A stretch of DNA of 64,000 nucleotides, taken from NCBI GenBank assembly GCA_004322275.1, contig SCTA01000032.1, forward strand, positions 1-64,000, in the 5' to 3' direction. Numbering within the stretch: position 1 is the stretch's first letter; each line of letters starts with the position of its first letter. The position numbers were made by a program, and so were the translations under genes. Origin of the DNA: a bacterium (GTDB lineage Bacteria > Desulfobacterota > Deferrisomatia > Deferrisomatales > BM512). Shown here piece after piece: positions 1 through 64,000 of this stretch. The notes under the pieces are model-generated. The model saw only the letters and a program-made list of their open reading frames with translations, was not told the origin of the DNA and did no database searches.

Positions 1-2
1 CG

Positions 3-1340
3 TTTCAGAAACAGGGCAGGTACGAGGAAGCTGAAGCCCTTTACCGGCAGACGGCGGCGCGTTGGCCCGATAACGCCGTGACCTACAACGGACTGGCGGA
101 CACCCTGCAGAAGCAGGGCAAGTACGAGGAAGCGGAAGCCCTTTACCGGCAGGCGTCGGCGCGTTGGCCCGATAATGCCGTGGCCCGAAACGGACTGGCG
201 AACACCCTCCAGAAACAGGGCAGGTGGGAGGAAGCGGAAGCCCTTTACCTGCAGACGGCGTCACGTTGGCCCGATAACGTCGTGGCTCAATGCGGTTTGG
301 CGGATACCCTCCAGAAGCAGGGCAGGTACGAGGAATCGGAAGCCCTTTACCGGCAGACGGCGGTGCGTTGGCCCAATGAGGTTGTAGCCCAAAATGGCTT
401 GGCAGACACCCTACAGAAGCAGGGCAGGTTGGAGGAAGCGGAAGTTTTTTATCGGCAGATAGCGGCGCGTTGGCCCGATAATGCCGTGCCCCACGCCGGA
501 CTGGCGGACACCCTCCAGAAACAGGGCAGGTGGGAGGAAGCTGAAGTCCTCTACCGGCAGGCTGCGGCGCGTTGGCCCGATAATGCCGTGCCCCATAACG
601 GACTGGCGGACACTCTCCAGAAACAGGGCAGGTGGGAGGAAGCTGAAGTCCTCTACCGGCAGGCTGCGGCGCGTTGGCCCGATAATGCCGTGCCCCACGC
701 CGGACTGGCGGACACTCTCCAGAAACAGGGCAAGCTGGAGGAAGCGGAAGCCCTCTACCGGCAGACGGCGGCGCGCTGGCCCAGAGACAGGATACCTCGC
801 CACGGCCTTGCAAATCTTTTGCGCAAGCGAAGGCGTTTTAACGAAGTGCTGGATCTGGTCCCGGTGCCTTCCTCGCTGCTTTCAGTGAATGATTTCTACG
901 ATCTTCACCTGCTTGGCATGATTGCCTTGGATAAAAAGGAATTCGCGCGGGCTGAAGAGATTTTCAGCAGTGGCCTACAGGCGGCGAAACGCCCTAAGGA
1001 CAGGGAAATTTTCCAGAATGCCATGGGGCTTTTGAAGCTCCGGGAAAGGGACTATGAGGGCGCTCTTCGCATTCTGGAAGACAATCCCCGTGACGCGGGG
1101 CAGGAGTTGAAGGTCCTTCGCCTTCATGCGATTGCAGGCTGCCAGCAGGAGAAGGGGGCGCGGGAACTGGCGGTCCAGTTGCACCGGACGGTAATCGCGC
1201 TCCATTCCGGCGTGAAAAAAACGCTTCAACTCATCGAGACCGCTTACGGGCTATCCTCCTCCAGCGGCCTTATTCAGCCCACTGAACACCAACTGGATCA
1301 GATCATCGAGGAAGAAATAGAGATGCTCCTCGCTGCGTAA
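3..1340 (+). CDS. TPR-repeat protein, 5' truncated by window edge
   Basis: The reading frame is open from the first bases, so the N-terminus lies outside the window; the first in-window ATG (78) is inside a repeat. It encodes at least seven complete 34-residue tetratricopeptide repeats of the form GLADTLQKQGRxEEAEALYR, with RWPDN closing each one, plus a partial leading copy and a decayed last copy near base 800. A non-repetitive alpha-helical C-terminal part of about 170 residues follows. TPR arrays are protein-interaction scaffolds; no catalytic motif is visible and the partner is unknown. The repeats are very similar at DNA level (period 102 bp), especially those between about 510 and 715, so copy number could vary by recombination. 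A strong terminator follows. Confidence 0.85.
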   Translation, partial: FQKQGRYEEAEALYRQTAARWPDNAVTYNGLADTLQKQGKYEEAEALYRQASARWPDNAVARNGLANTLQKQGRWEEAEALYLQTASRWPDNVVAQCGLADTLQKQGRYEESEALYRQTAVRWPNEVVAQNGLADTLQKQGRLEEAEVFYRQIAARWPDNAVPHAGLADTLQKQGRWEEAEVLYRQAAARWPDNAVPHNGLADTLQKQGRWEEAEVLYRQAAARWPDNAVPHAGLADTLQKQGKLEEAEALYRQTAARWPRDRIPRHGLANLLRKRRRFNEVLDLVPVPSSLLSVNDFYDLHLLGMIALDKKEFARAEEIFSSGLQAAKRPKDREIFQNAMGLLKLRERDYEGALRILEDNPRDAGQELKVLRLHAIAGCQQEKGARELAVQLHRTVIALHSGVKKTLQLIETAYGLSSSSGLIQPTEHQLDQIIEEEIEMLLAA

Positions 1341-1405
1341 GCCGCATTTAAAATCAAGTTTAAGAAAAGGGCGCGGATTTCGCGCCATGATACAAAAGTA
1401 TAGGA

Positions 1406-1446
1406 GGCGGGATAGGTCATGAAACCTATCCCGCCTTTTGTTTTTC
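1406..1446 (+). terminator. Rho-independent terminator after TPR gene
   Basis: A perfect 12-bp stem (1406-1417 with 1424-1435, six-base loop) is followed by TTTTGTTTTT. It lies about 65 bases after the TPR stop codon. Confidence 0.9.
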
Positions 1447-1893
1447 CCCCGCTGGAATTCTTTAAAACCTTGCCAAAACCGTTTGGCGTGGCAAACTTGA
1501 GAATGAATTCACAATTAATACGATTCCGGGTTGGCGAGAAAATTACGTTTTATGAGTGTTAATCTAAAAAAAGCCCGGAAAATAAGGGAAATAAAGCGCA
1601 TTAGTCTTTTTGGCAGAACGTGGATGAAAAACATCTTGACCAAAACGAGACAACGTTTTATATTTGTCTCTAGATAGGCAAAGATAATGGCCCGATTCTC
1701 CCGCCGTTCCCGCCCCTGACCAGAGCCCGTGGGCCGGGGAGAGCGGAGGGAAATAAGGGCCAGCCCTTGGACATGAAAGGAGGTTTTAAAAGATTTTTTG
1801 GGCCGACGTTGTTGCCTTGGAACACGAACATCATAAATTTTGTCTTTATTCAATCGGACGTAATATCACGGGCACTGATTATGGGAGGCTGAA
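1447..1893. other. Intergenic leader upstream of the acetate-uptake operon
   Basis: I see no convincing gene in this 447-base stretch; the minus-strand frame at 1515-1853 has no recognisable protein and no ribosome site. A weak promoter-like pair (TTGTCT at 1840, TAATAT at 1861, spacing only 15) lies just before the DUF485 gene, whose ribosome site is GGGAGG at about 1881-1886. The length of the region is compatible with a regulated promoter, but I find no -24/-12 element. Confidence 0.4.
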
Positions 1894-2199
1894 ATGGCCA
1901 AAAAATCAACACATGAGTTGCTGGAATCCCCCGATTTCAAGCGGCTTGTCGCCAAAAGATGGTCCGTATCCATCATTCTTACAATAGCCCTGTTCATCAT
2001 TTATTACGGGTATATCGCCCTCATCGGCTGGAACAAGGCATTCCTCTCCACGAAGATCGGCGAAGTCACTCCCATCGGCATCCCGCTGGGCGTGGCGGTT
2101 ATCGTTTTCTCGTGGATACTCACGGTCATTTACGTCGTTTGGGCCAACAAGGTCTATGACCCTGAAGTCCAGCGTCTTAAAGACCAGCTGCTTAAGTAA
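1894..2199 (+). CDS. yjcH: DUF485 membrane protein, partner of ActP
   Basis: A 101-residue protein with two predicted membrane segments (about residues 25-45 and 63-84) and charged ends, matching the DUF485/YjcH pattern. In many bacteria this gene sits directly before the acetate/cation symporter actP and is co-transcribed with it; its exact role is not established. Here the stop at 2199 is 11 bases before actP and the intervening AAGGAGG serves as the actP ribosome site, so the pair is one operon. Start ATG 1894 follows GGGAGGCTGAA. The family call rests on size, topology and context. Confidence 0.85.
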   Translation: MAKKSTHELLESPDFKRLVAKRWSVSIILTIALFIIYYGYIALIGWNKAFLSTKIGEVTPIGIPLGVAVIVFSWILTVIYVVWANKVYDPEVQRLKDQLLK

Positions 2200-2210
2200 G
2201 GAGGATCGAT

Positions 2211-3854
2211 ATGCCTACAGGAATCCAGACTTCGATTGGCGAGCCAACCGGGTCAGCGATATTTTTCTTTTTCATAGTCGTCGCGGCCACCCTCTACGTC
2301 ACATACGTAGCCGCCAAAAAGACCAAGACTGCGAGCGAGTTCTACGCCGCCGGCCGTTCGGTCAGCGCCCTTCAGAACGGCTTCGCGCTTTCCGGCGACT
2401 ACATGTCCGCCGCGTCCTTTCTCGGCATAGCCGGCCTCGTCGCCCTCAAGGGTTACGACGGCATGATCTACGCCACAGGCTGGCTGGTCGGCTGGCCCGC
2501 CCTCATGTTCCTCATCGCGGAACCGCTTCGTAACCTCGGCAAGTTCACCTTCGCCGACGTTCTCTCCTTCCGCCTCAAACAGCGGCCCGTCCGCATAGCC
2601 ACCGCCATCGGCGGCATTCTTACCGTTCTTTTTTACACCATCGCCCAGATGGTCGGCTCCGGCAACCTGATCAAGCTGATGTTCGGCATCCCCTACGAAG
2701 TCGCCGAAATCATCGTCGGCTGCGTCATGCTGATGTACGTTCTCTTCGGCGGCATGCTCGCGACCACGTGGGTCCAGATCATCAAGGCCTGCCTGCTTCT
2801 CTTCGGCGTCTCGATCATGACCGTTCTCGTTCTCTCCAAGTTCGGTTTCAACCCCGGCAACCTCTACATGGAAGTCGCCAAGCAGTACGGTCAGTCCGCC
2901 CTCGAACCCGGCGGTCTCGTCAAGGACCCGATCGACGCGATATCGCTGGGCCTCGCGCTGATGCTGGGTCTCCTCGGCCTCCCGCACATCCTCATGCGCT
3001 TTTTCACGGTTCCCGACGCGAAGGCCGCCCGCATATCCGTTCTTTACGCGACCGGCTTCATCGGTTATTTCTACTGCATAATCCCCATCGTCGGCTTCGG
3101 CGCTTCCGCTCTTATCAAGGCCACCAACCCCGACGGCACCCCGATGCTGGGCCGCGCAGTCATCACCGCTATCGACAAGGGCGGCAACATGGCCGCTCCC
3201 ATGCTCGCGGAACTCCTCGGCGGCACGCCCTTCCTGGGCTTTATCGCCGCCGTCGCGTTCGCAACGATCCTCGCGGTCGTCGCGGGCCTCACCCTGGCCG
3301 GAGCCTCCGCCTTCTCGCATGACATCTACGTCAGCGTCATCAAGCAGGGCCATGCAACCGAAGCAGAGCAGATGAAGATGGCGAAGAGAGCCACGATGGT
3401 TTTCGGCGTAGCCGGCATCCTTCTGGGCATCCTCTTCAAGGGCCAGAACGTCGCCTTCATGGTCGGCCTCGCGTTCGCGATAGCCTGTTCCGCGAACTTC
3501 CCGGCCCTCATCATGTCGATTCTGTGGAAGAAGTTCACCACCGCAGGCGCGGTCTCCGCGGTTCTCGTCGGCACCTTCCTCTCCGTCGGGCTGATTTTCG
3601 CCAGCTCCACGGTTTGGGGCGACGTCTTCAAGTTCACGCTCCCCGGCGCCGACGGCAAGCCCGTTTCCGTCAGCCTCTTCGGCTGGCTGGCCAACGATCC
3701 CAAGGTCTGGACGATGAAGAACCCCGCGATCATCTCCATGACCGCTTCCTTCCTCGTCGGCTGGGTTGTCTCCCTGATGACCAGCGAGCCCAGCGCGGAA
3801 GAAGCTTTTGAAGACGAGAAGCTTCGCACCTACCTCGGAATCGGCGCCGAGTAA
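2211..3854 (+). CDS. actP: Cation/acetate symporter (sodium:solute symporter family)
   Basis: A 547-residue inner-membrane protein of the SSSF family with about 13 hydrophobic segments. The N-terminal part carries the family hallmarks ASEFYAAGRSV and GDYMSAASFLG, the sodium-site region after the first helix; the C-terminal end is a short acidic tail. Length and motifs fit ActP, which takes up acetate (and related short acids) with a cation. The DUF485 gene directly upstream supports acetate as substrate. In a respiratory anaerobe this would feed acetate to the TCA cycle as electron donor. A perfect hairpin terminator begins about 40 bases after the stop. The specific substrate is inferred; the family is secure. 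Confidence 0.92.
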   Translation: MPTGIQTSIGEPTGSAIFFFFIVVAATLYVTYVAAKKTKTASEFYAAGRSVSALQNGFALSGDYMSAASFLGIAGLVALKGYDGMIYATGWLVGWPALMFLIAEPLRNLGKFTFADVLSFRLKQRPVRIATAIGGILTVLFYTIAQMVGSGNLIKLMFGIPYEVAEIIVGCVMLMYVLFGGMLATTWVQIIKACLLLFGVSIMTVLVLSKFGFNPGNLYMEVAKQYGQSALEPGGLVKDPIDAISLGLALMLGLLGLPHILMRFFTVPDAKAARISVLYATGFIGYFYCIIPIVGFGASALIKATNPDGTPMLGRAVITAIDKGGNMAAPMLAELLGGTPFLGFIAAVAFATILAVVAGLTLAGASAFSHDIYVSVIKQGHATEAEQMKMAKRATMVFGVAGILLGILFKGQNVAFMVGLAFAIACSANFPALIMSILWKKFTTAGAVSAVLVGTFLSVGLIFASSTVWGDVFKFTLPGADGKPVSVSLFGWLANDPKVWTMKNPAIISMTASFLVGWVVSLMTSEPSAEEAFEDEKLRTYLGIGAE

Positions 3855-3895
3855 TTATCAGGGCTTCGGCCTTGGCACCGGTTAACTTTTAGTTG

Positions 3896-3930
3896 AAAAG
3901 GGCGTACTATCCGGTACGCCCTTTTCTTTT
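3896..3930 (+). terminator. Terminator of the yjcH-actP operon
   Basis: A perfect 12-bp stem (3896-3907 with 3914-3925), six-base loop, A-run on the 5' side and T-run on the 3' side. A TTG at 3893 that could extend the next gene lies at the edge of this hairpin, which argues for the later ATG at 3950 as the real start. Confidence 0.88.
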
Positions 3931-3949
3931 CCTTTCAAAAAGTGAGTTC

Positions 3950-5392
3950 ATGGAACAAGGAAACGTCTTCTTTATAAAGGCCCGGGAGTTTTGCCAGAAG
4001 CGGATGCAGACCGCCGTTCTGGAAGACACCGCGGCAATGGTCGCTCAAAAGATGGTCGACCAGAACGTCTCAAGCCTGGTGGTCGTCTCGGACGAAAAAC
4101 CGGTTGGAATAATCACCGACAAGGACCTGCGGAACAAGGTCATACTGGTGGGAGCCGACGCGAGAGAGATAACCGCCGAGAACGTCATGAGCTCTCCTCT
4201 CGTCTTTGTAGAGGAAGACGACGACCTTTTCGAGGCCGTCTACAAGATGAGCAAGCACAAGATCCACAGGATCGCGGTGGTCGATCCCGGCGGAAGACTG
4301 TGCGGCATCATTACGGATTCGGATATCCTGCGCCTTCAGGCCAACACCCCCCAGTTCCTGATACGGGACATCGAGCACGCCCAGTCCATCGATGACCTGA
4401 AGAAGATTTTAAAGGAGATAACCATGCTGGTCATCTCCCTCCACAAGACCGGCGTAAAAACTCCCGACATAGTCAGGCTCATCGCCCACATGAACGACTC
4501 CCTTCTTCTTCGCATAATAAAGATTCTGAAAAGAGAGAGGTTCAGAAACCTGCCTGGAGGGTTCGCCTTCGTAGCTCTGGGCAGCGAAGGCAGGATGGAG
4601 CAGACCCTGAAGACCGATCAGGACAACGCGATAATCTACGCGGACGATCTGACCGTGGCCCAGGTCTCGGAGATAGCCTCCTTTTCAAACGAACTCGTGG
4701 ATTCTCTTATAGAGGTGGGCGTTCCGCCCTGTCCCGGCGGGACGATGGCGAAAAACCCTCCCTGGAGAAGGAGCCTCGGCGAGTGGAAATCCGTCGTCGA
4801 CAAATGGATAGCCGTCCCGAGCCACGACAGCATCCTCCATTACAGCATGTTTTCGGACGTTCGCACCGTCTACGGAGATCCGAATCTCGAATTTAGGATC
4901 AAGGAACACATAATCAGGCGGGGAAGCGAAAACGCCATCTTTCTCGCGCACATGGCCAAGAACGTCGTCAATTTCGAGCCGCCCCTCGGCATCTTCGGCA
5001 AGCTCAAACTGAAAAAGGAAGGGGAGCACAAGGGGCTTTTGGACGTAAAGAGCGGCGGAATATTTCCCATAAGCGACGGAATCAAGGTTCTGGCCCTTGA
5101 GGGGGGATTTCTGACCGGCGGGACGCGGGAAAAGATAGACCTGCTCTGCCAGAGCGGCTCTCTGTCACGCGGCGACGGAGCCGATCTCCTCACGAGTTTC
5201 AACTTCTTTTCGACGGTGCGTCTCCGAAGCCAGATAAGCGAGATAGAGGCTGGAAAGCCTCCCTCCAACTTCATAAACCTTGACGAACTCAACAACATCG
5301 AAAAAATGAGCCTGAAAATCGGCTTCGAGGCAGTCAAATCTTTTCAGAATCTGCTTAAATTGCGCTTTAGGCTGGACTTTATCTCCGACTGA
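3950..5392 (+). CDS. CBS-pair / DUF294 putative nucleotidyltransferase
   Basis: About 480 residues. The N-terminal 125 or so form two CBS domains, each ending in a GIITDKDLR-like motif (the second GIITDSDIL), which bind adenosine nucleotides as sensors. The middle carries the DUF294 nucleotidyltransferase-like core, LGSEGRMEQTLKTDQDNA, similar to the GlnD uridylyltransferase active-site region, and a DUF294 C-terminal helical domain follows. A regulatory or signalling role is inferred. Such genes are often found next to acetate/solute symporters, and here it follows yjcH-actP, although a terminator separates them. ATG 3950 is preferred over TTG 3893 because the latter sits in the terminator. 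No cNMP-binding domain is visible, unlike many longer homologues. Confidence 0.85.
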   Translation: MEQGNVFFIKAREFCQKRMQTAVLEDTAAMVAQKMVDQNVSSLVVVSDEKPVGIITDKDLRNKVILVGADAREITAENVMSSPLVFVEEDDDLFEAVYKMSKHKIHRIAVVDPGGRLCGIITDSDILRLQANTPQFLIRDIEHAQSIDDLKKILKEITMLVISLHKTGVKTPDIVRLIAHMNDSLLLRIIKILKRERFRNLPGGFAFVALGSEGRMEQTLKTDQDNAIIYADDLTVAQVSEIASFSNELVDSLIEVGVPPCPGGTMAKNPPWRRSLGEWKSVVDKWIAVPSHDSILHYSMFSDVRTVYGDPNLEFRIKEHIIRRGSENAIFLAHMAKNVVNFEPPLGIFGKLKLKKEGEHKGLLDVKSGGIFPISDGIKVLALEGGFLTGGTREKIDLLCQSGSLSRGDGADLLTSFNFFSTVRLRSQISEIEAGKPPSNFINLDELNNIEKMSLKIGFEAVKSFQNLLKLRFRLDFISD

Positions 5393-5400
5393 TCACACCT

Positions 5401-5493
5401 CCCGTCATTCTCGCGCAACGCGCGGGAATCCAGAAAATATGAGCAAAAACTCATATTCTCTGGATTCCCGACCTTTCGGTCGAGAATGACGGG
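5401..5493. repeat. Nested palindromic REP-like element
   Basis: Outer arms CCCGTCATTCTCG (5401-5413) and its complement (5481-5493) enclose a second long near-perfect hairpin (about 5424-5443 with 5450-5469). The 'gaatgacggg' end is the same type of sequence that ends other intergenic repeats near 41180 and 41270, so this looks like a dispersed palindromic element. It lies between convergent genes and may also act as a bidirectional transcription barrier. Confidence 0.7.
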
Positions 5494-5532
5494 GGGAATA
5501 GATTTCCGCCTGCGTGGGAATGACGGGAAGGT

Positions 5533-5569
5533 GTGGTGCGTTACGCTGTTTGCGTGGCTAACACACCAT
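5533..5569 (+). repeat. GGTGCGTTACGC / CTAACACACC palindromic repeat, copy 1
   Basis: Contains GGTGCGTTACGC followed by an 11-base centre and CTAACACACC. The same palindrome recurs at 11360-11398 (inverse orientation) and 59849-59888, all intergenic. Here it ends three bases from the stop of the universal stress protein gene. Confidence 0.7.
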
Positions 5570-5571
5570 TA

Positions 5572-6453
5572 CTAATTCTCTCCGCCAAGCGGCACAAACA
5601 GCGCCGGAATATTAGTCTCTTCGGCTATTTTCGTGGAGACGGAGCCGGTAAAATACTCCTCGAAGGTGCGCTTCCCCCTGGACCCGGCTATTATCAGCGT
5701 AACGCCGCGCTCGCGGGCGAAGCGAAGTATTTCCGTTGCCGCGTCGCCGTAGAGAAGGTGCGATTCGACGTCGAAGCCTTTGGCGCGAAGTCCTTTTTCG
5801 GCGGTTTCCAGCGGCTCCCTGCACTCGGCCTCGCACACCGGCTCCCCGCTCTTCGAGACAGCGTCAAAGTCGCAATCCTCGATGACGTGAAGCAGCGAAA
5901 CCCTGCCCGCCGCCTCCTGTAATCCCTCCATGAAATCAAGCGCCTCGCCCGCATGGGGCGAGAAATCCGTCGCCAGGAGTATATGGCCGAGGAGAGGCTC
6001 TTCTCCCTCCTCGCAGTTTTCGGGTGAAACGAGGAAGAGAACCGGAACGGGAGAATCGCGGAGAATACCGAACTCCGTGCCGGAGGGTATAAGCGAGTCG
6101 AGCGCGCCGAGGTGCCTGCCGACAGCGATAACGTCCGCCTCCTCGCGCGAAGCGACCTCGATTATCCTGGGTTCGGGATTTCCTATCTCCACTACCGCCT
6201 TCCATTTGAGCCCCCTGGCTTCCAGTTCCTTTCCCCAGTCCTCGAATTTCAGGTTCGCCTTCAGTTTCAGTTCCTTCGCAAGCTCCTTGTCGAAGCCGCC
6301 GTAGGGGACGAAACCCACCTCGTCGCGGTCTACCACATATAAAAAGACCACCTCCCGAAGCCCCGCTACCGTGAGCGGCAGGAGCTTTTCGAGGGAAGAG
6401 TAGTCAAGGCTTTCAAACTGGGTGGGGAAGAGCAGTTTCCGCAGGGGTCTCAT
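5572..6453 (-). CDS. Tandem universal stress protein (two UspA domains)
   Basis: A 293-residue soluble protein made of two UspA-like alpha/beta domains, about residues 1-145 and 150-293. The second domain ends with GSRGKRTFEEYFTGS, which fits the G-2x-G-9x-G-S/T ATP-binding signature; the first domain's equivalent is weaker (GRHLGALDSLIPSG). Such proteins respond to starvation, oxidative or membrane stress; the exact function here is unknown. It begins 11 bases after the stop of the antiporter-like gene on the same strand, so the two are probably co-transcribed, suggesting a link to ion or pH stress. Minus-strand start ATG at 6453 opens a protein that begins directly with the first UspA strand. 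Confidence 0.88.
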   Translation of the reverse strand: MRPLRKLLFPTQFESLDYSSLEKLLPLTVAGLREVVFLYVVDRDEVGFVPYGGFDKELAKELKLKANLKFEDWGKELEARGLKWKAVVEIGNPEPRIIEVASREEADVIAVGRHLGALDSLIPSGTEFGILRDSPVPVLFLVSPENCEEGEEPLLGHILLATDFSPHAGEALDFMEGLQEAAGRVSLLHVIEDCDFDAVSKSGEPVCEAECREPLETAEKGLRAKGFDVESHLLYGDAATEILRFARERGVTLIIAGSRGKRTFEEYFTGSVSTKIAEETNIPALFVPLGGEN

Positions 6454-6464
6454 CTTTGTTTCTC

Positions 6465-7904
6465 CTACATAAAGAAGATGAAAGTGACGAGAGCGAAGGA
6501 GGGTATCAGTATCGGCAGGGAGAATTTGAAGATGTACCCGAAGAAGCTCGGCATCTCCACTCCCGTTTCCTCCGCTATCGAGCGGACCATGAAGTTGGGG
6601 GCGTTTCCGATGTAGGAATTCGCGCCCATGAAGACCGCGCCCGCCGAAATCGCCTTCAGGTAGACTCCGTTGTCGCGAATGAGGGCGGTTATGGCTTCGC
6701 GCTCGGCCATGCCGGGAAAGAAATTACCCAGTTCGGTGTTCAAAAAGACCAGGTAGGTCGGCGCGTTGTCCAGAAAGCTGGAGAGCGCCCCCGAAGCCCA
6801 GAAGAAGTGCGCCGGAGACTTGACCGCCTCGACGATGAAGGCCATCTCGCCCTTGGTTCCCGCCTTCAGAATCAGTATGACCGGTATCATCGTGACGAAG
6901 ATGCCCGCGAAGAGTATCGCCACCTCGATTATCGGCGCCCAGCTGAATTCGTTTCTTGTCCTTATGCTGCGATTCGTCGTCTTCAGGGAGGCGAATCCGA
7001 GGCCGATGAGGAGCGCGTCGCGCAGAAGGTCCGCCACCGGGCGGTGAACGCCGAAGATGTTTACCTCCCCAAGATGCCAGATACCGCTGACCAGCACGGC
7101 TCCGACAATGCCGAGAAGAAAAAGAACGTTGTGGAGTCCCTCGATGCGAAGCGGTATGGAGCAGCTCACCGGAGGGGCGGTTTCCTTTTTGTAATAGTAG
7201 CTGTCGGTAAAGAAGAAGGCCGCGAGAAGGATCAGGGAAACGGTGAGCATCAGCGGCAGAAGCGCCAGAGTCCAGAAGAAGGGCACCCCGTGGAGGAAAC
7301 CCAGGAAGAGCGGCGGGTCGCCGAGCGGGGTCAGGGAACCGCCCACGTTGCAGACGAGAAAGATGAAAAAGACGACCTGCCAGGCTTTTCGCTTCCTCCA
7401 GGAGTTAGCCCGGAGGAAGGGGCGTATCAGCAGCATCGCCGCGCCCGTCGTGCCGATTAAGGAAGCCAGGAAGGTGCCGAGAAGGAGCATCGTGGTGTTG
7501 ACAACCGGTGTTCCGGCGAGGCTTCCGCTGACCAGAATTCCCCCCGAGACGCAAAAGAGCGCCCAGAGGAGGATTATAAAGGGCACGTAGTCCGCGAGGT
7601 AGACGTGGATAACCTCGTAAAGGCCGCTGCCGCCGTAAGAGGCCAGGAAGGGGATGACCAGCGCGAGTCCCCAGAACGCCGTCACCTTGCCGAAATGGTG
7701 ATGCCAGAAGCGGGGGGCCAGAAGGGGAAAGAGCGCGATGGAGAGAAGTATTCCCGCGAAGGGGACGCCGCTGAAGAGCGGAAGCACCTCGCCGAGCCCT
7801 CCACCCTCCGAGCCGGACGCCGAAGCCAGGGCGGGCAGGAAAAGAATCCAGAGGGCTGTTAGCGGGAGGCGGCTTTTGGGTAAGCGGTGTTGCATAATTG
7901 TCAT
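6465..7904 (-). CDS. Sodium:proton antiporter-like membrane protein
   Basis: A 479-residue integral membrane protein with about 12 hydrophobic segments after a signal-like first helix (residues about 14-30). The segment NVGGSLTPLGDPPLFLG is typical of the ion-transporter superfamily containing NhaD, ArsB and citrate/metal carriers; overall pattern and length fit the NhaD-like group annotated as sodium:proton antiporter. Expected role is exchange of Na+ for H+ at the inner membrane. First gene of a two-gene unit with the downstream universal stress protein. The substrate could instead be another anion or cation; the superfamily is more certain than the ion. Confidence 0.82.
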   Translation of the reverse strand: MTIMQHRLPKSRLPLTALWILFLPALASASGSEGGGLGEVLPLFSGVPFAGILLSIALFPLLAPRFWHHHFGKVTAFWGLALVIPFLASYGGSGLYEVIHVYLADYVPFIILLWALFCVSGGILVSGSLAGTPVVNTTMLLLGTFLASLIGTTGAAMLLIRPFLRANSWRKRKAWQVVFFIFLVCNVGGSLTPLGDPPLFLGFLHGVPFFWTLALLPLMLTVSLILLAAFFFTDSYYYKKETAPPVSCSIPLRIEGLHNVLFLLGIVGAVLVSGIWHLGEVNIFGVHRPVADLLRDALLIGLGFASLKTTNRSIRTRNEFSWAPIIEVAILFAGIFVTMIPVILILKAGTKGEMAFIVEAVKSPAHFFWASGALSSFLDNAPTYLVFLNTELGNFFPGMAEREAITALIRDNGVYLKAISAGAVFMGANSYIGNAPNFMVRSIAEETGVEMPSFFGYIFKFSLPILIPSFALVTFIFFM

Positions 7905-8131
7905 TCCTCGATCAAAAACTTACGAAATTGCTCTCTCGAAGCTGAAAAACCGGACGTTTCCCATGACCATGCAATACAGGCTCCCAAAATACCCCAAAAA
8001 GAACTTGTGCGCAGCTAAACAAAAAACTCCGGGGGAGTATAATTCCAGCCATGCAAAGTCGCGTAGCGAAAAACAGCCAAAGACAGCCGGAGTCAGCAGG
8101 GAAACCATAATCCGTTAAAGGGAGAGCCAAA

Positions 8132-9040
8132 TTGGAAATCGGCATCGCGGGTCTTGGCAGGATGGGCGGAGGGATAGCAGGGCGTCTTCTGGGGCGGGGC
8201 CACAGGGTGACCGGCTACGACGCGAGCGCTGACGCTGTTAGGGGGGCGGCGGCCAAGGGCGCGGCTGCGGCCCGGAGCCTTGCCGAATTGGTGAATACAC
8301 TCGCCCCGCCGAGGGCGGTCTGGCTTATGCTTCCCGCAGGGGCTCCCACCGGCGAGACCATTGAAAAGCTCTCGGCCCTTCTTGCCCCCGGGGACCTCAT
8401 AATCGACGGGGGAAACAGCCATTACAGGGATTCAATGCAAAGGGCGAAGGAACTGGCGGAAAAAGAGATTCTCTTCGTGGACGTGGGCGTCAGCGGAGGG
8501 GTGTGGGGGCTTGAAAACGGCTACAGCCTCATGGCGGGAGGAGAAAAAAGCGCCATCGACAGGATTGCACCCGTGCTTCGCGACCTCGCGCCCGCGCCGG
8601 ACAAAGGCTGGGGCCACGTCGGGCCCGCCGGGGCGGGCCATTTCGTAAAGATGGTCCACAACGGCATCGAATACGGGCTGATGCAGGCCTACGCCGAAGG
8701 GTTCAACCTCCTTTTCGCCAAAAAAGAATTCGACTTCGACCTCGAAGAGGTGGCTAATATCTGGCGGCACGGCACGGTAATACGTTCGTGGCTGCTGGAT
8801 CTTACGGCGGAGGCGCTGGGGGGAAATCCCACCCTTTCCGGCGTCTCGCCCAAGGTGTCCGATTCCGGCGAGGGGCGCTGGACCGTCGCCGAGGCTGCTG
8901 AACTCGGGGTTCCCGTTCCCGTAATCTCCGCCTCCCTCATGCAGAGATTCGCTTCCGGGGACGGGGAGAATTTTGGAAACAGGCTCCTCTCCGCGCTTCG
9001 CCACGAGTTCGGCGGGCACAAGTACAAGAGCGGGGAGTGA
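8132..9040 (+). CDS. gnd: 6-phosphogluconate dehydrogenase (decarboxylating), short form
   Basis: A 302-residue cytosolic enzyme converting 6-phosphogluconate to ribulose 5-phosphate with NAD(P)+ reduction and CO2 release. Visible motifs are the Rossmann loop GIAGLGRMGGG at the N-terminus, DGGNSHYRDS, the substrate segment GVSGGVWGLENGYSLMAGG, and GAGHFVKMVHNGIEYG with the catalytic Lys. The length matches the short bacterial form, not the 470-residue enterobacterial form. Start is TTG 8132, preceded by AAAGGGAGAG. The stop is 4 bases before the proposed zwf start, and zwf and pgl follow, so the three oxidative pentose phosphate steps form one operon (gnd-zwf-pgl). Confidence 0.93.
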   Translation: MEIGIAGLGRMGGGIAGRLLGRGHRVTGYDASADAVRGAAAKGAAAARSLAELVNTLAPPRAVWLMLPAGAPTGETIEKLSALLAPGDLIIDGGNSHYRDSMQRAKELAEKEILFVDVGVSGGVWGLENGYSLMAGGEKSAIDRIAPVLRDLAPAPDKGWGHVGPAGAGHFVKMVHNGIEYGLMQAYAEGFNLLFAKKEFDFDLEEVANIWRHGTVIRSWLLDLTAEALGGNPTLSGVSPKVSDSGEGRWTVAEAAELGVPVPVISASLMQRFASGDGENFGNRLLSALRHEFGGHKYKSGE

Positions 9041-9044
9041 AACC

Positions 9045-10613
9045 TTGGAAGACGCGCTTCGCCTTCTGGCCGAACTCCGCGAGGTCCACTGCGTCGAGAC
9101 CAGGCCCGAGAACTGCGGAATAGTCATTTTCGGAGGGTCGGGCGATCTCGCGAACAGAAAGCTCCTCCCCTCCCTTTATCGCCTCTTCTGCCGGGGGCTG
9201 ATGCCGGAGGATTTTTACGTAGCCGGGGTTTTGAGCTACGGCGACAGCCCGAAAAACGACGATTCTTTCCGCGAAAGCCTCAGAAAGCTCCTCGCCTTCG
9301 GTGAAGGATCCTGCGAGGAAAAGCTCGCCGCCTTTACCGAACGCTGCTACTACGCGCCGGGCGATTACCGCGACCCCGACCTTTTCTGGACTCTGGCGGG
9401 GAGGCTTGGCGGCCTCGACGGGGCGCACAAGACCGGCAACAGAAGGTTCTATTATCTCGCCGTCCCTCCGGCTTTACAGGAGCCGATAATCGCCCAGATG
9501 GGCGAAACGGGCCTGACTATGGAAGCGGAGGACAACTCGAACTGGAAGCGGGTCGTGGTTGAAAAACCCTTCGGCAGAGACCTGGAGAGCGCGATAGCCC
9601 TCAGCGCGAAGCTTCAGAGCTACCTTCTGGAACGGCAGATTTACCGGATAGACCACTACCTTGGCAAAGAGACCGTGCAGAACATCCTGATGCTGCGCTT
9701 CGCGAACGCGATCTTCGAGCCTGTCTGGAACCGGAACCATGTGGACCACGTCCAGATAACCGCCGCCGAAGCGCTGGGTGTAGAGCACCGGGGGAGTTAT
9801 TACGACGACGCGGGGTGCCTCCGGGACATGTTCCAGAACCATATGTTCCAACTTCTGTCTCTGGTCGCGATGGAGCCGCCCCCCCACTTTCGGGCCGACC
9901 GCTACCGGGACGAAAAGGTAAAGCTTACCCAGAGCATAAGACCCTTTCCCAAAGAACCCGCCCTCCTTCGCAAGCAGATCGTTCGGGGGCAGTACGAGGC
10001 GGGCGAGGTGGAGGGAGAGAGGGTGAGGGGCTACAGGGAGGAGGAGGGCGTAGCGCCGGATTCGGAGACCGAAACCTACGTCGCCATGAAGCTTCTTATC
10101 GACAACTGGCGCTGGGCGGGCGTCCCGTTCTACCTCCGCTCGGGCAAGCGGCTTAAAAGAAAACTGAGCGAGATAGCGGTGATCTTCAAGCCCGTTCCCC
10201 ACTCGCTTTTCAAAGAGGAGGACGAAGGCGGCCTTTCCCCGAACGTCCTCGTCCTCGGAGTGCAGCCGAAGGAGGGGATTTCCCTCACCATCGAGGCCAA
10301 GCGCCCCGGCCCTAAATTCTGCATGGGGTCGCTCACTCTGAATTTCGACTACCGCTCGGTTTTCGGCGAAGAGCCTCCGGAGGCTTACGAAAGGCTCCTC
10401 CTCGACGTAATGCTCGGGGACCAGACTCTCTTCGTCAGGAGCGACGGCATAGAATCGGCATGGTCCATCCTCACCGGCCTTCTCGACACCTGGAAGGCCA
10501 GCGACGCCGGCACAAAGGAGTGCAGTCTCAGAACTTACCCGGCGGGGTCGGGCGGCCCCGATGCGGCGGACGTGCTTCTGGGGAGAGACGGCAGGGTATG
10601 GCGAAGTTTCTGA
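9045..10613 (+). CDS. zwf: Glucose-6-phosphate 1-dehydrogenase
   Basis: About 522 residues. It oxidises glucose 6-phosphate to 6-phosphogluconolactone with NAD(P)+. The dinucleotide-binding motif GGSGDLANRKLLPSLY lies near residue 31 and the active-site signature RIDHYLGKETVQN near residue 201. The frame is open further upstream (ATG 8973), but that would overlap gnd by about 70 bases. TTG 9045, just after the gnd stop with GGGGAG as ribosome site, gives a protein of usual length and is preferred. The last 16 bases overlap pgl. Middle gene of gnd-zwf-pgl. Confidence 0.93.
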   Translation: MEDALRLLAELREVHCVETRPENCGIVIFGGSGDLANRKLLPSLYRLFCRGLMPEDFYVAGVLSYGDSPKNDDSFRESLRKLLAFGEGSCEEKLAAFTERCYYAPGDYRDPDLFWTLAGRLGGLDGAHKTGNRRFYYLAVPPALQEPIIAQMGETGLTMEAEDNSNWKRVVVEKPFGRDLESAIALSAKLQSYLLERQIYRIDHYLGKETVQNILMLRFANAIFEPVWNRNHVDHVQITAAEALGVEHRGSYYDDAGCLRDMFQNHMFQLLSLVAMEPPPHFRADRYRDEKVKLTQSIRPFPKEPALLRKQIVRGQYEAGEVEGERVRGYREEEGVAPDSETETYVAMKLLIDNWRWAGVPFYLRSGKRLKRKLSEIAVIFKPVPHSLFKEEDEGGLSPNVLVLGVQPKEGISLTIEAKRPGPKFCMGSLTLNFDYRSVFGEEPPEAYERLLLDVMLGDQTLFVRSDGIESAWSILTGLLDTWKASDAGTKECSLRTYPAGSGGPDAADVLLGRDGRVWRSF

Positions 10614-11344
10614 GAACCGTAAGACGCTTTCCCACGAATAAACGGTTCGTCTTTGCGGCGGCGGATTTCATAACCGGGAGAGCGGCGCGAAGCGTCTCCG
10701 AAAGGGGAAGGTTTCTTCTGGTCCTCGCCGGAGGGAACACGCCCCGGCTGCTCTACGAATATCTCGCCAAAAAAGAGAGGGTTGAAGCTTTTCCCTGGGC
10801 CAAGACCCACGTTTTCTGGGCGGACGAAAGGCTGACGCCGCGCGGCGGCCCCGCCGCCAACGCCGGAATGGCTGAAAGGCTGCTTCTCTCGAAGGTTCCC
10901 ATACCCGAGGGGAACATCCACCGCCCTCCGGTTGACGCGCCCTCGCCGGAAGCGGCGGCGAAACTCTGGGAAGAAGAACTCGCCGGTTTTTTCGGCGGCT
11001 TTCCGGTCTTCGACCTCGTCCTTCTCGGCGTGGGTAGCGACGGCCACACCGCCTCGCTTTTCCCCGGCCATCCGGCGCTGGGCGAAACCAAAAGGTGGGC
11101 TCTGCCGGTGAGCTATCCTCTCGCGAATCCCCCCGTGGACCGCGTCACCCTGACCCTTCCGGTTATTAACCGCGCGCGGTGCGTCCTTTTTCTCTGCGGG
11201 AGGGAGAAGGAGGGGATTGTCCGGGAAATAGAAAAGGACCGTGGAACCGTAGAGAGTCCGTTCCCCGCGGCGAGGGTACTGCCCGCCGGAGAACTCTATT
11301 TCTTTGTCTCAGGCGAAGAGATGACACAACCAGGAGGCTTTTGA
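10598..11344 (+). CDS. pgl: 6-phosphogluconolactonase
   Basis: About 248 residues, the DevB/SOL type. It hydrolyses 6-phosphogluconolactone, the step between Zwf and Gnd. Visible motifs are VLAGGNTPR, WADERLTP and GVGSDGHTASLFPG, all characteristic of the glucosamine-6-phosphate isomerase/6-phosphogluconolactonase fold; zwf linkage distinguishes it from NagB. The frame is open back to 10460, but ATG 10598, preceded by GGGAGAGACGGCAGGG and overlapping the zwf end by 16 bases, begins exactly at the conserved N-terminus. Last gene of the operon. Confidence 0.92.
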   Translation: MAKFLRTVRRFPTNKRFVFAAADFITGRAARSVSERGRFLLVLAGGNTPRLLYEYLAKKERVEAFPWAKTHVFWADERLTPRGGPAANAGMAERLLLSKVPIPEGNIHRPPVDAPSPEAAAKLWEEELAGFFGGFPVFDLVLLGVGSDGHTASLFPGHPALGETKRWALPVSYPLANPPVDRVTLTLPVINRARCVLFLCGREKEGIVREIEKDRGTVESPFPAARVLPAGELYFFVSGEEMTQPGGF

Positions 11345-11359
11345 TAAACGTCGAGAGCC

Positions 11360-11398
11360 GTAGGGTGTGTTAGCCGCGAAGCGGCGTAACGCACCACA
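11360..11398 (-). repeat. GGTGCGTTACGC palindromic repeat, copy 2
   Basis: The inverse of the unit at 59849-59888: TAGGGTGTGTTAG, an internal CCGCGAAGCGG hairpin, then CGTAACGCACC. It sits between the convergent pgl and 2-oxoacid oxidoreductase genes, in a 75-base gap that holds nothing else. Confidence 0.75.
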
Positions 11399-11419
11399 AA
11401 CCTCCGGGCTCGCCGCAGT

Positions 11420-12298
11420 TTAAACGCTTCCCGGCGGCCTCTTGCAGAAGGGGGCCAGCACCTCCCTCAGCGTCTTTTCGTCCGGCGGCTCCAGCCCGGT
11501 CAGCGGCACGTTATTCATCAGCCTGTGAAAAGCTTCGCCGAAGACGGGCTTTTGCGGGGAGCGGTAGAGGACGCCTGTGTAAAACCTTTCGTTCTCACCG
11601 ATAGCGCGCAGCGCTCCGAAGCGGTCGGAGGAGTCGTAACCGGCGGGGAGGGGAACGGCCTTTTCCCGGTACCAGTCCAGCGGTTTCTTCCCCCAGGTTA
11701 TGCAGGGCTGAATCACGTCGATGAGGGAGAGCCCCCGGTGGCGGACGCCCTCCGCTATAAGTCCCCGAAGCTGTTCCGGGTCGCCCGCGAAGCCCCTTGC
11801 GACAAAGCCGCACCCCTGAATCACCGCGATTTCGAGCACCTTTAGGGGCGGCATCGGAACCCCTTTTGGGTGGAGGCTCCGTATCTCGCCAAGCGGCGTC
11901 GTCGGCGAGGCCTGCCCCTTGGTCAGGGCGTAAAAGCTGTTGTTGTGGACGATGAGGGTGAGATTCGGGTTCCGCCTGAGGGTGTGTATGAAGTGGTTGC
12001 CCCCCTCGCCGTAGCAGTCGCCCTCGCCGGTGGTTACGAGGGTGGTGAGGCGCGGATTGGCGGCCAGAATACCCAGAGCTACGGGCAGCGCGCGCCCGTG
12101 AAGGCCGTTGAAGAAGTTGCATTCGAGGTAATGGGGGAGCTTGGCGGCCTGCCCGATGCCCGAGACCAGGCACACCTCGTGCGGCGAAAGATCGAGATCG
12201 ACGAGGGCGCTCTTGACCGCCTTGAGTATCAGATGGTTGGGGCAGCCGGGGCACCACTGTATTTCGGCGCCGCTCTTGTACTCTTCAAGGGTAGCCAT
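11420..12298 (-). CDS. 2-oxoacid:acceptor oxidoreductase, beta (thiamine-diphosphate) subunit
   Basis: A 292-residue protein. The N-terminal WCPGCPNH motif contributes cysteines to an iron-sulfur cluster, and GEGDCYGEGGNHF followed by HNNSFYALT is the thiamine diphosphate/Mg binding stretch of the KorB/PorB/VorB family. With the fused gamma-alpha subunit it would oxidatively decarboxylate a 2-oxoacid (2-oxoglutarate, pyruvate or branched-chain) to acyl-CoA with reduction of ferredoxin. The start codon overlaps the alpha-subunit stop by one base (TGATG), so the two subunits are translationally coupled. No delta ferredoxin subunit is adjacent. Substrate cannot be set from sequence alone. Confidence 0.88.
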   Translation of the reverse strand: MATLEEYKSGAEIQWCPGCPNHLILKAVKSALVDLDLSPHEVCLVSGIGQAAKLPHYLECNFFNGLHGRALPVALGILAANPRLTTLVTTGEGDCYGEGGNHFIHTLRRNPNLTLIVHNNSFYALTKGQASPTTPLGEIRSLHPKGVPMPPLKVLEIAVIQGCGFVARGFAGDPEQLRGLIAEGVRHRGLSLIDVIQPCITWGKKPLDWYREKAVPLPAGYDSSDRFGALRAIGENERFYTGVLYRSPQKPVFGEAFHRLMNNVPLTGLEPPDEKTLREVLAPFCKRPPGSV

Positions 12299-14001
12299 CA
12301 GCCGTTCCCTCCTTTTGGTCCCGGCGAGAGGACTTTACCGGCTATAAACGCTCCGTCCATCGGCAGGCCGTCGGCGCGGTGGACGAAACCGTCGAAGGAA
12401 ACCCCGTATTCGCCCGCCAGCAGCCTTTCCAGTTGCCCGGTAGAGTTGGATTCCACGCAAAGGAGCCGGACTTTCGCCGGAAAATCATAGGGGGGAAGGG
12501 GCCATAGTTCCGTAAAATGGAGGCTGGCCGCAATCACTCCCTTATCCGCCAGAAGCTCCAGCGCCTCCAGCACGCTGTTTTTCGTCGAGCCCCAGCTTAC
12601 CAGAACCGTTCCGGCGTCCTTCGGCCCCGACCACTCGGGCGGCGTCATTTCCGCCCTCATCGCTTCCAGTTTCCTGAGCCGTTTTGCCGCCATCGAGGGG
12701 GCGGTACCGGCGAGGTCTTCGGTGATATGGCCCGCCTCGTCGTGCTCGTCGCTGTCCACGCACACCAGGTGCTTGCTCTGGCCGGGGAAAAGGCGGGGAG
12801 AGATTCCGCTTTCGGTAAACCTGTAGCGAAGATAGGGAGTTTCGACCGCTTCCGGGTCGGCGACATCCCTGCCGGGATTTTTTTTCAGGAACTCCGTGTC
12901 GGAAAGGGAGAAGCGCGAATCGGCCAGAAACTGGTCGGTGAGGATTATTACCGGGGTCTGGAACTTTTCCGCGAGGTAAAAGGCTCGCACCGCCTTCTCA
13001 AAAGCGTCCTTTGCGTCGCAGGGTGCGAGAACGGCCTTCGGAAACTCTCCGTGGCCGGAGTTAATCGCGAAGAGAAGGTCTCCCTGGGCGGTCCTCGTCG
13101 GCAGGCCGGTGGCGGGGCCGGGCCTTTGGGCGACGACAATGACCACCGGGGTTTCCGTCATCCCGGCAAGGCTCACTCCCTCGTTCATCAGGGCGAAACC
13201 GCCGCCGGAGGTGGCCGTCATGGCGCGAAGCCCGGCGTAACTCGCCCCTATGGCCATGTTGATGGCGCTTATCTCATCCTCCGCCTGCTCGACGAAGATG
13301 CCGAGCGCTTCCTGACGCTCCGCCATGAAGGTGATGATCGTGGTCGAGGGGCTCATGGGGTAGGCGCAGATGAAACGGCAGCCCGCCCACGCCGCTCCGA
13401 GGGAGAGCGCTTCGTGGCCGGTGAGGAGGCAGGCGTTTCCCCCGAGGCAGGGAAGGGGGGCCGAAGAAGCTTCGCTTCGCCTTCCTTTCCCGAGGTCGTA
13501 ACCTCTTTTCGCCGCTTCGAGGTTGTTGGATATGACCGCCGCTTCCTTGCCCTTGAAATTTTTTTCTATGTTTTCAAGGAGAGGCGCAAGGCTCACTCCA
13601 AGAAGTCCCGCAAGAGTCCCCGCGGCGATGGAATTCGCGTAAATCCGGTTTCCGAACCACTCCCTCGCCAGCGCTGAAAACCTCACGTTTATAGCCCCCG
13701 GCTCCTCTTCCCCTAGGCCTTCGTAGAGCAAAACACCGCCGGGCCGGAGTCTGCCTCTGTAATGGGCGAGGGCCTTTTCATTTAGCGCGAGGAGAATGTC
13801 GGCCTCGAATTTCGGGGCGTTTATCGCGTTATCCGAGATGCGGAGGGTAAAGCTGGACTGCCCTCCCCTTATGCGGGACTCAAACTCCTGCCACGAAAAG
13901 ATGCCGTAGCCGCAGGCCGACAGGGTATCGGAAAAAACCTCTCCTATGGACTGGATGCCCTCTCCTGCCGCCCCGGCTATGATTACGTTCTGGTCCCGCA
14001 T
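12298..14001 (-). CDS. 2-oxoacid:acceptor oxidoreductase, fused gamma-alpha subunit
   Basis: A 567-residue fusion. Residues 1 to about 180 form the gamma domain (IAGAAGEGIQSIGE, then FESRIRGGQSSF). Residues about 195-567 form the alpha pyrimidine-binding domain with GNxALxxGA-like GHEALSLGAAWAG, YPMSPSTTI and EQAEDEISAINMAIGAS. This gamma-alpha arrangement is typical of KorA-type two-subunit enzymes of anaerobes. The product pairs with the beta subunit encoded immediately downstream. It supplies reduced ferredoxin and acyl-CoA, consistent with acetate/TCA metabolism suggested by actP. Start ATG 14001 has AGGAG upstream on the minus strand. 2-oxoglutarate is a plausible substrate but unproven. 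Confidence 0.88.
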   Translation of the reverse strand: MRDQNVIIAGAAGEGIQSIGEVFSDTLSACGYGIFSWQEFESRIRGGQSSFTLRISDNAINAPKFEADILLALNEKALAHYRGRLRPGGVLLYEGLGEEEPGAINVRFSALAREWFGNRIYANSIAAGTLAGLLGVSLAPLLENIEKNFKGKEAAVISNNLEAAKRGYDLGKGRRSEASSAPLPCLGGNACLLTGHEALSLGAAWAGCRFICAYPMSPSTTIITFMAERQEALGIFVEQAEDEISAINMAIGASYAGLRAMTATSGGGFALMNEGVSLAGMTETPVVIVVAQRPGPATGLPTRTAQGDLLFAINSGHGEFPKAVLAPCDAKDAFEKAVRAFYLAEKFQTPVIILTDQFLADSRFSLSDTEFLKKNPGRDVADPEAVETPYLRYRFTESGISPRLFPGQSKHLVCVDSDEHDEAGHITEDLAGTAPSMAAKRLRKLEAMRAEMTPPEWSGPKDAGTVLVSWGSTKNSVLEALELLADKGVIAASLHFTELWPLPPYDFPAKVRLLCVESNSTGQLERLLAGEYGVSFDGFVHRADGLPMDGAFIAGKVLSPGPKGGNG

Positions 14002-14098
14002 CTGACAAGCTCCTCTTCATCGTTTGCCTCCCGGAAATTATAACCCCCGCTTTTTGATTCGCCATCAGGCGCGAAATTTAACCAAAATCCTGTTTTTT

Positions 14099-14126
14099 TT
14101 GACTGCCGGAAATTTTGGATTACTTT
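14099..14126 (+). promoter_or_regulatory. Sigma-70-like promoter for the 14189 gene
   Basis: TTGACT at 14099-14104 and TACTTT at 14121-14126 with a 16-base spacer, about 60 bases before the ATG at 14189. Confidence 0.45.
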
Positions 14127-14188
14127 TTTTAATGCAATCATTGGAGCAACACATAACGCAACGTTAAAACCTTAAAAGGAGAACGATC

Positions 14189-14515
14189 ATGGCGAGCAGG
14201 ATGGAAAACTGGAGCATCGGCGACTACCTCAAACACTTCGAGAAGGAGGTCGACCTGGCGGCGGAAGAACGTTTCAAGGTCAAGTTCAAGGCCCTCGCTC
14301 ACGAACTCGAAGAACTGGACAGCGAATTTCTGAAGGAAACCAAGGGATGCAGCAAGGAACTCGATCCGGTCTTCGACCAGCTCCACTCTCTGGCGGGAAG
14401 GCTGCGGTACTGCGAAACTCCCCGCGGTTTCGAGAAGGACTGCAATATCCTTTACGGCGACGTAGACAAGGCGATCAAGGCCGTAAGCGACTTCCGCAAG
14501 TCCTGCGCGGATTAA
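14189..14515 (+). CDS. Small helical cytosolic protein of unknown function
   Basis: A 108-residue, highly charged, predicted all-helical protein with no signal peptide or membrane segment. It contains four cysteines (in KGCSKE, RYCETP, KDCNIL and the near-terminal KSCAD). I do not recognise a family. The start is supported by AAAAGGAG eight bases before ATG 14189 and by an upstream promoter-like pair. It lies alone between the divergent oxidoreductase operon and the response regulator, from which it is separated by a 72-base hairpin. Confidence 0.75.
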   Translation: MASRMENWSIGDYLKHFEKEVDLAAEERFKVKFKALAHELEELDSEFLKETKGCSKELDPVFDQLHSLAGRLRYCETPRGFEKDCNILYGDVDKAIKAVSDFRKSCAD

Positions 14516-14535
14516 AAAATAAATAGGTCAGTGAC

Positions 14536-14607
14536 CCGCGCGGTCAGTTTCAGTTACGTTTGGAAGGAGCCTTTGGGTTTTCTCGTAACGGGAAGCTGAC
14601 CGCGCGG
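14536..14607. repeat. 72-base imperfect inverted repeat before response regulator
   Basis: A 12-bp perfect outer stem, CCGCGCGGTCAG (14536-14547) with 14596-14607, continues after a GU pair and short bulge into a second stem (14553-14558 with 14584-14589). The 25-base loop contains GGAAGGAGCC. There is no T-run after it, so it is not a standard terminator. It lies 75 bases upstream of the response-regulator start and could be an operator or RNA control element. Confidence 0.6.
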
Positions 14608-14682
14608 TAGTTATGCCTGGAGCGAGAGCATATTTTCGTAACGGATTTGGCAGGGAGTCACAAGTAAAATGGTTAATTCAAT

Positions 14683-15315
14683 ATGATCCGCGTTCTGATC
14701 GTAGACGACCATCCGGTGGTGATTCAGGGAATAAAACACATTCTGGCCGACGAGGCCGACATCGTCGTGGTTGACGAAGCCCATACCGGGCAGCTGGCGC
14801 TGGAAAAAGCCCGCAAGGCAGCTCTGGACGTCATTCTTCTGGATATCGGGCTGCCCGGCAGGCAGGGACTTGAAGTTCTTGCGCAGTTAAAGAGCGAGCA
14901 CCCGAAGCTCCCGATCCTTATCGTAAGCATGTACCCGGAAGAGGATTACGCCCTTCGGAGCCTGAAAGCCGGGGCCTCGGGGTATCTGAACAAGGCCAGG
15001 GCTCCGGAGGATCTTATCGGGGCGATCCGCAAGGTGGCAGCCGGGAGAAAATTCATAAGCGAGGCGCTGGGGGAGCATCTGGCTTCCTACGTCGGCGGCG
15101 ATACCCAAAAGCCGCCTCACGAGAGTTTGACCGACAGGGAGTTCATGGTCTTTCAGATGATAGCTTCCGGCATGACGATAACGGAGATATCCATTGAGCT
15201 GTCTCTGAGCGTCAAGACGGTGAGCACCTACCGGACCCGGCTCCTCGCCAAGATGCAGATGAAAAACAACGCCGACATCATCCACTACGGAATTACGAAC
15301 AAACTTTTGCAGTAA
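14683..15315 (+). CDS. NarL/FixJ-type response regulator
   Basis: A 210-residue DNA-binding response regulator. The receiver domain (about 1-120) has the acidic pair DD at 9-10, phospho-acceptor Asp54 in LLDIGLPG, and the conserved Lys in GYLNKARAPEDL. The C-terminal LuxR-type helix-turn-helix (about 145-208) has LTDREFMVFQMIASGMT and SLSVKTVSTYRTRLLAKM. It would bind DNA as a dimer after phosphorylation; no cognate kinase gene is adjacent. Two palindromes flank the gene (14536-14607 and 15408-15435) and are candidate target sites. It may regulate the multicopper oxidase/cytochrome locus that begins 290 bases downstream; that is inference from position. Confidence 0.93.
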   Translation: MIRVLIVDDHPVVIQGIKHILADEADIVVVDEAHTGQLALEKARKAALDVILLDIGLPGRQGLEVLAQLKSEHPKLPILIVSMYPEEDYALRSLKAGASGYLNKARAPEDLIGAIRKVAAGRKFISEALGEHLASYVGGDTQKPPHESLTDREFMVFQMIASGMTITEISIELSLSVKTVSTYRTRLLAKMQMKNNADIIHYGITNKLLQ

Positions 15316-15407
15316 ATCCCGGATCCTGAAAGTTTCTTAGGTTTTCCGGCAAACCCGGCCCGTAAATAATCTCCTTTCGCTCCACTTCGTAGCGCTTCAA
15401 TTCCCGG

Positions 15408-15435
15408 CCCGCTGTAGGAAAATTCCTACAGCGGG
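15408..15435. promoter_or_regulatory. 28-base palindrome between response regulator and multicopper oxidase
   Basis: Perfect 13-bp arms CCCGCTGTAGGAA and TTCCTACAGCGGG separated by AA. A further TTCCTACA occurs six bases after the second arm (15442-15449). There is no T-run, so an operator is as likely as a terminator. It lies about 93 bases after the regulator stop and 170 bases before the oxidase start. Confidence 0.55.
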
Positions 15436-15604
15436 CTGAATATTCCTACACAAAAATCATCCTTCCCGGCCTTACATTTCCTGCGCGTCGCTTTACATTT
15501 AAAAACCGTGGAAGCGGAAAAAAAACCGGGAGGTGCGCTCAAAGGCCCAAGGGGGCAGCGGCCACCCGCCGGTAACAGGCAGAATGACTGCAAGGAGGAA
15601 CAAG

Positions 15605-18600
15605 ATGAACAGATTGCCAAGGTGGAGAAAGTCTATGGTCGGCTTATGCGCGGCCATGCTTTTCTCGGGCGGAATCGGGACCGTCGCACACGGGACGATA
15701 ATCGATCCCGACCACTCGCAGCCGCTGCTGGACCCGGCCCTGCAGCCGCAGTTCGCAACCGCTCTTCCCAATCCCCTCATACCCGGTTTTATATTGACCA
15801 AAGACACGACTACCTTTCCGGGAGTTGACTACTACGAGGTTTCGGCCCGTCAGATAGTGCAGCAAACCGGCCTCATTGACGAAGTGACGGGACTTCCTCT
15901 CAGCACCACTTTTTGGGGCTACGGCGACGCAAGGGTCGGCGCTACCACAGGTCTGCACACCTACCCCGGCCCGACCTTCGAGATTCGTTCCGGCGTCGAA
16001 TCCCGCGTCCGCTGGCTCAACGAACTTCCCGCGACCAGCCTTCTGCCCGTTGACACCACCATCGGCTGCGGCACTCCCGGCATTCCCTGCCCGCCGGTGC
16101 GCATAGTCACTCACGTCCACGGCGCGCACGTAACAGGCGACAGCGACGGCGGTCCTCTCCCTTGGTTTGGCCCCAATTTCGCACAGGTCTCCCCGTTCTG
16201 GGATCCGAATCCTTACGGCCTTCCCGGCACCTACAAATATCCCAATACCCAGGAAGCCGGAACGATCTGGTACCATGACCACGCTATGGGCACCACCCAC
16301 ACCAACGTTTGGGCGGGTCTTGCGGGTTTTTACCTGATACGCGACGCCAACGAAGATGCGCTACAGCTGGCGGGAACCCTGCCGGTGTACCCCTACGAAG
16401 TTCCGATCGCCATTCAGGACCGCAACTTCTACGCCGACGGCTCTCTGGCCATTCCCGACATGCCCGTCCGCGATCTTCTCAGCCCCCTTTGCGGAACCGT
16501 CATCGATCCCGTCACCGGTCTTCCCGTGGTCGATCCCGCGACCTGCCCGGTGGTTACCGATCCGGTTACCGGCCTGCCGATTCCCTCCATCACCCCGGAG
16601 CTTTTCGGCAACATCAACCTCGCCAACGGCATAGTATGGCCCAAGCTGGACGTCGAGCCCCGCGTCTATCGCCTCCGCCTTCTGAACGGCTGCGACTCCC
16701 GCGCCTATATCCTCCAGTTCAGCGATCCGGGGGTAATTTTCTACCAGATAGGAACCGATCAGGCTTTCCTCAACGCTCCCGTCGCCCTCAGCCAGATTAT
16801 CCTGATGCCCGGCGAGCGCGTTGACGTGCTCGTCGATTTCAAGAACGCCGTCCCCGGCAGCCAGGTCATCTTGCAGAACGTCGGCCCCGACGCGCCCTTC
16901 ATGGGACTCCCGGTCGATCCGCTGCTCGTCGCGAATCCTGCCACCACCGGCCGGATCATGGCCTTCAACGTCACCGTACCGCTTAGCGTTACGCCCGATA
17001 CTACGTCACCGGCTTTAATAACTTCGCTCCGCACTACGCCGATCACGCTTCCCGTAGCGACCGCCGCCGCTCCCCGCAAACTCGCCCTCATGGAGGGGAC
17101 CGACATCTACGGAAGGCTGATGCTGACCCTTAACGGCATCGAGTTCATGGCCTACCCGACCGAACTGCCGCTCCTTAACGACACGGAGATCTGGGAAGTC
17201 GCGAACACCACCCCCGACGTTCATCCGATGCATCTGCATCTGGTGCACTTTCAGGTCATAGAGAGGCAGGATTTCGATCCCCTGTCCTTCGTGCCCCCCG
17301 TGGCCGCCACGGCGGCTACGCCCTTCGTTCCCCCGAGCTGGACCCTCGTACCAGGCACAGTGGTGCCTCCTCCCGCTCAGGAAGCGGGGTTTGAGGACAC
17401 CATCCAGATGTTCCCGAACACCGTCACCCGCATCATCGCCAAGTTCGACATCGCGGGTAACTACGTCTGGCATTGCCACATCCTGTCGCACGAAGAGCAC
17501 GACATGATGAGACCTCTCATCGTCGTAACCCCCGCGACCGGGGTTACCGCCACCGCCAATCCCGCCGTTCCCGTAACCGCGGGCAACGCGGCGGTCACCT
17601 TTACGGCCGAGGGAACCACCAGCCTTCAGCCGACTCTCCGCTCGGCGGACGCTTTCGAGTACCAGTTCCTGGTCAACGGCGTAGTCGTCCAGCCTTATTC
17701 GATGATGCGCAATTTCATGTGGATCCCGACCGCGCCCGGCACCTTCGCGGTCGTCGCGCAGGCTCGCGCCTTCGGTTCTGTCGCCGCCTTCGAGGCCGCT
17801 TCAGCGCCCGTTAACTACACCACTAACGCCAACCTGACGGGAACCGTCATCAACCCCGCCACCGGGCTTCCGGTCTTAGGGGCTACCGTCACCGTCAATC
17901 CCGGCGCAATCACCGCTATGACAGACGCCGCGGGCGCTTTCGCTTTCGCCCTGGCCCCCGGGACCTACACCGTAACCTCCACCGCTACCGGTCTCGGAAC
18001 CGCAACCGGCGCGGCCACCATCGTCGCCGGAGCCGCCACCGCCGTCAACGTTCCGCTGCCCATCACCGCCGCCGCTAACGGCGTACTTACCGGAACGATA
18101 ACCGACGCCGCCACCGGTCTTCCGGTAGCCGGAGTCATCGTCACCGCCAACCCCGTTCCCGCCCCCGCCGCCGGCACCCCCGCGATTACGGCGGTCACCG
18201 ACGCTAACGGCAACTATGCGATAGCCGTCCCGGCCGGCAGCTACACCATAACCGCCACGGCTCTCGGCTTTGCAACCACCACAACCGCCACGGCTACCGT
18301 CGTAACCGCCGGAGCCAACGCCGCCCCCGCCAACGTGACTCTTACCGCGGGCGCTAACGGCACCGTCACCGGCGTAATCACCGACCCCGTCACCGGGCTT
18401 CCGGTTGTCGGCGCTACCGTTACCCTTACCCCCGGCGGCTTCACCGGGATTACCGACGCGACGGGCGCCTACTCCATACAGGCTCCCGCCGGGACCTACA
18501 CCGTTAGCGCCACTGCGCTCGGCTTTACCGCCGTTCCCGGCACCGCCATCGTGGCCGCCGGAGGCGCTGTCGCCGTTAACGTAACCGTTACCGCCGCCGC

Positions 18601-19276
18601 AAACGGCATACTTACCGGTCAGGTAATCGACGGGGCCACGGGTCTTCCCGCCGTCGGCGTCACCGTCACCGCCAACCCCGGCGGCTTCACCGCCGTAACC
18701 GGCGCCACCGGCAGTTTCTCTCTTGCCGTCCCGCCGGGAACTTACACCGTGACCACGACGGTACTCGGCTTCGGCAACGTAACCACCGCCACCCCGGTAA
18801 CCGTAGCCGCTGGAGCCACCGTTCCCGCCGGCACTACCACTATTACTCCCGCCCCCAACGGAACCATCACCGGCACCGTCACCGACCCCGTAACGGGCCT
18901 GCCCGTTGCCGGCGTCACAGTTACCGCTGATCCCGGCGGTTTCACCGGTGTTTCCAATGCGGCTGGCGTATTCACGATTACCGTCCCCGCCGGAACCTTT
19001 ACCGTCACCTCGGCGGCTACGGCCGCAGGTTCTCCGACGATCACCACCGGCGCTGTCGTAGGCGCGGGGGAGACGGTCACCGCCGACATCAACCTTGAAG
19101 CCGCAGTTGAAGTCGAAACCGGAGACGGTTCAGACAGCAGCAACGGCTGGTGCTTCATCTCCTCGCTTGGCTTCGGCTCGGATGAGGGTGAAGCCTCCGC
19201 TCCGATGGCGCTTGGCTTCATGGCGATGGTATTCGCCCTTGCCATGGCCCTTCGCGCCAGAGAAAGAAAGGTTTAG
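15605..19276 (+). CDS. Secreted multicopper oxidase with five carboxypeptidase-regulatory-like repeats
   Basis: A 1223-residue exported protein. ATG 15605 is chosen because AAGGAGGAACAAG precedes it and it opens a signal peptide (NRLPRWRK then a hydrophobic run, cleavage near AHG). The cupredoxin part (about 40-650) has all four copper-ligand motifs: HVHGAH near 168, WYHDHAMGTTHTN near 222, HPMHLHLVHF near 539 and HCHILSHEEHDMM near 623. Five beta-sandwich repeats of about 85 residues (about 742-1162), each opening with a TGTVTDPVTGLPV-like phrase, follow. The end is a Cys-containing SSNGWCF motif, a hydrophobic helix and the basic RARERK tail, which resembles a C-terminal sorting/anchor signal. 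Copper-dependent oxidation of metals or phenolics outside the cell is plausible. First gene of the electron-transfer locus. Confidence 0.9.
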   Translation: MNRLPRWRKSMVGLCAAMLFSGGIGTVAHGTIIDPDHSQPLLDPALQPQFATALPNPLIPGFILTKDTTTFPGVDYYEVSARQIVQQTGLIDEVTGLPLSTTFWGYGDARVGATTGLHTYPGPTFEIRSGVESRVRWLNELPATSLLPVDTTIGCGTPGIPCPPVRIVTHVHGAHVTGDSDGGPLPWFGPNFAQVSPFWDPNPYGLPGTYKYPNTQEAGTIWYHDHAMGTTHTNVWAGLAGFYLIRDANEDALQLAGTLPVYPYEVPIAIQDRNFYADGSLAIPDMPVRDLLSPLCGTVIDPVTGLPVVDPATCPVVTDPVTGLPIPSITPELFGNINLANGIVWPKLDVEPRVYRLRLLNGCDSRAYILQFSDPGVIFYQIGTDQAFLNAPVALSQIILMPGERVDVLVDFKNAVPGSQVILQNVGPDAPFMGLPVDPLLVANPATTGRIMAFNVTVPLSVTPDTTSPALITSLRTTPITLPVATAAAPRKLALMEGTDIYGRLMLTLNGIEFMAYPTELPLLNDTEIWEVANTTPDVHPMHLHLVHFQVIERQDFDPLSFVPPVAATAATPFVPPSWTLVPGTVVPPPAQEAGFEDTIQMFPNTVTRIIAKFDIAGNYVWHCHILSHEEHDMMRPLIVVTPATGVTATANPAVPVTAGNAAVTFTAEGTTSLQPTLRSADAFEYQFLVNGVVVQPYSMMRNFMWIPTAPGTFAVVAQARAFGSVAAFEAASAPVNYTTNANLTGTVINPATGLPVLGATVTVNPGAITAMTDAAGAFAFALAPGTYTVTSTATGLGTATGAATIVAGAATAVNVPLPITAAANGVLTGTITDAATGLPVAGVIVTANPVPAPAAGTPAITAVTDANGNYAIAVPAGSYTITATALGFATTTTATATVVTAGANAAPANVTLTAGANGTVTGVITDPVTGLPVVGATVTLTPGGFTGITDATGAYSIQAPAGTYTVSATALGFTAVPGTAIVAAGGAVAVNVTVTAAANGILTGQVIDGATGLPAVGVTVTANPGGFTAVTGATGSFSLAVPPGTYTVTTTVLGFGNVTTATPVTVAAGATVPAGTTTITPAPNGTITGTVTDPVTGLPVAGVTVTADPGGFTGVSNAAGVFTITVPAGTFTVTSAATAAGSPTITTGAVVGAGETVTADINLEAAVEVETGDGSDSSNGWCFISSLGFGSDEGEASAPMALGFMAMVFALAMALRARERKV

Positions 19277-19291
19277 TAGCCTCTGTTTCAC

Positions 19292-19326
19292 AAAGGGCGG
19301 GCCCTCAGGGGTCCGCCCTTTTTTTG
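19292..19326 (+). terminator. Terminator after multicopper oxidase
   Basis: A 12-bp stem with one G-U pair (19292-19303 with 19310-19321), loop CTCAGG, then a run of T. It separates the oxidase from the next lipoprotein gene. Confidence 0.85.
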
Positions 19327-19342
19327 CCTGAAAGGGCAAAGC

Positions 19343-19750
19343 ATGAAAAAAACGATCGAAACACCCCTATTTAAAGGGGTCAACCTTGCATTGGTATTGC
19401 TGGTGGTAAACTTTGCGGTATGCGGCTGCGCGCTTCGGGGATATTCCGACACCGGCGCGGGAGGCCAGCCCTCCGTAGCGCAGGATCCGAAGGCAGCCCC
19501 TCCCACGGAGAAATACAAGACTACGGTTCTCTCGGGGGCCGTATCGCTGATAGAGGCGGACGGTACGCTCGTAATAATCGACGCATCCAGAAAGACCACG
19601 CTCCTTTACGTAAAGAAAGAAACGGCGCTGACCAAAGACGGCAAGCCCGCGAAATTCTCCGACATCAAGATCGGCGACCTGGTCAACGCAAAATACGCGG
19701 GCGCAAACGTCGCGATTGAAATCAGGATTGGGGGGGATGCGGCCAAATGA
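19343..19750 (+). CDS. Small lipoprotein of unknown function
   Basis: A 135-residue protein with an N-terminal lipoprotein signal (basic start, hydrophobic core, CGCA lipobox near Cys29), so probably membrane-anchored after export. The mature part is a small beta-rich domain (about 55-130) with alternating TTVLSGAVSLIEADGTLVII and DIKIGDLVNAKY, resembling the OB-like domains annotated as DUF5666; I am not certain of that family. It lies between the multicopper oxidase terminator and the barrel gene, in an operon-like direction. No heme or metal motif is visible. Confidence 0.72.
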   Translation: MKKTIETPLFKGVNLALVLLVVNFAVCGCALRGYSDTGAGGQPSVAQDPKAAPPTEKYKTTVLSGAVSLIEADGTLVIIDASRKTTLLYVKKETALTKDGKPAKFSDIKIGDLVNAKYAGANVAIEIRIGGDAAK

Positions 19751-19815
19751 GTTTTCATACGGTTTGTTTTCTTTAAATTAACTTGTCGTTTGCAAGGTGT
19801 TTCCAGGAGGCAGTC

Positions 19816-21108
19816 ATGACAAAAAAATCATCAGCGCTTTTTGCACTCGCGGTGGTGGCCGCCGCTCCTTCACTGGGGCTAACGGTCGCCAACGCGGCAG
19901 AGGTGAAGATCGACTCGGAGCTGATTGTCCGCTTTTTTGAACAGGAACTGCCCGGCGGCGACACTAAAAACGGAATTCCCGGCTATGAATACCTCCAGGT
20001 GGACGCGGGAAACCTCGGCTCCAACGGCCTTTCCGCCCATCTGTACGGCTGGGGCCGCTACGATTTCGGGGATTTCTACGACGACGCCTCCGAAGGCGAG
20101 ATCTTGTACGGCTACGTTCAGTACCGGGCGAAGGAGAGCAACTTTGACGCAAAACTCGGCCGCCAGTACGTCTTCGAGGGTGTGTCGGACGTAAGTATCG
20201 ACGGGCTGAAAGTGGGGAGCGACCTGACCGGATTTTTCACCGTTTCCGCGTACGCGGGCAAGCCGGTCGTGCTTGAGACCGTAGAGGGAACCACCGGGGA
20301 CAAGGTTTTCGGCGGAAGAGTTTCACATCATTACGGGGGGTATTACGACATCGGCGTCTCCTACAAGCGGGTGGAGGACGACGGCGAAAAACAGGAGGAG
20401 CTTGTCGGCGTGGATTCCTCGATCACCGCTCTCGGGCCGCTCTCCATTTACGGCCGCTCGGTGAGAAACCAGGAGGAAAAAGAGTGGCAGGAGCATTATT
20501 ACGAAGCCCGCCTGCGCCTCGCCTCGCTGACCCTCAAGCCCTTCTACCAGAAAGTCATGTACGACTCCTTCTTCGACACCGGATCCAGAAGCTCGACGCC
20601 CTTTACCGATCCTCTCGGCGGAATCCCGGCCTTTGACGAAAGCGGGGAGGAGGCGAGAATCGCCGGTCTGGAGATACTCTGGGACGTGACCTCCAAAACC
20701 GGACTCGGCGCAAAGTACAAGCAGTACGAGTACGAAGTCCGCGACGACGGGGCGAGGTACTACGCCGTTACGGGGAGTCAGAGATTCTCCGGACTGACGC
20801 AGTTCGGAGCGGAAGCGGGAAGGATGCAGGGCGACGCAGACGAGGACCAGTACAGCCTCGGCCGCATCTACGGTTACTACGATCAGGCCCCCTTCTTTGT
20901 CTCCGGGGAGGCGGTCTACGCCAAGTACGGCGAGAAGATTTACGGAGATCTCGGGGACGACAGGTCGATCTTCGTCTCACTCGGAGGCGGGACAAGACTC
21001 CTCAGCGATTCGTTGGCGCTAAAACTCTCCGGCGAGTACAGCAAGGATCCGAACTTCGACAAGGACGTGAGGGGGCAGTTCACCGTCGACTACGCCTTCT
21101 CGAAGTAG
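19816..21108 (+). CDS. Outer-membrane beta-barrel (porin-like) protein of cytochrome locus
   Basis: About 430 residues. ATG 19816 is preferred to the earlier ATG 19783 because CAGGAGG precedes it and it starts a clean signal peptide cleaved after NAA. The mature chain has alternating polar/hydrophobic strands, many aromatic residues (Tyr-rich segments such as GYYDIGVSYKRVE) and a final strand GQFTVDYAFSK, as expected for a large outer-membrane barrel. Placement just before three lipoprotein cytochromes matches porin-cytochrome conduits, in which a barrel sheathes a multiheme cytochrome to carry electrons across the outer membrane. Role in conduction is inferred. Confidence 0.8.
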   Translation: MTKKSSALFALAVVAAAPSLGLTVANAAEVKIDSELIVRFFEQELPGGDTKNGIPGYEYLQVDAGNLGSNGLSAHLYGWGRYDFGDFYDDASEGEILYGYVQYRAKESNFDAKLGRQYVFEGVSDVSIDGLKVGSDLTGFFTVSAYAGKPVVLETVEGTTGDKVFGGRVSHHYGGYYDIGVSYKRVEDDGEKQEELVGVDSSITALGPLSIYGRSVRNQEEKEWQEHYYEARLRLASLTLKPFYQKVMYDSFFDTGSRSSTPFTDPLGGIPAFDESGEEARIAGLEILWDVTSKTGLGAKYKQYEYEVRDDGARYYAVTGSQRFSGLTQFGAEAGRMQGDADEDQYSLGRIYGYYDQAPFFVSGEAVYAKYGEKIYGDLGDDRSIFVSLGGGTRLLSDSLALKLSGEYSKDPNFDKDVRGQFTVDYAFSK

Positions 21109-21160
21109 GAGGGATTTTGCCATGCCGAAAGAGAGATTTTTAAATAGAGGGAGCATCGAC

Positions 21161-21625
21161 ATGCGGATAAAAGCATTCACGGCGACAGCGATCGCGTTAT
21201 TTCTGCTTTGCGCCTGCGCGGGTCTCAAGGGCGGCTACTCCCTTCCGGCCAGCCACCCCGAGGAACTCTCGAAGAATCGCCCGGTCTGTTCCTCCTGCCA
21301 CGAAGAAAGCAAGGGGGGGCTTGTCTACAAGCGTTTTGACCACACCCTGGCCTTCGCTCAGGGGAACCACAAGAACGAAGCGTATCAGGAGGAGAGGGTC
21401 TGCGGGATGTGCCATGCCCAGAGCTACTGCAACGACTGCCACGTCACCAGCACCGAGCTTAAGCCCTCCACGAAACGCGCAGACGAGACCTACCGCCAGA
21501 TGCCTCACCGGGGCGACTACCGCACCCGCCACAGGATTGACGGGCGGCTCGATCCCGCGTCCTGCTTTTCCTGCCACGGTAACCCCAGGGCGGCCGCCTC
21601 CTGCGCCGTCTGCCACGGAAAGTAG
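21161..21625 (+). CDS. Pentaheme c-type cytochrome lipoprotein
   Basis: About 154 residues. The frame is open from ATG 21122, but ATG 21161 (GAGGGAGCATCGAC upstream) begins exactly at a lipoprotein signal, MRIKAFTATAIALFLLCAC. Five CxxCH heme-attachment motifs follow: CSSCH, CGMCH, CNDCH, CFSCH and CAVCH. The protein would be exported, loaded with five hemes by the cytochrome c maturation machinery and lipid-anchored. Spacing to the barrel gene (52 bases) and the next cytochrome (15 bases) indicates one operon. Likely a periplasmic-side partner of the conduit; inferred. Confidence 0.9.
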   Translation: MRIKAFTATAIALFLLCACAGLKGGYSLPASHPEELSKNRPVCSSCHEESKGGLVYKRFDHTLAFAQGNHKNEAYQEERVCGMCHAQSYCNDCHVTSTELKPSTKRADETYRQMPHRGDYRTRHRIDGRLDPASCFSCHGNPRAAASCAVCHGK

Positions 21626-21640
21626 AAGGGGAGGGTTATT

Positions 21641-24022
21641 ATGAGAAACAGACTTGTTTTCGGCTTTACAGCTCTCCTCCTCCTTGCGTTTGCGGTTGGC
21701 TGTTCCGACACGAAAGTCCCGATCGGCGCTCCGCATCCTCTGGGGCGTGAATGGCTCATAACGGGAGGCGCGGATTTCCACGGAAGCAGTTCACTTAACT
21801 GTTCGGACTGCCACGACCCGGAGAGTTTTTGTTTCACCTGCCACTTCGGACCCGGAGGGGCGAAGGTTCCGCCGGATTCCGGCTGGTCTCACGGCAGCTT
21901 CCCCCACGACCTCGACCTTCTGAAGTCCGTCGGCGACGTGTGCGACCGCTGCCACGCGATAACGAAACGCTACACGGATCAGCCTGACCAGTGCCACCTT
22001 TGCCACGAAGCGGCCCCTCTGCCCCACCCGATGGGGCGAACGTGGCTCTCTTCCGAAGGGGCGCAGTTTCACGGCAATCCCGAAATACTTGACCTTCCCT
22101 TTTGTCAGGAATGCCACGAAATCTCCACCTTCTGCTCGGAATGCCACTTCGGCCCCGGCGGAGCGAAGGTGCCGGAAGGCGTGGACTGGCCTCACGGCTG
22201 GATGAGCCACACCCAGAGCGCGCTCGTTGACGTTGCGGCGGTTTGCGTGCGCTGCCACGAACTTACCCGCTCCTTCGGCCAGGGGCCCGGCAACGCTACC
22301 TGCACAGGCTGTCACGACGGCGCTTTTCCGATGCATGAATCCTATGCACCGGCAGATTCCAGCCTGCACTACGCCCCGGCGAAAGAAAACCTGAAGCTTT
22401 GCCAGTTGTGCCACGGAAGGCCGGGCACAAGCTTCGAGTCAGGGGTGTCGGTTGTCGCCTGTTCCACCTGTCACGAAGCCGCGAAAGCCCATCCCACGGA
22501 CTGGCAGGGCGACGGAACCTTCTCTCACCGCACGGCTGGCAACATGGATACGGCCTGCGTACTTTGTCACGACGTGACACAGGGACGGACACCGCCTCTG
22601 GAGAGCTCGCCAAGCTGCTTCTCCGCCGAGTTTACCAACGCGGACGGCCAGACCCGCACCTGCCATCCCAACGGGTTTATTCCCCACGCCAGGATCTTCG
22701 CGGCCCCGGAACTGCACGGCGGTCCGGCAAAGGAAAACCTCTCCTACTGCCAGATATGCCACGGGACTCCGGGGACGACGAGCTTTAGCGGCGGCTCCGC
22801 CGACACCGCCTGCTCGACCTGCCACACAGCGGCCGACGCCCATCCCACAGACTGGCAGGGAGCCGGGACTTACTCGCACCGGACCGCGGGCAACGCCGGA
22901 ACGGCCTGTACCATCTGCCACGACGTAACCGAGGGGAGGACGCCGCCCAACCCCGACGCTCCGAGCTGCTTCGCAGTTAGCTTCACCAACGCCAACGGCC
23001 AGACCCGCGACTGTCATCCCGGCGGCCCCGGCGTGCCCCACGCGATGCCCTTCGCGGCCGCGAACCTGCACGGCGTCCCCGCCAAGCAGGACCTGACCTA
23101 CTGCCAACTCTGCCACGGGCAGCCGGGTTCGACGAATTTCGGCGGCGGCACGGCGGAGGTCGCCTGTTCCGCCTGCCACACCGCCGCAAGAGCGCACCCG
23201 ACCAACTGGCAGGGCGCGGGGACCTACTCGCACCAGACGGCCGGCAATCTGACCGCGGCCTGCGGTCTCTGCCACAGGACTACCGGGGCGGGAACGGGAC
23301 CGCTTTCCGGCGCGCCCAGCTGCTTTAACTCCACCTTCACCAACGCGCTCGGCCAGACGCGGCCTTGCCACGAAGGCGGCCCGGGGATTCCCCACGCGCC
23401 TCCCGCCCAGTTCGCGCTGCCCTCCGCCCACGGCCCCGTGGCCAAGCAAGACCTGGCCTACTGCCAGAAATGCCACGGCCAGCCCGGAACGCGGTTCTTC
23501 GAGGGCGGCAGCGCCACAGCCTGCGCAGCCTGCCATACCGCGGCCAAGGCTCATCCCACCAACTGGCAGGGCGCGGGCACTTATTCACACCGCAACGCGG
23601 ACAATATGCCCACGACATGCTCGCTCTGCCATGACTACACCCAGGGGAGAACCCCGCCGATGGCGGGGTCGCCGAGCTGTTTCGCCGCCTCCTTTACAAA
23701 CGCTCTCGGGCAGACGCGAAGCTGCCACCCCGGCGGGCCGGGAGCCACCCATCCGCTGGGCCAGCCCTGGATGGACAGCAGCAACAACCCGCAGTTCCAC
23801 GGCCTTAGCTCTCTGGTCTGCTCGAACTGCCACACCTTCGCCAACAAGTGCTCGCAGTGCCACTTCGGGACCATAACCAACCCGACTTACTCACCCGCGG
23901 GCAGCCACGTCACTTTCGGTAGCCACGACAACTATGGGTCTTTTGCGTCGGTCTGCAACGCCTGTCACAACACCAACAGAACTTACGGCAATCCGCCGAG
24001 CAGTTGTCACAACTGCCATTAA
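21641..24022 (+). CDS. Giant multiheme cytochrome lipoprotein (24 CxxCH plus 4 CX14CH)
   Basis: 793 residues with a lipobox at AVGC21. I count 24 canonical CxxCH motifs. The chain is modular. Two related tetraheme units (about 30-125 and 128-225) each begin HPxGRxW and contain CHFGPGGAKVP. Four repeats of 117-119 residues (about 250-700) follow, each with three CxxCH and one long-spaced Cys-X14-CysHis (Cys326-Cys341, 443-458, 561-576, 680-695). A final tetraheme unit of the first type closes the chain (about 704-793). If the long-spaced motifs bind heme, the total is 28 (7 x 4). Probably an outer-membrane or extracellular electron conduit next to a barrel protein. Confidence 0.92.
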   Translation: MRNRLVFGFTALLLLAFAVGCSDTKVPIGAPHPLGREWLITGGADFHGSSSLNCSDCHDPESFCFTCHFGPGGAKVPPDSGWSHGSFPHDLDLLKSVGDVCDRCHAITKRYTDQPDQCHLCHEAAPLPHPMGRTWLSSEGAQFHGNPEILDLPFCQECHEISTFCSECHFGPGGAKVPEGVDWPHGWMSHTQSALVDVAAVCVRCHELTRSFGQGPGNATCTGCHDGAFPMHESYAPADSSLHYAPAKENLKLCQLCHGRPGTSFESGVSVVACSTCHEAAKAHPTDWQGDGTFSHRTAGNMDTACVLCHDVTQGRTPPLESSPSCFSAEFTNADGQTRTCHPNGFIPHARIFAAPELHGGPAKENLSYCQICHGTPGTTSFSGGSADTACSTCHTAADAHPTDWQGAGTYSHRTAGNAGTACTICHDVTEGRTPPNPDAPSCFAVSFTNANGQTRDCHPGGPGVPHAMPFAAANLHGVPAKQDLTYCQLCHGQPGSTNFGGGTAEVACSACHTAARAHPTNWQGAGTYSHQTAGNLTAACGLCHRTTGAGTGPLSGAPSCFNSTFTNALGQTRPCHEGGPGIPHAPPAQFALPSAHGPVAKQDLAYCQKCHGQPGTRFFEGGSATACAACHTAAKAHPTNWQGAGTYSHRNADNMPTTCSLCHDYTQGRTPPMAGSPSCFAASFTNALGQTRSCHPGGPGATHPLGQPWMDSSNNPQFHGLSSLVCSNCHTFANKCSQCHFGTITNPTYSPAGSHVTFGSHDNYGSFASVCNACHNTNRTYGNPPSSCHNCH

Positions 24023-24089
24023 AAATTAATCCTCGAACTTGCGTCGGCCCCGGGAAGTCCGGGGCTGGCAGCAAAAGGTAGGTGACTAA

Positions 24090-24461
24090 ATGAGAACGAA
24101 GAAATTACTTGGAATCCTGGCCCTGTTGTCGCTGGTGTTTGTCGCAGCCTGCGGTGGAGAAGACGACGGCGCCCCCCACTCACTCGGCCGCGAATTTTTC
24201 ATGGCCACCGGAACCCAGTTCCACGGCGACAGCACCCTTGACTGCGAAGGTTGCCACGGCGGAACCATCGGCAACTGTACCAGGTGCCACTTCGGCCCCT
24301 CCGGAGCGCGCGTTCCCGACGGAGTGACCTGGACCCACGGCGATCCTCACACCGGTGTAGGTTTCAGTCTCAATTCGGCGGTGGGGGATGTCTGCAACCG
24401 CTGCCACAACTACACCCGCAAGTACAACAGCGTTCCCGCGGCTTGCCACGACTGCCACTAA
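24090..24461 (+). CDS. Tetraheme c-type cytochrome lipoprotein
   Basis: 123 residues with a lipobox at VAAC, then four CxxCH motifs (CEGCH, CTRCH, CNRCH, CHDCH). The whole mature part is one copy of the tetraheme module found three times in the preceding giant cytochrome, starting with HSLGREF and carrying CHFGPSGARVPDG. It begins 67 bases after that gene. ATG 24090 follows GGTAGGTGACTAA. Likely an electron carrier or docking partner of the large cytochrome, arisen by module duplication; function is inferred. Confidence 0.9.
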   Translation: MRTKKLLGILALLSLVFVAACGGEDDGAPHSLGREFFMATGTQFHGDSTLDCEGCHGGTIGNCTRCHFGPSGARVPDGVTWTHGDPHTGVGFSLNSAVGDVCNRCHNYTRKYNSVPAACHDCH

Positions 24462-24499
24462 AAGAGTGTGATAAATTCAAAGCCGGAAAATTCAAGAAA

Positions 24500-24532
24500 G
24501 CGCAGGAAAGGGGTTGCTTCCCTTTCCTGCGC
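24500..24532. repeat. Perfect 13-bp hairpin downstream of cytochrome genes
   Basis: Arms GCGCAGGAAAGGG (24500-24512) and its complement (24520-24532) with a seven-base loop. There is no T-run, so it may protect the mRNA 3' end or cause partial termination between the cytochromes and the YtkA-like gene. Confidence 0.6.
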
Positions 24533-24587
24533 CAGGGTGTAAACTGGTATTATTCAATTCACCTTATTTTTGCGGAGAATGTTGAAA

Positions 24588-25058
24588 ATGAAGTTAACCG
24601 GAGTTGGTTCACGTTTGCTCGCCGGATTCGCACTTTTGTTTCTGGCCTTTTTTCTGGCGCTTTCGGAGTGCCGCGCGGCGGACAAGGTCGAGCCCGCGAA
24701 GAGCGGGGGGCCCGAATCCGTCAAGCTTGGCGACGCGGGCGACAAGATAGAAATCAACGACAACTTCTACTTCACCTGGGAGTTCGACAAGACTCCGGCG
24801 ATGGGGCCGCTCGTCCTCAAGATAAAGCTTTACGGGGCGGACAAAGAGAGGACGACGGCGCTCGTAATAAAAGGCTCTTCGGATATGCCCTCCATGCGCG
24901 GAGCCCACTACACGGGGGACCACCCCTTTAAAATCTCGAAAAAAGGCGACTATCTGCTCCCCGTCGATGTCGTCATGCCCGGAGACTGGGAGATACAGAT
25001 AATGTTCCTCTCCGGTGAGACGGTAATCTTCCGCGGGCATATCGACTTCGATGTCTAG
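24588..25058 (+). CDS. Exported YtkA-like beta-sandwich protein
   Basis: About 156 residues from ATG 24588 (two earlier in-frame starts at 24570 and 24579 lack as good a ribosome site; CGGAGA lies 10 bases before 24588). An N-terminal hydrophobic segment ending in CRAAD looks like a signal peptide. The mature part resembles the YtkA/FixH-like fold: a PxMGPLxL strand, DMPSMRGAHY, then PGDWEIQIMF and a final strand. Family members are linked to copper handling and cytochrome oxidase assembly in other bacteria, which would fit the NosL and multicopper oxidase genes here. That link is inferred. Confidence 0.68.
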   Translation: MKLTGVGSRLLAGFALLFLAFFLALSECRAADKVEPAKSGGPESVKLGDAGDKIEINDNFYFTWEFDKTPAMGPLVLKIKLYGADKERTTALVIKGSSDMPSMRGAHYTGDHPFKISKKGDYLLPVDVVMPGDWEIQIMFLSGETVIFRGHIDFDV

Positions 25059-25126
25059 TGTCCCATGCGGCTAGTCTCTTCCTGTATGGACGTCGCTTCA
25101 TCCCGATCCGCTTTGTCGTTCGTCGC

Positions 25127-25148
25127 CCGAATACAGCCGGGTATTCGG
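25127..25148. repeat. Short hairpin in leader of second barrel gene
   Basis: Arms CCGAATAC and GTATTCGG with loop AGCCGG, within a 147-base gap. The surrounding bases 25095-25180 resemble part of the inserted element near 40577-40650 (shared cgcttcatcccga and gtcgcccg-like phrases), so the gap may hold a repeat remnant. Confidence 0.4.
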
Positions 25149-25205
25149 ACTCCTCACTTCGCGCGGTTCCCGGCCCGCTTTTATGATGTATGGCAGGAGA
25201 TTTAA

Positions 25206-26285
25206 ATGGTCGAGAGACTGATTTTTCAACTTTTCAAACGACCGCCGAGCGGGCCGGATCGGGCGAATCGACGCCCATATTACCGGAAGCCACTAGTCGC
25301 ACGGGACACCAGGCGGCTGGTTTTATCCGTTCTCGGACTTATCGCCCTTTCGTCTCCCGCCGTGGCTTCGAGCTATCTCCTCTACGGCGAGGCCCAGATG
25401 GTGGGAGGCTACTCCTCCGACGCCGAGGAGGATATCTACTACTCCATGACCCAGGAAGAGATAATGCAAAAGCCCAGCGTGGGTTTCGATTATCTCGGCC
25501 GTTTCTCGGGGGAGGAGGGTGACTTCGCCACGGCGGCGCTTCAGGTGCGGCTGGCCTGGAACAAGGAGGGGGAGGACCGCTTCGAGCCCCAGGTCTACAA
25601 CGCCTACGTAAAGCTCAAATCCCACTTTACTGACCTCTGGATTGGGCACAACCGCCCGGCGCTCGGCATCTCCTCCTATTTCGACAGCCACGGCCTCTTG
25701 CTCCGCACGCTGGCGATGCAGGGGTTCGGCTTCGACCGCGACTGGGGGGCCGGGATATACCGGGACCTTGAATGGGGCAACGTTGCTGCCAGCCTGACGA
25801 CGGGGACGGGCGCTCCGATTTATCTTCGCGGCAATTACTTCGGAGCCGGAAGGGTTTCCTACGGCGTTCTGACCCGCGACAACCACAACGCGGGCATTTC
25901 GTTCGGTTTCGGCGAAACGCTGGAGACGATGGGCTACACGCTGCTGGATTCGGAGCCCAAACCGCTTCGTCTGGCGGCCTTCGACCTCACTGTCCTCGCC
26001 GACAATTTCGAGCACCGCCTGGACATGATCGCGGGCGAACTCTGGGACGAGAAGGCTTACGGCGTCTCCTGGCGCATCGGGCTTATTCTCGACGGCGAGG
26101 GGGCGTGGAAGGTCGAACTCCAGCCCGCCTGGCTCCTTACCGGCGGCGAAACCACCCGTCAGGCGTCGTTGTGCGTCTCGAACCAGACCACCGCCGATCT
26201 CACCCTTCGTGGAATGTACGTTTATGACGAGCTTACCGACGACAACAGATTTTTGGTGCAGGCTTATTACTATGCGCAACTCTAG
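25206..26285 (+). CDS. Probable outer-membrane beta-barrel protein
   Basis: 359 residues. The N-terminus has a long basic region and then a hydrophobic signal (about 37-55, ending AVASS). The mature chain is rich in alternating strands and aromatic residues (SYLLYGEAQMVGGY, DLWIGHNRPALGISSYF) and ends with the terminal strand FLVQAYYYAQL, a typical barrel C-terminus. ATG 25206 follows GGCAGGAGATTTAA. It overlaps the next gene by 14 bases, so it is part of the operon leading to the ABC transporter. Presumed role is an outer-membrane pore or scaffold; no substrate is evident. Confidence 0.7.
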   Translation: MVERLIFQLFKRPPSGPDRANRRPYYRKPLVARDTRRLVLSVLGLIALSSPAVASSYLLYGEAQMVGGYSSDAEEDIYYSMTQEEIMQKPSVGFDYLGRFSGEEGDFATAALQVRLAWNKEGEDRFEPQVYNAYVKLKSHFTDLWIGHNRPALGISSYFDSHGLLLRTLAMQGFGFDRDWGAGIYRDLEWGNVAASLTTGTGAPIYLRGNYFGAGRVSYGVLTRDNHNAGISFGFGETLETMGYTLLDSEPKPLRLAAFDLTVLADNFEHRLDMIAGELWDEKAYGVSWRIGLILDGEGAWKVELQPAWLLTGGETTRQASLCVSNQTTADLTLRGMYVYDELTDDNRFLVQAYYYAQL

Positions 26286-26955
26286 AGAATTGCTGAAAAG
26301 CTGCTGCGGGCTCCGTTTTCTGGTTGCGGCATTTCTTCTGCTTTTGTTTTTCAGCCCCGCGGCTTTCGCAGCCGTCGGCTGCGACCTGAACGATCCCGAC
26401 AGGGACGTGGCGAGGCTCTTCCCCGGTTCGACGGGCTACAAGACCTTTTACATGTCGATTGAGAAACTCGGGGGCGAAAAGCTCCTCGAAAAGATCGAAA
26501 AAAGGCTTGGAGACAAGTTCAAGGGGCTCTACGAGACCCCCGACGTTCCCTACACCATCTATGAGATATTTTCGGGCAAGGAAAAGGTGGGCTACATCCA
26601 CGGGGTCAACCACAAGGGGCAGTTCGGCGGGATACAGGTCTTTCTCGCTTTGGACCTGAATGGTTCGATAAAGAGCTTCTATATACAAAAGCTCACCAGC
26701 CGCTATGCGAAGGGGCTTCGCGACCCGGCCTTCGGTCAGAAATTCGCCGGGCTGAACCTGAACGATTTCTACCTCTACGACGTCGTCACCCACAAAGCCT
26801 CGGGCAAGGTCGCCGAGATTAAAAACCCCGAGCCCGAGGCGGAGACCGACTTTCGCGCCGCTCTTCGCGCCGTAAAGAAAAACCTGATTCTCATGGACGA
26901 ATTCGTACTCGGAAACCGTTTCGACAAAGATACCCCCAAGGAGTCCGCCCGATGA
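26272..26955 (+). CDS. Exported protein, possibly FMN-binding-like
   Basis: About 227 residues from ATG 26272, which overlaps the barrel stop; the longer frame from 26209 would lack a signal peptide. After the signal (cleavage near AFA-AVG) the chain contains an alpha/beta segment, GYIHGVNHKGQFGGIQVFLALDLNGSI, with later YAKGLRDPAFGQKFAGL. This recalls the FMN-binding domains of NosR/RnfG/NqrC, although the Thr flavin-attachment motif is not evident. Its stop overlaps the permease start (ATGA). Neighbouring ABC and NosL genes make a NosR-like redox role conceivable but unproven. Confidence 0.55.
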   Translation: MRNSRELLKSCCGLRFLVAAFLLLLFFSPAAFAAVGCDLNDPDRDVARLFPGSTGYKTFYMSIEKLGGEKLLEKIEKRLGDKFKGLYETPDVPYTIYEIFSGKEKVGYIHGVNHKGQFGGIQVFLALDLNGSIKSFYIQKLTSRYAKGLRDPAFGQKFAGLNLNDFYLYDVVTHKASGKVAEIKNPEPEAETDFRAALRAVKKNLILMDEFVLGNRFDKDTPKESAR

Positions 26956-28145
26956 TAGGAAGCGTTGAGATAGCCTATAAAAACCTCTGGCGGAAAAAGG
27001 CGCGAAGCCTTCTCACCATCTTGGGAATCGCCCTCTCCGGCTGGGTCCTCGTCAGCCTTTTCGGCTTCAACAGGGGATTCGAGGCGGCGCTGGCCCGCGA
27101 CATCGACAACATGGGGTTTCAGGTGCTGCTGACCGCAAAGGGTTGCCCCTACGAAGCCGCCACGATGATGCTCAAGGGGGGAACCGGCCTTCGCTACATG
27201 CAGGAGGACGCCATCGGGTCCGTGGCCGGGGAGCCCGAGGTCGACAAGACCACCCCGATGCTGATGCAGGCTGTCTTCGACCCCGACAAGGGTGAAAGCG
27301 GGGGAATAAACGCCTATCTCGGGGTGGATCCCAAAACCTTTCCCTCGATGAAGCCCTTTTTGCACTTCCAGAAGGGCGGGTGGTTCACCGGCGAGGACGT
27401 TCCCGAAGCGGTAATGGGCTACGAGGCGGCGGAACTCGAGCAGCGGGAGGTGGGAGATATGATTCTCATCCCCGAGAAGAACGCCGAGTTCAAGGTCGTG
27501 GGTATACTGAAGAGAACCGGGACGCAGGACGACGGAACGACCTTTCTGCCCCTCCGCACGGTCCAGAGACTTTTCCAGAAGGAGGGGCAACTGACCGCGC
27601 TGGGCATAAAGGTGAAGCCTGAAGCCGACCCGACCAAGCTGGAGGACAAACTCTACGCCCTTCCCGACGTCCAGGTGGTCAGCATGGCGCAGGTAAAGCA
27701 GACGATAATGGGGCTGGTCTCCACCGCGAAGGTGATGGTCCTTTCGATTGCGATTATCGCCGTCGCGATTGCGATGGTCGGCGTCATAAACACTATCCTC
27801 ATGTCCGTTCTCGAAAGGGTGCAGGAGATAGGGATTCTAAAGACGGTGGGAGCGATGCCCCGGGACATCTTCAAGCTCATCTGGATCGAGACCTTCATCC
27901 TGTGCTCAACGGGCGGAGTGCTCGGGATACTCTTCGCCCTCGCCCTTTCAAAGGTAACCGAGGTGCTCATAAGGGGAATACTTCCCTACGCTCCGAGCGG
28001 CGGGCTTGTCCAGATAGACGCGGTCCACGCCGGGGTAACCCTCGCCGCGATTGTCGTCATCGGCCTTTTGAGCGGGCTTTACCCGGCATGGAGGGCGGGA
28101 AGGGTCAGGCCGCTCGAAGCCATAAGAAGCGAGGCGGGAAGATGA
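26952..28145 (+). CDS. ABC transporter permease (MacB/FtsX/LolC-type)
   Basis: 397 residues. One N-terminal transmembrane segment (about 18-40), then a large extracytoplasmic MacB-like domain, then three C-terminal membrane segments (about 260-285, 310-340, 355-380) with the conserved RVQEIGILKTVGAMPRDI stretch that couples to the ATPase. This topology marks mechanotransmitting exporters rather than classical importers. Start and stop both overlap neighbours by ATGA, so it is translationally coupled to the upstream exported protein and the downstream ATPase. Substrate is unknown; lipoprotein or cytochrome handling is possible given the locus. Confidence 0.87.
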   Translation: MIGSVEIAYKNLWRKKARSLLTILGIALSGWVLVSLFGFNRGFEAALARDIDNMGFQVLLTAKGCPYEAATMMLKGGTGLRYMQEDAIGSVAGEPEVDKTTPMLMQAVFDPDKGESGGINAYLGVDPKTFPSMKPFLHFQKGGWFTGEDVPEAVMGYEAAELEQREVGDMILIPEKNAEFKVVGILKRTGTQDDGTTFLPLRTVQRLFQKEGQLTALGIKVKPEADPTKLEDKLYALPDVQVVSMAQVKQTIMGLVSTAKVMVLSIAIIAVAIAMVGVINTILMSVLERVQEIGILKTVGAMPRDIFKLIWIETFILCSTGGVLGILFALALSKVTEVLIRGILPYAPSGGLVQIDAVHAGVTLAAIVVIGLLSGLYPAWRAGRVRPLEAIRSEAGR

Positions 28146-28846
28146 TCTGCTCCAGATATTCACTTGAGGCGAAGGGCCTGACCAAGACTTACCGCAGAGG
28201 CAGCGAGGAGGTCTACGCCGTCCGCGATGTCACCCTGCAGATAAAAAGAGGGGAGTTCGTCTCCTTCGTAGGGCCTTCCGGCTCGGGCAAGACCACGCTC
28301 ATCAACCTTCTCGGCTGTCTCGACAACCCCTCCGGCGGGGAGCTGGCGCTCTCGGGGAAGACCATATTCAGCCTTCCCGGACGCCTCTCCGAGAGCGATC
28401 TTACCCTGATACGGCGCGAGGTCTTCGGGTACATCTTCCAGAATTTCTATCTCATACCGACCCTTACCGTCTGGGAAAACGTCATCCTGCCGCTCACCTT
28501 CTACCGCAAGCCCGGAGTCGAGGACAGGGCCGCCCGCCTTCTGGAAGTTCTCGGCATCGACCACCGCAAAAACCACCTTCCCGACCAGATTTCCGGCGGA
28601 GAGATGCAGAGGGTGGCGATAGCGCGCGCGCTGGTGAACGATCCGGAGATACTCATGGCGGACGAGCCCACCGGGAACCTGGACACAAAGCGCTCGCTGG
28701 AAATAGGTCAGGTCCTGAAGGACCTCAACGTCAACCAGGGGCTTACCGTGGTGATGGTCACCCATAACCCCGAGATAGCGAAGATGGCGGACCGGATAGT
28801 TGAAATGAAGGACGGGCAGATATGCTCGTGTGAACAGGAAGTGTAG
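28142..28846 (+). CDS. ABC transporter ATP-binding protein (MacB/LolD-type)
   Basis: 234 residues. ATG 28142 overlaps the permease stop (ATGA) and is preferred over longer in-frame starts that lie deep in the permease gene. It has Walker [10 protein letters not shown], a Q-loop in [10 protein letters not shown], the signature [15 protein letters not shown], Walker [13 protein letters not shown] and switch VTHNPE. It powers the neighbouring permease at the inner membrane. Confidence 0.92.
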
Positions 28847-28879
28847 CCTTTCGGCCAAAACCCAGGGAGAAAAAGACAC

Positions 28880-29389
28880 ATGAAAATCTCACGGCTTTTA
28901 GGAATCGTACTGATTTTATTTTCGGCCTCTTTCGCGCTGGCCGAGGGCCGCCCCGACATCGAAAAGGGGCCCTCCTGCGAACTTTGCGAGATGAGCCGGG
29001 ATAAGTTCTCTCACAGCAGGGCGGTCATCGAGTGGGAGGACGGCACCGAAACGTCTCTTTGCAGCCTCAACTGCGTTGCCGCGAAACTTGATCCCGCGCC
29101 CGCGCTGAAGGTAAAGAGGATCATGGTGGCCGACTACGATACGAAGGAACTGGTCGATGCGAGCAAGGCTTTTTGGGTAGCCGGCGGCAGCGAAAGAGGG
29201 GTAATGACCAAAGAGCCCAAGTGGGCCTTCGCCTCCGACGAGGGCGCTGATAACTTCATAAAAAGTCATGGCGGCGAGAAGATAACTTACGAAGAAGCCA
29301 TGAAAAGGGCCATGCAGGACATAAAGAGAAGAATGCAGAAGAAGCCCGAGTCATCGTCCATGGAAAAGATGGAGCCGATGAACCGGTAA
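28880..29389 (+). CDS. nosL: NosL-family copper-binding protein
   Basis: 169 residues with a cleavable signal (ends ALAEG). The conserved N-terminal metal site CELCEMSR (Cys33, Cys36, Met38) is followed by LCSLNC and the NosL core (VADYDTKELVDASKAFWVAGG, then PKWAFASDEGADNF). NosL proteins bind copper(I) in the periplasm and in denitrifiers help load nitrous-oxide reductase. Here no nosZ is present, so it more likely serves the multicopper oxidase or another copper enzyme. A polar Lys/Met-rich tail extends past the usual domain. It lies 33 bases after the ABC ATPase, probably last in the operon. Confidence 0.82.
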   Translation: MKISRLLGIVLILFSASFALAEGRPDIEKGPSCELCEMSRDKFSHSRAVIEWEDGTETSLCSLNCVAAKLDPAPALKVKRIMVADYDTKELVDASKAFWVAGGSERGVMTKEPKWAFASDEGADNFIKSHGGEKITYEEAMKRAMQDIKRRMQKKPESSSMEKMEPMNR

Positions 29390-29448
29390 CCGTTAAATCT
29401 CCGGACGTTGCGCCGCTTCCCCGCGAGGCGGCGCGACGGCAGGGTCGT

Positions 29449-30195
29449 CTAGCTGTTGTTTTCCGCCAGGGAAATTTTAATAGCTTCGAGCTCTTCGTTA
29501 AGGCCGCCCAGCAGTTCGCCGACGCCGTCGAGGCGCGAACCGGCCGCCAGCGCCTCGATCTGGCGGGCGATATCCCTTGCCCTGTCGAAGCCGAAGACGG
29601 CAAGCGCCCCCGCCATCCTGTGCGACCAGAACTCCACCTGCTCGCAATCGCCCTCTGAAAAGGACTTGCAAGCCTCTTTGTGCCCTTCGCTCATGCTGCT
29701 TATGAGAGTCACCACGAGTTCGCGTTTTTTTCGTTTGCGGTCCATCATATCCGACAGAATTTTCTGGGCCGAGTCCTGCAAAGGCGGCCTGAGCCCGGTT
29801 GAATGCCATCTTTCGATTACCGAGTAAAGGTCTTGCGCCGCCACGGGCTTCGCTATCCAGTCGTCCATGCCCGCGACGCTGAATTTTTCCACTCCCGTCT
29901 TGTGGCCGTGGGCGGTGTGGCCGATTATGGGCACATGGCCACCGGTTTTGGCTTCCAGCTCCCGTATCCGCCTGGTGGTTTCAAAGCCGTCCATCCCCGG
30001 CATCTGCACGTCCATCAAGATGAGGTCGAAGCACTCCCTGGCGTGGGCCTCCAGAGCAGTCTTCCCGTCGGTGACCGCCGTCGCGCCCCAGCCCCTTTCG
30101 AGGAGGCAGGCGGCCGTAGCCTCGCGCACGGCCGGCTCGTCGTCGACTACAAGGACTCTTAGCCCAATAGGGGCTTGAGAAGTATCCAGCTTCAT
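29449..30195 (-). CDS. Response regulator receiver fused to HPt domain
   Basis: 248 residues with no DNA-binding domain. The receiver (about 12-130) has DD at 18-19, phospho-acceptor Asp62 in LMDVQMPGMDGF, and Lys116 in AKPV. The C-terminal half is a histidine phosphotransfer domain with the likely phospho-His192 in WSHRMAGALAVFG. The same chain can therefore both accept phosphate on Asp and pass it through His, as the detached C-terminal part of a hybrid kinase would. No kinase is adjacent. Start ATG 30195; transcribed convergently with the cytochrome locus. Confidence 0.88.
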   Translation of the reverse strand: MKLDTSQAPIGLRVLVVDDEPAVREATAACLLERGWGATAVTDGKTALEAHARECFDLILMDVQMPGMDGFETTRRIRELEAKTGGHVPIIGHTAHGHKTGVEKFSVAGMDDWIAKPVAAQDLYSVIERWHSTGLRPPLQDSAQKILSDMMDRKRKKRELVVTLISSMSEGHKEACKSFSEGDCEQVEFWSHRMAGALAVFGFDRARDIARQIEALAAGSRLDGVGELLGGLNEELEAIKISLAENNS

Positions 30196-30390
30196 GGCCG
30201 GCTCTCCATAGAAAACAGCTTCCGAATGTGGGGATTTCGGGTTGCCGCTGAAGGAAATATTCCTGGAAAAATATACTCCTTACCGAAGCCCTCCCGCAAC
30301 ACGAATAAAACAAATTTTACTTCGCAGCGGCTGATTTTTTTTGCCTGCGCCGCGAAGGGCGCATACCCCCCGCAGGCTTACGATATAAAA

Positions 30391-30414
30391 AAAACGGCCT
30401 CCAGAGAGGCCGTT
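30391..30414 (-). terminator. Terminator of the 30442-30861 gene
   Basis: On the minus strand, AACGGCCT pairs with AGGCCGTT (30407-30414 with 30393-30400) and is followed by a T-run. It lies just after the stop of the unknown gene. Confidence 0.8.
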
Positions 30415-30441
30415 GCAGTAAGCGTCCGCGCTGTATGGAGA

Positions 30442-30861
30442 TCAGTCCCTTCCCAGTAAGCCGAACTGACCCGTAACAGTGTTCGAGTTTCCGGTTGCGC
30501 CTCTCGTGACGAACGGGGTCAAAGAAACGTGCGCGTAAATCTCATCCGCATTTGCCCTTACAAAGGGGAGGACCAAAATATCCTTGTCTTCGTCCAGCGT
30601 CGACCTGCTTACCGAAACTGTCACTGTCCTGGAGACAGAGGCGGTGTCTGCGCGCACGCAAGCATTTTTAAGGGTGGCAAGGTCGGAATCCGCGCCCCCC
30701 TCAGGTACATCGCTGGCGCGAAGAATGACTTTTTCGACAAAAGCGCTTTTGGCGGTTACCTCGCACGAGGTGAAATAAATGGTGTAGGAGACGGTGACCT
30801 GACGGCTTGCCCCGCCAGTTCCTGTAACTACGGCAAGGCTTACGTTTGAAATGTTAGCCAT
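30442..30861 (-). CDS. Unrecognised beta-rich protein
   Basis: 139 residues from ATG 30861, which follows AAAGGAGTAAAC on the minus strand; a longer frame to 30954 has no ribosome site. The protein is rich in Val, Thr, Ser and Ala with alternating strand-like segments (VSLAVVTGTGGASRQVTVSYTI; TASVSRTVTVSVSRSTL), contains two cysteines, and has no signal peptide, membrane span or known catalytic motif that I recognise. It has its own terminator and an AT-rich upstream region. A structural or binding role (for instance phage- or tail-like beta protein) would be a guess. Confidence 0.65.
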   Translation of the reverse strand: MANISNVSLAVVTGTGGASRQVTVSYTIYFTSCEVTAKSAFVEKVILRASDVPEGGADSDLATLKNACVRADTASVSRTVTVSVSRSTLDEDKDILVLPFVRANADEIYAHVSLTPFVTRGATGNSNTVTGQFGLLGRD

Positions 30862-31371
30862 GTTTACTCCTTTCGTGATTTTTGAGGTGAGAAGCAGTTT
30901 TGTTTCCGAAGCGGACGCAAGTAAATGGGAGAATGCAGCTTGGCAAAAAAACAATTAAATAGTCTGCCGACCGTATTGTTATAAGGTTTAGTCTTTTATT
31001 TTAAATAATTAATATTTAAATATAATATATTATAATTAAAAAGTATAATTCTTATGCGTAGACCATAGCATCGGCATTCTGAATGTAAAGATGCAAAAGT
31101 AGAATGTATCCAAATGCAAAAAAAACCCGCGACTTGGTTTTAATCAAAGGTGTGTGAATCGGTCACCGGGAGCTTTGCCTTTATCTCTGGCCCTTTGGCC
31201 TTTAGGAGAGGCATTTCAGTTTTGAAAAAAGGCGGACCGAAGGGTTGCGCGCCGGGCGCTTGAGAGCGGTGGAAGGCAGGGCCCGAAATTTTTCTGCGGG
31301 TTAATGGAGTGACTTTGCGGATGATTTGGGTAAAATATGCGGCATAACATCGTTCCCGAAAGGTTGCGTGT
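30862..31371. other. AT-rich non-coding stretch
   Basis: Bases 30955-31110 are strikingly A+T rich (runs such as aaataattaatatttaaatataatatattat) inside G+C-rich DNA. It presumably holds promoters for the minus-strand unknown gene and the plus-strand lipocalin gene. The minus-strand frame 31140-31556 overlaps the lipocalin start and has no support. I see no RNA gene. Confidence 0.5.
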
Positions 31372-31926
31372 TTGAAAAACCTCCGCAGGTCAATTTTCGT
31401 AGCGTTTGTCATTCTGGTTATTTCCGGCGCCGCCCTGGCGTTTCTTCCGATACCCTCTATCTTCAACGCTCCGCCGGAGAACCCGCCCGAGGTCGTAAAG
31501 TACGTAGATCTGAAGAGGTTTTCCGGCCTCTGGTACGAAATAGCCCGCTTTCCCAATCCCTATCAGGAGGGGTGCATAAATTCCCGCGCCTCTTACACCG
31601 TCAACCCCGACGGCACCGTGGAGGTTAGCAATCTGTGCGACGTGCACGGGGAGGAGAAGAGCCTTACGGGAAGCGCGGTCGTGGAAGACCCGGCAACCAA
31701 CGCCAAGCTCAAGGTCACCTTCCTCTGGCCGCTGACCGGCGACTACTGGATCGTGGTCCTTGACAGGGATTACAAGTACGCCGTCATTTCGGAGCCGGGT
31801 AGGGAAAAACTCTGGATTCTGGCCAGGGAAAAGACTCTGCCGGAGAGGGCCTACAAGGACATAATCAAAAAGCTCACCGCCAACGGTTACGATACCTCCC
31901 GCTTGATTAAAACCACCCATAAGTAA
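31372..31926 (+). CDS. blc: Bacterial lipocalin (Blc-like)
   Basis: 184 residues. The N-terminal hydrophobic segment (7-25) looks like an uncleaved anchor or signal without a lipobox Cys. The lipocalin core follows: FSGLWYEIARFPNPYQEGC (GxW motif), ASYTVNPDGTVEVSNLC, then FLWPLTGDYWIVVLD and a C-terminal helix. Blc-type lipocalins bind lysophospholipids or fatty acids at the envelope and respond to membrane stress. Start is TTG 31372 with only a weak ribosome site (CGAAAGG), so the start is less sure than the family. Confidence 0.87.
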   Translation: MKNLRRSIFVAFVILVISGAALAFLPIPSIFNAPPENPPEVVKYVDLKRFSGLWYEIARFPNPYQEGCINSRASYTVNPDGTVEVSNLCDVHGEEKSLTGSAVVEDPATNAKLKVTFLWPLTGDYWIVVLDRDYKYAVISEPGREKLWILAREKTLPERAYKDIIKKLTANGYDTSRLIKTTHK

Positions 31927-32104
31927 GCTCTTTCTCTTTCCTGCGGGCCGGGAACGAAGCGCCCGCCATTGCTACAATTGTGTGTTTCGACAATTCAAAA
32001 AATACAAAAATGACGTAAGAAGCCACCAAATCTACTAAAAAGTGAAATTAACTTTCCGGGCCGTTTCGCGCGCAATGGCTGATAAAACAATGGGTTGCGG
32101 CTAT

Positions 32105-32121
32105 TGGGCACGACTCTTGAA
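32105..32121 (+). promoter_or_regulatory. Weak sigma-54-like element before mod-nifV-nifA
   Basis: TGGGCAC-GACTC-TTGAA resembles the -24/-12 consensus but has A instead of the near-invariant C at -12. It lies 55 bases before modB. Nitrogen-fixation context makes it worth noting; the mismatch keeps confidence low. Confidence 0.25.
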
Positions 32122-32174
32122 ATAGTGATGGGTGTGGGTACGTTCGTATTTTGAAACAGCCGGAGATTTTTTAA

Positions 32175-32831
32175 ATGCTGGACGCGGTCTGGAGGACGGT
32201 ATTCGTGGCGGCGGCGGCGGTCTTTCTGACCCTGCTGGTCGCAACCCCTCTGGCCTATCGCGTCAGCAGGTGGAAAAGCAAGGGGCGCCGCTTCGTGGAC
32301 GCTCTCCTGTCGGTGCCGATGGTCCTGCCGCCCACCGTCGTCGGTTTCGCGCTCCTGTGGTCGCTGGGGAGAAGGGGGCCCGCAGGAAAGATTATCTTTC
32401 AGCTTACCGGGTCGTCGCTTGTCTTCACCGTCTGGGCGGCAGTCATCGCGGCTTCGGTAGTCTCCTTTCCGATTCTCTACCGCTCCGCCCGCACCGCCTT
32501 CGACAAGGTGAATCCCCGGCTGGAGGACGTGGCCCGCACCCTCGGCGTCAGCGAGGCCGAGCTTTTCTGGCGCGTTTCCTTTCCGCTGGCGCGGCGGGGA
32601 ATCGTTGCCGGAGCCGTCCTCGGTACGGCGCGGGCGATGGGCGAATTCGGCGCGACCCTCATGGTCGCGGGAAACATACCGGGGCTCACCCAGACCCTGC
32701 CGCTGGCCATCTACGAGGCGGTGCAGGGCGGGCGGGATATGGAGGCGCTGGGCCTCAGCGCCCTTATCGCCGCCGTGGGAATGGCGATGCTGCTGCTGGT
32801 AGATCAGCTCGAAACGAAGGAGACCCACTGA
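32175..32831 (+). CDS. modB: Molybdate ABC transporter permease
   Basis: 218 residues with five hydrophobic segments and the binding-protein-dependent permease EAA-type loop (DVARTLGVSEAELFWRVSFPLARRGI). The segment MVLPPTVVGFALL and overall length match ModB. It forms the inner-membrane channel for molybdate (or tungstate). It begins the cluster modB-modA-modC-nifV-nifA; the usual order modABC is changed. Stop 32831 is one base before modA. Confidence 0.88.
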   Translation: MLDAVWRTVFVAAAAVFLTLLVATPLAYRVSRWKSKGRRFVDALLSVPMVLPPTVVGFALLWSLGRRGPAGKIIFQLTGSSLVFTVWAAVIAASVVSFPILYRSARTAFDKVNPRLEDVARTLGVSEAELFWRVSFPLARRGIVAGAVLGTARAMGEFGATLMVAGNIPGLTQTLPLAIYEAVQGGRDMEALGLSALIAAVGMAMLLLVDQLETKETH

Positions 32832-32832
32832 G

Positions 32833-33597
32833 ATGGGGAAAATGAAGTCCGCGGTGCTTTTACTAACAGCTTTCACCCTCTTTGGAACTGCCCTTCCCTC
32901 TTCGGCGGCAAAGTTGCAAGAGGTGAGGGTAGGCGCGGCGGCGAGCCTCTCCACCGTGCTTAAGGAAGAGGCAGGATTATTCGAGAAGGCAAACCCGGAG
33001 GTGAAAATCAGCTTCAATTTCGGGGCTTCGGGCGCGCTCTACCGCCAGCTCCTTGAGGGCGGCGCGATGGACGGCGTCATCTTCGCCGATGTGGAAACCT
33101 GGGAAAAGGCTGTAAAAGCGGGTCTCGTCTCCGGCAGCCCGGTGACGGTCGCGAAAAACAGCCTCGTTCTGGCCGTTAATTCCTCTCTCGGGGATTCGGT
33201 GAGCTCGGCTGAAGATTTGACCAAAAGCGAAGTCAAGAGAATCACCACCGGAAACCCGGAGTACGTCCCCCTCGGGCGCTACGCGCGCGACTCCCTTGCT
33301 GGAACCGGGATATGGGAGGGGATTTCCGGGAAGACGGTTCTGGCCTCTTCCGCCGAGCATGCGGTGCAGTACCTCAAGAGCGGAGAGGCGGACGCGGCTT
33401 TCATTTACCTCTCCGACGCTAAGAAGCTCGACGCGGGCTACAGGATTATTCCCGTCAAGAGCGCTAAAGAGGTGCTTTACGTCGCCGGTGCGGTCAGTTC
33501 TTCAAAAAACAGCGGCGGTTTAGAAAGTTTCATAAAATTTTTAACCTCGAAGGAAGGGGCCGCGGTCTTTTCCTCTCACGGTTTCAAGGTCCCCTGA
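32833..33597 (+). CDS. modA: Molybdate-binding periplasmic protein
   Basis: 254 residues with a signal peptide (cleavage near SSAAK). The mature protein has the ModA pattern: VGAAASLSTVLKE, FNFGASGALYRQLLEGG, and SGEADAAFIYLSDA. It captures molybdate in the periplasm and delivers it to ModB/ModC. Molybdenum is needed for nitrogenase FeMo-cofactor, which agrees with nifV and nifA downstream; other Mo/W enzymes of anaerobes could also be served. Confidence 0.88.
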   Translation: MGKMKSAVLLLTAFTLFGTALPSSAAKLQEVRVGAAASLSTVLKEEAGLFEKANPEVKISFNFGASGALYRQLLEGGAMDGVIFADVETWEKAVKAGLVSGSPVTVAKNSLVLAVNSSLGDSVSSAEDLTKSEVKRITTGNPEYVPLGRYARDSLAGTGIWEGISGKTVLASSAEHAVQYLKSGEADAAFIYLSDAKKLDAGYRIIPVKSAKEVLYVAGAVSSSKNSGGLESFIKFLTSKEGAAVFSSHGFKVP

Positions 33598-33605
33598 GGA
33601 ATTTC

Positions 33606-34349
33606 GTGGATATCGCAATCGACATTAAGAAACGGGTAGGAGAGTTCGACCTCTCCATAGATTTTTGCGCCAGATCGAACGTGGTCGCCCTCTTCGGCGA
33701 ATCCGGCGCGGGAAAGACGATGACCCTCCAGTCCATCGCCGGGCTGGCGCGCCCCGACGCCGGAAAAATCTCCGTGAAGGGCAAAGTGCTCTTCGATTCG
33801 GAGCAGAAGATAGACGTTTTGCCGAAAAACCGCTCGATCGGCTACGTGTTTCAGGATTACGCTCTCTTTCCCCACCTTTCGGTGGAAAAAAACATCTCCT
33901 TCGGCGTCTCCCGGGGTATCTTCGGCCGGTGCGACTCCGCCGGGCGAGAGCGGGTGAGGGAACTGCTCGAAGTTCTTGAGCTTTCAGCCCTCTCCGGCAG
34001 AAGCGTCTGCGAGCTTTCGGGAGGGCAGAGGCAGCGGGTGGCGCTTGCCAGAGCGCTTGCACCGGATCCTTCTCTCCTGCTCCTCGACGAACCCTTCTGC
34101 GCCCTCGATCAGGAGCTTCGCCGCAGGGTGAGAAAGCAGGTGCGCGAGGTCGTAGAGCGTTTTTCCGTCCCCTGCATATTCGTCACTCACGACCCGGACG
34201 ATTTGCAGGGTCTCGCCGACGAGGTCGTGGTCATACGGAAGGGGACGGTCAGCCGGGTCTGGTCCTTCCGGGATATCTGCAGGAAACGCAAGGTCGCCAG
34301 GTTTTGCAGCGATCACGTCGTCCCTTCGACTTATCAGGATGAAAGATGA
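33606..34349 (+). CDS. modC: Molybdate ABC transporter ATPase, short form
   Basis: 247 residues from GTG 33606. Walker A GESGAGKT, signature LSGGQRQRVALARAL, Walker B LLLLDEPFCALD and switch His in VTHDPDD are all present. Typical ModC is about 350 residues with a C-terminal molybdate-binding MOP domain; here the chain ends soon after the ATPase, so direct molybdate feedback on the ATPase is absent. The stop overlaps the nifV start (ATGA). Confidence 0.86.
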   Translation: MDIAIDIKKRVGEFDLSIDFCARSNVVALFGESGAGKTMTLQSIAGLARPDAGKISVKGKVLFDSEQKIDVLPKNRSIGYVFQDYALFPHLSVEKNISFGVSRGIFGRCDSAGRERVRELLEVLELSALSGRSVCELSGGQRQRVALARALAPDPSLLLLDEPFCALDQELRRRVRKQVREVVERFSVPCIFVTHDPDDLQGLADEVVVIRKGTVSRVWSFRDICRKRKVARFCSDHVVPSTYQDER

Positions 34350-35497
34350 CAAAGGCCGGTGAACGCAAGGTTTTTTTCAGCGATACCACCCTTCGGGACG
34401 GCGAGCAGGCTCCCGGAGTCGCCTTTTCCCTGGAGGAAAAGGTGCGGATAGCGCGTCTTCTCGACGCGGCGGGGGTGAGCGAGATCGAGGCCGGCATCCC
34501 CGTCGGCGGAGCTGAAGAGGCCGGGGCGGTGAAGAGGCTGGCGAATCTCGGCCTCAAGGCAACCGTCTCTGCGTGGTGCAGGGCGCGGGACGAGGACATC
34601 GACGCCTCCGCCTGTCTCGGGGTAAAGGCGGTTTCAATCTGCATCCCCGCTTCCCGGCTTCACCTCAGGGAGAGGCTAGGGAAGGACGTGGAGTGGGCTC
34701 TCGGGAGAATAGGGGAATCGGTGGCGCGAGCGAAAGGGCTGGGGCTTACCGTCTGCGCGGCGTTCGAGGACGCCTCCCGCGCCGAGTGGGAAGATCTCCG
34801 GCGCTTTATCGGGGTCTCGGCTTCCTCAGGGGCCGACAGAATCCGCCTCTCCGACACCGTGGGGGCTCTTTTGCCCGAAGGCGTGAAAAGTCTGGTTGCT
34901 GGTTGTCTCGATGAAGTTAAGCTCCCCGTCGAATTTCACGGACACAACGATTTCGGGCTGGCCACCGCCAACGCCCTTGCCGCCTTCGACGGAGGGGCCT
35001 CGCACCTCAGCGTTACCGTTCTGGGGCTGGGGGAAAGGGCGGGGAACGCCGCGCTGGAAGAGGTGGTGATGGCGCTCGAAAAGCTGAAGAAGATAGATAC
35101 GGGGCTGGCGAAAACCCTCTTTCCCGAGCTCTTCAGCGTCGTTTCGAGGAGTTCCGGGCGCGAAATCTCCCCCTCGAAGCCGGTGGCGGGGGAGGCGGTC
35201 TTCACCCACCAGTCGGGGCTGCACGTGCAGGGCGTCCTTCGCTGCCCGGAGACCTACGAGCCCTTCGACCCCTCGATCGTCGGCCGGAGCCGGAAGATTG
35301 TCTTCGGCAAAAATTCGGGGCGCGCGGGCCTTCGGTCAAAGCTGTTCGAGTCCGGAATAGCGCTGAATGAAAACGAGCTTGCGTCGCTGCTTTTCCGGGT
35401 GAAGACTATATCGCAGGCGCAAAAAACCTCTCTCGAAACCGCTGAAATCCAAAATCTCGCGCTGGGCTTTTATCCGGCGGAAAAAAGGCAGCCATGA
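34346..35497 (+). CDS. nifV: Homocitrate synthase
   Basis: 383 residues. It condenses acetyl-CoA with 2-oxoglutarate to homocitrate, the organic ligand of nitrogenase FeMo-cofactor. The N-terminal [15 protein letters not shown] carries the catalytic Arg-Asp of the isopropylmalate/homocitrate synthase family; [16 protein letters not shown] supplies the metal-binding His pair; HQSGLHVQG follows. Length and lack of the leucine-feedback domain fit NifV better than LeuA. Flanking molybdate-transport and NifA genes support the nitrogen-fixation assignment. Overlaps modC and nifA by four bases on either side. Confidence 0.88.
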
Positions 35498-37053
35498 AAT
35501 CGGATCTGAACGCCAAAAAACTGCGCGTTTTATACGGGTTCAGCAAGCTGGTCGGGCAGGCGCTCGATCTCGACCGCACCCTGAGCGACATGCTCCGGGT
35601 TCTTTCCGAATCGCTTTCGATGAAGCGGGCGACGATAACCCTTCGCCGGAAGGAGTCAAACGTCCTTGCCATCGTCGCCTCCCACGGCCTCACCGAAAAG
35701 GAGCGCCAGAGGGGCGTCTACAGGATTAACGAGGGCGTGACGGGACACATCTTCCGCACCGCGCAGCCCTACATCATCCCCGACATCCGTCAGGAGCCGC
35801 TTTTTTTGAACCGCACCGGGGCGAGGGAGATAAACCGCGAGCGCATATCCTTCCTCGGCGTCCCGATTCTGCTCGGCGGGGTTCCGATAGGCGTTTTGAA
35901 CGTGGACAGGCTCTTCGGCAACGAAGTCTCCTTCGAGGAGGACATCGAGTTTCTCACCGTCGTCTCGGCGCTTATCGCGCAGATAGTACGGCTGAACAGG
36001 GAGGTCGAGGAGCGCGAAGAGCGGCTGGTCATCGCCAACAAGTCCCTCAGGGCGGAGATATCCGAGAAATACCACAACTTCTTCCTCGTCGGCTCCAGCC
36101 CCTCGATGCAGGAGGTGCAAAGCATCATCAAGAAGGTGGCGCATAGCAAGGCCTCCGTGCTCCTTCTCGGCGAATCGGGCACGGGAAAGACGCTTGTGGC
36201 CAGAATAATCCACGAGATGAGCGACCGGGCCTCGTATCCCTTCGTGAAGCTCAATTGCGCCGCCCTGCCGGAAAATCTCCTCGAATCGGAGCTTTTCGGC
36301 TACGAAAAGGGGGCCTTCACCGGCGCGGACAAGACAAAGCCCGGCAGGATAGAGGAGGCTTGCGGGGGAACCCTCTTTCTGGACGAGATAGGCGAACTGC
36401 CCCTCGTGCTGCAGACCAAGCTCCTTCGCTTCTTGCAGGAGCGCGAGTTCGAGCGTCTCGGCTCGAACCAGACCCGCAAGGTAGACGTGAGAATAATCAC
36501 CGCCACCAACAAAAACCTCGTCGAAGCCGTAAAGGAAGGCGCTTTTCGGGGCGATCTTTACTACCGCCTCAACGTAATCCCCCTGCACATCCCCGCCCTG
36601 CGCGAGCGCCGGGGCGACATACCCTCCCTCATCGACCTCTTTTTGAAAAAGTTCGCGACGGAATACAACAAGCCGCTGCAACTCACCCCGGAGGCCCGCG
36701 AAGCGCTGATCTCCTACAAATGGCCGGGAAACGTGCGCGAACTTGAAAACCTCGTCGAGAGAATCGCAATCCTCGCCGAAGGCGAAGTAATCGGTCTGGA
36801 AGACCTCCCTCTGCCCGCCTCCGCCGTGGCCGTCGAAGCGCCCGCCCCCCCGAAACCCGCCGAAGAAGAAGCCCCCAGATCCCCCGCGCAAAAATCGCTA
36901 AAGGAGCTCGAACGCGACGAGATGCTCCGCGCCCTCGAAAGAAACGACTGGATACAGGCCCGTGCCGCCAAGGAACTCGGCCTCAGCGAACGCCAGTTCA
37001 GCTACCGGGTAAAAAAACTCGGGCTCAAATTGCAGATATTCATAGGGAAATAG
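35494..37053 (+). CDS. nifA: NifA-like sigma-54-dependent transcriptional activator
   Basis: 519 residues in three parts. GAF sensor domain about 20-165. AAA+ domain about 195-430 with GESGTGKT, the sigma-54 contact motif GAFTGA inside [13 protein letters not shown], and Walker [14 protein letters not shown]. After an Ala/Pro/Glu-rich linker comes a Fis-type helix-turn-helix about 475-512 ([20 protein letters not shown]). This is the NifA/NorR architecture; the adjacent nifV and mod genes favour NifA. It would activate -24/-12 promoters; one perfect such promoter is in this window at 54386-54400. The ATGA overlap with nifV means co-translation. Confidence 0.87.
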
Positions 37054-37267
37054 GGGAATCTGCCTGGTTGGAGTCGCGGTAATACTCTACGCGCCGAGGG
37101 GGTAGGAGGAAAAGGCTGGGTTGAGCGCCTGTTCAGATGCCGGGGAAAAAACCGGACTCAAATTTGCGGGTGTAGTGGGGAAGTACAGTAAAAACATATA
37201 AAGATGAAGGCGTGTGATCTGTTACCTCTTAATAGAATCGGAATGTTATGCTGTAGAAACAGAGGCT

Positions 37268-38143
37268 TTAAGGAGAATTCAGCTTTTCTTTTATCAAAAC
37301 CGGAACATGTATAGATAGGCTATCTGATAAATTTAATTTTTCGTTAAGTATGTATATAAAATTGTTAATGTTGAAGGGTAAAGAAACACCAAGGTCCAAA
37401 AATACTTTAATCGCCTCTTCTCTCTCCAGTCTATAGACTTTTTTTGCAAATTCGTTATCATTATCGAACAATTCGCTAAGCTCGGTTGATAATTTGTTAC
37501 TATTAAACCTTAGCCTAAACTTATGCCACAACATTGATTCCCACTTTTTTTCTTTATAATATAGGTATGATAACTTGTTAAACATTTCTATCATTGACCA
37601 TTCGCTTGTTGTTAGTGTAGCGTATACTCCGTTTAACAATCTACTAATGTCATCATGCCCTGCCCAATCATTAATGCGTTTATATCTTAAATCATGTTCT
37701 ATCTCATGCCAGCCTTCGGAAAGAATGGTGCGTATTTGGACTTCAAAACAACTTTCAATTATATCTGAATATTCGCAAAATTCTAATTTCATTATGGCTT
37801 TGAATTCTTTTTCTAAGTCTTCAGGTATTTTAAATAAAATGTTTAGCCTAACCGGTCCAAACACATCTTTCTCTGGTTTGTCATAAACTTCTTCAACCTG
37901 AAAAAATTTTCTTTTTAAATAACCCCTCACTGCATCAACATCATCTGCAAAATATAGCATTATACGTAAACCGATAATGTCTGTTATTTTTTTTCCAGTA
38001 ATTTTATAGTTTTTGTTGTCAATTTTTCTTTCTGCGGATTCCTTTGATTTTTCTCTACTAAATATTCTGTAAAAAAGGCCGCTTTGCTGTAGCTTTAATT
38101 GCATATCACTCTCTAGGGATTTTCTCACTCTTTCAAGTCCCAT
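37268..38143 (-). CDS. RelA/SpoT-domain nucleotidyltransferase, putative defence effector
   Basis: 291 residues with no hydrolase, TGS or ACT domain, so a stand-alone synthetase-type protein. Conserved positions of the RelA/SpoT synthetase fold are visible: SREKSKESAERK (Arg30, Lys32, Ser33, Lys40), TDIIGLR (Asp55, Arg60), and FEVQIRTILSEGWHEIEHDLRYK (Glu134, Gln136, Arg138, His150). The acceptor-site GYxSxH loop of true ppGpp synthetases is not seen; FGPVRLNILFKIP occupies the region. The substrate may therefore differ. ATG 38143 lies three bases after the NACHT-protein stop, with AAGGAA in the end of that gene, so the pair is co-translated. Strongly A+T rich compared with nifA and ubiA on either side. 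Confidence 0.85.
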   Translation of the reverse strand: MGLERVRKSLESDMQLKLQQSGLFYRIFSREKSKESAERKIDNKNYKITGKKITDIIGLRIMLYFADDVDAVRGYLKRKFFQVEEVYDKPEKDVFGPVRLNILFKIPEDLEKEFKAIMKLEFCEYSDIIESCFEVQIRTILSEGWHEIEHDLRYKRINDWAGHDDISRLLNGVYATLTTSEWSMIEMFNKLSYLYYKEKKWESMLWHKFRLRFNSNKLSTELSELFDNDNEFAKKVYRLEREEAIKVFLDLGVSLPFNINNFIYILNEKLNLSDSLSIHVPVLIKEKLNSP

Positions 38144-38146
38144 GGT

Positions 38147-40264
38147 TTAATTCCTTCCCAAAATTTCTGCAATTTTACCAATATTTTCTATAATTAAATT
38201 TGCATCATTCTGATCGATATTAATCAGCTTCTCTCTCTGAAGTTTCTTAATTGCATCTGGAAGATTGTTTTTTTCTTTTGAGCTAAATCCTGCAAAAAGA
38301 GTTCTAACCTTTTTTCTCATTTCTGCTTGAGCTCTACCAGGTCGCCAAAATTGCTCTAAAACTTTTATTTCCAAATCTGTATATGTTTCGTCATGCTGCT
38401 CAGTGATAGATCTGTCCGTATATTGTATCTCAAATAACTTTGTTCCAGTTTCATTGCAACCAATAAAATCCTCATGCCTAAGAAGTTCGACATTTTCAAA
38501 ATAGCAATTATGAAATGAACAGGATATAAAATTAACATTTATAAAGTTTTTAAAATCAAATTTACAATTAGTAAAAACAGTATCCAAGAAGGTGCATGTT
38601 TCTATAGTATTAGTTGAGAAGTCGAATTGATCTAATGAAAGGCTATTTATCGTATCGTTGTATAGTTTACTACTTAAAAATTTTATTAACTTGTCATCAA
38701 TCGTAATCTTCAATTTGGCAGGCAGTAAAGTATCGAGGGTAAGCATAACCTTATCATGCAATCTCTTTCTTAGCTCAAACGATTTTGTTGAGAATGACAT
38801 TGGCCCAAGTTCTAGCCATGGCGTAACCGCTAATTCTAATAAGAATTCTTCGTCACTATTAATGGTTGCGTGTGCAATAAAATAACCAAATAAAAATTGA
38901 TTTAAAAACCCTATCCTTCTGTCGGCAGTGCTTATTCTATCAAAAAAGGCATGATTTATTATCTTATCTATTAATTCATCAAGTTTTTGTACTTCACTAG
39001 GTCCGCTACGATCGATGGCATTCTGTAAGGTAATGACAATGTTGTGCTCTTCGATAAGCAATTTAAAAAATGATCTATCTAAAGCCGATGAATTGTTTAA
39101 CACCATTCCTTTGGCTATAGCCGTAAGAACTTCTTTCTGTTCACTGCTAGTTAAAGGCAATACTTGCCTTTCTCTTTCTCGTTCAAACATAAATGAAAAA
39201 TAGCTTTCAACCAATCCATCAGGTGCCTTCGCTTCTTCCTCCACTTTTTCTTTTGGCATATTGCGTATATAGGATAGCAGTACCGGGTTGGACAAAGATT
39301 CCAAAGGAAAATTAGTTTTTTTAAGAATTTCAGACCGTTCCCGGCCGATCCAATCGTTTGTTGAAGGTGCTTCTAATTCAATTATATGGAGTCCAAAAGA
39401 ACATGATTCTTGGCAACGGTTAATCCAAGCCTCAAAACCATCATCAGTGAAAATAGCTGTTCTTCGTGTTGTTAGAATAATTTTTGCTTGCCCTACTAGC
39501 ATCTCGGCTATTGTGTCAAGCATCGACTGTGCATCTTCAAAATCAGCTTGCCGTCCCTCGGCTATGTTAACTTTTAGTAATTCATCAAAACCATCTATAA
39601 TTACAGGAATAAGTCCTTCCTGTATCTGCGTTTTTACTAAGCCTGAGTTCAAAGTTGGATACATAGAATCTATTTCATCTAAAAGAACGTATTTAAATAT
39701 TCTCGCAGATCTATTGCGAGCTAACTCGGCAAATATTGGATTGCCTATTGTTTGATTTGAAAGCATATCATTCATAATTTCATAGGCAGTAGAGGTTTTG
39801 CCGTAACCAGCCGCAGCTTCTATTATAACTAACTGAGGACCATTATCAAAAAGAAAACTTGCAATCCTATTAATAATCCCTTTATCATCAAACTTAACGT
39901 TGTCTATTGTATACAAACATGGTATATATTCATATTTACCTCCTATTGTTAATGATCGTTTATCGATATAGTTATTATATTGATTTCGCAATCTCTCGTG
40001 GATTATACCGGGCGTAAAAAACGAGTTGAATAACAGTTTGGCAATATCTTCTTTGCTGTTATACTCTACAATTCTGACGGCGTATCCAGCACTTTTATAT
40101 TTGTTTTCATATATTTCTACGTTTATGGTTTTATCAAATACAACGATATCTACACCGTAATAAACACCTCTATTAAATTCATAAATACCTATACCCGGAA
40201 CCGTATCTGCAATCTTATAACCATATTTCTCATAAAAAGAGTCAATATGTGTAGGAGTTTTCAT
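38147..40264 (-). CDS. NACHT/STAND NTPase with pentapeptide-like C-terminal segment
   Basis: 705 residues. The central NTPase (about 140-340) has Walker A AAAGYGKTS (150-158), the NACHT-type Walker B VIIDGFDELL (221-230), and an LTTRR sensor (264-268). Residues 1-80 form an unassigned alpha/beta domain with YYGVDIVVFD and VEIYENKY. The 340-540 region is helical, as in the arm of STAND ATPases. Residues about 543-595 form a short run of pentapeptide-like units rich in F, C and N (CTFLDTVFTNCKFDF), then a helical tail. Bacterial NACHT proteins are known anti-phage sensors that oligomerise on recognising a trigger. Here the effector appears to be the RelA/SpoT-domain protein encoded next. No transmembrane segments are seen. 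Confidence 0.85.
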   Translation of the reverse strand: MKTPTHIDSFYEKYGYKIADTVPGIGIYEFNRGVYYGVDIVVFDKTINVEIYENKYKSAGYAVRIVEYNSKEDIAKLLFNSFFTPGIIHERLRNQYNNYIDKRSLTIGGKYEYIPCLYTIDNVKFDDKGIINRIASFLFDNGPQLVIIEAAAGYGKTSTAYEIMNDMLSNQTIGNPIFAELARNRSARIFKYVLLDEIDSMYPTLNSGLVKTQIQEGLIPVIIDGFDELLKVNIAEGRQADFEDAQSMLDTIAEMLVGQAKIILTTRRTAIFTDDGFEAWINRCQESCSFGLHIIELEAPSTNDWIGRERSEILKKTNFPLESLSNPVLLSYIRNMPKEKVEEEAKAPDGLVESYFSFMFERERERQVLPLTSSEQKEVLTAIAKGMVLNNSSALDRSFFKLLIEEHNIVITLQNAIDRSGPSEVQKLDELIDKIINHAFFDRISTADRRIGFLNQFLFGYFIAHATINSDEEFLLELAVTPWLELGPMSFSTKSFELRKRLHDKVMLTLDTLLPAKLKITIDDKLIKFLSSKLYNDTINSLSLDQFDFSTNTIETCTFLDTVFTNCKFDFKNFINVNFISCSFHNCYFENVELLRHEDFIGCNETGTKLFEIQYTDRSITEQHDETYTDLEIKVLEQFWRPGRAQAEMRKKVRTLFAGFSSKEKNNLPDAIKKLQREKLINIDQNDANLIIENIGKIAEILGRN

Positions 40265-40306
40265 TCTTTTACCTTTTTTGTTGGCAACTTATAAACCGTG
40301 TAGCCT

Positions 40307-40322
40307 AGGTGGGCTCGGCCCA
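40307..40322. repeat. GTGGGCTCGGCCCAC-type hairpin beside NACHT gene
   Basis: A short perfect-arm hairpin of the same family as GGCGGGCTCGGCCCGCC at 40391-40407 and 59220-59236. It marks the boundary between the A+T-rich island and the large structured repeat; 42 bases upstream of the NACHT start. Confidence 0.5.
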
Positions 40323-40387
40323 CCATCTTGAATTTTCGTGTGATTTTACTGGAAATATCCATCGTGAGCAATTTTTATATTTGTTTT

Positions 40388-41166
40388 GTAGGGCGGGCTC
40401 GGCCCGCCGATTTACAACTTGCGAGGCTTTGCCTCGCGCTCCTAGCCACCTTTTAAGTGAGTAAAAGGTGGCCCAAAACTCAGCCCGGACTCGTCGCTCG
40501 CGCTTTAAAAAGCGCGACCACTTCGTTCCGGCTGGGCAATGCATCCCCGTCGGTCAAGGAGGCTGCATTCGTGCCACGCTTCATCCCGAGCCGCGTTGTC
40601 GCTCATCGCCCTTGCTATTCTGGCTCTTCGCTTCTAGCGGCTCGGGCGAATCGCGGCCCTCTGTGCTTGCGCCTCTTTGACCGACGGGGATGCCGGGCAC
40701 CCACTTCGCTTCGCTCCGTTAAGACCCCGCGCCGGCCCGACGCCTCTACTCGTTGCGCCGCGTACGGGCCCCGAAGGAGACGAAAAGAAGGCTCGAACAA
40801 AAGCGAAATCGTTTTGAGCTTTTGTTCTCGAAGGTAAATTTTTTACAACTATCCAAATCAAAGAATACGTGTAGACAATCTGCCTTCGAGTCCAAAAACA
40901 TTTCGTTATTTCGTTTTTGGACGAGCCTTCTTTACGTTCCCCCCATGGCCCGTAGGTGACGCAGGGAGCGGAGGCGGAAAGGGCGGCGGGGGGGTCTTAG
41001 TGAGCGCAGCGAACGAGTGCCCCCTCACGCCCCCGCCGCAGCGACCGGTCGCTCGAAGAGCGAGCGGAACCTCTCGGGCCGAGTTTTGTCCCACTTTTTC
41101 GACAAAAAGTGGGGCGCGGGTGCGGGGCGCGCTAAGCCCCGCAAATTGTAAAAGTGCGAAGCACAC
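40388..41166 (+). repeat. Large multi-hairpin dispersed repeat, copy 1 (with insert)
   Basis: About 779 bases, closely similar to 59218-59845. It consists almost wholly of consecutive hairpins: 40391-40407; a stem within 40420-40440; CCACCTTTT with AAAAGGTGG (40446-40471); 40499-40517; 40795-40804 with 40818-40827; 40891-40900 with 40912-40921; and several more to 41142. Stem bases that differ between the two copies change on both sides, keeping pairing. No credible coding frame is present. It differs from copy 2 mainly by a 153-base inverted-repeat insert. It fills the gap between the defence island and ubiA. Confidence 0.85.
40541..40693. mobile_element. 153-base MITE-like insert with 23-base terminal inverted repeats
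   Basis: Ends 40541-40563 and 40671-40693 are inverted repeats matching at 22 of 23 positions. The insert is absent from the second copy of the host repeat, where the flanks (ending ggctgggc and starting gggcacccac) are joined by only a few bases. It encodes nothing and has an inner GAGCCGC/GCGGCTC stem. It looks like a non-autonomous element that inserted into the larger repeat. Confidence 0.7.
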
Positions 41167-41167
41167 A

Positions 41168-41290
41168 AAAAAAGTCACTGGTTTCCCGCTTTCGCGGGAA
41201 TGACGAAGGAAAATTTGTCGGCTTTCGTTCCTCAAGCGCGACCTACGCAACTATCCTTGCTTTCCGCCTTTCGCGGGAATGACGGCGTTC
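41168..41290. repeat. REP-like palindromes (cgcgggaatgacg type)
   Basis: Two related units, CCCGCTTTCGCGGGAATGACG near 41189 and CCGCCTTTCGCGGGAATGACG near 41265, follow the structured repeat. They match the end of the palindrome at 5481-5526. They lie in the otherwise empty 110-230 bases before ubiA. Confidence 0.6.
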
Positions 41291-41402
41291 CAAAACCCCA
41301 AAACATCCCCCTACTTCTTTCCTTGGCTCTTCTTGCCCAGACCGGGTATCATTTTAACCCGTAAAACCAACCTCGAATTTCAGCGGGACGAAGTTAAAGA
41401 AA

Positions 41403-42281
41403 ATGGCCTCCAGAGTCGCGGGCAGGGTTCGGGAACTGCTCGAAATGATTAAGTTTTCGCACACGATCTTCGCGCTGCCCTTCGCGCTCACCGCTCTGGT
41501 GCTGGCGTCGCGGGGGCTGCCGGAGGTCCGTGTCCTTTTCTGGGTGGTCGTAGCGATGGCGGGGGCGAGGACTACGGCGATGGCGTGGAACCGCATAGCC
41601 GACCGCGAGATCGACGCGAAAAATCCGCGCACCGCCTCGCGCCATATCCCCAGCGGCAAGGTCTCGATGGTGGACGCCTGGCTCCTTGCCCTAGGCGGCG
41701 CAGTGCTGCTGGAAATCGCCGCCTGGAAGCTGAACCCTCTCTGCCTCAAGCTTTCGCCGGTGGCCCTCGGCGCTGTCTTTCTCTACCCCTTCACCAAGCG
41801 CTTCACGGCGCTCTGCCACTATTTCCTTGGCGTCTGCCTCGCCGGAGCGCCGCTGGGGGCCTGGATAGCCGTGCGCGGCGAGTGGAACTTCGAGATCGTG
41901 CCGCTCGCGGTGGCGGTGGTGGTCTGGGTGGCGGGCTTCGACATCCTTTACGCCCTCCAGGACCTCGATTTCGACATGAAGGAGGGGCTTAAATCCGTCC
42001 CGGCCCGCCTCGGCGTCCAGGGATCGCTCTTTCTGGCGAAAATCCTTCACGTTCTGATGATGGGAATCCTGATATGGCAGATTCCCCTCTTCGGGCTGGG
42101 ATATATCTACGGCGCGGGGCTTCTTGCCGTCGCCGCTCTCTTCATCTACGAGCACTCCCTCCTGAAACCGGACGATCTCTCGAAGCTCGACGCCGCTTTT
42201 TTCAACATGAACGGGGTAATAAGCGTCGTCGTCTTCGTCTCGGTTCTTCTGGACGTGCTGATTCTTAAAGGCGCGAAATGA
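41403..42281 (+). CDS. ubiA: UbiA-family prenyltransferase (menaquinone pathway)
   Basis: 292 residues with eight or so membrane segments. The two Asp-rich prenyl-diphosphate sites are clear: NRIADREIDAKNPRTASR and DILYALQDLDFDMKEGLKSVPARLG. It attaches a polyprenyl chain to an aromatic acid. Because mqnE and mqnC overlap it directly downstream, it is most likely the prenyltransferase of the futalosine menaquinone route (MqnP) rather than of ubiquinone synthesis. ATG 41403. The stop overlaps mqnE by four bases. Confidence 0.88.
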   Translation: MASRVAGRVRELLEMIKFSHTIFALPFALTALVLASRGLPEVRVLFWVVVAMAGARTTAMAWNRIADREIDAKNPRTASRHIPSGKVSMVDAWLLALGGAVLLEIAAWKLNPLCLKLSPVALGAVFLYPFTKRFTALCHYFLGVCLAGAPLGAWIAVRGEWNFEIVPLAVAVVVWVAGFDILYALQDLDFDMKEGLKSVPARLGVQGSLFLAKILHVLMMGILIWQIPLFGLGYIYGAGLLAVAALFIYEHSLLKPDDLSKLDAAFFNMNGVISVVVFVSVLLDVLILKGAK

Positions 42282-43357
42282 ACACCGGCGATATTCTGAA
42301 AAAAGCGCTGGACGGCGGACGGCTCACCGAGGAGGAGGGGGTTGCCCTCTTCCGGACGGACGACCTTCTCTCTCTGGGCGAGGCTGCGGGAGAGGTTAAC
42401 GCCAAAAAGAACGGCGAGACCGTCTATTACAACGTCAACCGCCACATAAACCCGACCAACCTCTGCGTCAACCGCTGCCGTTTCTGCGCCTTCAGCCGTA
42501 GCGAGGGCGAGGAGGGGGCCTACCTCCTGACCGCCGAAGAGATTCTCCGAAAGGCCGGAGAGGCGGCGGGCGAGGGGGCCACGGAGATTCACATGGTCGG
42601 CGGGCTCCATCCCACCCTTCCGCTCGACTGGTATCTCGACGTTATCCGCGAAATAAAAACGCGCCATCCGGGCCTCCACGTAAAGGGTTTTACCGCCGTG
42701 GAGATCGACCATTTCGCGAAAATCACCGGCGTGTCCGCCGAAACGGTGCTCAGAAGGCTCATCGGAGCCGGGCTCGGCTCGATGCCCGGCGGAGGGGCGG
42801 AGATACTGGCCGAAGAAACGCGAAAAAGAATCTGCCCGGAGAAGATTTCCGGCAGGCGCTGGCTCGAAATCATGGAGACCGCGCACAACCTCGGTCTTAT
42901 GACCAACGCGACGATGCTTTACGGCCACGTGGAATCGCTGGAGGACAGGGTGCGCCACATGGTGCTCCTCCGCGAGCTTCAGGACCGCACCGGCAACTTT
43001 CAGGTCTTCATTCCCCTCGCTTTCCAGCCCAGGGGGAGCGATCTCGCCAGCGGTTCGCAGACCACCGGCTGCGACGACCTCAAGACCCTCGCCGTCGCCC
43101 GCCTTTTTCTGGACAACTTCCGCCACGTAAAGGCCTACTGGGTGATGCTGGGGGAAAAGATAGCGCAGATAAGCCTCTACTTCGGGGTCAACGACCTCGA
43201 CGGCACCGTGGTGGAGGAGAAGATTGCCCACGACGCCGGTGCGACCAGCAGGGAGGGAATGACCCGCCCGGGGCTGGTGGCCCTCATCGAGGAGGCGGGG
43301 AAGACCGCCGTAGAGCGCGATTCCCTCTACAGGCCGGTAGCAAGGGGGGAGGGATGA
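42278..43357 (+). CDS. mqnE: Aminofutalosine synthase (radical SAM)
   Basis: 359 residues. The radical SAM cluster motif is CVNRCRFCAF, followed by MVGGLHPTLPLDWYLD and GxGSMPGGGAEI, typical of the MqnE/MqnC/CofGH group. It joins S-adenosylmethionine-derived adenosyl to the chorismate-derived enolpyruvyl benzoate in menaquinone synthesis. Order ubiA-mqnE-mqnC with ATGA overlaps on both sides supports the assignment; MqnE versus MqnC was decided by the NPTNLCVNRC type N-terminus. Confidence 0.9.
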   Translation: MNTGDILKKALDGGRLTEEEGVALFRTDDLLSLGEAAGEVNAKKNGETVYYNVNRHINPTNLCVNRCRFCAFSRSEGEEGAYLLTAEEILRKAGEAAGEGATEIHMVGGLHPTLPLDWYLDVIREIKTRHPGLHVKGFTAVEIDHFAKITGVSAETVLRRLIGAGLGSMPGGGAEILAEETRKRICPEKISGRRWLEIMETAHNLGLMTNATMLYGHVESLEDRVRHMVLLRELQDRTGNFQVFIPLAFQPRGSDLASGSQTTGCDDLKTLAVARLFLDNFRHVKAYWVMLGEKIAQISLYFGVNDLDGTVVEEKIAHDAGATSREGMTRPGLVALIEEAGKTAVERDSLYRPVARGEG

Positions 43358-44397
43358 AGATAATAGATTCGCAAGAAGCCCTCCGCCTGCTTCGCGAGGA
43401 GCCCTTTCTGAAGCTTGCGAAAATGGCCGACGAGGTGCGCAGGGAAAAGCACCCCGAGGGGATCGTCACCTTCGTGGTGGACCGGAACATAAACTACTCG
43501 AACGTCTGCGTCTGCCAGTGCAAATTCTGCGCTTTCTGGCGCGCCCCCGGCTCCGAAGAGGGTTACCTGCTCGCGCGGGACGAAATCTTCAAAAAGATAG
43601 AGGAACTGGTCGAGCAGGGGGGAACCCAGATTCTCATGCAGGGCGGGCTCCACCCCGACCTCGCGATCGAGTGGTTCGAGGAGCTTTTTGGCGCTATAAG
43701 CGAGCGCTTCCCCGCCGTCCGCATCCACAGCCTTTCCCCCGCCGAGATACTTCACATCTCGAAGATTTCGGGAATACCGCTCGAAGAGTGCCTGAGAAGG
43801 CTTCGCGCCTCGGGACTCGAATCGATACCCGGCGGCGGCGCGGAGGTCCTCGTGGACAGCGTCCGGGAGAAGATTAGCCCCAACAAGATCGGCTGGAAGG
43901 ACTGGGCGAGGGTGATGGAGACCGCCCAGACGATGGGGATGGGAACCACGGCGACGATGATGTTCGGCTCCTCGGAAAGCGACGAGGATATCGTCCTCCA
44001 CCTCTTCAGGCTTCGCGAAATTCAGGAAAAGACCGGAGGATTCACGGCTTTCATACCCTGGACCTTCCAGCCCTCTCATACCGAACTCGGCCGGGAGACC
44101 GGTCAGGGACCGGCGAGCGCGGTGAGATATTTACGAGTCCTTGCCCTCTCGCGCATAGTGCTTTACAATTTCTCGAACATTCAGGGTTCCTGGGTCACCC
44201 AGGGAGAGAAGGTCGCGCAGGTCGCCCTCAGCTTCGGCGCGAACGATCTGGGCTCGACCATGCTTGAGGAAAACGTCGTTGCGGCGGCGGGGGTGCGCTT
44301 CCGCCTCGATATAAAGCGCCTTACGGCCATTATAAAAGACGCCGGGTTCAGGGCCGCCCAGCGCACCACCGATTATAAGATTATAAAATTCCTGTAA
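43354..44397 (+). CDS. mqnC: Cyclic dehypoxanthinyl futalosine synthase (radical SAM)
   Basis: 347 residues. The radical SAM motif CVCQCKFCAFWR follows VDRNINYSNVC, and QGGLHPDLAIEWFE plus GLESIPGGGAEV match MqnC. It cyclises dehypoxanthine futalosine in menaquinone biosynthesis. Start overlaps the mqnE stop (ATGA). Menaquinone would be the membrane electron carrier feeding the cytochrome locus in this genome. Confidence 0.9.
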   Translation: MKIIDSQEALRLLREEPFLKLAKMADEVRREKHPEGIVTFVVDRNINYSNVCVCQCKFCAFWRAPGSEEGYLLARDEIFKKIEELVEQGGTQILMQGGLHPDLAIEWFEELFGAISERFPAVRIHSLSPAEILHISKISGIPLEECLRRLRASGLESIPGGGAEVLVDSVREKISPNKIGWKDWARVMETAQTMGMGTTATMMFGSSESDEDIVLHLFRLREIQEKTGGFTAFIPWTFQPSHTELGRETGQGPASAVRYLRVLALSRIVLYNFSNIQGSWVTQGEKVAQVALSFGANDLGSTMLEENVVAAAGVRFRLDIKRLTAIIKDAGFRAAQRTTDYKIIKFL

Positions 44398-44436
44398 CCT
44401 AGTGCGGGCAGGCCACCCGCCGGAGGACCGTTAAAG

Positions 44437-44769
44437 ATGGACAGACGAAGAGATCCCCGTTACGACAGGGAGCTTGAATTCGGGATTAAGGGTCTCGGCG
44501 GCGAGCTTTTGCCGGCCAGATCGGTAAATATCTCCACGCGCGGACTAAGCTGCGTCGTTTCGCATGAAATTCCCGCGATGAGCAAGCTGAAGGTGGCGAT
44601 GGAGCTTCCACTTGACAGCGGCGGGAAGGGACGGCTCGAATGCGAAGGCGTCGTCGTCCGCAGCGAGAGACAGGATGACGGGGATTATAATATCGCCATC
44701 TATTTTTTGAGCGTCGACAGGGAGTGCGCCGCGCTCATTTCCGAATATCTCGAAGAAAGCTCAAAGTAA
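44437..44769 (+). CDS. PilZ domain protein
   Basis: 110 residues, a single PilZ domain. The c-di-GMP-binding signature is present: RRRDPR at residues 3-8 and NISTRGLSC about 27 residues later, equivalent to RxxxR and D/NxSxxG. It would act as a soluble c-di-GMP receptor affecting motility, pili or matrix by contact with a partner. It is a lone gene, 39 bases after mqnC, followed by its own terminator. Confidence 0.88.
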   Translation: MDRRRDPRYDRELEFGIKGLGGELLPARSVNISTRGLSCVVSHEIPAMSKLKVAMELPLDSGGKGRLECEGVVVRSERQDDGDYNIAIYFLSVDRECAALISEYLEESSK

Positions 44770-44789
44770 GGTCTTTATTGAAATACGAG

Positions 44790-44820
44790 GAGGCGGCCCC
44801 CAGCGGAGCCGCCTCTTTTT
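44790..44820 (+). terminator. Terminator after PilZ gene
   Basis: Stem GAGGCGGC (44790-44797) with GCCGCCTC (44808-44815), followed by TTTTT. Confidence 0.88.
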
Positions 44821-44900
44821 ATTTGCCGGGGAGCGGCAAACCCGGCCGGGCGGGTTGCCCTTTTCGCCTCCCTCTTCTATCATGTCTAATTGCTCATTCA

Positions 44901-45079
44901 GGGCTTGTCCGTAAATAGGCATTTCGGAGATCGCGCCGGATTTTGAGAGCGATTTTGTCGCGAAGACTGAGCAAAACCGCAGGCGTAGTTGTTCTACGTC
45001 GAGGTTTTGCGATTGATGAGCGGCAAAAGCGGGCCAAAAGCCGGATGCGAGAACGAAGGTTTTATTTACGGACAAACCC
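44901..45079. mobile_element. 179-base MITE-like element with 17-base terminal inverted repeats
   Basis: GGGCTTGTCCGTAAATA at 44901-44917 is matched in inverse by 45063-45079 (16 of 17). The inside is non-coding. It ends 22 bases before the GTG of the SNF2 helicase gene, so it probably carries or replaces part of that gene's leader. Confidence 0.65.
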
Positions 45080-45101
45080 TTAATCGATCGGAGGTTCACA
45101 G

Positions 45102-48100
45102 GTGCCCCAGGCGGTTGATCAGCGGCGTACGGCCCTTGAGATTGAAGCCCTCGCTTCCCCGGCGGTGCGGGCGAGGGGACGCTCCCTCCAGCAGTCGGGC
45201 CGCGTTGCGGAGATGTCGGAGCACGCGGGGCCTTCGGCGTCGCTTGTGGAGGGAAAGGTTTTCGACGACGGAGAGAGCTACCGCGTCTCCCTCAGCATCG
45301 AGGCTCGATACGCAAAAACCTCCTGCACCTGCAACGGGGAACAGCCCTGCAGCCACGCGGTGGCGCTTGCACGGCAATGGGCCAGAGCCAGAGAGGGGCA
45401 GCCGAGGGGCAGCCAGTGGCGCGCGCTTATCGAGCGCATAGCACCCCGCAAGGCCTACCGCGTGCCGATGGAGGGCGAGCGCGCCTTCATCCACTGGCTT
45501 TCGCTCTCGCTTGACAGGGGGAATTTCTGGACGCTCTCGATCTCCTGGCGCGAGCACCGGCCAAACGCCCGTACCCTCGGCCGTGGGAGAAAGCTCTCTC
45601 CCGGCGAGATTTTCGTAAATCCCCCGGTTTCCATGACCCCTCTCGACCGCAGAGTCTTCGACGTCATCTTCGGAAGGAATCCGGAGCGCCCCATATCCAA
45701 AGCCGAGGTCCCCATACCGAACGAACTCGTCGAGCCCACTCTTCGCGCCCTCTCCCAGACTCTCTACGTCTACTGGGAAGGGTCCGGGGAGCGCGCGGCG
45801 TTCGAGCCCAAGCCGGTGCTGCCGCACATGGAGGTGAGGGAAACCCAGCAGGGGCTCTTCGTGGACTGCTCCCTGGCCTTCCCCGGCGGCCGCCCCTGGG
45901 ACGCCCCGGCGAGAATAATCGGCTCGCGCTATCCGTGGGCGGAGTATGACGGCACACTCCGGCGCGTAATCGGAGCGGCGGACGGCCTTTCCCTCTCCAT
46001 CCTCCTCACCGAAGGCACGGTGGTCCCCCAGGCGGAAGTCCCCTCCTTCCTCACCAGCGGCATTTCCGCCCTCGACGGCTGGGGGGTCGAGATCGACCTT
46101 CTGCTGGAATCCGGCAGAACCTTCGGCATCTCCGAGACCCCCTCTCCCCGCCTCTATCTGGACGAGGAGGAGGGAGTCCTAAAGGGTTCGCTCTCCTTTT
46201 TCTACGGCGACTGCGAGGTTCTGGCCGACAATCCCGACCCGGTGATACTCTTCGGAGCCGGTGAGGTGAGGCCGTCGCTCCGGCGGGATCTCGAAGCCGA
46301 GTTCGAGGCGGTGAAGACCCTGCGGGCCTTGGGATTCAAGCTCACGGAGCCCGGTAAATTCGAGATAGAGGGGGACAAGGCCTTCGATTTCATCCTCACC
46401 GGCATAAAGACGTTGCCCGAGGGTTGGGAGGTCTTCGGGAAGGAATCCCTGAAGACTCACCGCGTCCGCTCCTCCCCGGTCAGCCTTCGGGTGAAGATAT
46501 CCTCGGGAATCGACTGGCTCGACCTCGAAGCCACCGCCAGCGTCGAGGGCGAGGAGGCCCGCTTCGAGGAGATAATGAAGGCTCTCGAACGCCACTCCCG
46601 CTACGTGCGCCTCGGAGACGGCAGCCGCGCCGTCCTCCCGGAGGAGTGGCTTACCCGGCTTTCCGCCGTGGGACATCTCGACCTCTCCGGCGGTAAGGCG
46701 AGGATAAAGAACTATCAGGCGCAGACCGCTATGGATTTCGCCTCCCTCGCCGAAGACCTCCAGATTGAAAACGAAGAGCAGTGGAAAAAGCTGGCGGAAG
46801 GGTTTTTCGCGGGGGAATCCGACAAGACGCCGCTGCCCAGGGGGCTCGGCTGTGAGCTTCGTCCCTATCAGGTGCGCGGCTACCGTTGGCTTTTGTTTCT
46901 CGAATCGATGGACCTCGGCGGAGTGCTGGCCGACGACATGGGCCTCGGAAAGACGGTGCAGGCGCTAGCGCTGCTCCTCCACCTGCGGGAAACGGGAATA
47001 AAGGCCCCGACCCTCATCGTCGCGCCCACCTCCGTCGTCCCCAACTGGGAGGCGGAGATACGCGCCCACGCGCCGGGGCTGACCTATCTGCGCTACCACG
47101 GCGCGGAGCGAGCCTTCCTCAAGGACGAGATTCTCTCCTCCGACATCGTCATAACAAGCTACGCCGTTATGCGGCGGGACATAGAGTTTCTCCAGTCGGT
47201 GGAGTGGAACTACGTGATGCTCGACGAGGCGCAGGCGATAAAGAACGCCGCGACCCTCACCGCCAAATCGGCGAGGAAGCTCCCCGCGCGAAGGAGGCTC
47301 TCCCTAACCGGCACGCCCCTTGAAAACAATCTCGGCGAGCTGTGGAGCCAGTTCTGTTTTCTCATGCCGGAGCTTCTCGGCTCCGAGCGGCACTTCACCG
47401 AGCATTACCTCAAGCCCATCGCGAAGGGCGACGAGAGCGCCGCCGGAGCGCTGCGGAGCAAGATACGCCCCTTCATCCTCCGAAGGCTAAAGCCCGAGGT
47501 AGCGCCTGAGCTGCCCGAGAAGATCGAGAACCTCCTCTACAGCGAGTTCACCCCGGCGCAGGCGAAGCTCTACCGCTCCCTGCTTCTGGCGGGGAGGGAG
47601 AAGGTCTTCCGCGCCGTCGAAGAGACGGGCTTCTCAAAGGCGAGAAACTGCGTGCTCGACGTGCTTTTGCGCCTCCGGCAGGTCTGCTGCCACCCGGCGG
47701 TAATCCCCGGCGGGGTCGGCGCGGGGGTCGGCTCGGCCAAATTCGACCAGTTCTGCGATTTCGTCACCGAGGTAGTAGCAGAGGGACATAAGATACTGGT
47801 CTACAGCCAGTTCGTGCAGGTGCTCAAGATTCTCCGCGCCTGGTTCGAGGAGGCGGGCATAAGCCACCTCTATCTCGACGGCCGCACCCGCGACCGCGAA
47901 ACCCGCGTGAGAAGGTTTCAGGAAGACGAATCGGTCAAGGCCTTTCTCGTCAGTCTTAAGGCGGGCGGCACCGGCCTCAACCTCACCGGAGCGGATTACG
48001 TAATTCTCTTCGACCCGTGGTGGAACCCCGCCGTCGAAGAGCAGGCCGCCGACCGCGCCCACCGGATAGGGCAGACGAGGACGGTCTTCTCCTACAAGAT

Positions 48101-48248
48101 GATAGCCAAGAACTCCGTCGAGGAGAAAATTCAGGAGCTGGCGGGCAAAAAGAGAAAGCTCACCAGCGAATTCGTACGCCCCGGCGACCTGACCGGCCCT
48201 CTCATCGAGGAATCGGATCTTGACGATCTTTTCAGGATTCAGGACTAA
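45102..48248 (+). CDS. SNF2-family helicase with SWIM zinc finger
   Basis: 1048 residues. A SWIM finger CTCNGEQPCSHAVAL lies near residue 68. A long middle region precedes the SNF2 ATPase core that starts near 585 with ADDMGLGKTVQ (motif I), DEAQ (motif II), TGTPLENN (motif III) and the C-terminal helicase lobe with DPWWNPAVEEQAADRAHRIGQT (motif VI). Such bacterial HepA/RapA-like proteins remodel nucleic acid-protein complexes and can recycle RNA polymerase; some belong to defence clusters, but no such partners are adjacent. GTG 45102 is preceded by CGGAGG. The insertion element at 44901-45079 ends just upstream. Confidence 0.9.
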   Translation: MPQAVDQRRTALEIEALASPAVRARGRSLQQSGRVAEMSEHAGPSASLVEGKVFDDGESYRVSLSIEARYAKTSCTCNGEQPCSHAVALARQWARAREGQPRGSQWRALIERIAPRKAYRVPMEGERAFIHWLSLSLDRGNFWTLSISWREHRPNARTLGRGRKLSPGEIFVNPPVSMTPLDRRVFDVIFGRNPERPISKAEVPIPNELVEPTLRALSQTLYVYWEGSGERAAFEPKPVLPHMEVRETQQGLFVDCSLAFPGGRPWDAPARIIGSRYPWAEYDGTLRRVIGAADGLSLSILLTEGTVVPQAEVPSFLTSGISALDGWGVEIDLLLESGRTFGISETPSPRLYLDEEEGVLKGSLSFFYGDCEVLADNPDPVILFGAGEVRPSLRRDLEAEFEAVKTLRALGFKLTEPGKFEIEGDKAFDFILTGIKTLPEGWEVFGKESLKTHRVRSSPVSLRVKISSGIDWLDLEATASVEGEEARFEEIMKALERHSRYVRLGDGSRAVLPEEWLTRLSAVGHLDLSGGKARIKNYQAQTAMDFASLAEDLQIENEEQWKKLAEGFFAGESDKTPLPRGLGCELRPYQVRGYRWLLFLESMDLGGVLADDMGLGKTVQALALLLHLRETGIKAPTLIVAPTSVVPNWEAEIRAHAPGLTYLRYHGAERAFLKDEILSSDIVITSYAVMRRDIEFLQSVEWNYVMLDEAQAIKNAATLTAKSARKLPARRRLSLTGTPLENNLGELWSQFCFLMPELLGSERHFTEHYLKPIAKGDESAAGALRSKIRPFILRRLKPEVAPELPEKIENLLYSEFTPAQAKLYRSLLLAGREKVFRAVEETGFSKARNCVLDVLLRLRQVCCHPAVIPGGVGAGVGSAKFDQFCDFVTEVVAEGHKILVYSQFVQVLKILRAWFEEAGISHLYLDGRTRDRETRVRRFQEDESVKAFLVSLKAGGTGLNLTGADYVILFDPWWNPAVEEQAADRAHRIGQTRTVFSYKMIAKNSVEEKIQELAGKKRKLTSEFVRPGDLTGPLIEESDLDDLFRIQD

Positions 48249-48249
48249 A

Positions 48250-48387
48250 GGCTGTTAAAAACTGTTGCGAGCCTGTGTTTTCTGCGTCGCATGCTCGCTC
48301 GGGCGCTCGCCTAACAAACGGTTATGTCTCGCTTCTCGCTCCGCGTCTCCTTGAAACCGGGGCTTCTCTCGACGTTTTTCGACAGCC
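48250..48387. repeat. GGCTGTT...ACAGCC element, long copy
   Basis: Starts GGCTGTTAAAAACTGTTGCGAGCC and ends CTCTCGACGTTTTTCGACAGCC; the ends are imperfect inverted repeats. The same ends occur in a 55-base version at 53937-53991. It fills the gap between the SNF2 gene and the small Cys-rich gene. Confidence 0.6.
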
Positions 48388-48401
48388 TTTTGGGGATTAA
48401 A

Positions 48402-48593
48402 ATGGAGTGTACTAAAGACAAAAACCTGAAGGACTGCCCCTGCACCTACACCTCCTGCGACAAGCGGGGAGTCTGCTGCAAGTGCGTCGCCTACCACCGG
48501 GCGAAGGGCCAGATGGTCGCCTGCTACTTCACCCCCGAGGCCGAGCGCACCTACGACCGCTCTACGAAGGCTTTTCTGGCCCAGTTCAAGTAA
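48402..48593 (+). CDS. Small cysteine-rich DUF6485-like protein
   Basis: 63 residues from ATG 48402; the longer frame from 48324 would run through the repeat element, so the shorter form is chosen (GGGGATTAAA upstream). Seven cysteines lie in the first 45 residues: CTKDKNLKDCPCTYTSC, then GVCCKC, then VACYF. This pattern matches the DUF6485 family of small proteins from anaerobes, function unknown; metal or cluster binding is likely. Confidence 0.75.
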   Translation: MECTKDKNLKDCPCTYTSCDKRGVCCKCVAYHRAKGQMVACYFTPEAERTYDRSTKAFLAQFK

Positions 48594-48715
48594 AGGAATC
48601 CAGACTAGGCGGCGGAACGTATTGGACCGCCTTTTCTGCAACAGGGAGGTTTTGCGCTAAAATGTACGGTGAAGCTGCCGGGAGGCAAAGTATCCAGCAT
48701 TCCAGGAGGCGTCCC

Positions 48716-49426
48716 ATGAGCACGATCATCGGTATCGCAGCCATGATCCTTCTTCTGATGTTTTTCGCGCCCCTTTCGGAGGCCGCCGAGAAGATAACCT
48801 TTTCCCCGGTAACCCACGCGAGCGTCGTCATACAGGCGCAGGGAAAGGTGATCTACGTCGATCCCACCGGAGACATCGCCTCCTACGCCGGGCAGAGCCC
48901 GCAGGCGGTGGTTCTCATAACCCACGGACACTACGATCATTTCGTTCCCGAGCTCCTGACCTCCCTTCGGATGCGCGGGGCCGAGGTCTACGGCCCGAAG
49001 TCCGTAATCGACAAGCTCGGCTTCGGCGAGGTGATTCAGAACGGCGAGACGGTAAAGGCCGGTACGATAACTATCGAGGCCGTCCCCGCCTACAACACCA
49101 GCCCGGAAAAGAAGGAGTTTCATCCCAGAGGGCGCGACAACGGCTACGTGATAACGCTGGAAGGAAAGCGGATATATATCTCCGGCGATACCGAGGATAC
49201 CCCCGAGGCTCGCGCGCTCAAAAAGATAGACTACGCCTTCGTCTGCATGAACCTTCCCTACACCATGAGCGTCGAGCAGGCCTCCTCGCTTGTCCTCGCC
49301 GTAAAGCCGAAAGTCGTCATTCCGTACCACTACCGCGGCAAGGACGGCATGAGCAATATCGCGAAGTTCAGGGAGCTGGTATCGAAGGACAAGAATATTG
49401 AAGTGCGGGAGATGAAGTGGTACTGA
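48716..49426 (+). CDS. Exported metallo-beta-lactamase-fold hydrolase
   Basis: About 236 residues. ATG 48716 is chosen because CCAGGAGGCGTCCC precedes it and it starts a signal peptide (cleavage near SEAAE); the frame is open to 48482 but that overlaps the previous gene. Metal-binding motif THGHYDHF near residue 69 and later GDTEDTPEAR and the C-terminal PYHYRG match the MBL-fold UlaG-like group. A periplasmic metal-dependent hydrolase is expected; substrate unknown. Confidence 0.85.
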   Translation: MSTIIGIAAMILLLMFFAPLSEAAEKITFSPVTHASVVIQAQGKVIYVDPTGDIASYAGQSPQAVVLITHGHYDHFVPELLTSLRMRGAEVYGPKSVIDKLGFGEVIQNGETVKAGTITIEAVPAYNTSPEKKEFHPRGRDNGYVITLEGKRIYISGDTEDTPEARALKKIDYAFVCMNLPYTMSVEQASSLVLAVKPKVVIPYHYRGKDGMSNIAKFRELVSKDKNIEVREMKWY

Positions 49427-49729
49427 GTTGCGTAGAGCGGCAAAACAAGTAGTTGCATTTATCGGAGGTGCCCTTTCATGTGAACTTTAATGCATCCCTA
49501 GGTTAATGATGTCCCATATAATATTAAGCATAAAAAAGCAGCCCTTAAAGGTATTGCTTTCCTTGTAATATCCACCAAAAAATGATACGAGTAAGGTATT
49601 GAGTTATTTTTTGGCGCTTGTATGCAGAAAGAAGTTTAGCGTGATTGCTTAAAAAAAAGACCATAGTTGTCCGCTTAAGGAAGCCCAATGTTTCGGCGGC
49701 CAAAAATTAATTTTTGGAGGGTAGTCATC
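49427..49729. other. A+T-richer intergenic region
   Basis: About 300 bases with lower G+C than surroundings and no gene, repeat or terminator that I can support. The ribosome site GGAGGG for the LRR gene is at 49716. An upstream in-frame ATG at 49688 lacks one. Confidence 0.4.
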
Positions 49730-52700
49730 ATGGCTGGCAATCGATCTATCGTTTTCATGCTTGTTTCTCTGGCTCTGTTTATCATTGCCGCAGGCTGCAC
49801 CGGCGTCGAAGGCGGCAAGAGCTACTTGCCCCCGGACATTGAAACCCAGGATTCACTGGGCAAACCTACCGATACGGGTGCCACGGAGATAGTTTTCAGC
49901 TGGCCTCCCCAAAGTCCCTTTACAGTATTGAAGAGCAGCAGCTTTATTTTAACCGGAACCGCGACGGACCCGGATGGGGTTCAGGAAATAAAATGGTCTA
50001 CCGGCCGAGGTGAAAGCGGCGTCTGCAAAGCAACGGTCAATTCCTTTTTCGCCTCCGGCGAGATACCTCTTCAATCGGGTGCGAACGAACTGTCCGTCAC
50101 TGTGACGGATACTTCGGGCAGCACCTGCAGTTCCTCAGTAACTATCATAAATGACGATGCCGACCACGAACCCCCGCTTGTCCGTTTTGTCAACCTGATC
50201 CCCAACGAATATAATATAGATGTGAAGAGCAGCGTCATCATAGCCTTCAACGAGGCGATGGATGGTTCCACCATAAACTCTTCCGCCTTCACCCTCGTAA
50301 TCGGGTCAAACCCGGTTCCTGGAGTTGTAAGCTACGACGCAAACACAAAGAAGGCGACCTTTACCCCCGGCCAGCCTCTGGCCTATTCAACCGGTTACAC
50401 CGCGAGGGTGACTACAGGGGTGAGTGACATCGCCGGGAACCATCTGTCTTCCGACAAAGTGCTGACCTTCACCACAGCCGGCATGGACAAGGTTGCCACC
50501 CCGGTTATTGATCCTTCCGAAGAGCCTGGACCAGTGCATTTTTACGACGAGGGGGTATCCGTAAGAATAACCAGCGCTACCCCGGGTTCGTCGGTCTATT
50601 ACACCACCGACGGCACGAATCCAACAACCGCATCGGCCGTGTTCCAAGACGTAATATTTGTAAGCTCCACAACTACCGTAAAGGCCATTGCCGCAAAAAG
50701 CGGAATGGCCGATTCCTCGATTGCAAGCGAATATTTCGTAAGAGAATTGGGTAATCCTGAACCTCCGCCAATCGTCAGCGGCCACTTCCCGGACCCAAAC
50801 CTCGACGCATGCGTAATGAAAGCTACCCGCGGAGATACAAGCACTGAGGCTCTTGCAGGCTTGACGGAGCTTTATTGCTCTGAAGTTGGGATAAATTCTC
50901 TCGACGGACTGGAGCAATTGTCCGGGCTTGGCGTATTGTCCATTTATTACGGTAAGTTAAATGACTTGCACCCCCTTTCAAAAATTCCCTCTCTGCATAA
51001 ACTGTTGATCATAGGTGGCGGCGAAATCACGGATCTTTCCCCCCTCGCGGGGCTGGAGAATCTGAAGTTCCTCAGCATCTGGTATAACAAAATTGAAGAC
51101 CTCTCGCCTTTGAGCGGGCTGACCTCTCTTGAATACCTGTGTCTTTGGGGCAACGATATAGTAGATATTTCCGCGCTCTCAGGTATGAAGTTTCTTAAAT
51201 GGCTTGAACTGCGCCAGAATAAGATAACTGATATCTCCACCGTCTCCGGATTGGACAATTTAATTAGTCTTGGTATTGAAGAAAATCAGGTAAAGGACCT
51301 GTCTCCTGTATACGGGTTACAATTTTTATCCGAAATTGCCGCATCACACAACAAGGTTGAAGTTCTATCGCTACGCGAGTTGCCTTCCCTCATTACCATT
51401 TGGCTGGACAATAACAACATTAGCCGGGTCGAATCGCTTTCGGACTTTGTTACCCTTAAAAATCTCTATCTCAGAAATAACCGGATCACCGATTTGCCTC
51501 CCTTGCACTTGTCCAGCTTGGGTGACGTGAAATTGAATGGCAACATGATTACGGACATCTCTCCTCTGGCGGGCAATCAACTAACCAATCTTGAGTTGCG
51601 ACAAAACAGGATTGTAGACATATCCCCACTTCAGAAAAGAGTAGGAGATGGGCTATATGGCACGGGATACAAATATCTCGATTTGGGAGACAACCTTATA
51701 ACCGACATATCCCCTTTAGCTTTGTGCCCCATCGAGAACCTTCTTCTCGGAGGGAACAGGATAGCCGACATCTCGCCCCTGGCTGGAAATACATCCTTGA
51801 AAGAACTGGGGCTTTCCTCAAACCCCATCACGGACATAACCCCGCTTTCGCGAACGCATCTTGAAAGGTTGTATCTCGAAAAAGCCAACATATCCGACAT
51901 TGCCGCGCTTTCCGGGATAAAAGAGTTGGGTTACGTGGAACTGAGCAACAACGATATAAGTGATCTGTCCCCTCTTGCCGGTCTTCCTGCACTGTGGTTT
52001 ATTGCTGCTAAAAATAACAGGATCACTGACCTCGGGCCGATATGGCAATTGCCGAAGCTCCGGATGCTCAATGTGTCGTACAACCAGATCGAAGCCCTTC
52101 CTTCCGGGCCCGGTCTGCCGGAGGCAGGGATTTTATGGCTCAGCCACAACAACATCTCGGACTTGGCCCCGCTGCAAGGACTTCCCCTTCTTCTCAAGGT
52201 AGACCTCTCCTACAATCGGGTCACGGACCTTTCACCGGCGTGCGGAATAGTCAGTCTTGGCGAAATCAGGCTCTCAAATAACCTGATCTCCGATCTCACT
52301 CCCGTGAGCAGAATTCCAAAACTGAAAAACATTGACCTTGGCTACAACCCTATAATGAGCCTAGCTCCTCTTCAGGGGCTGCCTCTGGTGATGCTGAGTC
52401 TCGATGGCCTAAACCTTAGCTTGGAGCCGCTGGGCGAAATGCCCTTTCTGCTGGGGCTGAGCGCTGCTTACAACCGTATTTCGGATCTGTCTTCGCTTGC
52501 GAGGTTCAAGTATCTTGAATATCTAAGAATTAACGACAACCTCGTAACCGACCTGTCGCCGCTGGCGAATATGACCTCGATGGAAAGACTCTATCTGGGC
52601 AATAACCAGATAGCAGACATTACCCCGCTTGGCGGAATGTCCAGGCTTCAACTCCTCGAACTGAATGGAAACCCGCTTACAAGCCTGTCGCCGCTCGCAG

Positions 52701-53095
52701 GTACGCCTAAGCCAATCCTGACGATAATCAAGCTGAAGTCATGCAGGGTCACCGATTTTTCCCTGCTCGCCGACATCGGCTACCTTCATGGATTACAAGT
52801 GCTGGACGCGAGCGACAACGGCATCACGGATTTGTCCTCGTTTTCAAATTTGACTTCTTTAACGTCCCTCACGCTGGAGAACAATCAGATATCAGACCTG
52901 TCGCCTCTTTCCGGGCTCCATAATCTGGGCAGTCTGTATCTTGCACACAACCTTATCGAAGACGTCGCGCCCTTGTCCAAAATTCGCCCGGATTATTTAA
53001 GTCTTGAATACAATTGCATTACCGATTTTTCGCCGGTTTCATTCGTCAGAAACCTCTTTACCGATCCGCAAAATGTAGACTGTGTCCAACAATAG
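49730..53095 (+). CDS. Leucine-rich-repeat surface lipoprotein (internalin-like)
   Basis: About 1121 residues. Signal ending IIAAGC gives a lipid-anchored Cys near residue 20. Then an Ig-like domain (about 45-135), a Big_5-type Ig domain (about 145-245, PPLVRFVNLIPNEYNIDV through LTFTT), and a chitobiase-C-like beta domain (about 250-335, VYYTTDGTNPTTA). From about 355 to the end are roughly thirty 20-23-residue leucine-rich repeats of the SDS22/internalin type (LSPLAGLxxLxxLxLxxNxIxD). Such proteins bind other proteins or glycans at the cell surface. Base composition is lower in G+C than most of the window, so transfer is possible. No partner gene is adjacent. Confidence 0.88.
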   Translation: MAGNRSIVFMLVSLALFIIAAGCTGVEGGKSYLPPDIETQDSLGKPTDTGATEIVFSWPPQSPFTVLKSSSFILTGTATDPDGVQEIKWSTGRGESGVCKATVNSFFASGEIPLQSGANELSVTVTDTSGSTCSSSVTIINDDADHEPPLVRFVNLIPNEYNIDVKSSVIIAFNEAMDGSTINSSAFTLVIGSNPVPGVVSYDANTKKATFTPGQPLAYSTGYTARVTTGVSDIAGNHLSSDKVLTFTTAGMDKVATPVIDPSEEPGPVHFYDEGVSVRITSATPGSSVYYTTDGTNPTTASAVFQDVIFVSSTTTVKAIAAKSGMADSSIASEYFVRELGNPEPPPIVSGHFPDPNLDACVMKATRGDTSTEALAGLTELYCSEVGINSLDGLEQLSGLGVLSIYYGKLNDLHPLSKIPSLHKLLIIGGGEITDLSPLAGLENLKFLSIWYNKIEDLSPLSGLTSLEYLCLWGNDIVDISALSGMKFLKWLELRQNKITDISTVSGLDNLISLGIEENQVKDLSPVYGLQFLSEIAASHNKVEVLSLRELPSLITIWLDNNNISRVESLSDFVTLKNLYLRNNRITDLPPLHLSSLGDVKLNGNMITDISPLAGNQLTNLELRQNRIVDISPLQKRVGDGLYGTGYKYLDLGDNLITDISPLALCPIENLLLGGNRIADISPLAGNTSLKELGLSSNPITDITPLSRTHLERLYLEKANISDIAALSGIKELGYVELSNNDISDLSPLAGLPALWFIAAKNNRITDLGPIWQLPKLRMLNVSYNQIEALPSGPGLPEAGILWLSHNNISDLAPLQGLPLLLKVDLSYNRVTDLSPACGIVSLGEIRLSNNLISDLTPVSRIPKLKNIDLGYNPIMSLAPLQGLPLVMLSLDGLNLSLEPLGEMPFLLGLSAAYNRISDLSSLARFKYLEYLRINDNLVTDLSPLANMTSMERLYLGNNQIADITPLGGMSRLQLLELNGNPLTSLSPLAGTPKPILTIIKLKSCRVTDFSLLADIGYLHGLQVLDASDNGITDLSSFSNLTSLTSLTLENNQISDLSPLSGLHNLGSLYLAHNLIEDVAPLSKIRPDYLSLEYNCITDFSPVSFVRNLFTDPQNVDCVQQ

Positions 53096-53234
53096 CCAAA
53101 TACCGGAATTCCGCACGGCCTAGCCGCGAGTTTATCCGTCAGCCTTTCTTGCGCCCTGCGTGGACGACGGTAACCTTTTCCTGTGAGGTAATGTTTATTC
53201 AAATAAATCTCGCTTTGAGTAAGGGAGAAAAGCG

Positions 53235-53423
53235 ATGGCAAGAATACTCTGGGTGGACAAAGAGGTGTGCATAAGCTGCGGGGCCTGCATCGACGAGTGT
53301 CCCAGCGTCTTTAGGTTCGACGAGAACGACAAATCCGAGGTGTACAATCAGAACGGGGCGACGGAAAGTGAGATCGAGGCGGCCATCGACGTATGCCCGG
53401 TGCATTGCATTCACTGGAAGTAG
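53235..53423 (+). CDS. 4Fe-4S ferredoxin
   Basis: 62 residues, Asp/Glu-rich. Cys12, 15, 18 (CISCGACIDEC) and the later CPVHC (Cys54, 58) provide one [4Fe-4S] cluster with ligands 12, 15, 18 and 54; Cys22 and Cys58 probably form a disulfide, as in single-cluster ferredoxins of sulfate and metal reducers. It carries electrons in the cytosol, for example from the 2-oxoacid oxidoreductase encoded at 11.4-14.0 kb. ATG 53235 follows AAGGGAGAAAAGCG. Monocistronic. Confidence 0.92.
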   Translation: MARILWVDKEVCISCGACIDECPSVFRFDENDKSEVYNQNGATESEIEAAIDVCPVHCIHWK

Positions 53424-53568
53424 GGTCCGGCGCGTCCTTTCGCTCCCCGGCGTCGTCATGTCTTCGCCGTAGCGCCGCTACTGCCTCGCCCGATATTTTC
53501 GTTTGATTTCGGCTCGCCGGTGAATTAGTATCTACCTCGGGAATTAAACCGCGTTTTACTCATGTTGC

Positions 53569-53589
53569 CGCCCGCCGAAGCGGGCGTTT
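53569..53589 (+). terminator. Hairpin downstream of ferredoxin
   Basis: CGCCCGC (53569-53575) pairs with GCGGGCG (53580-53586) around CGAA, followed by TTTA. The T-run is short. It could alternatively be part of the long leader (about 257 bases) of the cold-shock gene. Confidence 0.45.
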
Positions 53590-53680
53590 ATGTAAGTAAG
53601 CCCGAAGTACAATGCGTCGTTTAAAACGGCGCAGGTAGTATGCAGGACTTACCCATGGCTTTTGCAAAAGGAGGTACGCC

Positions 53681-53878
53681 GTGGCTAAGGGAATAGTGAA
53701 ATGGTTCAACGATCAGAAGGGTTTCGGATTTATCTCTCAGGAAGACGGGCCGGACGTTTTCGTCCACTTCTCCGCAATCACGATGGATGGTTTCAAGACT
53801 CTCAGCGAGGGGCAGGCTGTGGAGTTTGACCTGGTGAACGGCCCCAAGGGCCTCCAGGCCTCGAACGTCCGCAACTAA
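53681..53878 (+). CDS. Cold-shock protein (CspA family)
   Basis: 65 residues from GTG 53681 with AAAGGAGG upstream. The single cold-shock domain has RNP1 KGFGFI (about 13-18) and RNP2 VFVHF (about 27-31). It binds single-stranded nucleic acid and melts RNA structure. A 257-base leader precedes it, as common for csp genes whose mRNA leader is temperature-controlled; no specific element was identified. Confidence 0.95.
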
Positions 53879-53900
53879 AACCAAAATCCAAAAGCGAAAA

Positions 53901-53929
53901 ACGGGTTCCCGAGGGAGCCCGTTTTTTTG
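53901..53929 (+). terminator. Terminator after cold-shock gene
   Basis: Stem ACGGGTTCC with GGAGCCCGT (one G-U pair), loop CGAG, then TTTTTT. Confidence 0.88.
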
Positions 53930-53936
53930 TTTAGTC

Positions 53937-53991
53937 GGCTGTTGAAAAACTGTTGCGAGCCCCGCCTTCTCTCGACGTTTTTTAAACAGCC
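53937..53991. repeat. GGCTGTT...ACAGCC element, short copy
   Basis: A 55-base version of the element at 48250-48387: same start (GGCTGTTGAAAAACTGTTGC) and same end (CTCTCGACGTTTTT...ACAGCC) with the middle missing. It lies between the cold-shock terminator and the P-II gene stop. Confidence 0.6.
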
Positions 53992-53998
53992 TCTTAGG

Positions 53999-54337
53999 TT
54001 AAAGTGCTGATACTCCCCGTTCGCCGCTCTTTATCTGTACCGCCTCGTCCACGGGGAGAACGAAGATCATCCCGTCTCCCGACTTCCCGGTGTAACCGGC
54101 GACGGTTATGACCTCGATGGCCTTTTCGGCGAGAGAATCGTCCAGCACGAGCTCGATTTTAACCTTTTCAAAGAAGTTTATTTCAAACTCCTCGCCTCCG
54201 GCGTGCGCTATCTTCCGCTTGCCGTTGCAGTAGCCCCTCGTTTCGGTGACCGAAAAACATCTGAACCCGGCCTCCCGCAGGGCGAAGACGGTGGCTTCGA
54301 GATTCGCGGGCCGTATCACAGCCTCAATCTTTTTCAT
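53999..54337 (-). CDS. P-II family signal protein with altered T-loop
   Basis: 112 residues from ATG 54337 (GGAGGAAAAAGG upstream); a longer frame to 54385 would start upstream of the ribosome site. The chain starts MKKIEAVIRP and has VKIELVLDD and the C-terminal YTGKSGDGMIFVLPV, hallmarks of GlnB/GlnK proteins that report nitrogen, carbon and ATP status. The T-loop reads RGYCNGKRKIAHAGGEEFE; the usual TELYRGAEY with the uridylylated Tyr51 is absent. It is probably not controlled by GlnD uridylylation. A perfect -24/-12 promoter lies 48 bases upstream, so it is likely induced under nitrogen limitation or by NifA/NtrC-type activators. Confidence 0.88.
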   Translation of the reverse strand: MKKIEAVIRPANLEATVFALREAGFRCFSVTETRGYCNGKRKIAHAGGEEFEINFFEKVKIELVLDDSLAEKAIEVITVAGYTGKSGDGMIFVLPVDEAVQIKSGERGVSAL

Positions 54338-54385
54338 CCTTTTTCCTCCGTCGCGAAGTTGGCAGCAATACCTGCTAATTGACAC

Positions 54386-54400
54386 GCAACTTTGGTGCCA
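54386..54400 (-). promoter_or_regulatory. Sigma-54 (-24/-12) promoter of the P-II gene
   Basis: On the minus strand TGGCAC-CAAAG-TTGC (54400 down to 54386) matches the sigma-54 consensus exactly, with GG and GC ten bases apart. Transcription would start near 54374, about 37 bases before the P-II ATG. An inverted pair TGACA-N4-TGTCA at 54487-54500, about 90 bases upstream, could be an activator site; that part is speculative. Confidence 0.85.
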
Positions 54401-54645
54401 AAATATAAAAGCCAGTTATTACGTGATGTTGCGATTGCAGAGGGTGGTTTTTGATACAATTATGCAGCTTTGGAATTTAAAGTTCTGACAATTGTGTCAA
54501 AAATATTATTTCCATGCCTCTTACCGTTACGCCCTTTTAAAACTAGAATTTATTTGATGCGGCTCACAGGTGGTTAAAAGCGCCGCGTTGGGGTAAAATG
54601 CATGAATTATTCTTTTGAGCATTATACTGCAAAAGGAGGGTTTCC

Positions 54646-55620
54646 ATGTCCGTCGATTACAAAACTCTGGGGCTTTTCAACACCCGCGAGATGTTCAAGA
54701 GGGCGATGGAGGGCAAATACGCCGTTCCCGCCTACAATTTCAACAACATGGAGCAGCTCCAGGCGATTATCACCGCCTGCGCGCAGACCCAGAGCCCCGT
54801 CATCATCCAGGTCTCGAAAGGGGCGCGCAACTACGCCAACGAGATACTCCTTCGCCACATGGCGGCGGGAGCGGTCGAGATGGCGAAAGCGATGGGCAGC
54901 AGCATACCGGTCTGCCTTCACCTCGACCACGGCGACAGTTACGAGCTTTGCGTCTCCTGCATCGAGAGCGGCTTTTCCTCGGTGATGATCGACGGCTCCT
55001 CGCTCTCCTACGAAGACAACATAGCACTCACCAGAAAGGTCGTCGAGTACGCCCGCCCCCGCGACGTCACCGTCGAGGGCGAACTGGGGGTCCTAGCCGG
55101 GATCGAGGAGCACGTTTCCTCCGAGGAGAGCCACTACACCCACCCCGAGCAGGTTGAGGATTTTGTCGGGCGCACGAAGGTGGACAGCCTCGCCATCTCC
55201 ATCGGCACCAGTCACGGCGCGTTCAAATTCAAGGTAAAGAGCCAGGCGGAGATTCCCCCGCTGCGCTTCGACATCCTCGAAGAGATCGAAAAGCGCCTCC
55301 CCGGTTTCCCCATTGTCCTCCACGGCGCGTCGAGCGTCATGCCCGAGTACGTAAAGATGATAAACGATTTCGGCGGCGATCTCGCCGGGGCGCTCGGAGT
55401 GCCCGAAGAACAGCTTCGCCGCGCGGCCGCGAGCGCGGTCTGCAAGATAAACATCGACTCCGACGGCAGGCTCGCCATGACAGCCGTAATCCGCAAATAC
55501 CTGAAAGAAAATCCCAGGGAGTTCGATCCGAGAAAGTACATCGGCGCGGCGAGGTCGGCCCTCGTCGAAGTCTTGAAGCATAAGAACATGAACGTACTGG
55601 GAAGCGCGAACCGCTACTAA
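54646..55620 (+). CDS. fba: Class II fructose-bisphosphate aldolase
   Basis: 324 residues. It cleaves or forms fructose 1,6-bisphosphate using a divalent metal. Motifs: AYNFNNMEQ near 29, the zinc-site LHLDHGDSYE near 91, VEGELGVLAG, GTSHGAFKF, LHGASSV and INIDSD. Length and pattern fit the Fba type found in many anaerobes. ATG 54646 follows AAAGGAGGG. A strong terminator follows the stop. It lies divergent from the P-II gene across a 308-base region that contains the sigma-54 promoter. Confidence 0.93.
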   Translation: MSVDYKTLGLFNTREMFKRAMEGKYAVPAYNFNNMEQLQAIITACAQTQSPVIIQVSKGARNYANEILLRHMAAGAVEMAKAMGSSIPVCLHLDHGDSYELCVSCIESGFSSVMIDGSSLSYEDNIALTRKVVEYARPRDVTVEGELGVLAGIEEHVSSEESHYTHPEQVEDFVGRTKVDSLAISIGTSHGAFKFKVKSQAEIPPLRFDILEEIEKRLPGFPIVLHGASSVMPEYVKMINDFGGDLAGALGVPEEQLRRAAASAVCKINIDSDGRLAMTAVIRKYLKENPREFDPRKYIGAARSALVEVLKHKNMNVLGSANRY

Positions 55621-55651
55621 AAAGGCCCCGTCACCTTTATGCAAGCCCTGA

Positions 55652-55680
55652 AAACCGCCGGAAATACCGGCGGTTTTTTT
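55652..55680 (+). terminator. Terminator after fba
   Basis: Perfect 10-bp stem AAACCGCCGG (55652-55661) with 55667-55676, loop AAATA, then T-run. Confidence 0.92.
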
Positions 55681-55776
55681 GTGGCGAAAGTCCGCCTTGA
55701 CAGCCCAAAAACTCTGATTAATTTTAAATTCCGAAGGGGGAAATCAAGCAGCCCTGACGGGCGAGGAGGATTGAAC

Positions 55777-56271
55777 ATGGCTATCGGAAAATTTCTCTCC
55801 CCTAAAAGCGTCACCCCCGTGCGTTCTCTCCGGAACGAGGTCGACCGGCTTTTCGACGACTTCATGCTCGGTTTCGACCCCTTCGGCAGGGGAATCATCG
55901 AGAGGCCTGCCGGCTGGGTCGCCGAGCTGTCGGAAAAGGGGATGATCATGCCCGCCGTGGACCTTACCGAAACCGATACCGGCTTCATGGTTAAAGCCGA
56001 AATGCCGGGGATATCGAAGGACCATGTGACCATCTCCGTCCGGGAAGACTCCATAACCATAAGAGGCGAGCAGAAGGAAGAAAAAGAGAAGAAGGAGGAG
56101 CGCTACCACCTCAGGGAGACCTATCAGGGCTACTTCGAGCGCACCCTGCCCCTGCCCGGAACGGTGGACGCCTCAAAAGCGACCGCCAAAATGGAGGACG
56201 GCGTCCTTGTCGTCATGCTTCCGAAAAAGCCGGAAGCGATATCGAAGGGCGTCGAGCTGAAGGTCAACTGA
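55777..56271 (+). CDS. Small heat-shock protein (Hsp20/alpha-crystallin)
   Basis: About 164 residues from ATG 55777 (CGAGGAGGATTGAAC upstream; the frame is open to 55639 but that start lies in the fba terminator area). The alpha-crystallin domain runs from about 58 to 150 (PAVDLTETDTGFMVKAEMPGI through TAKMEDGVLVVMLPK). A helical N-terminal arm with LFDDFM precedes it and a short C-terminal tail follows. It is an ATP-independent holdase. Transcribed alone, with terminators on both sides. Confidence 0.92.
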   Translation: MAIGKFLSPKSVTPVRSLRNEVDRLFDDFMLGFDPFGRGIIERPAGWVAELSEKGMIMPAVDLTETDTGFMVKAEMPGISKDHVTISVREDSITIRGEQKEEKEKKEERYHLRETYQGYFERTLPLPGTVDASKATAKMEDGVLVVMLPKKPEAISKGVELKVN

Positions 56272-56290
56272 GCGACCCTTTTTCCGCAAA

Positions 56291-56319
56291 AAACCCGCGT
56301 CGCAAGCGCGGGTTTTTTT
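56291..56319 (+). terminator. Terminator after hsp20
   Basis: Stem AAACCCGCG (56291-56299) with CGCGGGTTT (56307-56315), loop TCGCAAG, then T-run. Confidence 0.88.
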
Positions 56320-56354
56320 GTTTCTCCGTTCTTCTGAAAAAAACCCGCTTCGCC

Positions 56355-56385
56355 TTGACATTTGGGCCACCGGTACTAGTTATTA
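56355..56385 (+). promoter_or_regulatory. Possible sigma-70 promoter before GH13 gene
   Basis: Perfect TTGACA at 56355 with a poor -10 (TAGTTA) 16 bases later. If used, transcription would start near 56390, supporting ATG 56449 rather than 56389 as the start of the amylase gene. Confidence 0.3.
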
Positions 56386-56448
56386 GCGATGGGGGGGCTA
56401 CCCTTTCATTCTCTTCGGACAATGGGCGACGCGAGGGAGTATGCCGAG

Positions 56449-58227
56449 ATGAATTCTCTTTACGATCCTGAAGTTGTAAGCGCAATTGAGGCTTGGGAGA
56501 CTCCGGTTGGAGCTAAAAATGCCTCCAGGGCTCCCGCTACCCACGCCTGTCCGGGCGACTGGCGGGACAACTGGATTTATTTCATCCTCGTAGACCGCTT
56601 CGACAATCCTTCCTCTCCGCCCCGCTTCTTCGAGCCCTGCGAAAAATACCAGGGCGGTAATTTCGCGGGGATTGAAAAGCGCCTCGACTACATCAAGAAG
56701 CTCGGAGCGGGAGCGATCTGGCTTTCGCCGGTCACTGCCAACCCCCCGTGGTTCGACAAGTTCTGGGGAGGCTACGCAGCTTACGATTTTCTCCACATAG
56801 AACCGCGCTTTTGCTCAGACCCGGAAGCGGCGGCGAAAAATCCCGCAATCGCCGACAGGGAATTCCGCGCTCTGGTGGACGCCGCCCATGCGAAGGGCAT
56901 GAGCGTCATCCTCGACATCGTCCTCAACCACGCGGGAAACCTCTTTAGCTACGAGGGAATGGGAGACGAGGCCCCCTTCAACAAGGCGGGGCAGTACTCC
57001 ATAAGGTGGAAGGACGGCCAGGGAGTGGCGCAAAAGGAGTGGGAAGAGATAGAAAAGCTTCAGAACCTCACTCCCGACGAGGGCATCTGGCCCGAAGAGC
57101 TCCAGTGCAACTGCTTTTTCCGCAGACGCGGCAAAGTCGACGAGAGCGGAGCGATAACGGAAGGCGATTTCGGCAGCCTGAAGGAGTTCGACACCGGGTA
57201 CGTCGAAGGAGGCACTCAGGAGTACCGCCTGCGAAACGCACTCATCCGTATTTACCAGTATTTCATCGCCAAATTCGACATCGACGGCTACCGGATCGAC
57301 ACCCTCCAGTACGTCGAGGAGGATTTCGCCCGCACCTTCGGCAACGCCATGCGCGAATACGCCCTTTCTATAGGGAAGACCAACTTCTTCACCTTCGGCG
57401 AGGTCTGGCAGGACGACGACGAGGCGAAGATCGCCAGGTTCGTCGGAAGGGATACGACAAAGGGGGACGATATTATCGGCGTGGACGCCGCGATAGACTT
57501 CCCCATGCGCAGGCGGCTGTGGGACGTGTGCAAGGGGTTCGCCCCCCCGGCGCAGCTTGCGGCGCATTTCGACAACCGCAGGGAGACCCTCAAGAAGATA
57601 GTAAGCTCCCACGGCGAGGCGGGAGGCCACTACGTGACCTTCCTCGACAACCACGACCTGAACGAGCGCTTCCACAATCCCGGCTGGGAGGGGCAGACAA
57701 AGGTGGCGCTCACCTGCCTGATGACGATGCAGGGCATTCCCTGTATCTACTACGGCACAGAAAACGGCCTATCCGGCCGCGGAGACACCCGCGAATACGT
57801 CAGGGAGGCGTTCTGGGGCACTGAGGGGGCGTTCCAGGAGGGCCATGAGCTGTACAAGCAGATAAAGGAACTCACGAAGATGCGGAAACTCTACCCGGCG
57901 CTCCGCTACGGCCGCCAGTATTTCCGCAAAGTGAGCGGCAACGGGATCGATTTCGGCTACTCTCCCTATAAAGGCGGGGTAATAGCCTTCTCGCGGATAT
58001 TGAACGGCCGCGAAATCCTCGTTGTGGCCAACACCTGCTGCGAAACCGCCGAACCGGCAAGCGTTCACGTCGTGGTTGACAGAAATCTCCATCCCTTCGG
58101 CAGAAGCTGGCAGTGCCTCTTTTCAAGCGAGGGGTCGAGGCCGGGGCCGAAAATGACGGTGCAAAGGGGAGATTTTCACACCGTGGAGGTGAGTCTCGCA
58201 CCGATGGAGGCGCAGATACTAGCCTGA
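56449..58227 (+). CDS. GH13 alpha-amylase family protein
   Basis: About 592 residues from ATG 56449 (GAGGGAG ten bases before); earlier in-frame ATGs at 56389 and 56422 lack ribosome sites. The four GH13 regions are present: DIVLNHAGN (I), GYRIDTLQYV (II, catalytic Asp), FGEVWQDDDE (III, catalytic Glu) and FLDNHDLNERF (IV). No signal peptide, so it is cytosolic. It would hydrolyse or transfer alpha-1,4 glucans, perhaps glycogen or maltodextrins. The C-terminal all-beta domain starts near 510. No other glycogen gene is adjacent. Confidence 0.9.
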   Translation: MNSLYDPEVVSAIEAWETPVGAKNASRAPATHACPGDWRDNWIYFILVDRFDNPSSPPRFFEPCEKYQGGNFAGIEKRLDYIKKLGAGAIWLSPVTANPPWFDKFWGGYAAYDFLHIEPRFCSDPEAAAKNPAIADREFRALVDAAHAKGMSVILDIVLNHAGNLFSYEGMGDEAPFNKAGQYSIRWKDGQGVAQKEWEEIEKLQNLTPDEGIWPEELQCNCFFRRRGKVDESGAITEGDFGSLKEFDTGYVEGGTQEYRLRNALIRIYQYFIAKFDIDGYRIDTLQYVEEDFARTFGNAMREYALSIGKTNFFTFGEVWQDDDEAKIARFVGRDTTKGDDIIGVDAAIDFPMRRRLWDVCKGFAPPAQLAAHFDNRRETLKKIVSSHGEAGGHYVTFLDNHDLNERFHNPGWEGQTKVALTCLMTMQGIPCIYYGTENGLSGRGDTREYVREAFWGTEGAFQEGHELYKQIKELTKMRKLYPALRYGRQYFRKVSGNGIDFGYSPYKGGVIAFSRILNGREILVVANTCCETAEPASVHVVVDRNLHPFGRSWQCLFSSEGSRPGPKMTVQRGDFHTVEVSLAPMEAQILA

Positions 58228-58305
58228 ACGGGCTGTTTGCGCTTCGGATAACCTTATCGGAATTGAAGGGTTTTAAACTTATGAGCGGCAGGGTGGAGGA
58301 GAGCC

Positions 58306-59118
58306 ATGAAAACGTCTGCCCTTGCTCACGTTGCGCTTTTTGCTCTTGCCTGCGTGCTTTTGGCGTCGCCCCGAATCGCCTTTGCAGGCGAGGTAATGGA
58401 TTTGAGGGGTAAGGTCGTCGATAATTCCGGCGCGCCTGTTCCTGGAGCGCAGGTAAGCATCGGCGATTCGCTGACGCAAGCCGACGAGAACGGCGGTTTT
58501 GTCTTCCGCGATTTACAAAAAAACCGCCCCATAGCGATAAAGGTGTCCTGCCTCAGCAAGGACGGAAACCGCGCAGAGTGCAGGGAGGTGAGAACCTTCA
58601 CGACTTTTTACGCCCTCTCCGCCTCCGCCGGAAACCTGATGGCGGTAAAGGTGGTCGGGACCAAATCGAATGAGCCCGTCGTGCTGGCCCTGAACGAAAA
58701 CAGCCAGGAATCGCTGGATGGCTACTGCATGTCCTGCCACAACTGGGACCCTTGCTTTGAAGGTCTGTCTCTGGAACAGCTTCAGGCAAACAACAGACCG
58801 ACTCCCTATCTCTTCCCGAATTCCGAAGAGATGCAAAAATTCATCGACCGGGTAAGCAGCGAAGGCGTTGACGTCGATTCCTACGGCACCTGCCTCTACC
58901 AGACTATCCATCCCCTCGGAGCCGATATGAAAAAAGCCGAATTGGGGGTCGATGCGCATCCGGGGACGAGTTTCAAGTTCCCCGAGGGGCTGGTTTTGTG
59001 CCAGGACCGCTATCTCCAGTGCGTGACCTGCCATACAAACCATCTCGCAACGCTAAACGGCTCTTTCCTTCGCCTTCCGCTCGAAGACAACGCGCTCTGC
59101 GACCAGTGCCACCTTTAA
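58306..59118 (+). CDS. Triheme cytochrome with carboxypeptidase-regulatory-like domain
   Basis: 270 residues with a signal peptide cleaved near AFAGE. Residues about 30-120 form a beta-sandwich like those in the multicopper oxidase (GKVVDNSGAPVPGAQVSIGD). Then three CxxCH motifs: CMSCH, CVTCH and CDQCH. The first is followed by NWDPC. Probably periplasmic or exported, with the sandwich as an attachment module. ATG 58306 follows GTGGAGGAGAGCC. It shares the sandwich plus redox theme with the 15.6-kb oxidase although it is 40 kb away. Confidence 0.85.
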   Translation: MKTSALAHVALFALACVLLASPRIAFAGEVMDLRGKVVDNSGAPVPGAQVSIGDSLTQADENGGFVFRDLQKNRPIAIKVSCLSKDGNRAECREVRTFTTFYALSASAGNLMAVKVVGTKSNEPVVLALNENSQESLDGYCMSCHNWDPCFEGLSLEQLQANNRPTPYLFPNSEEMQKFIDRVSSEGVDVDSYGTCLYQTIHPLGADMKKAELGVDAHPGTSFKFPEGLVLCQDRYLQCVTCHTNHLATLNGSFLRLPLEDNALCDQCHL

Positions 59119-59217
59119 ACTCCCGGCTGGCTGCTGCCCGCGCCGGAATGTTGTGAATACGGGGGATTTTTTGAGGAGAGGGTGATAAAACCCTAAAATA
59201 AGTAGATAGTTAAACGG

Positions 59218-59845
59218 TAGGGCGGGCTCGGCCCGCCTGTTTACAGCTTGCGGGGCTGTCCGCCCCGCGCCCCAAGCCACCTTTTGAGTGAGCAAAAGGT
59301 GGCCCAAAACTCAGCCCGGACCCGTCGCTCGCGCTCAAAAGAGCGCGACCACTTCGTTCCGGCTGGGCCGTACGGGGCACCCACTTCGCTTCGCTCCGTT
59401 AAGACCCCGCGCCGGCCCGACGCCTCCACTCGCTCTGCCGCGTACGGGCCCCGAGGGGGAACGAAAGGATGGCTCGCACACGAGCAAGGATATTTTAGCT
59501 CGTGTGCTCGAAGGTAATTTGTCTACAACTATTCAAAAAATGCATACGTGTAAAAAATCTACCTTCGAGTCCAAAAACATTTCATGATCTCGTTTTTGGA
59601 CGAGCCATCACTTCGTCTTCTTCGTGGCCCGTAGGTGACGCAGGGAGCTTAAGGCGGAAAGGGCGGCGGGAGGGTCTTAGTGAGCGCAAGCGAACGGGTG
59701 CCCCCTCACGCCCCCGCCGCAACGACCGGTCGCTCGTAGAGCGAGCGGAACCTCCCGGGCCGAGTTTGCCCCACTTTTTCGGCAAAAAGTGGGGCGCGGG
59801 TGCGGGGCGCGCCAAGCCCCGCAACTGTAAAGGTGCCAAGCACAC
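59218..59845 (+). repeat. Large multi-hairpin dispersed repeat, copy 2
   Basis: About 628 bases, the uninterrupted form of 40388-41166. Corresponding hairpins: 59220-59236; GCGGGGC with GCCCCGC (59250-59269 region); CCACCTTTTG with CAAAAGGTGG (59277-59302); 59330-59348; 59476-59485 with 59498-59507; 59568-59600; to 59822. Several stems differ from copy 1 by paired changes. Nothing in it codes convincingly; short frames such as 59241-59429 minus also occur in copy 1 and follow from conservation of the repeat. Confidence 0.85.
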
Positions 59846-59848
59846 ATA

Positions 59849-59888
59849 TTGTGGTGCGTTACGCCGCTTCGCGGCTAACACACCCTAC
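59849..59888 (+). repeat. GGTGCGTTACGC palindromic repeat, copy 3
   Basis: GTGGTGCGTTACGCCGC, then TTCGCGGCTAACACACCCTAC; same unit as 11360-11398 inverted and 5533-5569. It directly follows the large structured repeat. Confidence 0.75.
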
Positions 59889-59935
59889 GCCACTTTTGCT
59901 GCGTTCAAAGGATCTGCATGACTATCCTGCCCCAA

Positions 59936-60394
59936 CTAGAGCCTTGCGTAATAGAAGAAGGCGTTCGTGCGGCGGTAGAGGTATTCGTTCCAGTTGCCGG
60001 AGATGATTTTGAAGGTGGTGAAGGGGAAGACCATGGATTTGCTCATGGCCAGGTAACGGACTTTCTCCCCATTGGGTATGTAGCCGTCGTCGTCCAGCTC
60101 GACCCGCACCGAAACGCTGAGGAGCACACCTCCGTTGGCGGAAATGTCGTCTATCTGAATACTGTCGCAGGCCTGTATGTCTTCGACCAGCTTTTGGCCG
60201 CTCTCCTCGTCCACTTCGCCGGGCTCCGGAAGATCGAGCTTCGATTTGCAATCCGTGACGAGGTATTTGCGGAAGTGCTCTTTTCCTTCCTCCACGGAGT
60301 TGTTGAGAAGCAGGTGGTAGACGGCGAAAAAACAGACTACGGCAGCTGCCAGCGCAATGAACTGCCCTTTGGTGAGGCGGAAATTTATCTCCAC
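59936..60394 (-). CDS. Small membrane-anchored protein, unknown function
   Basis: 152 residues. One N-terminal hydrophobic segment (about 11-30, FIALAAAVVCFFAVYHLLL) after a short cytosolic start suggests a bitopic inner-membrane protein with the rest outside. The extracytoplasmic part has two cysteines, CKSKL and QACDS, and strand-rich VLLSVSVRVEL. I do not recognise a family. It begins 10 bases downstream of the YchF stop on the same strand, so it is probably co-transcribed. Confidence 0.72.
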   Translation of the reverse strand: MEINFRLTKGQFIALAAAVVCFFAVYHLLLNNSVEEGKEHFRKYLVTDCKSKLDLPEPGEVDEESGQKLVEDIQACDSIQIDDISANGGVLLSVSVRVELDDDGYIPNGEKVRYLAMSKSMVFPFTTFKIISGNWNEYLYRRTNAFFYYARL

Positions 60395-60404
60395 GGCAAC
60401 CCCC

Positions 60405-61472
60405 CTAGACGCTGAATCTGATGTTCAGAATGTCGCCGTCCTTGACCACGTAATCCTTGCCCTCGACCCGGAGAAGACCCTTTTCCCGGCAGTGGGCGTA
60501 GGAGCCTTCGCGGACGAAGTCGTCGTACGAGACCACCTCGGCGCGTATGAACCCGCGTTCGAGGTCGGAGTGGATGACCCCCGCGGCCTGCGGGGCTTTC
60601 GCGCCCTTTCTCACCGTCCACGCCCTGCACTCGTCCTCGCCCATCGTGAAAAAGCTGATCAGCCCCAGAAGGCCGTAAGAGGTGCGGATTATCCTGTCGG
60701 TGGCGCTCTCGGTTATGCCGAGGTCGCCGAGGAAAACTTTGGCGTCCTCGGGGGAGAGTTCGGTTATCTCCTGCTCGATGGTGGCGCAAAGGTGGGTTAC
60801 GGCGACCCCCGGAGAGGCGATCTTTTTCGCCAGTTCCGCGACCTTGGCGTCGGCGGAGGAAATCTCGTTCTCGCCCAGATTCAGGGCGATTATGAGGGGC
60901 TTTTGGGTGAGGAACTGAAACCCCTTTATCGTCCTCTTTTCGTCTTCGGTAAGTTCCACGTCGCGAAGGGGCTTTTCCTCTTCGAGCAGCGCCTTGAGCT
61001 TCTCCAGCAGTTCCTTTTCGCGGATTACTTCGTCGGTGACTTTGCCCTTCATGGATTTTACGATGCGCTCTAGCCGCGCTTCGATGATGATGAGGTCGGA
61101 AAGGAGCAACTCGGAGGAGAGAATCTCAACGTCGCGGAGGGGATTTATGGTATCTTCGGGGTGGGGCACGGCGTCGCTCTTGAAATCCCTCACCACAATG
61201 AGGAGTTCGTCGGTGGTCTTCAGCGCGGCGAGAATCTCCGGGGAGAGCCCCTTTTCGCCCGCCACGTCTACGTAGCGGACGGTGGTGTAGGTTGTCTTCT
61301 TCGGCGACCATATCTCGCTAAGCCTGTCGAGGCGTGGGTCGGGAACCCTGCTCATCCCCACGTTGGCCTTCTTTTTGGAGGAGGAATACCCCGTTTCGGC
61401 GTGGGAGCTGGTCAGGAGGTTGAAGAGGGTCGTCTTTCCCGAGAGGGGGAGGCCGAAGATTCCAATTTCCAT
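60405..61472 (-). CDS. ychF: YchF-family redox-regulated ATPase/GTPase
   Basis: 355 residues. P-loop GLPLSGKTT (7-15), RYVDVAGEKG (G3), and NLGENE at the G4 position instead of NKxD, as in YchF, which prefers ATP. A coiled-coil insert (about 125-185) and a C-terminal TGS domain (about 270-353, AAGVIHSDLERGFIRAEV) complete the family layout. YchF acts at the ribosome and in stress responses. The P-loop Ser-Gly-Lys-Thr-Thr differs from the usual NVGKS. Start ATG 61472. Confidence 0.92.
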   Translation of the reverse strand: MEIGIFGLPLSGKTTLFNLLTSSHAETGYSSSKKKANVGMSRVPDPRLDRLSEIWSPKKTTYTTVRYVDVAGEKGLSPEILAALKTTDELLIVVRDFKSDAVPHPEDTINPLRDVEILSSELLLSDLIIIEARLERIVKSMKGKVTDEVIREKELLEKLKALLEEEKPLRDVELTEDEKRTIKGFQFLTQKPLIIALNLGENEISSADAKVAELAKKIASPGVAVTHLCATIEQEITELSPEDAKVFLGDLGITESATDRIIRTSYGLLGLISFFTMGEDECRAWTVRKGAKAPQAAGVIHSDLERGFIRAEVVSYDDFVREGSYAHCREKGLLRVEGKDYVVKDGDILNIRFSV

Positions 61473-61725
61473 AGTCGCTCCGTGGTCCTTGGGTTAAGCG
61501 CCCTGCGGCGGACACCTGGAAGTTACCGCCTTTTTAAAGGGTTTACAAGCACGGCCCTTGCCGCTGCCGCAAGGTTTTGATAATTTTATTCTTTTTCGGG
61601 GAAAGCGTAAACCCGGCAGGCGGTCGGGCCGTCCGATGACAGGCGGCAAAGCCTCTTTTGTTTCCCGCCGCCTCCGGACAGCCTCGTCCTCTTTTCGTCC
61701 GCCGCCGCGCGGAGTCTGGCATGGT

Positions 61726-62487
61726 TTGAGAAATATCCGGCTTCTCATCGAATATGAGGGTACCGATTACGTAGGCTGGCAGTACCAGCCCAACGGAGTC
61801 TCCATACAGGAGCTCATGGAGGGCGCGCTTTGCCTCATGACCGGCGAGGAGATAAAGCTCAAGGCTTCCGGCCGTACCGACGCGGGCGTCCACTCGCGGG
61901 GTCAGACGGCCAATTTCCATACCTCCAGGGATATTCCCCTCAAAGGGTTCGTTCACGGCCTCAATTCCCTTCTGCCACGGGATATTTCCGTCTGGCGGGC
62001 TGACCTGGTGGGGGAGGAGTTCGACTCAAGAAGGTGCGCCCTCGGCAAGACCTACCTCTACAGAATCTATAACTCGCAGATCGCCTCGGCGCTGCAGCGG
62101 CGCTTTACCTGGCAGGTCCGAAAGCCCCTCGACGACAGGGCGATGGCGAAGGCCGGAGAGTTTCTCGTCGGAGCCCACGATTTCGAGGCTTTCCGCTCCA
62201 CCGGTTGCGACGCCCCCCACGCCTTTCGCGAAATAACCTCCCTTACTGTCGAAAGGCAAGGCGATATAATCGAAATAGAGGTCACCGGCTCCGGCTTTCT
62301 GCGCCACATGGTGAGGATCATCTCCGGAACGCTGGTGGAAGCGGGGCTCGGGCGGCTGGAACCCTCCGCCGTCCCCGGAATCATCGAGAGTAAAGACCGC
62401 AAGAGGGCGGGAGACACCGCTCCCCCGCAGGGGCTTTTGCTCAAGGAAGTCTATTACGGCGAACCTGTGCTGGAGAGCTACCCTTGA
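61726..62487 (+). CDS. truA: tRNA pseudouridine synthase A
   Basis: About 253 residues from TTG 61726; the frame is open to 61558, but family length and the conserved start RNIRLLIEYEGTDYVGWQ favour the TTG, with GGAG 12 bases upstream. It makes pseudouridine at tRNA positions 38-40. The catalytic Asp lies in KASGRTDAGVHSRGQ and the RNA-binding segment FLRHMVRIISGTLVEAG is near the end. The stop overlaps the next gene start (TTGA). Confidence 0.92.
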   Translation: MRNIRLLIEYEGTDYVGWQYQPNGVSIQELMEGALCLMTGEEIKLKASGRTDAGVHSRGQTANFHTSRDIPLKGFVHGLNSLLPRDISVWRADLVGEEFDSRRCALGKTYLYRIYNSQIASALQRRFTWQVRKPLDDRAMAKAGEFLVGAHDFEAFRSTGCDAPHAFREITSLTVERQGDIIEIEVTGSGFLRHMVRIISGTLVEAGLGRLEPSAVPGIIESKDRKRAGDTAPPQGLLLKEVYYGEPVLESYP

Positions 62488-64000
62488 GCCGCGCCTTGGA
62501 ATTCCTCGAAAAAATCGAGGGCGCGCGAAAGAGGCTGATGGTCCTCGGGATCATCGAGACTCTCTTCACCTTCCTCGCCGTCGCGCCGCTCCTCCCTGCG
62601 CTGGTGCTTCCCTTCTGCGGCTGGTTCGGCAAAGGGGCGAACACCGCCGCCGCCGTAGCCTTCCTTCTCGGCTCCATAACCGGCGTTTTCGCGGCGCTCA
62701 AGGTATGGAAAAGAGCCCGGCCGCTCCGCTCGACAGGCGAAACAGCCCTCCTTATCGGCCTTGGCGACAAGAATCTCGCCGACCTCCTTCTCACCGGCGC
62801 GGACCTCTCCTCGTGGGGAGAAGAGGGAGCGGAAGAGCGCGGGGCGAGCGAAGAACTCCGGAAGCTCCACCTTGAGAAGGCTGAAAAATCCCTTGAAAAG
62901 GTTGACGTTTCAGCCGCCGTTCCCCTCAGGGGAGCGCTCGCGAAGACCCTCGCGATGCTCGGGACCGCCCTTCTCTGGGTCGTTCTCTACAACTTCGGCC
63001 CGGTCTGCTACCGGGACGGGTTCGCCATGGTCTCCGGCAAGGCCCCCAATCCCGAGCTGACCGTCGGCAATCTCTCCGTGACCGTCGAGTATCCGGCCTA
63101 TACCGGCCTTCCTCCGCTTAAGGAGGCAGGCGTAGGCGGAGAGGTGCGCGGTTACCCCGGCTCGAAGGTCACTCTGGCGGGAAAACTCTCCTACGCCGTG
63201 GATTCCGGCGTTTTCGAGGGGCCGGGCGGCGAGGAAATTCCCCTGGCCGTCTCGGGAGACGCTTTCACCGTGAGCTGGGCGCTGATGAAGGGAGGGGTCT
63301 ACACGCTCGCCTTCCAAAAGTCCGGCCTCTCCGCCCCTTCCTCCTTCGGGGCGAGGACGATCACCCTTCTGGAGGACGAAAAGCCCGCCGTCGAGCTTCT
63401 GGAGCCCGCGGGCGACCTCGAAATAGCCGGAACCGAGGCGGTCCTGGTCGCCTTTACTGCTACCGACGACTTCTCGGTGGAGAGCGCGGAACTGGTGCTT
63501 TCCGGAGCGGAGGAGGTCCGCCTGCCGATAACCGTAAAGCCCGGCTCCACGGCTCTGGGGACCTTCTCCTTCCTGCCCCTTTCGTATCCGACACTCGGCG
63601 ACGGCGCGTACCTTCGCGTCGAGGTGAAGGATTCGGATACTGTGCAGGGGCCCAAGATCGCGGCAAGCAAATCCGTTTACCTGACCTTTCTTTCGCGCCG
63701 GAAGGTGGAGTCGGAAATCGAGGGGCTTGAAGAGCGCCTTCTGGAGGCGATGATCTCGCACCTCGGAGACCTGCTGGAAAACCCCGCGCCGGACGCCAAA
63801 ACGGTGGAAAAGCTGCGCGAGACCTCAGGGGACCTCCTTAAGCTTCTCGACGGGCTGATGGGAAGGGTCGCCGTGGGGATGGAGCAGGGGTTCATCGAAT
63901 CCACAGCTCTCGCCGGGATAGAGGCGACTCTAAGGGATACGCTGGGGCAGTTTCTGGAGGACGAGAAGACCGAGCCGCTTCTGGTCTTCGAGTTGGAGCG
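62484..64000 (+). CDS. DUF4175-family membrane protein, 3' truncated by window edge
   Basis: The frame is open from TTG 62484, overlapping the truA stop, to the end of the window (over 500 residues). Two hydrophobic hairpins near 20-65 and one segment near 155-175 anchor the N-terminus. Then an Ig-like beta domain containing VTVEYPAYTGLPPLKEAG, a phrase characteristic of DUF4175, is followed by further beta domains (about 300-400) and a long helical region starting near 415 (SRRKVESEIEGLEERLLEAM). Function is unknown; family members are large envelope proteins, often beside MoxR/BatA-type genes. The stop codon is outside the window, so the length is unknown. Confidence 0.8.
   Translation, partial: MSRALEFLEKIEGARKRLMVLGIIETLFTFLAVAPLLPALVLPFCGWFGKGANTAAAVAFLLGSITGVFAALKVWKRARPLRSTGETALLIGLGDKNLADLLLTGADLSSWGEEGAEERGASEELRKLHLEKAEKSLEKVDVSAAVPLRGALAKTLAMLGTALLWVVLYNFGPVCYRDGFAMVSGKAPNPELTVGNLSVTVEYPAYTGLPPLKEAGVGGEVRGYPGSKVTLAGKLSYAVDSGVFEGPGGEEIPLAVSGDAFTVSWALMKGGVYTLAFQKSGLSAPSSFGARTITLLEDEKPAVELLEPAGDLEIAGTEAVLVAFTATDDFSVESAELVLSGAEEVRLPITVKPGSTALGTFSFLPLSYPTLGDGAYLRVEVKDSDTVQGPKIAASKSVYLTFLSRRKVESEIEGLEERLLEAMISHLGDLLENPAPDAKTVEKLRETSGDLLKLLDGLMGRVAVGMEQGFIESTALAGIEATLRDTLGQFLEDEKTEPLLVFELE

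Follow-up and report, generated by a model that had tools for sequence, protein, structure and literature searches.

A predicted 28-heme outer-membrane cytochrome with four CX14CH motifs in tandem tetraheme repeats

Long Cys-Cys spacings within c-type heme motifs have been described in a few multiheme cytochromes. In the OmcZ filament of Geobacter sulfurreducens a CX14CH motif holds heme 1, with the extra residues forming a loop (PMC9473688, PMC11208441) whose removal suppressed the reduction of soluble acceptors (PMC11208441), and the OmcZ structure carries all eight hemes (PMC9473688). A 2014 survey reported atypical CX3-15CH motifs in the outer cytochromes of Pcc conduits, GSU_2724 among them, and left heme binding by CX>4CH motifs undecided (PMC4245776), a question which, within the literature searched, has been structurally settled only for OmcZ. 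A separate lyase serves the CX15CH motif in Wolinella (PMC6976685), cytochrome c3 harbours CXXXXCH twice (PMC10454114), and a 2025 study tallied hemes as CX2-5CH (PMC12545173).

The locus analysed here lies in a window of 64,000 nucleotides (the whole stretch of DNA under study, on contig 32), in which the ORF at 21641-24022 (+) encodes a 793-aa protein. A motif scan of this protein confirmed the 24 CXXCH and four CX14CH motifs of the preliminary description, the latter numbering exactly four (Cys326-Cys341-His342, 443-458-459, 561-576-577 and 680-695-696) and succeeding each other at intervals of 117, 118 and 119 residues. All 57 cysteines could be placed: 48 belong to CXXCH, 8 to CX14CH, and the only one outside heme motifs, Cys21 (codon at 21701-21703, +), is the predicted lipidated residue of the sequence AFAVG-C-SD, which we take to be a lipobox. 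With its single free cysteine in the lipobox and 28 CXnCH motifs, the product is a predicted outer-membrane multiheme lipoprotein cytochrome, an assignment drawn from the ORF, its motifs and its matches to PF14537. The motifs are arranged in seven tetraheme repeats, three of type A, with four CXXCH each, and four of type B, with three CXXCH and one CX14CH, and they follow the A-A-B-B-B-B-A order that had been proposed [A(30-124), A(127-228), four B (239-709) and A(702-793)]. On the plus strand, repeats A1 and A2 span 21728-22012 and 22019-22324; B1 to B4 occupy 22355-22702, 22703-23056, 23057-23416 and 23417-23767, with their CX14CH motifs at 22616-22666 (residues 326-342), 22967-23017 (443-459), 23321-23371 (561-577) and 23678-23728 (680-696), respectively; and the last repeat, A7, covers 23744-24019, its first histidine (His704) doubling as the last histidine of B4. 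The FTNxxGQTR stretch previously noticed between the two cysteines is present in all four B repeats, as part of a common loop C-F-x3-FTN-A-x-GQTR-x-CH.

The two cysteines and the histidine of the fourth motif (slot 4) were invariant in 12 aligned repeats drawn from eight named loci in addition to the window, as were the F, N and R of the loop, and the histidine after the second cysteine was invariant in a wider set of 36 aligned repeats. Four non-motif histidines are also kept in each B repeat. The four B repeats share only 61-68% DNA identity, so the conservation of Cys, Cys and His is no by-product of very recent copying. The same divergence led us to reject the trivial explanation that the motif is conserved because B was recently duplicated in place, and it makes collapsed or misassembled repeats unlikely. 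In a repeat tree the four B repeats did not form a supported single clade and were nested with repeats from Geobacter-like genomes.

When the B repeat was used as a search profile, relatives turned up in 12 of 395 genomes sampled from the phylum, in 31 of 141 genomes of the order containing the Geobacter-like genomes, in 6 of 24 genomes of another order and, at a laxer cut-off, in 7 of 12 genomes of the window's own order. Merging identical repeats left 72, and the 71 with at least three motifs were analysed; since the search profile was made from CX14CH repeats plus one CX16CH repeat, this sample is biased against the recovery of CXXCH forms. Slot 1 was CXXCH in all 71 repeats and slot 3 in 70, while slot 2 was CX2 in 45 repeats, CX4 in 18, CX5 in 6, and CX3 and CX6 in one each. 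Slot 4 was CX14 in 27 repeats, CX2 in 18, CX5 in 10, CX9 in 9 and CX10 in 3, with single cases of CX4, CX13, CX16 and CX19. In cytochrome c3 the two CXXXXCH motifs belong to hemes 2 and 4, which correspond to the slots that vary in these repeats. Every one of the 71 repeats has at slot 4 a CXnCH that starts no more than 25 residues past slot 3, against a mean of 4.4 repeats and a maximum of 10 when the tails were shuffled. It started 6 to 23 residues past slot 3, often behind the same (A)PSC, and the change of length can be followed in the sequences themselves (GAPSCKSCH, SCFSATCH, APSCFSASFNGISCH and SPSCFAASFTNALGQTRSCH). As a CXnCH of varied n always stands at slot 4, we consider CX14CH a lengthened form of an ordinary heme site. 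Among individual relatives, one repeat (L092, residues 138-251) has the pattern CX2, CX4, CX2, CX4 CH, that of classical cytochrome c3. The Geobacter-like relatives L017-L024 share a plan made up of a repeat with spacings 2,9, three with 2,5,2,5, one with 2, 2 or 4, 2, 14 or 16, and usually one with 2,2,2,2; CX1CH also occurs in L018, L020 and L022.

The Pfam family PF14537 (Cytochrom_c3_2) matched the cytochrome in four stretches with 64.3 bits, against a curated cut-off of 25. In B2 the match covers hemes 1-3 (profile positions 7-67 of 79), and in one relative with CXXCH at slot 4 it reaches profile position 78. The extension of the match to the end of the profile where slot 4 is CXXCH indicates that slot 4 corresponds to heme 4 of the domain; in the other relatives of this kind tested, the best stretch lay elsewhere and scores stayed under the cut-off. 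The supply of candidate distal ligands was then compared with the number of motifs. The protein holds 28 non-motif histidines for its 28 CXnCH motifs, in a tally made by sequence alone that sets aside the motif histidines and two further ones inside CXXCH (119 and 790). With one motif histidine and one distal histidine per heme, the account closes at 28 hemes. Across a set of 29 proteins, which includes one unrelated decaheme and one protein twice, neither of them removed, the number of free histidines correlated with all CXnCH motifs at r=0.95, against r=0.80 with CXXCH alone. A simple fit assigned 1.17 histidines to each CXXCH and 1.03 to each other motif, values which became 0.89 and 0.77 when protein length was added. 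The ratio of free histidines to all motifs ranged from 1.00 to 1.40 in these 29 proteins, several relatives having histidines in excess.

The same cysteines could in principle form disulfides bracing each B repeat, which would then hold three hemes, for 24 in the whole protein. AlphaFold2 models of B2, built with 12 and then 36 alignment rows, were of low confidence (mean pLDDT 50.8 and 53.5), and both placed a pair of short strands (93-95 and 101-103) within the loop, at most a hint of a hairpin; conserved cysteines 15 residues apart around such a hairpin would have a plausible geometry for a disulfide. A Foldseek search with the second model against solved structures returned two meaningless matches (best E 8.8). 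We nevertheless regard the disulfide as highly unlikely, because it has no need for the histidine found after the second cysteine in all 36 aligned repeats, because the slot is occupied by CXXCH, CX4CH or CX5CH in homologous repeats, and because a motif of equal length holds heme in OmcZ. A count of 24 hemes would moreover leave Cys pairs, CH histidines and further histidines unused, four of each. Heme at the CX14CH sites is, as a prediction, well supported, and tetraheme repeats adding up to 28 hemes, as first suggested, are the reading that best accommodates the slot-4 length series, the histidine balance and the OmcZ precedent.

The genes around the cytochrome suggested where it may work. 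Upstream and on the same strand lie a putative porin-like outer-membrane protein (19783-21108, +; a later start codon is possible) and a pentaheme lipoprotein cytochrome (21122-21625, +; five CXXCH). The pentaheme protein has a lipobox-like cysteine and is a predicted periplasmic multiheme cytochrome; a match to it is present in 91 of 138 genomes from the order to which Geobacter belongs. The porin-like protein had no match in Pfam or NCBIfam and contains 115 amphipathic 9-mers, compared with 77 ± 16 in its shuffles, a value reached by 5 of 500 shuffles. At 13 loci with relatives of the cytochrome (L017-L029), upstream homologues of the pentaheme protein were found in 11 and of the porin in 10; the exceptions are L020, whose contig begins inside the pentaheme gene and so lacks the porin, L028, whose contig measures 3.7 kb, and L029, which is only weakly related. 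On a larger scale, the 141 genomes of the order that includes Geobacter gave 32 B-repeat matches, and at least 28 of these are immediately preceded by the pentaheme gene in the same orientation: 27 among the matches listed and one (G469, the genome of L020) from inspection of the locus. Of the remaining four, one has its pentaheme gene in the opposite orientation, another sits where its contig begins, and for two no pentaheme neighbour was among the matches listed. Shorter relatives, some 400-540 residues long and having CXXCH, CX4CH or CX10CH at slot 4, occupy the same place in the operon as the long ones. No large MtrA-like periplasmic cytochrome is encoded beside the 21641-24022 gene. As the porin-like and pentaheme genes precede it and this order is kept in relatives, the cytochrome is probably the outer component of a porin-cytochrome conduit. 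Downstream, a free-standing tetraheme lipoprotein (24090-24461, +) consists of a single repeat of type A and shares 47% identity with residues 1-125 of the 793-aa cytochrome. A small putative lipoprotein (19343-19750, +), with no match in Pfam or NCBIfam, is encoded by the first gene past a terminator-like site (19292-19321) and appears to belong to the conduit operon.

Other genes of the window deserve mention in their own right. Directly upstream of the conduit operon, on the other side of the terminator-like site, 15533-19276 (+) encodes a multicopper oxidase of 1247 residues that includes five carboxypeptidase-regulatory-like repeats and may oxidise metals at the cell surface. The gene at 58306-59118 (+) specifies a further c-type cytochrome, which has three CXXCH and whose N-terminal part is carboxypeptidase-regulatory-like. 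A protein of 1135 residues, encoded at 49688-53095 (+), has 14 stretches of leucine-rich repeats together with Big_5 and Fn3-associated domains. The protein encoded at 38147-40264 (-) combines a NACHT domain with an N-terminus resembling inactive restriction endonucleases (NA-iREase2), an architecture shared with some anti-phage defence proteins.

The genomic setting also bears on whether the slot-4 hemes might be catalytic or specialised like the CX15CH heme of MccA, making the protein an enzyme instead of a wire. MccA/SirA sulfite reductases need their long-spaced motifs for activity (PMC6976685), and the loop of the B repeats is conserved, with F, N and R unchanged in 12 repeats. However, the motif occurs in four tandem copies, each with its own candidate distal histidine, as would fit bis-His electron-transfer hemes, loop length varies freely among relatives, and the gene sits in a porin-cytochrome cluster, all of which make an enzymatic role very improbable indeed.

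A genome-wide search for the maturation machinery found ResB-type matches on contigs 15, 18 and 37 and CcsA-type matches on contigs 7, 15 and 37. The dedicated heme lyase that the preliminary description had suggested looking for did not turn up near the gene: no heme lyase adjoins it on contig 32, and the synthase-type matches all lie on other contigs. A 13-CXXCH cytochrome is encoded close to the ResB/CcsA pair of contig 15, and the other three ResB/CcsA stretches fetched contained no cytochrome with two or more CXXCH. Maturation would most likely proceed through the general CcsBA-type synthases of the cell and not through a dedicated lyase. It could be argued that heme occupancy of the long motifs is partial, or that attachment is by one thioether, so that the protein would carry 24 to 28 hemes depending on growth conditions or on the synthase; the CX15CH of Wolinella requires its own lyase, and ResB/CcsA-type matches are spread over several contigs with none beside the gene. 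Conservation of both cysteines together with the histidine speaks against such partial occupancy, as does the full complement of hemes in the OmcZ structure, and we consider it very unlikely.

Taken together, the protein is very probably the surface-exposed terminal 28-heme cytochrome of a porin-cytochrome conduit, built of seven tetraheme units in which CX14CH clamps heme 4 of the B units. All 28 motifs would carry a bis-His c-type heme, with heme 4 of each B unit attached via Cys-X14-Cys-His; the two cysteines would sit approximately as in CXXCH, and the 12 extra residues would leave the chain as a loop bearing FTNxxGQTR, perhaps a beta-hairpin. Electrons from periplasmic carriers would travel by way of the porin and the pentaheme cytochrome into the 28-heme chain and on to an extracellular acceptor, or in the reverse direction; the type of conduit suggests Fe(III) or Mn(IV) oxide as examples of such an acceptor.

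A more speculative and rather doubtful proposal is that the heme clamp of the tetraheme module can evolve by insertion at slot 4, and to a lesser degree at slot 2, taking from 0 to 17 extra residues while the heme is kept, and that in this protein the loop became fixed at 14, four times in register, as a structural element at the junction between units, giving a one-polypeptide wire with a pitch of four hemes. If so, it would reach by one chain the end for which other bacteria polymerise separate subunits. For the family as a whole, the question of heme binding by CX>4CH is answered in principle by the series of spacings, CXXCH to CX19CH, at a single position, which also yields ready test proteins. 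If the long motifs bind heme, tallies based on CXXCH only or on CX2-5CH would undercount hemes, as the sequence of L018 (7713-11467) illustrates, with 24 CXXCH against 37 motifs in all.

Compared with described systems, the likeness to OmcZ lies in a CX14CH of the same length, which holds heme there; the OmcZ filament subunit, however, has eight hemes and only one CX14CH, at heme 1, whereas this protein has 28 motifs and four CX14CH. Searches of solved chains with the cytochrome, the B profile, the pentaheme protein and the porin returned nothing related, and OmcZ, if it is represented in that set, was not matched by the protein (E<=1) or the B-repeat profile (E<=10). With no sequence relationship detected, the equal loop length is probably a convergence. 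The preliminary description had pointed to the CX15CH of MccA: long spacing is indeed known from the MccA/SirA octaheme sulfite reductases, but OmcZ, with a motif of equal length, is the closer precedent. MccA is an octaheme enzyme with a single CX15CH and, in Wolinella, a dedicated lyase, in contrast to the repeated CX14CH, the absence of any CX15CH, the conduit setting and the lack of a nearby lyase seen here. GSU_2724 (ExtG/OmcV, extEFG) resembles this locus in the order of porin, pentaheme and large multiheme cytochrome (PMC4245776, PMC6148476) and in the atypical long motifs of the third protein, a likeness of gene order and motifs; ExtG was predicted to be periplasmic (PMC6148476), whereas the 793-aa cytochrome has a lipobox. 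The cytochromes of the 2014 survey had 1 to 15 typical motifs (PMC4245776), compared with 28 motifs in seven repeats here and one loop length used four times. Considering the CX14CH heme of OmcZ and the atypical motifs of that survey, this type of heme site is not itself new. The open-licence literature searched yielded no account of a protein in which CX14CH is repeated, and what appears to be new, within that literature, is a fixed long clamp used four times in one protein together with a series of lengths at one site. The tetraheme module itself resembles cytochrome c3 and Cytochrom_c3_2 (PF14537), from which the present family differs in its slot-4 loops of up to 19 residues, its tandem repeats and its lipid anchor.

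Follow-up and report, generated by a model that had tools for sequence, protein, structure and literature searches.

Multi-hairpin arms in mixed tail-to-tail dimers: a dispersed and possibly REP-like repeat family of a Deferrisomatales bacterium

Palindromic repeats of the REP type are, as a rule, very small and associated with RAYT transposases. They have been described as single hairpins of 20-40 bp tagged GTAG or CGTC, which are extragenic, occur in many copies and are biased towards positions downstream of genes (PMC3733652). Repeats with either tag occur as singlets, as tail-to-tail and head-to-head dimers, as hetero- and homodimers, and in mosaic clusters (PMC3733652). The window analysed here, a 64,000-nucleotide stretch of contig SCTA01000032.1 (assembly GCA_004322275.1), contains two copies of a far larger palindromic repeat (Table 1).

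The original prediction described the two copies as chains of hairpins with two-sided base changes, and these are present far above chance. Each copy contains 11 nested matches to perfect hairpins with stems of at least 9 bp; 200 dinucleotide shuffles averaged 0.24 such matches and never exceeded 4. The ranges first given for the copies proved slightly too wide: the elements proper span 40411-41152 and 59240-59831, and the ~20 bp at the start of each range belong to a distinct REP-like palindrome with a GTAG tag, which has 45 genome-wide matches at up to two mismatches against one for the reversed control. Copy 2 is an imperfect palindrome from end to end, with inverted arms and 416 of 615 alignment columns self-complementary (68%). 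Copy 1 is the same palindrome with an additional 153-bp insert, which has 23-bp arms that are 96% complementary and an inner 10-bp stem, and is common to the copy at G000:C1:79184-79950 (G000 being the genome of the window). Folding of copy 2 as RNA gives z scores of -16 for the plus strand and -18 for the minus strand, and folding of copy 1 as DNA gives -14. The open reading frames spanning the copies (40457-40837, 40906-41250 and 59502-59921) have no match in Pfam and the copies vary by indels, so protein coding was rejected.

Table 1. Window positions of the two repeat copies, their parts and the adjoining GTAG-tagged palindromes
Feature	Position	Strand	Basis
GTAG-tagged short palindrome, REP-like (GTAGGGCGGGCTCGGCCCGCC), adjoining copy 1 head	40388..40408	+	sequence; genome-wide matches
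Copy 1: A arm and B arm joined tail to tail, TTTACA... heads, imperfect palindrome	40411..41152	+	
Copy 1 A arm; head TTTACAACTTGC, tail TTTACAACTAT; split by 153-bp palindromic insert	40411..40852	+	
Extra palindromic insert in copy 1 A arm	40541..40693	.	
Copy 1 four-way-junction core; outer stem GGCTCG/CGAGCC	40790..40927	+	
Copy 1 core hairpin, AACAAAAGC type	40796..40826		
Copy 1 core hairpin, TCCAAAAAC type	40891..40921		
Copy 1 core centre arm, CTCGAAGGTA/TGCCTTCGAG			
Copy 1 B arm; head TTTACAATTTGC at 41152, tail at 40865	40865..41152	-	
GTAG-tagged short palindrome adjoining copy 2 head	59217..59237	+	
Copy 2: A-B tail-to-tail dimer	59240..59831	+	
Copy 2 A arm	59240..59532	+	
Copy 2 outer hairpin slot H1, GCGGGGC/GCCCCGC	59250..59268	+	
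Copy 2 hairpin slot H2, GCCACCTTTTG/CAAAAGGTGGC	59276..59303	+	
Copy 2 four-way-junction core	59471..59606	+	
Copy 2 core hairpin, CACACGAGC type	59477..59506		
Copy 2 core hairpin, TCCAAAAAC type	59570..59600		
Copy 2 core centre arm	59507..59516/59560..59569		
Copy 2 B arm	59544..59831	-	

Both copies belong to a dispersed, intergenic family for which we identified 77 places in G000 (2.88 Mb in 45 contigs): BLAST was run with entire copies and with parts of them, and the loci retrieved were merged and searched again. A few of these places are short fragments and up to 40 candidates were scored per search, so the family size is fairly given as at least 70, and all copy numbers are lower bounds; 27 of the 77 are no more than ~120 bp from a contig end, which would be expected of repeats. 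Among 59 relatives, a DNA match was found in one congener only (G001), whose diverged version keeps the architecture with different stem sequences. A covariance model of the core, run on 118 genomes, recovered G000 and G001 and one weak match in G074 (E 0.007, 50 of 164 positions) that was taken as chance, with no convincing family match in the 116 other relatives. A core-pattern scan of the genome collection found two stretches of SRXB01 (bacterium isolate D1FMe1.002), one of them sequence-identical to a G001 contig; single stretches in two unrelated MAGs (Chlamydiales and Ruminococcus) were taken as chance. Phages, plasmids and viral contigs, the last searched with two patterns, gave no match. 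In Rfam, no family reached the gathering score for the window copies, and a miRNA match at E 0.44 is at chance level.

Cutting the palindrome at its centre revealed its unit, a multi-hairpin arm of ~300 bp that belongs to type A, B or C and occurs either solo or in a tail-to-tail dimer of ~600 bp, itself an imperfect palindrome. From the outside in, the arm consists of a head, hairpins H1 and H2, a G+C-rich stretch that sets the type, GGCTCG, an inner hairpin, CTCGAAGGTA and a tail (GTTTGTTTACAGCTA); its hairpin slots are H1, H2, H3, the inner hairpin and half of the centre stem. The head is usually TTTACAnCTnGC or TTTACA(g)CT-GC and the tail usually CTCGAAGGTA..TTTACAGCTA; H1 is represented, for example, by GCGGGGC and GCGAGGC, and H2 by GCCACCTTTT, GTCACTTCTTT, GGTACTTCTTT and CCCACTTTTT. 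The 83 arm ends comprise 54 that make up 27 tail-to-tail dimers, in which the CTCGAAGGTA blocks are 23-44 bp apart (130 in one dimer), and 29 that are solo. The tail is TACANNTA exactly or in a close variant in 47 of the 83, with other variants in the remainder. Most solo arms end at this same tail motif, which marks the arm as a true unit rather than a product of random breakage. Dimers have inverted TTTACA..TGTAAA ends, in solo arms the motif is directly repeated, and many heads are variant. The dimer centre can be folded as a four-way junction made of the outer stem, the two inner hairpins and the centre arm. Arms of the same type have a median identity of ~86%; no pair of arms exceeds ~96% over its full length, which gives no indication of an ongoing burst or of recent activity.

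The inner hairpin is represented by about five recurrent types (TCCAAAAAC, AACAAAAGC, CAAATGAGC, CACACGAG and CCGATAAG), which are present in numerous copies and each shared by at least two arm types. This bears directly on the stem to which the original prediction drew most attention, 40795-40804/40818-40827 (GAACAAAAGC/GCTTTTGTTC), whose counterpart at 59476-59485/59498-59507 is GCACACGAGC/GCTCGTGTGC. Three pairs do differ between the copies, each on both sides, but the two stems are hairpins of different types with different loops (AACAAAAGC versus CACACGAGC) and so are best counted as one replacement instead of three compensations. Two-sided changes between two copies should accordingly be read with caution, as they can amount to a single swap of hairpin type. 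The other stems that had been singled out are two-sided as described: 40421-40437 (GCGAGGC/GCCTCGC versus GCGGGGC/GCCCCGC), 40446-40471 (A-T to G-C) and ~40499-40517 (T-A to C-G). True single-pair compensation within one lineage, with similar loops, is seen in CAAATGAGC, CACATGAGC, CACACGAGC and CCCATGAGC, and H2 provides a compensation series, GTCAC/GGCAC/GGTAC, around a constant TTTTAGAAA loop.

The predicted covariation was borne out when more copies were collected. Across 26 cores (23 from G000 and 3 from G001), 14 of 18 arm-stem pairs have two-sided changes, and 94% of cells are paired as opposed to 33-44% in slid-partner controls. Two-sided cells in the arm stems number ~96 against ~5 one-sided ones; these are counts of cells and not of events, as the copies are not independent. 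Loops vary while stems are kept, as had been proposed: among hairpins of the TCCAAAAAC type the stems diverge by 2-6% and the loops by 32%, so pairing has been kept while the copies diverged.

Maintenance of pairing had been attributed to selection on structure. The pairing is indeed kept, but selection is not its sole explanation, as template-switch copying could equally keep stems paired. Template switching in quasi-palindromes, a documented source of instantaneous compensatory changes (PMC8794818), copies one side of a stem onto the other, so that pairing would be mutational and the repeats otherwise functionless; the great excess of two-sided over one-sided cells in the arm stems is in keeping with it. 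Full inversion of loops, one footprint of the process, was not seen: the loops of like stems match 67% forward and 20% inverted, and only 17 of 626 loop pairs are closer when inverted, although switching confined to the stem would leave no such mark. The spread, the placement and the mixed-dimer pattern described below are also left unexplained, and we consider this account possible rather than probable.

The 164 local arm hairpins contain 1646 Watson-Crick pairs, one G-T and one A-C pair, figures that understate the exceptions because the search penalises mismatches and favours perfect stems. When the inner stems were inspected without a penalty, non-standard pairs were likewise rare, and G-T was not in excess of A-C on a fixed strand. 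An RNA made from one strand should tolerate G-U, so these results and the lack of an Rfam family disfavour the one-strand structured RNA that was among the original suggestions. In its general form, as a regulatory or trans-acting non-coding RNA family transcribed from many copies, that explanation draws on the strong covariation, the elaborate conserved fold and the architecture kept in the congener. It is very unlikely, however, given the near absence of G-U pairs, a fold that is equally strong on either strand, the absence of an Rfam match and the preference of the copies for positions between gene ends. Strict Watson-Crick pairing is compatible with DNA hairpins, with an RNA required on both strands, or with template-switch copying, and two other initial suggestions, a cruciform element and a mobile element acting as single-stranded DNA, remain live.

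Another property of the family is that its dimers are mixed. The 23 dimers in which both arms could be typed comprise nine A-B, ten B-C and four A-C combinations but no same-type pair, against 7.5 expected (0 of 20,000 shuffles). Likewise, inner stems within two mismatches of each other are found in none of the 27 dimers against 6-7 expected (P=2e-4 with stems shuffled within arm type). These P-values are nominal because of shared ancestry, yet many different combinations of stems and arms are present. Each of four dimers in G001 combines one CAAATC hairpin with one different G+C-rich hairpin. Comparison of H1 and H2 within dimers is unreliable: no shared H2 was seen in the ~14 sound pairs, a number too small for a test, and some share H1, and three apparent cases of the same H2 stem from arms cut by contig ends.

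This pattern is most likely caused, we infer, by the loss of matched dimers, which are strongly palindromic; assembly failure at long palindromes or a small number of founder dimers could account for part of it. Long palindromes assemble badly and 27 of the 77 places touch contig ends, so same-type dimers might have broken or collapsed in the draft assembly, making the whole pattern an artefact of assembly and sampling. That would hardly explain why the pattern extends to the 9-bp inner stems (0 of 27), which ought to pose no problem for assembly, or why it is repeated in the four G001 dimers, and diverged same-type arms (median identity ~86%) should assemble no worse than other repeats; we therefore regard an artefact as rather unlikely.

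The placement of the copies is skewed towards gene ends. Genes could be called on either side of 37 copies; of these, 19 lie between convergent, 15 between tandem and 3 between divergent genes, compared with 10, 35 and 9 gene pairs, respectively, in the window; the convergent excess has a nominal P of 7e-6, based on crude gene calls. REPs have been credited with roles at gene ends (PMC3733652), and the present repeats might similarly be host-adopted elements that act in both directions, their hairpins lying in the 3' regions of mRNAs from both strands (in termination, mRNA stability or replication-transcription insulation) and requiring Watson-Crick pairs on both. The convergent skew and the strict pairing agree with such a role. 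On the other hand, any mobile repeat that avoids promoters and genes would show the same bias, composition differs among copies, and copy 1 itself sits between divergent genes, which makes a gene-end function an unlikely explanation.

Upstream of ubiA, G000 has copy 1, and G001 and three family relatives have no element; this is a difference and not a clean empty site, as the upstream gene also differs between the congeners. At ychF, G001 has a half-element directly downstream and G000 has copy 2 one gene further. The G001 half-element (G001:C69, L227 178-500) is a solo one directly 3' of ychF that ends just before a terminator-like hairpin. The flanks, inspected by eye for the target-site duplications that had been suggested as a check, show none that is evident and often consist of other repeats. 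Y1_Tnp (PF01797), the sole transposase family searched genome-wide, is absent from both G000 and G001, with control genomes positive, and RAYT mobilisation was rejected on this ground.

The surroundings of the copies have several features of their own. Copy 1 adjoins a gene pair of weak codon bias at 37268-40264, which encodes a NACHT-associated inactive nuclease with a NACHT domain and a RelA/SpoT-domain protein; upstream of ubiA the congener has another gene at this place, and the pair looks like an acquired insertion, possibly related to defence. Two CGTC-tagged short palindromes of the CGTCATTCCCGCG type lie just outside copy 1 (41183-41206 and 41262-41285), and this genome, which lacks a Y1 transposase, seems to contain both the GTAG- and the CGTC-tagged REP superfamily. 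To the right of copy 2 lies a common short palindrome (59853-59885, GGTGCGTTACGCCGCTTCGCGGCTAACACACC), and similar palindromes sit inside the centre of the dimer at G000:C25:35658-36307. Between the two copies, the window encodes a large leucine-rich-repeat protein with Ig-like and chitobiase-C-terminal domains (49688-53095). Elsewhere in the genome, two solo arms lie tail to tail around a signalling/ATPase-like gene group (G000:C41:258-2624) and another two around a lipoprotein-like gene (G000:C9:44975-45890). These host-like genes between facing solo arms may be reminiscent of cargo between dimer halves, with chance a possible cause; inspection of the two intervals found no transposase-like gene.

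On balance, we lean towards the view that the family consists of REP-like, probably non-autonomous DNA hairpin elements, for which a mobilising enzyme and any function would be putative. Either single strand of a dimer, or an extruded cruciform, would fold into a rod capped by the four-way junction. A trans-acting enzyme may recognise the hairpins in DNA form and spread arms or dimers, and arms and inner hairpins may reassort via recombination. Dimers of matching arms, being long near-perfect palindromes, would be removed by SbcCD-type palindrome-processing nucleases or by deletion, and only mixed dimers would be left. This reading is supported by copy number, anatomy, the consistent ends of most solo arms and two-sided stem changes, as well as by the near absence of non-Watson-Crick pairs, the mixed dimers, the convergent-skewed intergenic placement and the orthologous congener site that lacks the element. 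Against it, a genome-wide search for Y1_Tnp found no mobilising gene, there is no sign of a current burst, no clean target-site duplication was seen, and the strict pairing could be mutational. A more elaborate version is doubtful: in a hairpin-cassette DNA system, large arms would pair only with a different arm, which would keep several orthogonal stem types in circulation, and the feature that is recognised would be the mixed junction itself, as the target of a dedicated non-RAYT enzyme or as a chromosomal landmark where convergent genes end.

The family would offer a natural test of whether selection or template switching produces stem compensation in DNA palindromes, and of how palindrome-processing nucleases shape genomic repeats. 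Among known repeats, bcr1 of the Bacillus cereus group is likewise intergenic and present in many copies with a conserved secondary structure; it differs in being shorter and is not known to be built as a tail-to-tail mixed dimer. As far as MITEs and other small mobile sequences are characterised in PMC2229807, the family resembles them in being non-coding and dispersed and perhaps in the inverted terminal TTTACA/TGTAAA of its dimers. It differs from MITEs as outlined there in its near full-length self-complementarity and hairpin slots, in solo arms that lack terminal inverted repeats, perhaps in the absence of a clear target duplication, and in having no autonomous partner among genes of PF01797, the one family searched genome-wide. 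With REPINs, in so far as PMC3116915 describes them, it shares two inverted hairpin units with a short spacer and the occurrence of solo units; by the same description, it differs in arms ~10 times longer, in the absence of a Y1/RAYT gene from either genome and in having no near-identical copies. Similarity to REP/BIME sequences is seen in its extragenic, high-copy occurrence as singlets and inverted dimers (77 places, 27 dimers, 29 solo arms), in its skew to positions downstream of genes (19 convergent, 15 tandem and 3 divergent by crude gene calls), and in the GTAG- and CGTC-tagged small palindromes that flank it, the tags being confined to those neighbours. In contrast to REP/BIME sequences, its arms are ~300 bp long with several hairpins and TTTACA-like ends, and its dimers are mixed without exception in the sample. 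The family thus behaves as an oversized REP dimer yet departs from REPs and REPINs in two respects, size and tag on the one hand and RAYT on the other, and is therefore placed among palindromic repeats but outside REP/REPIN. It would widen the REP class to arms ~10 times longer that have several interchangeable hairpin slots, do without RAYT and are apparently barred from joining a matching arm.
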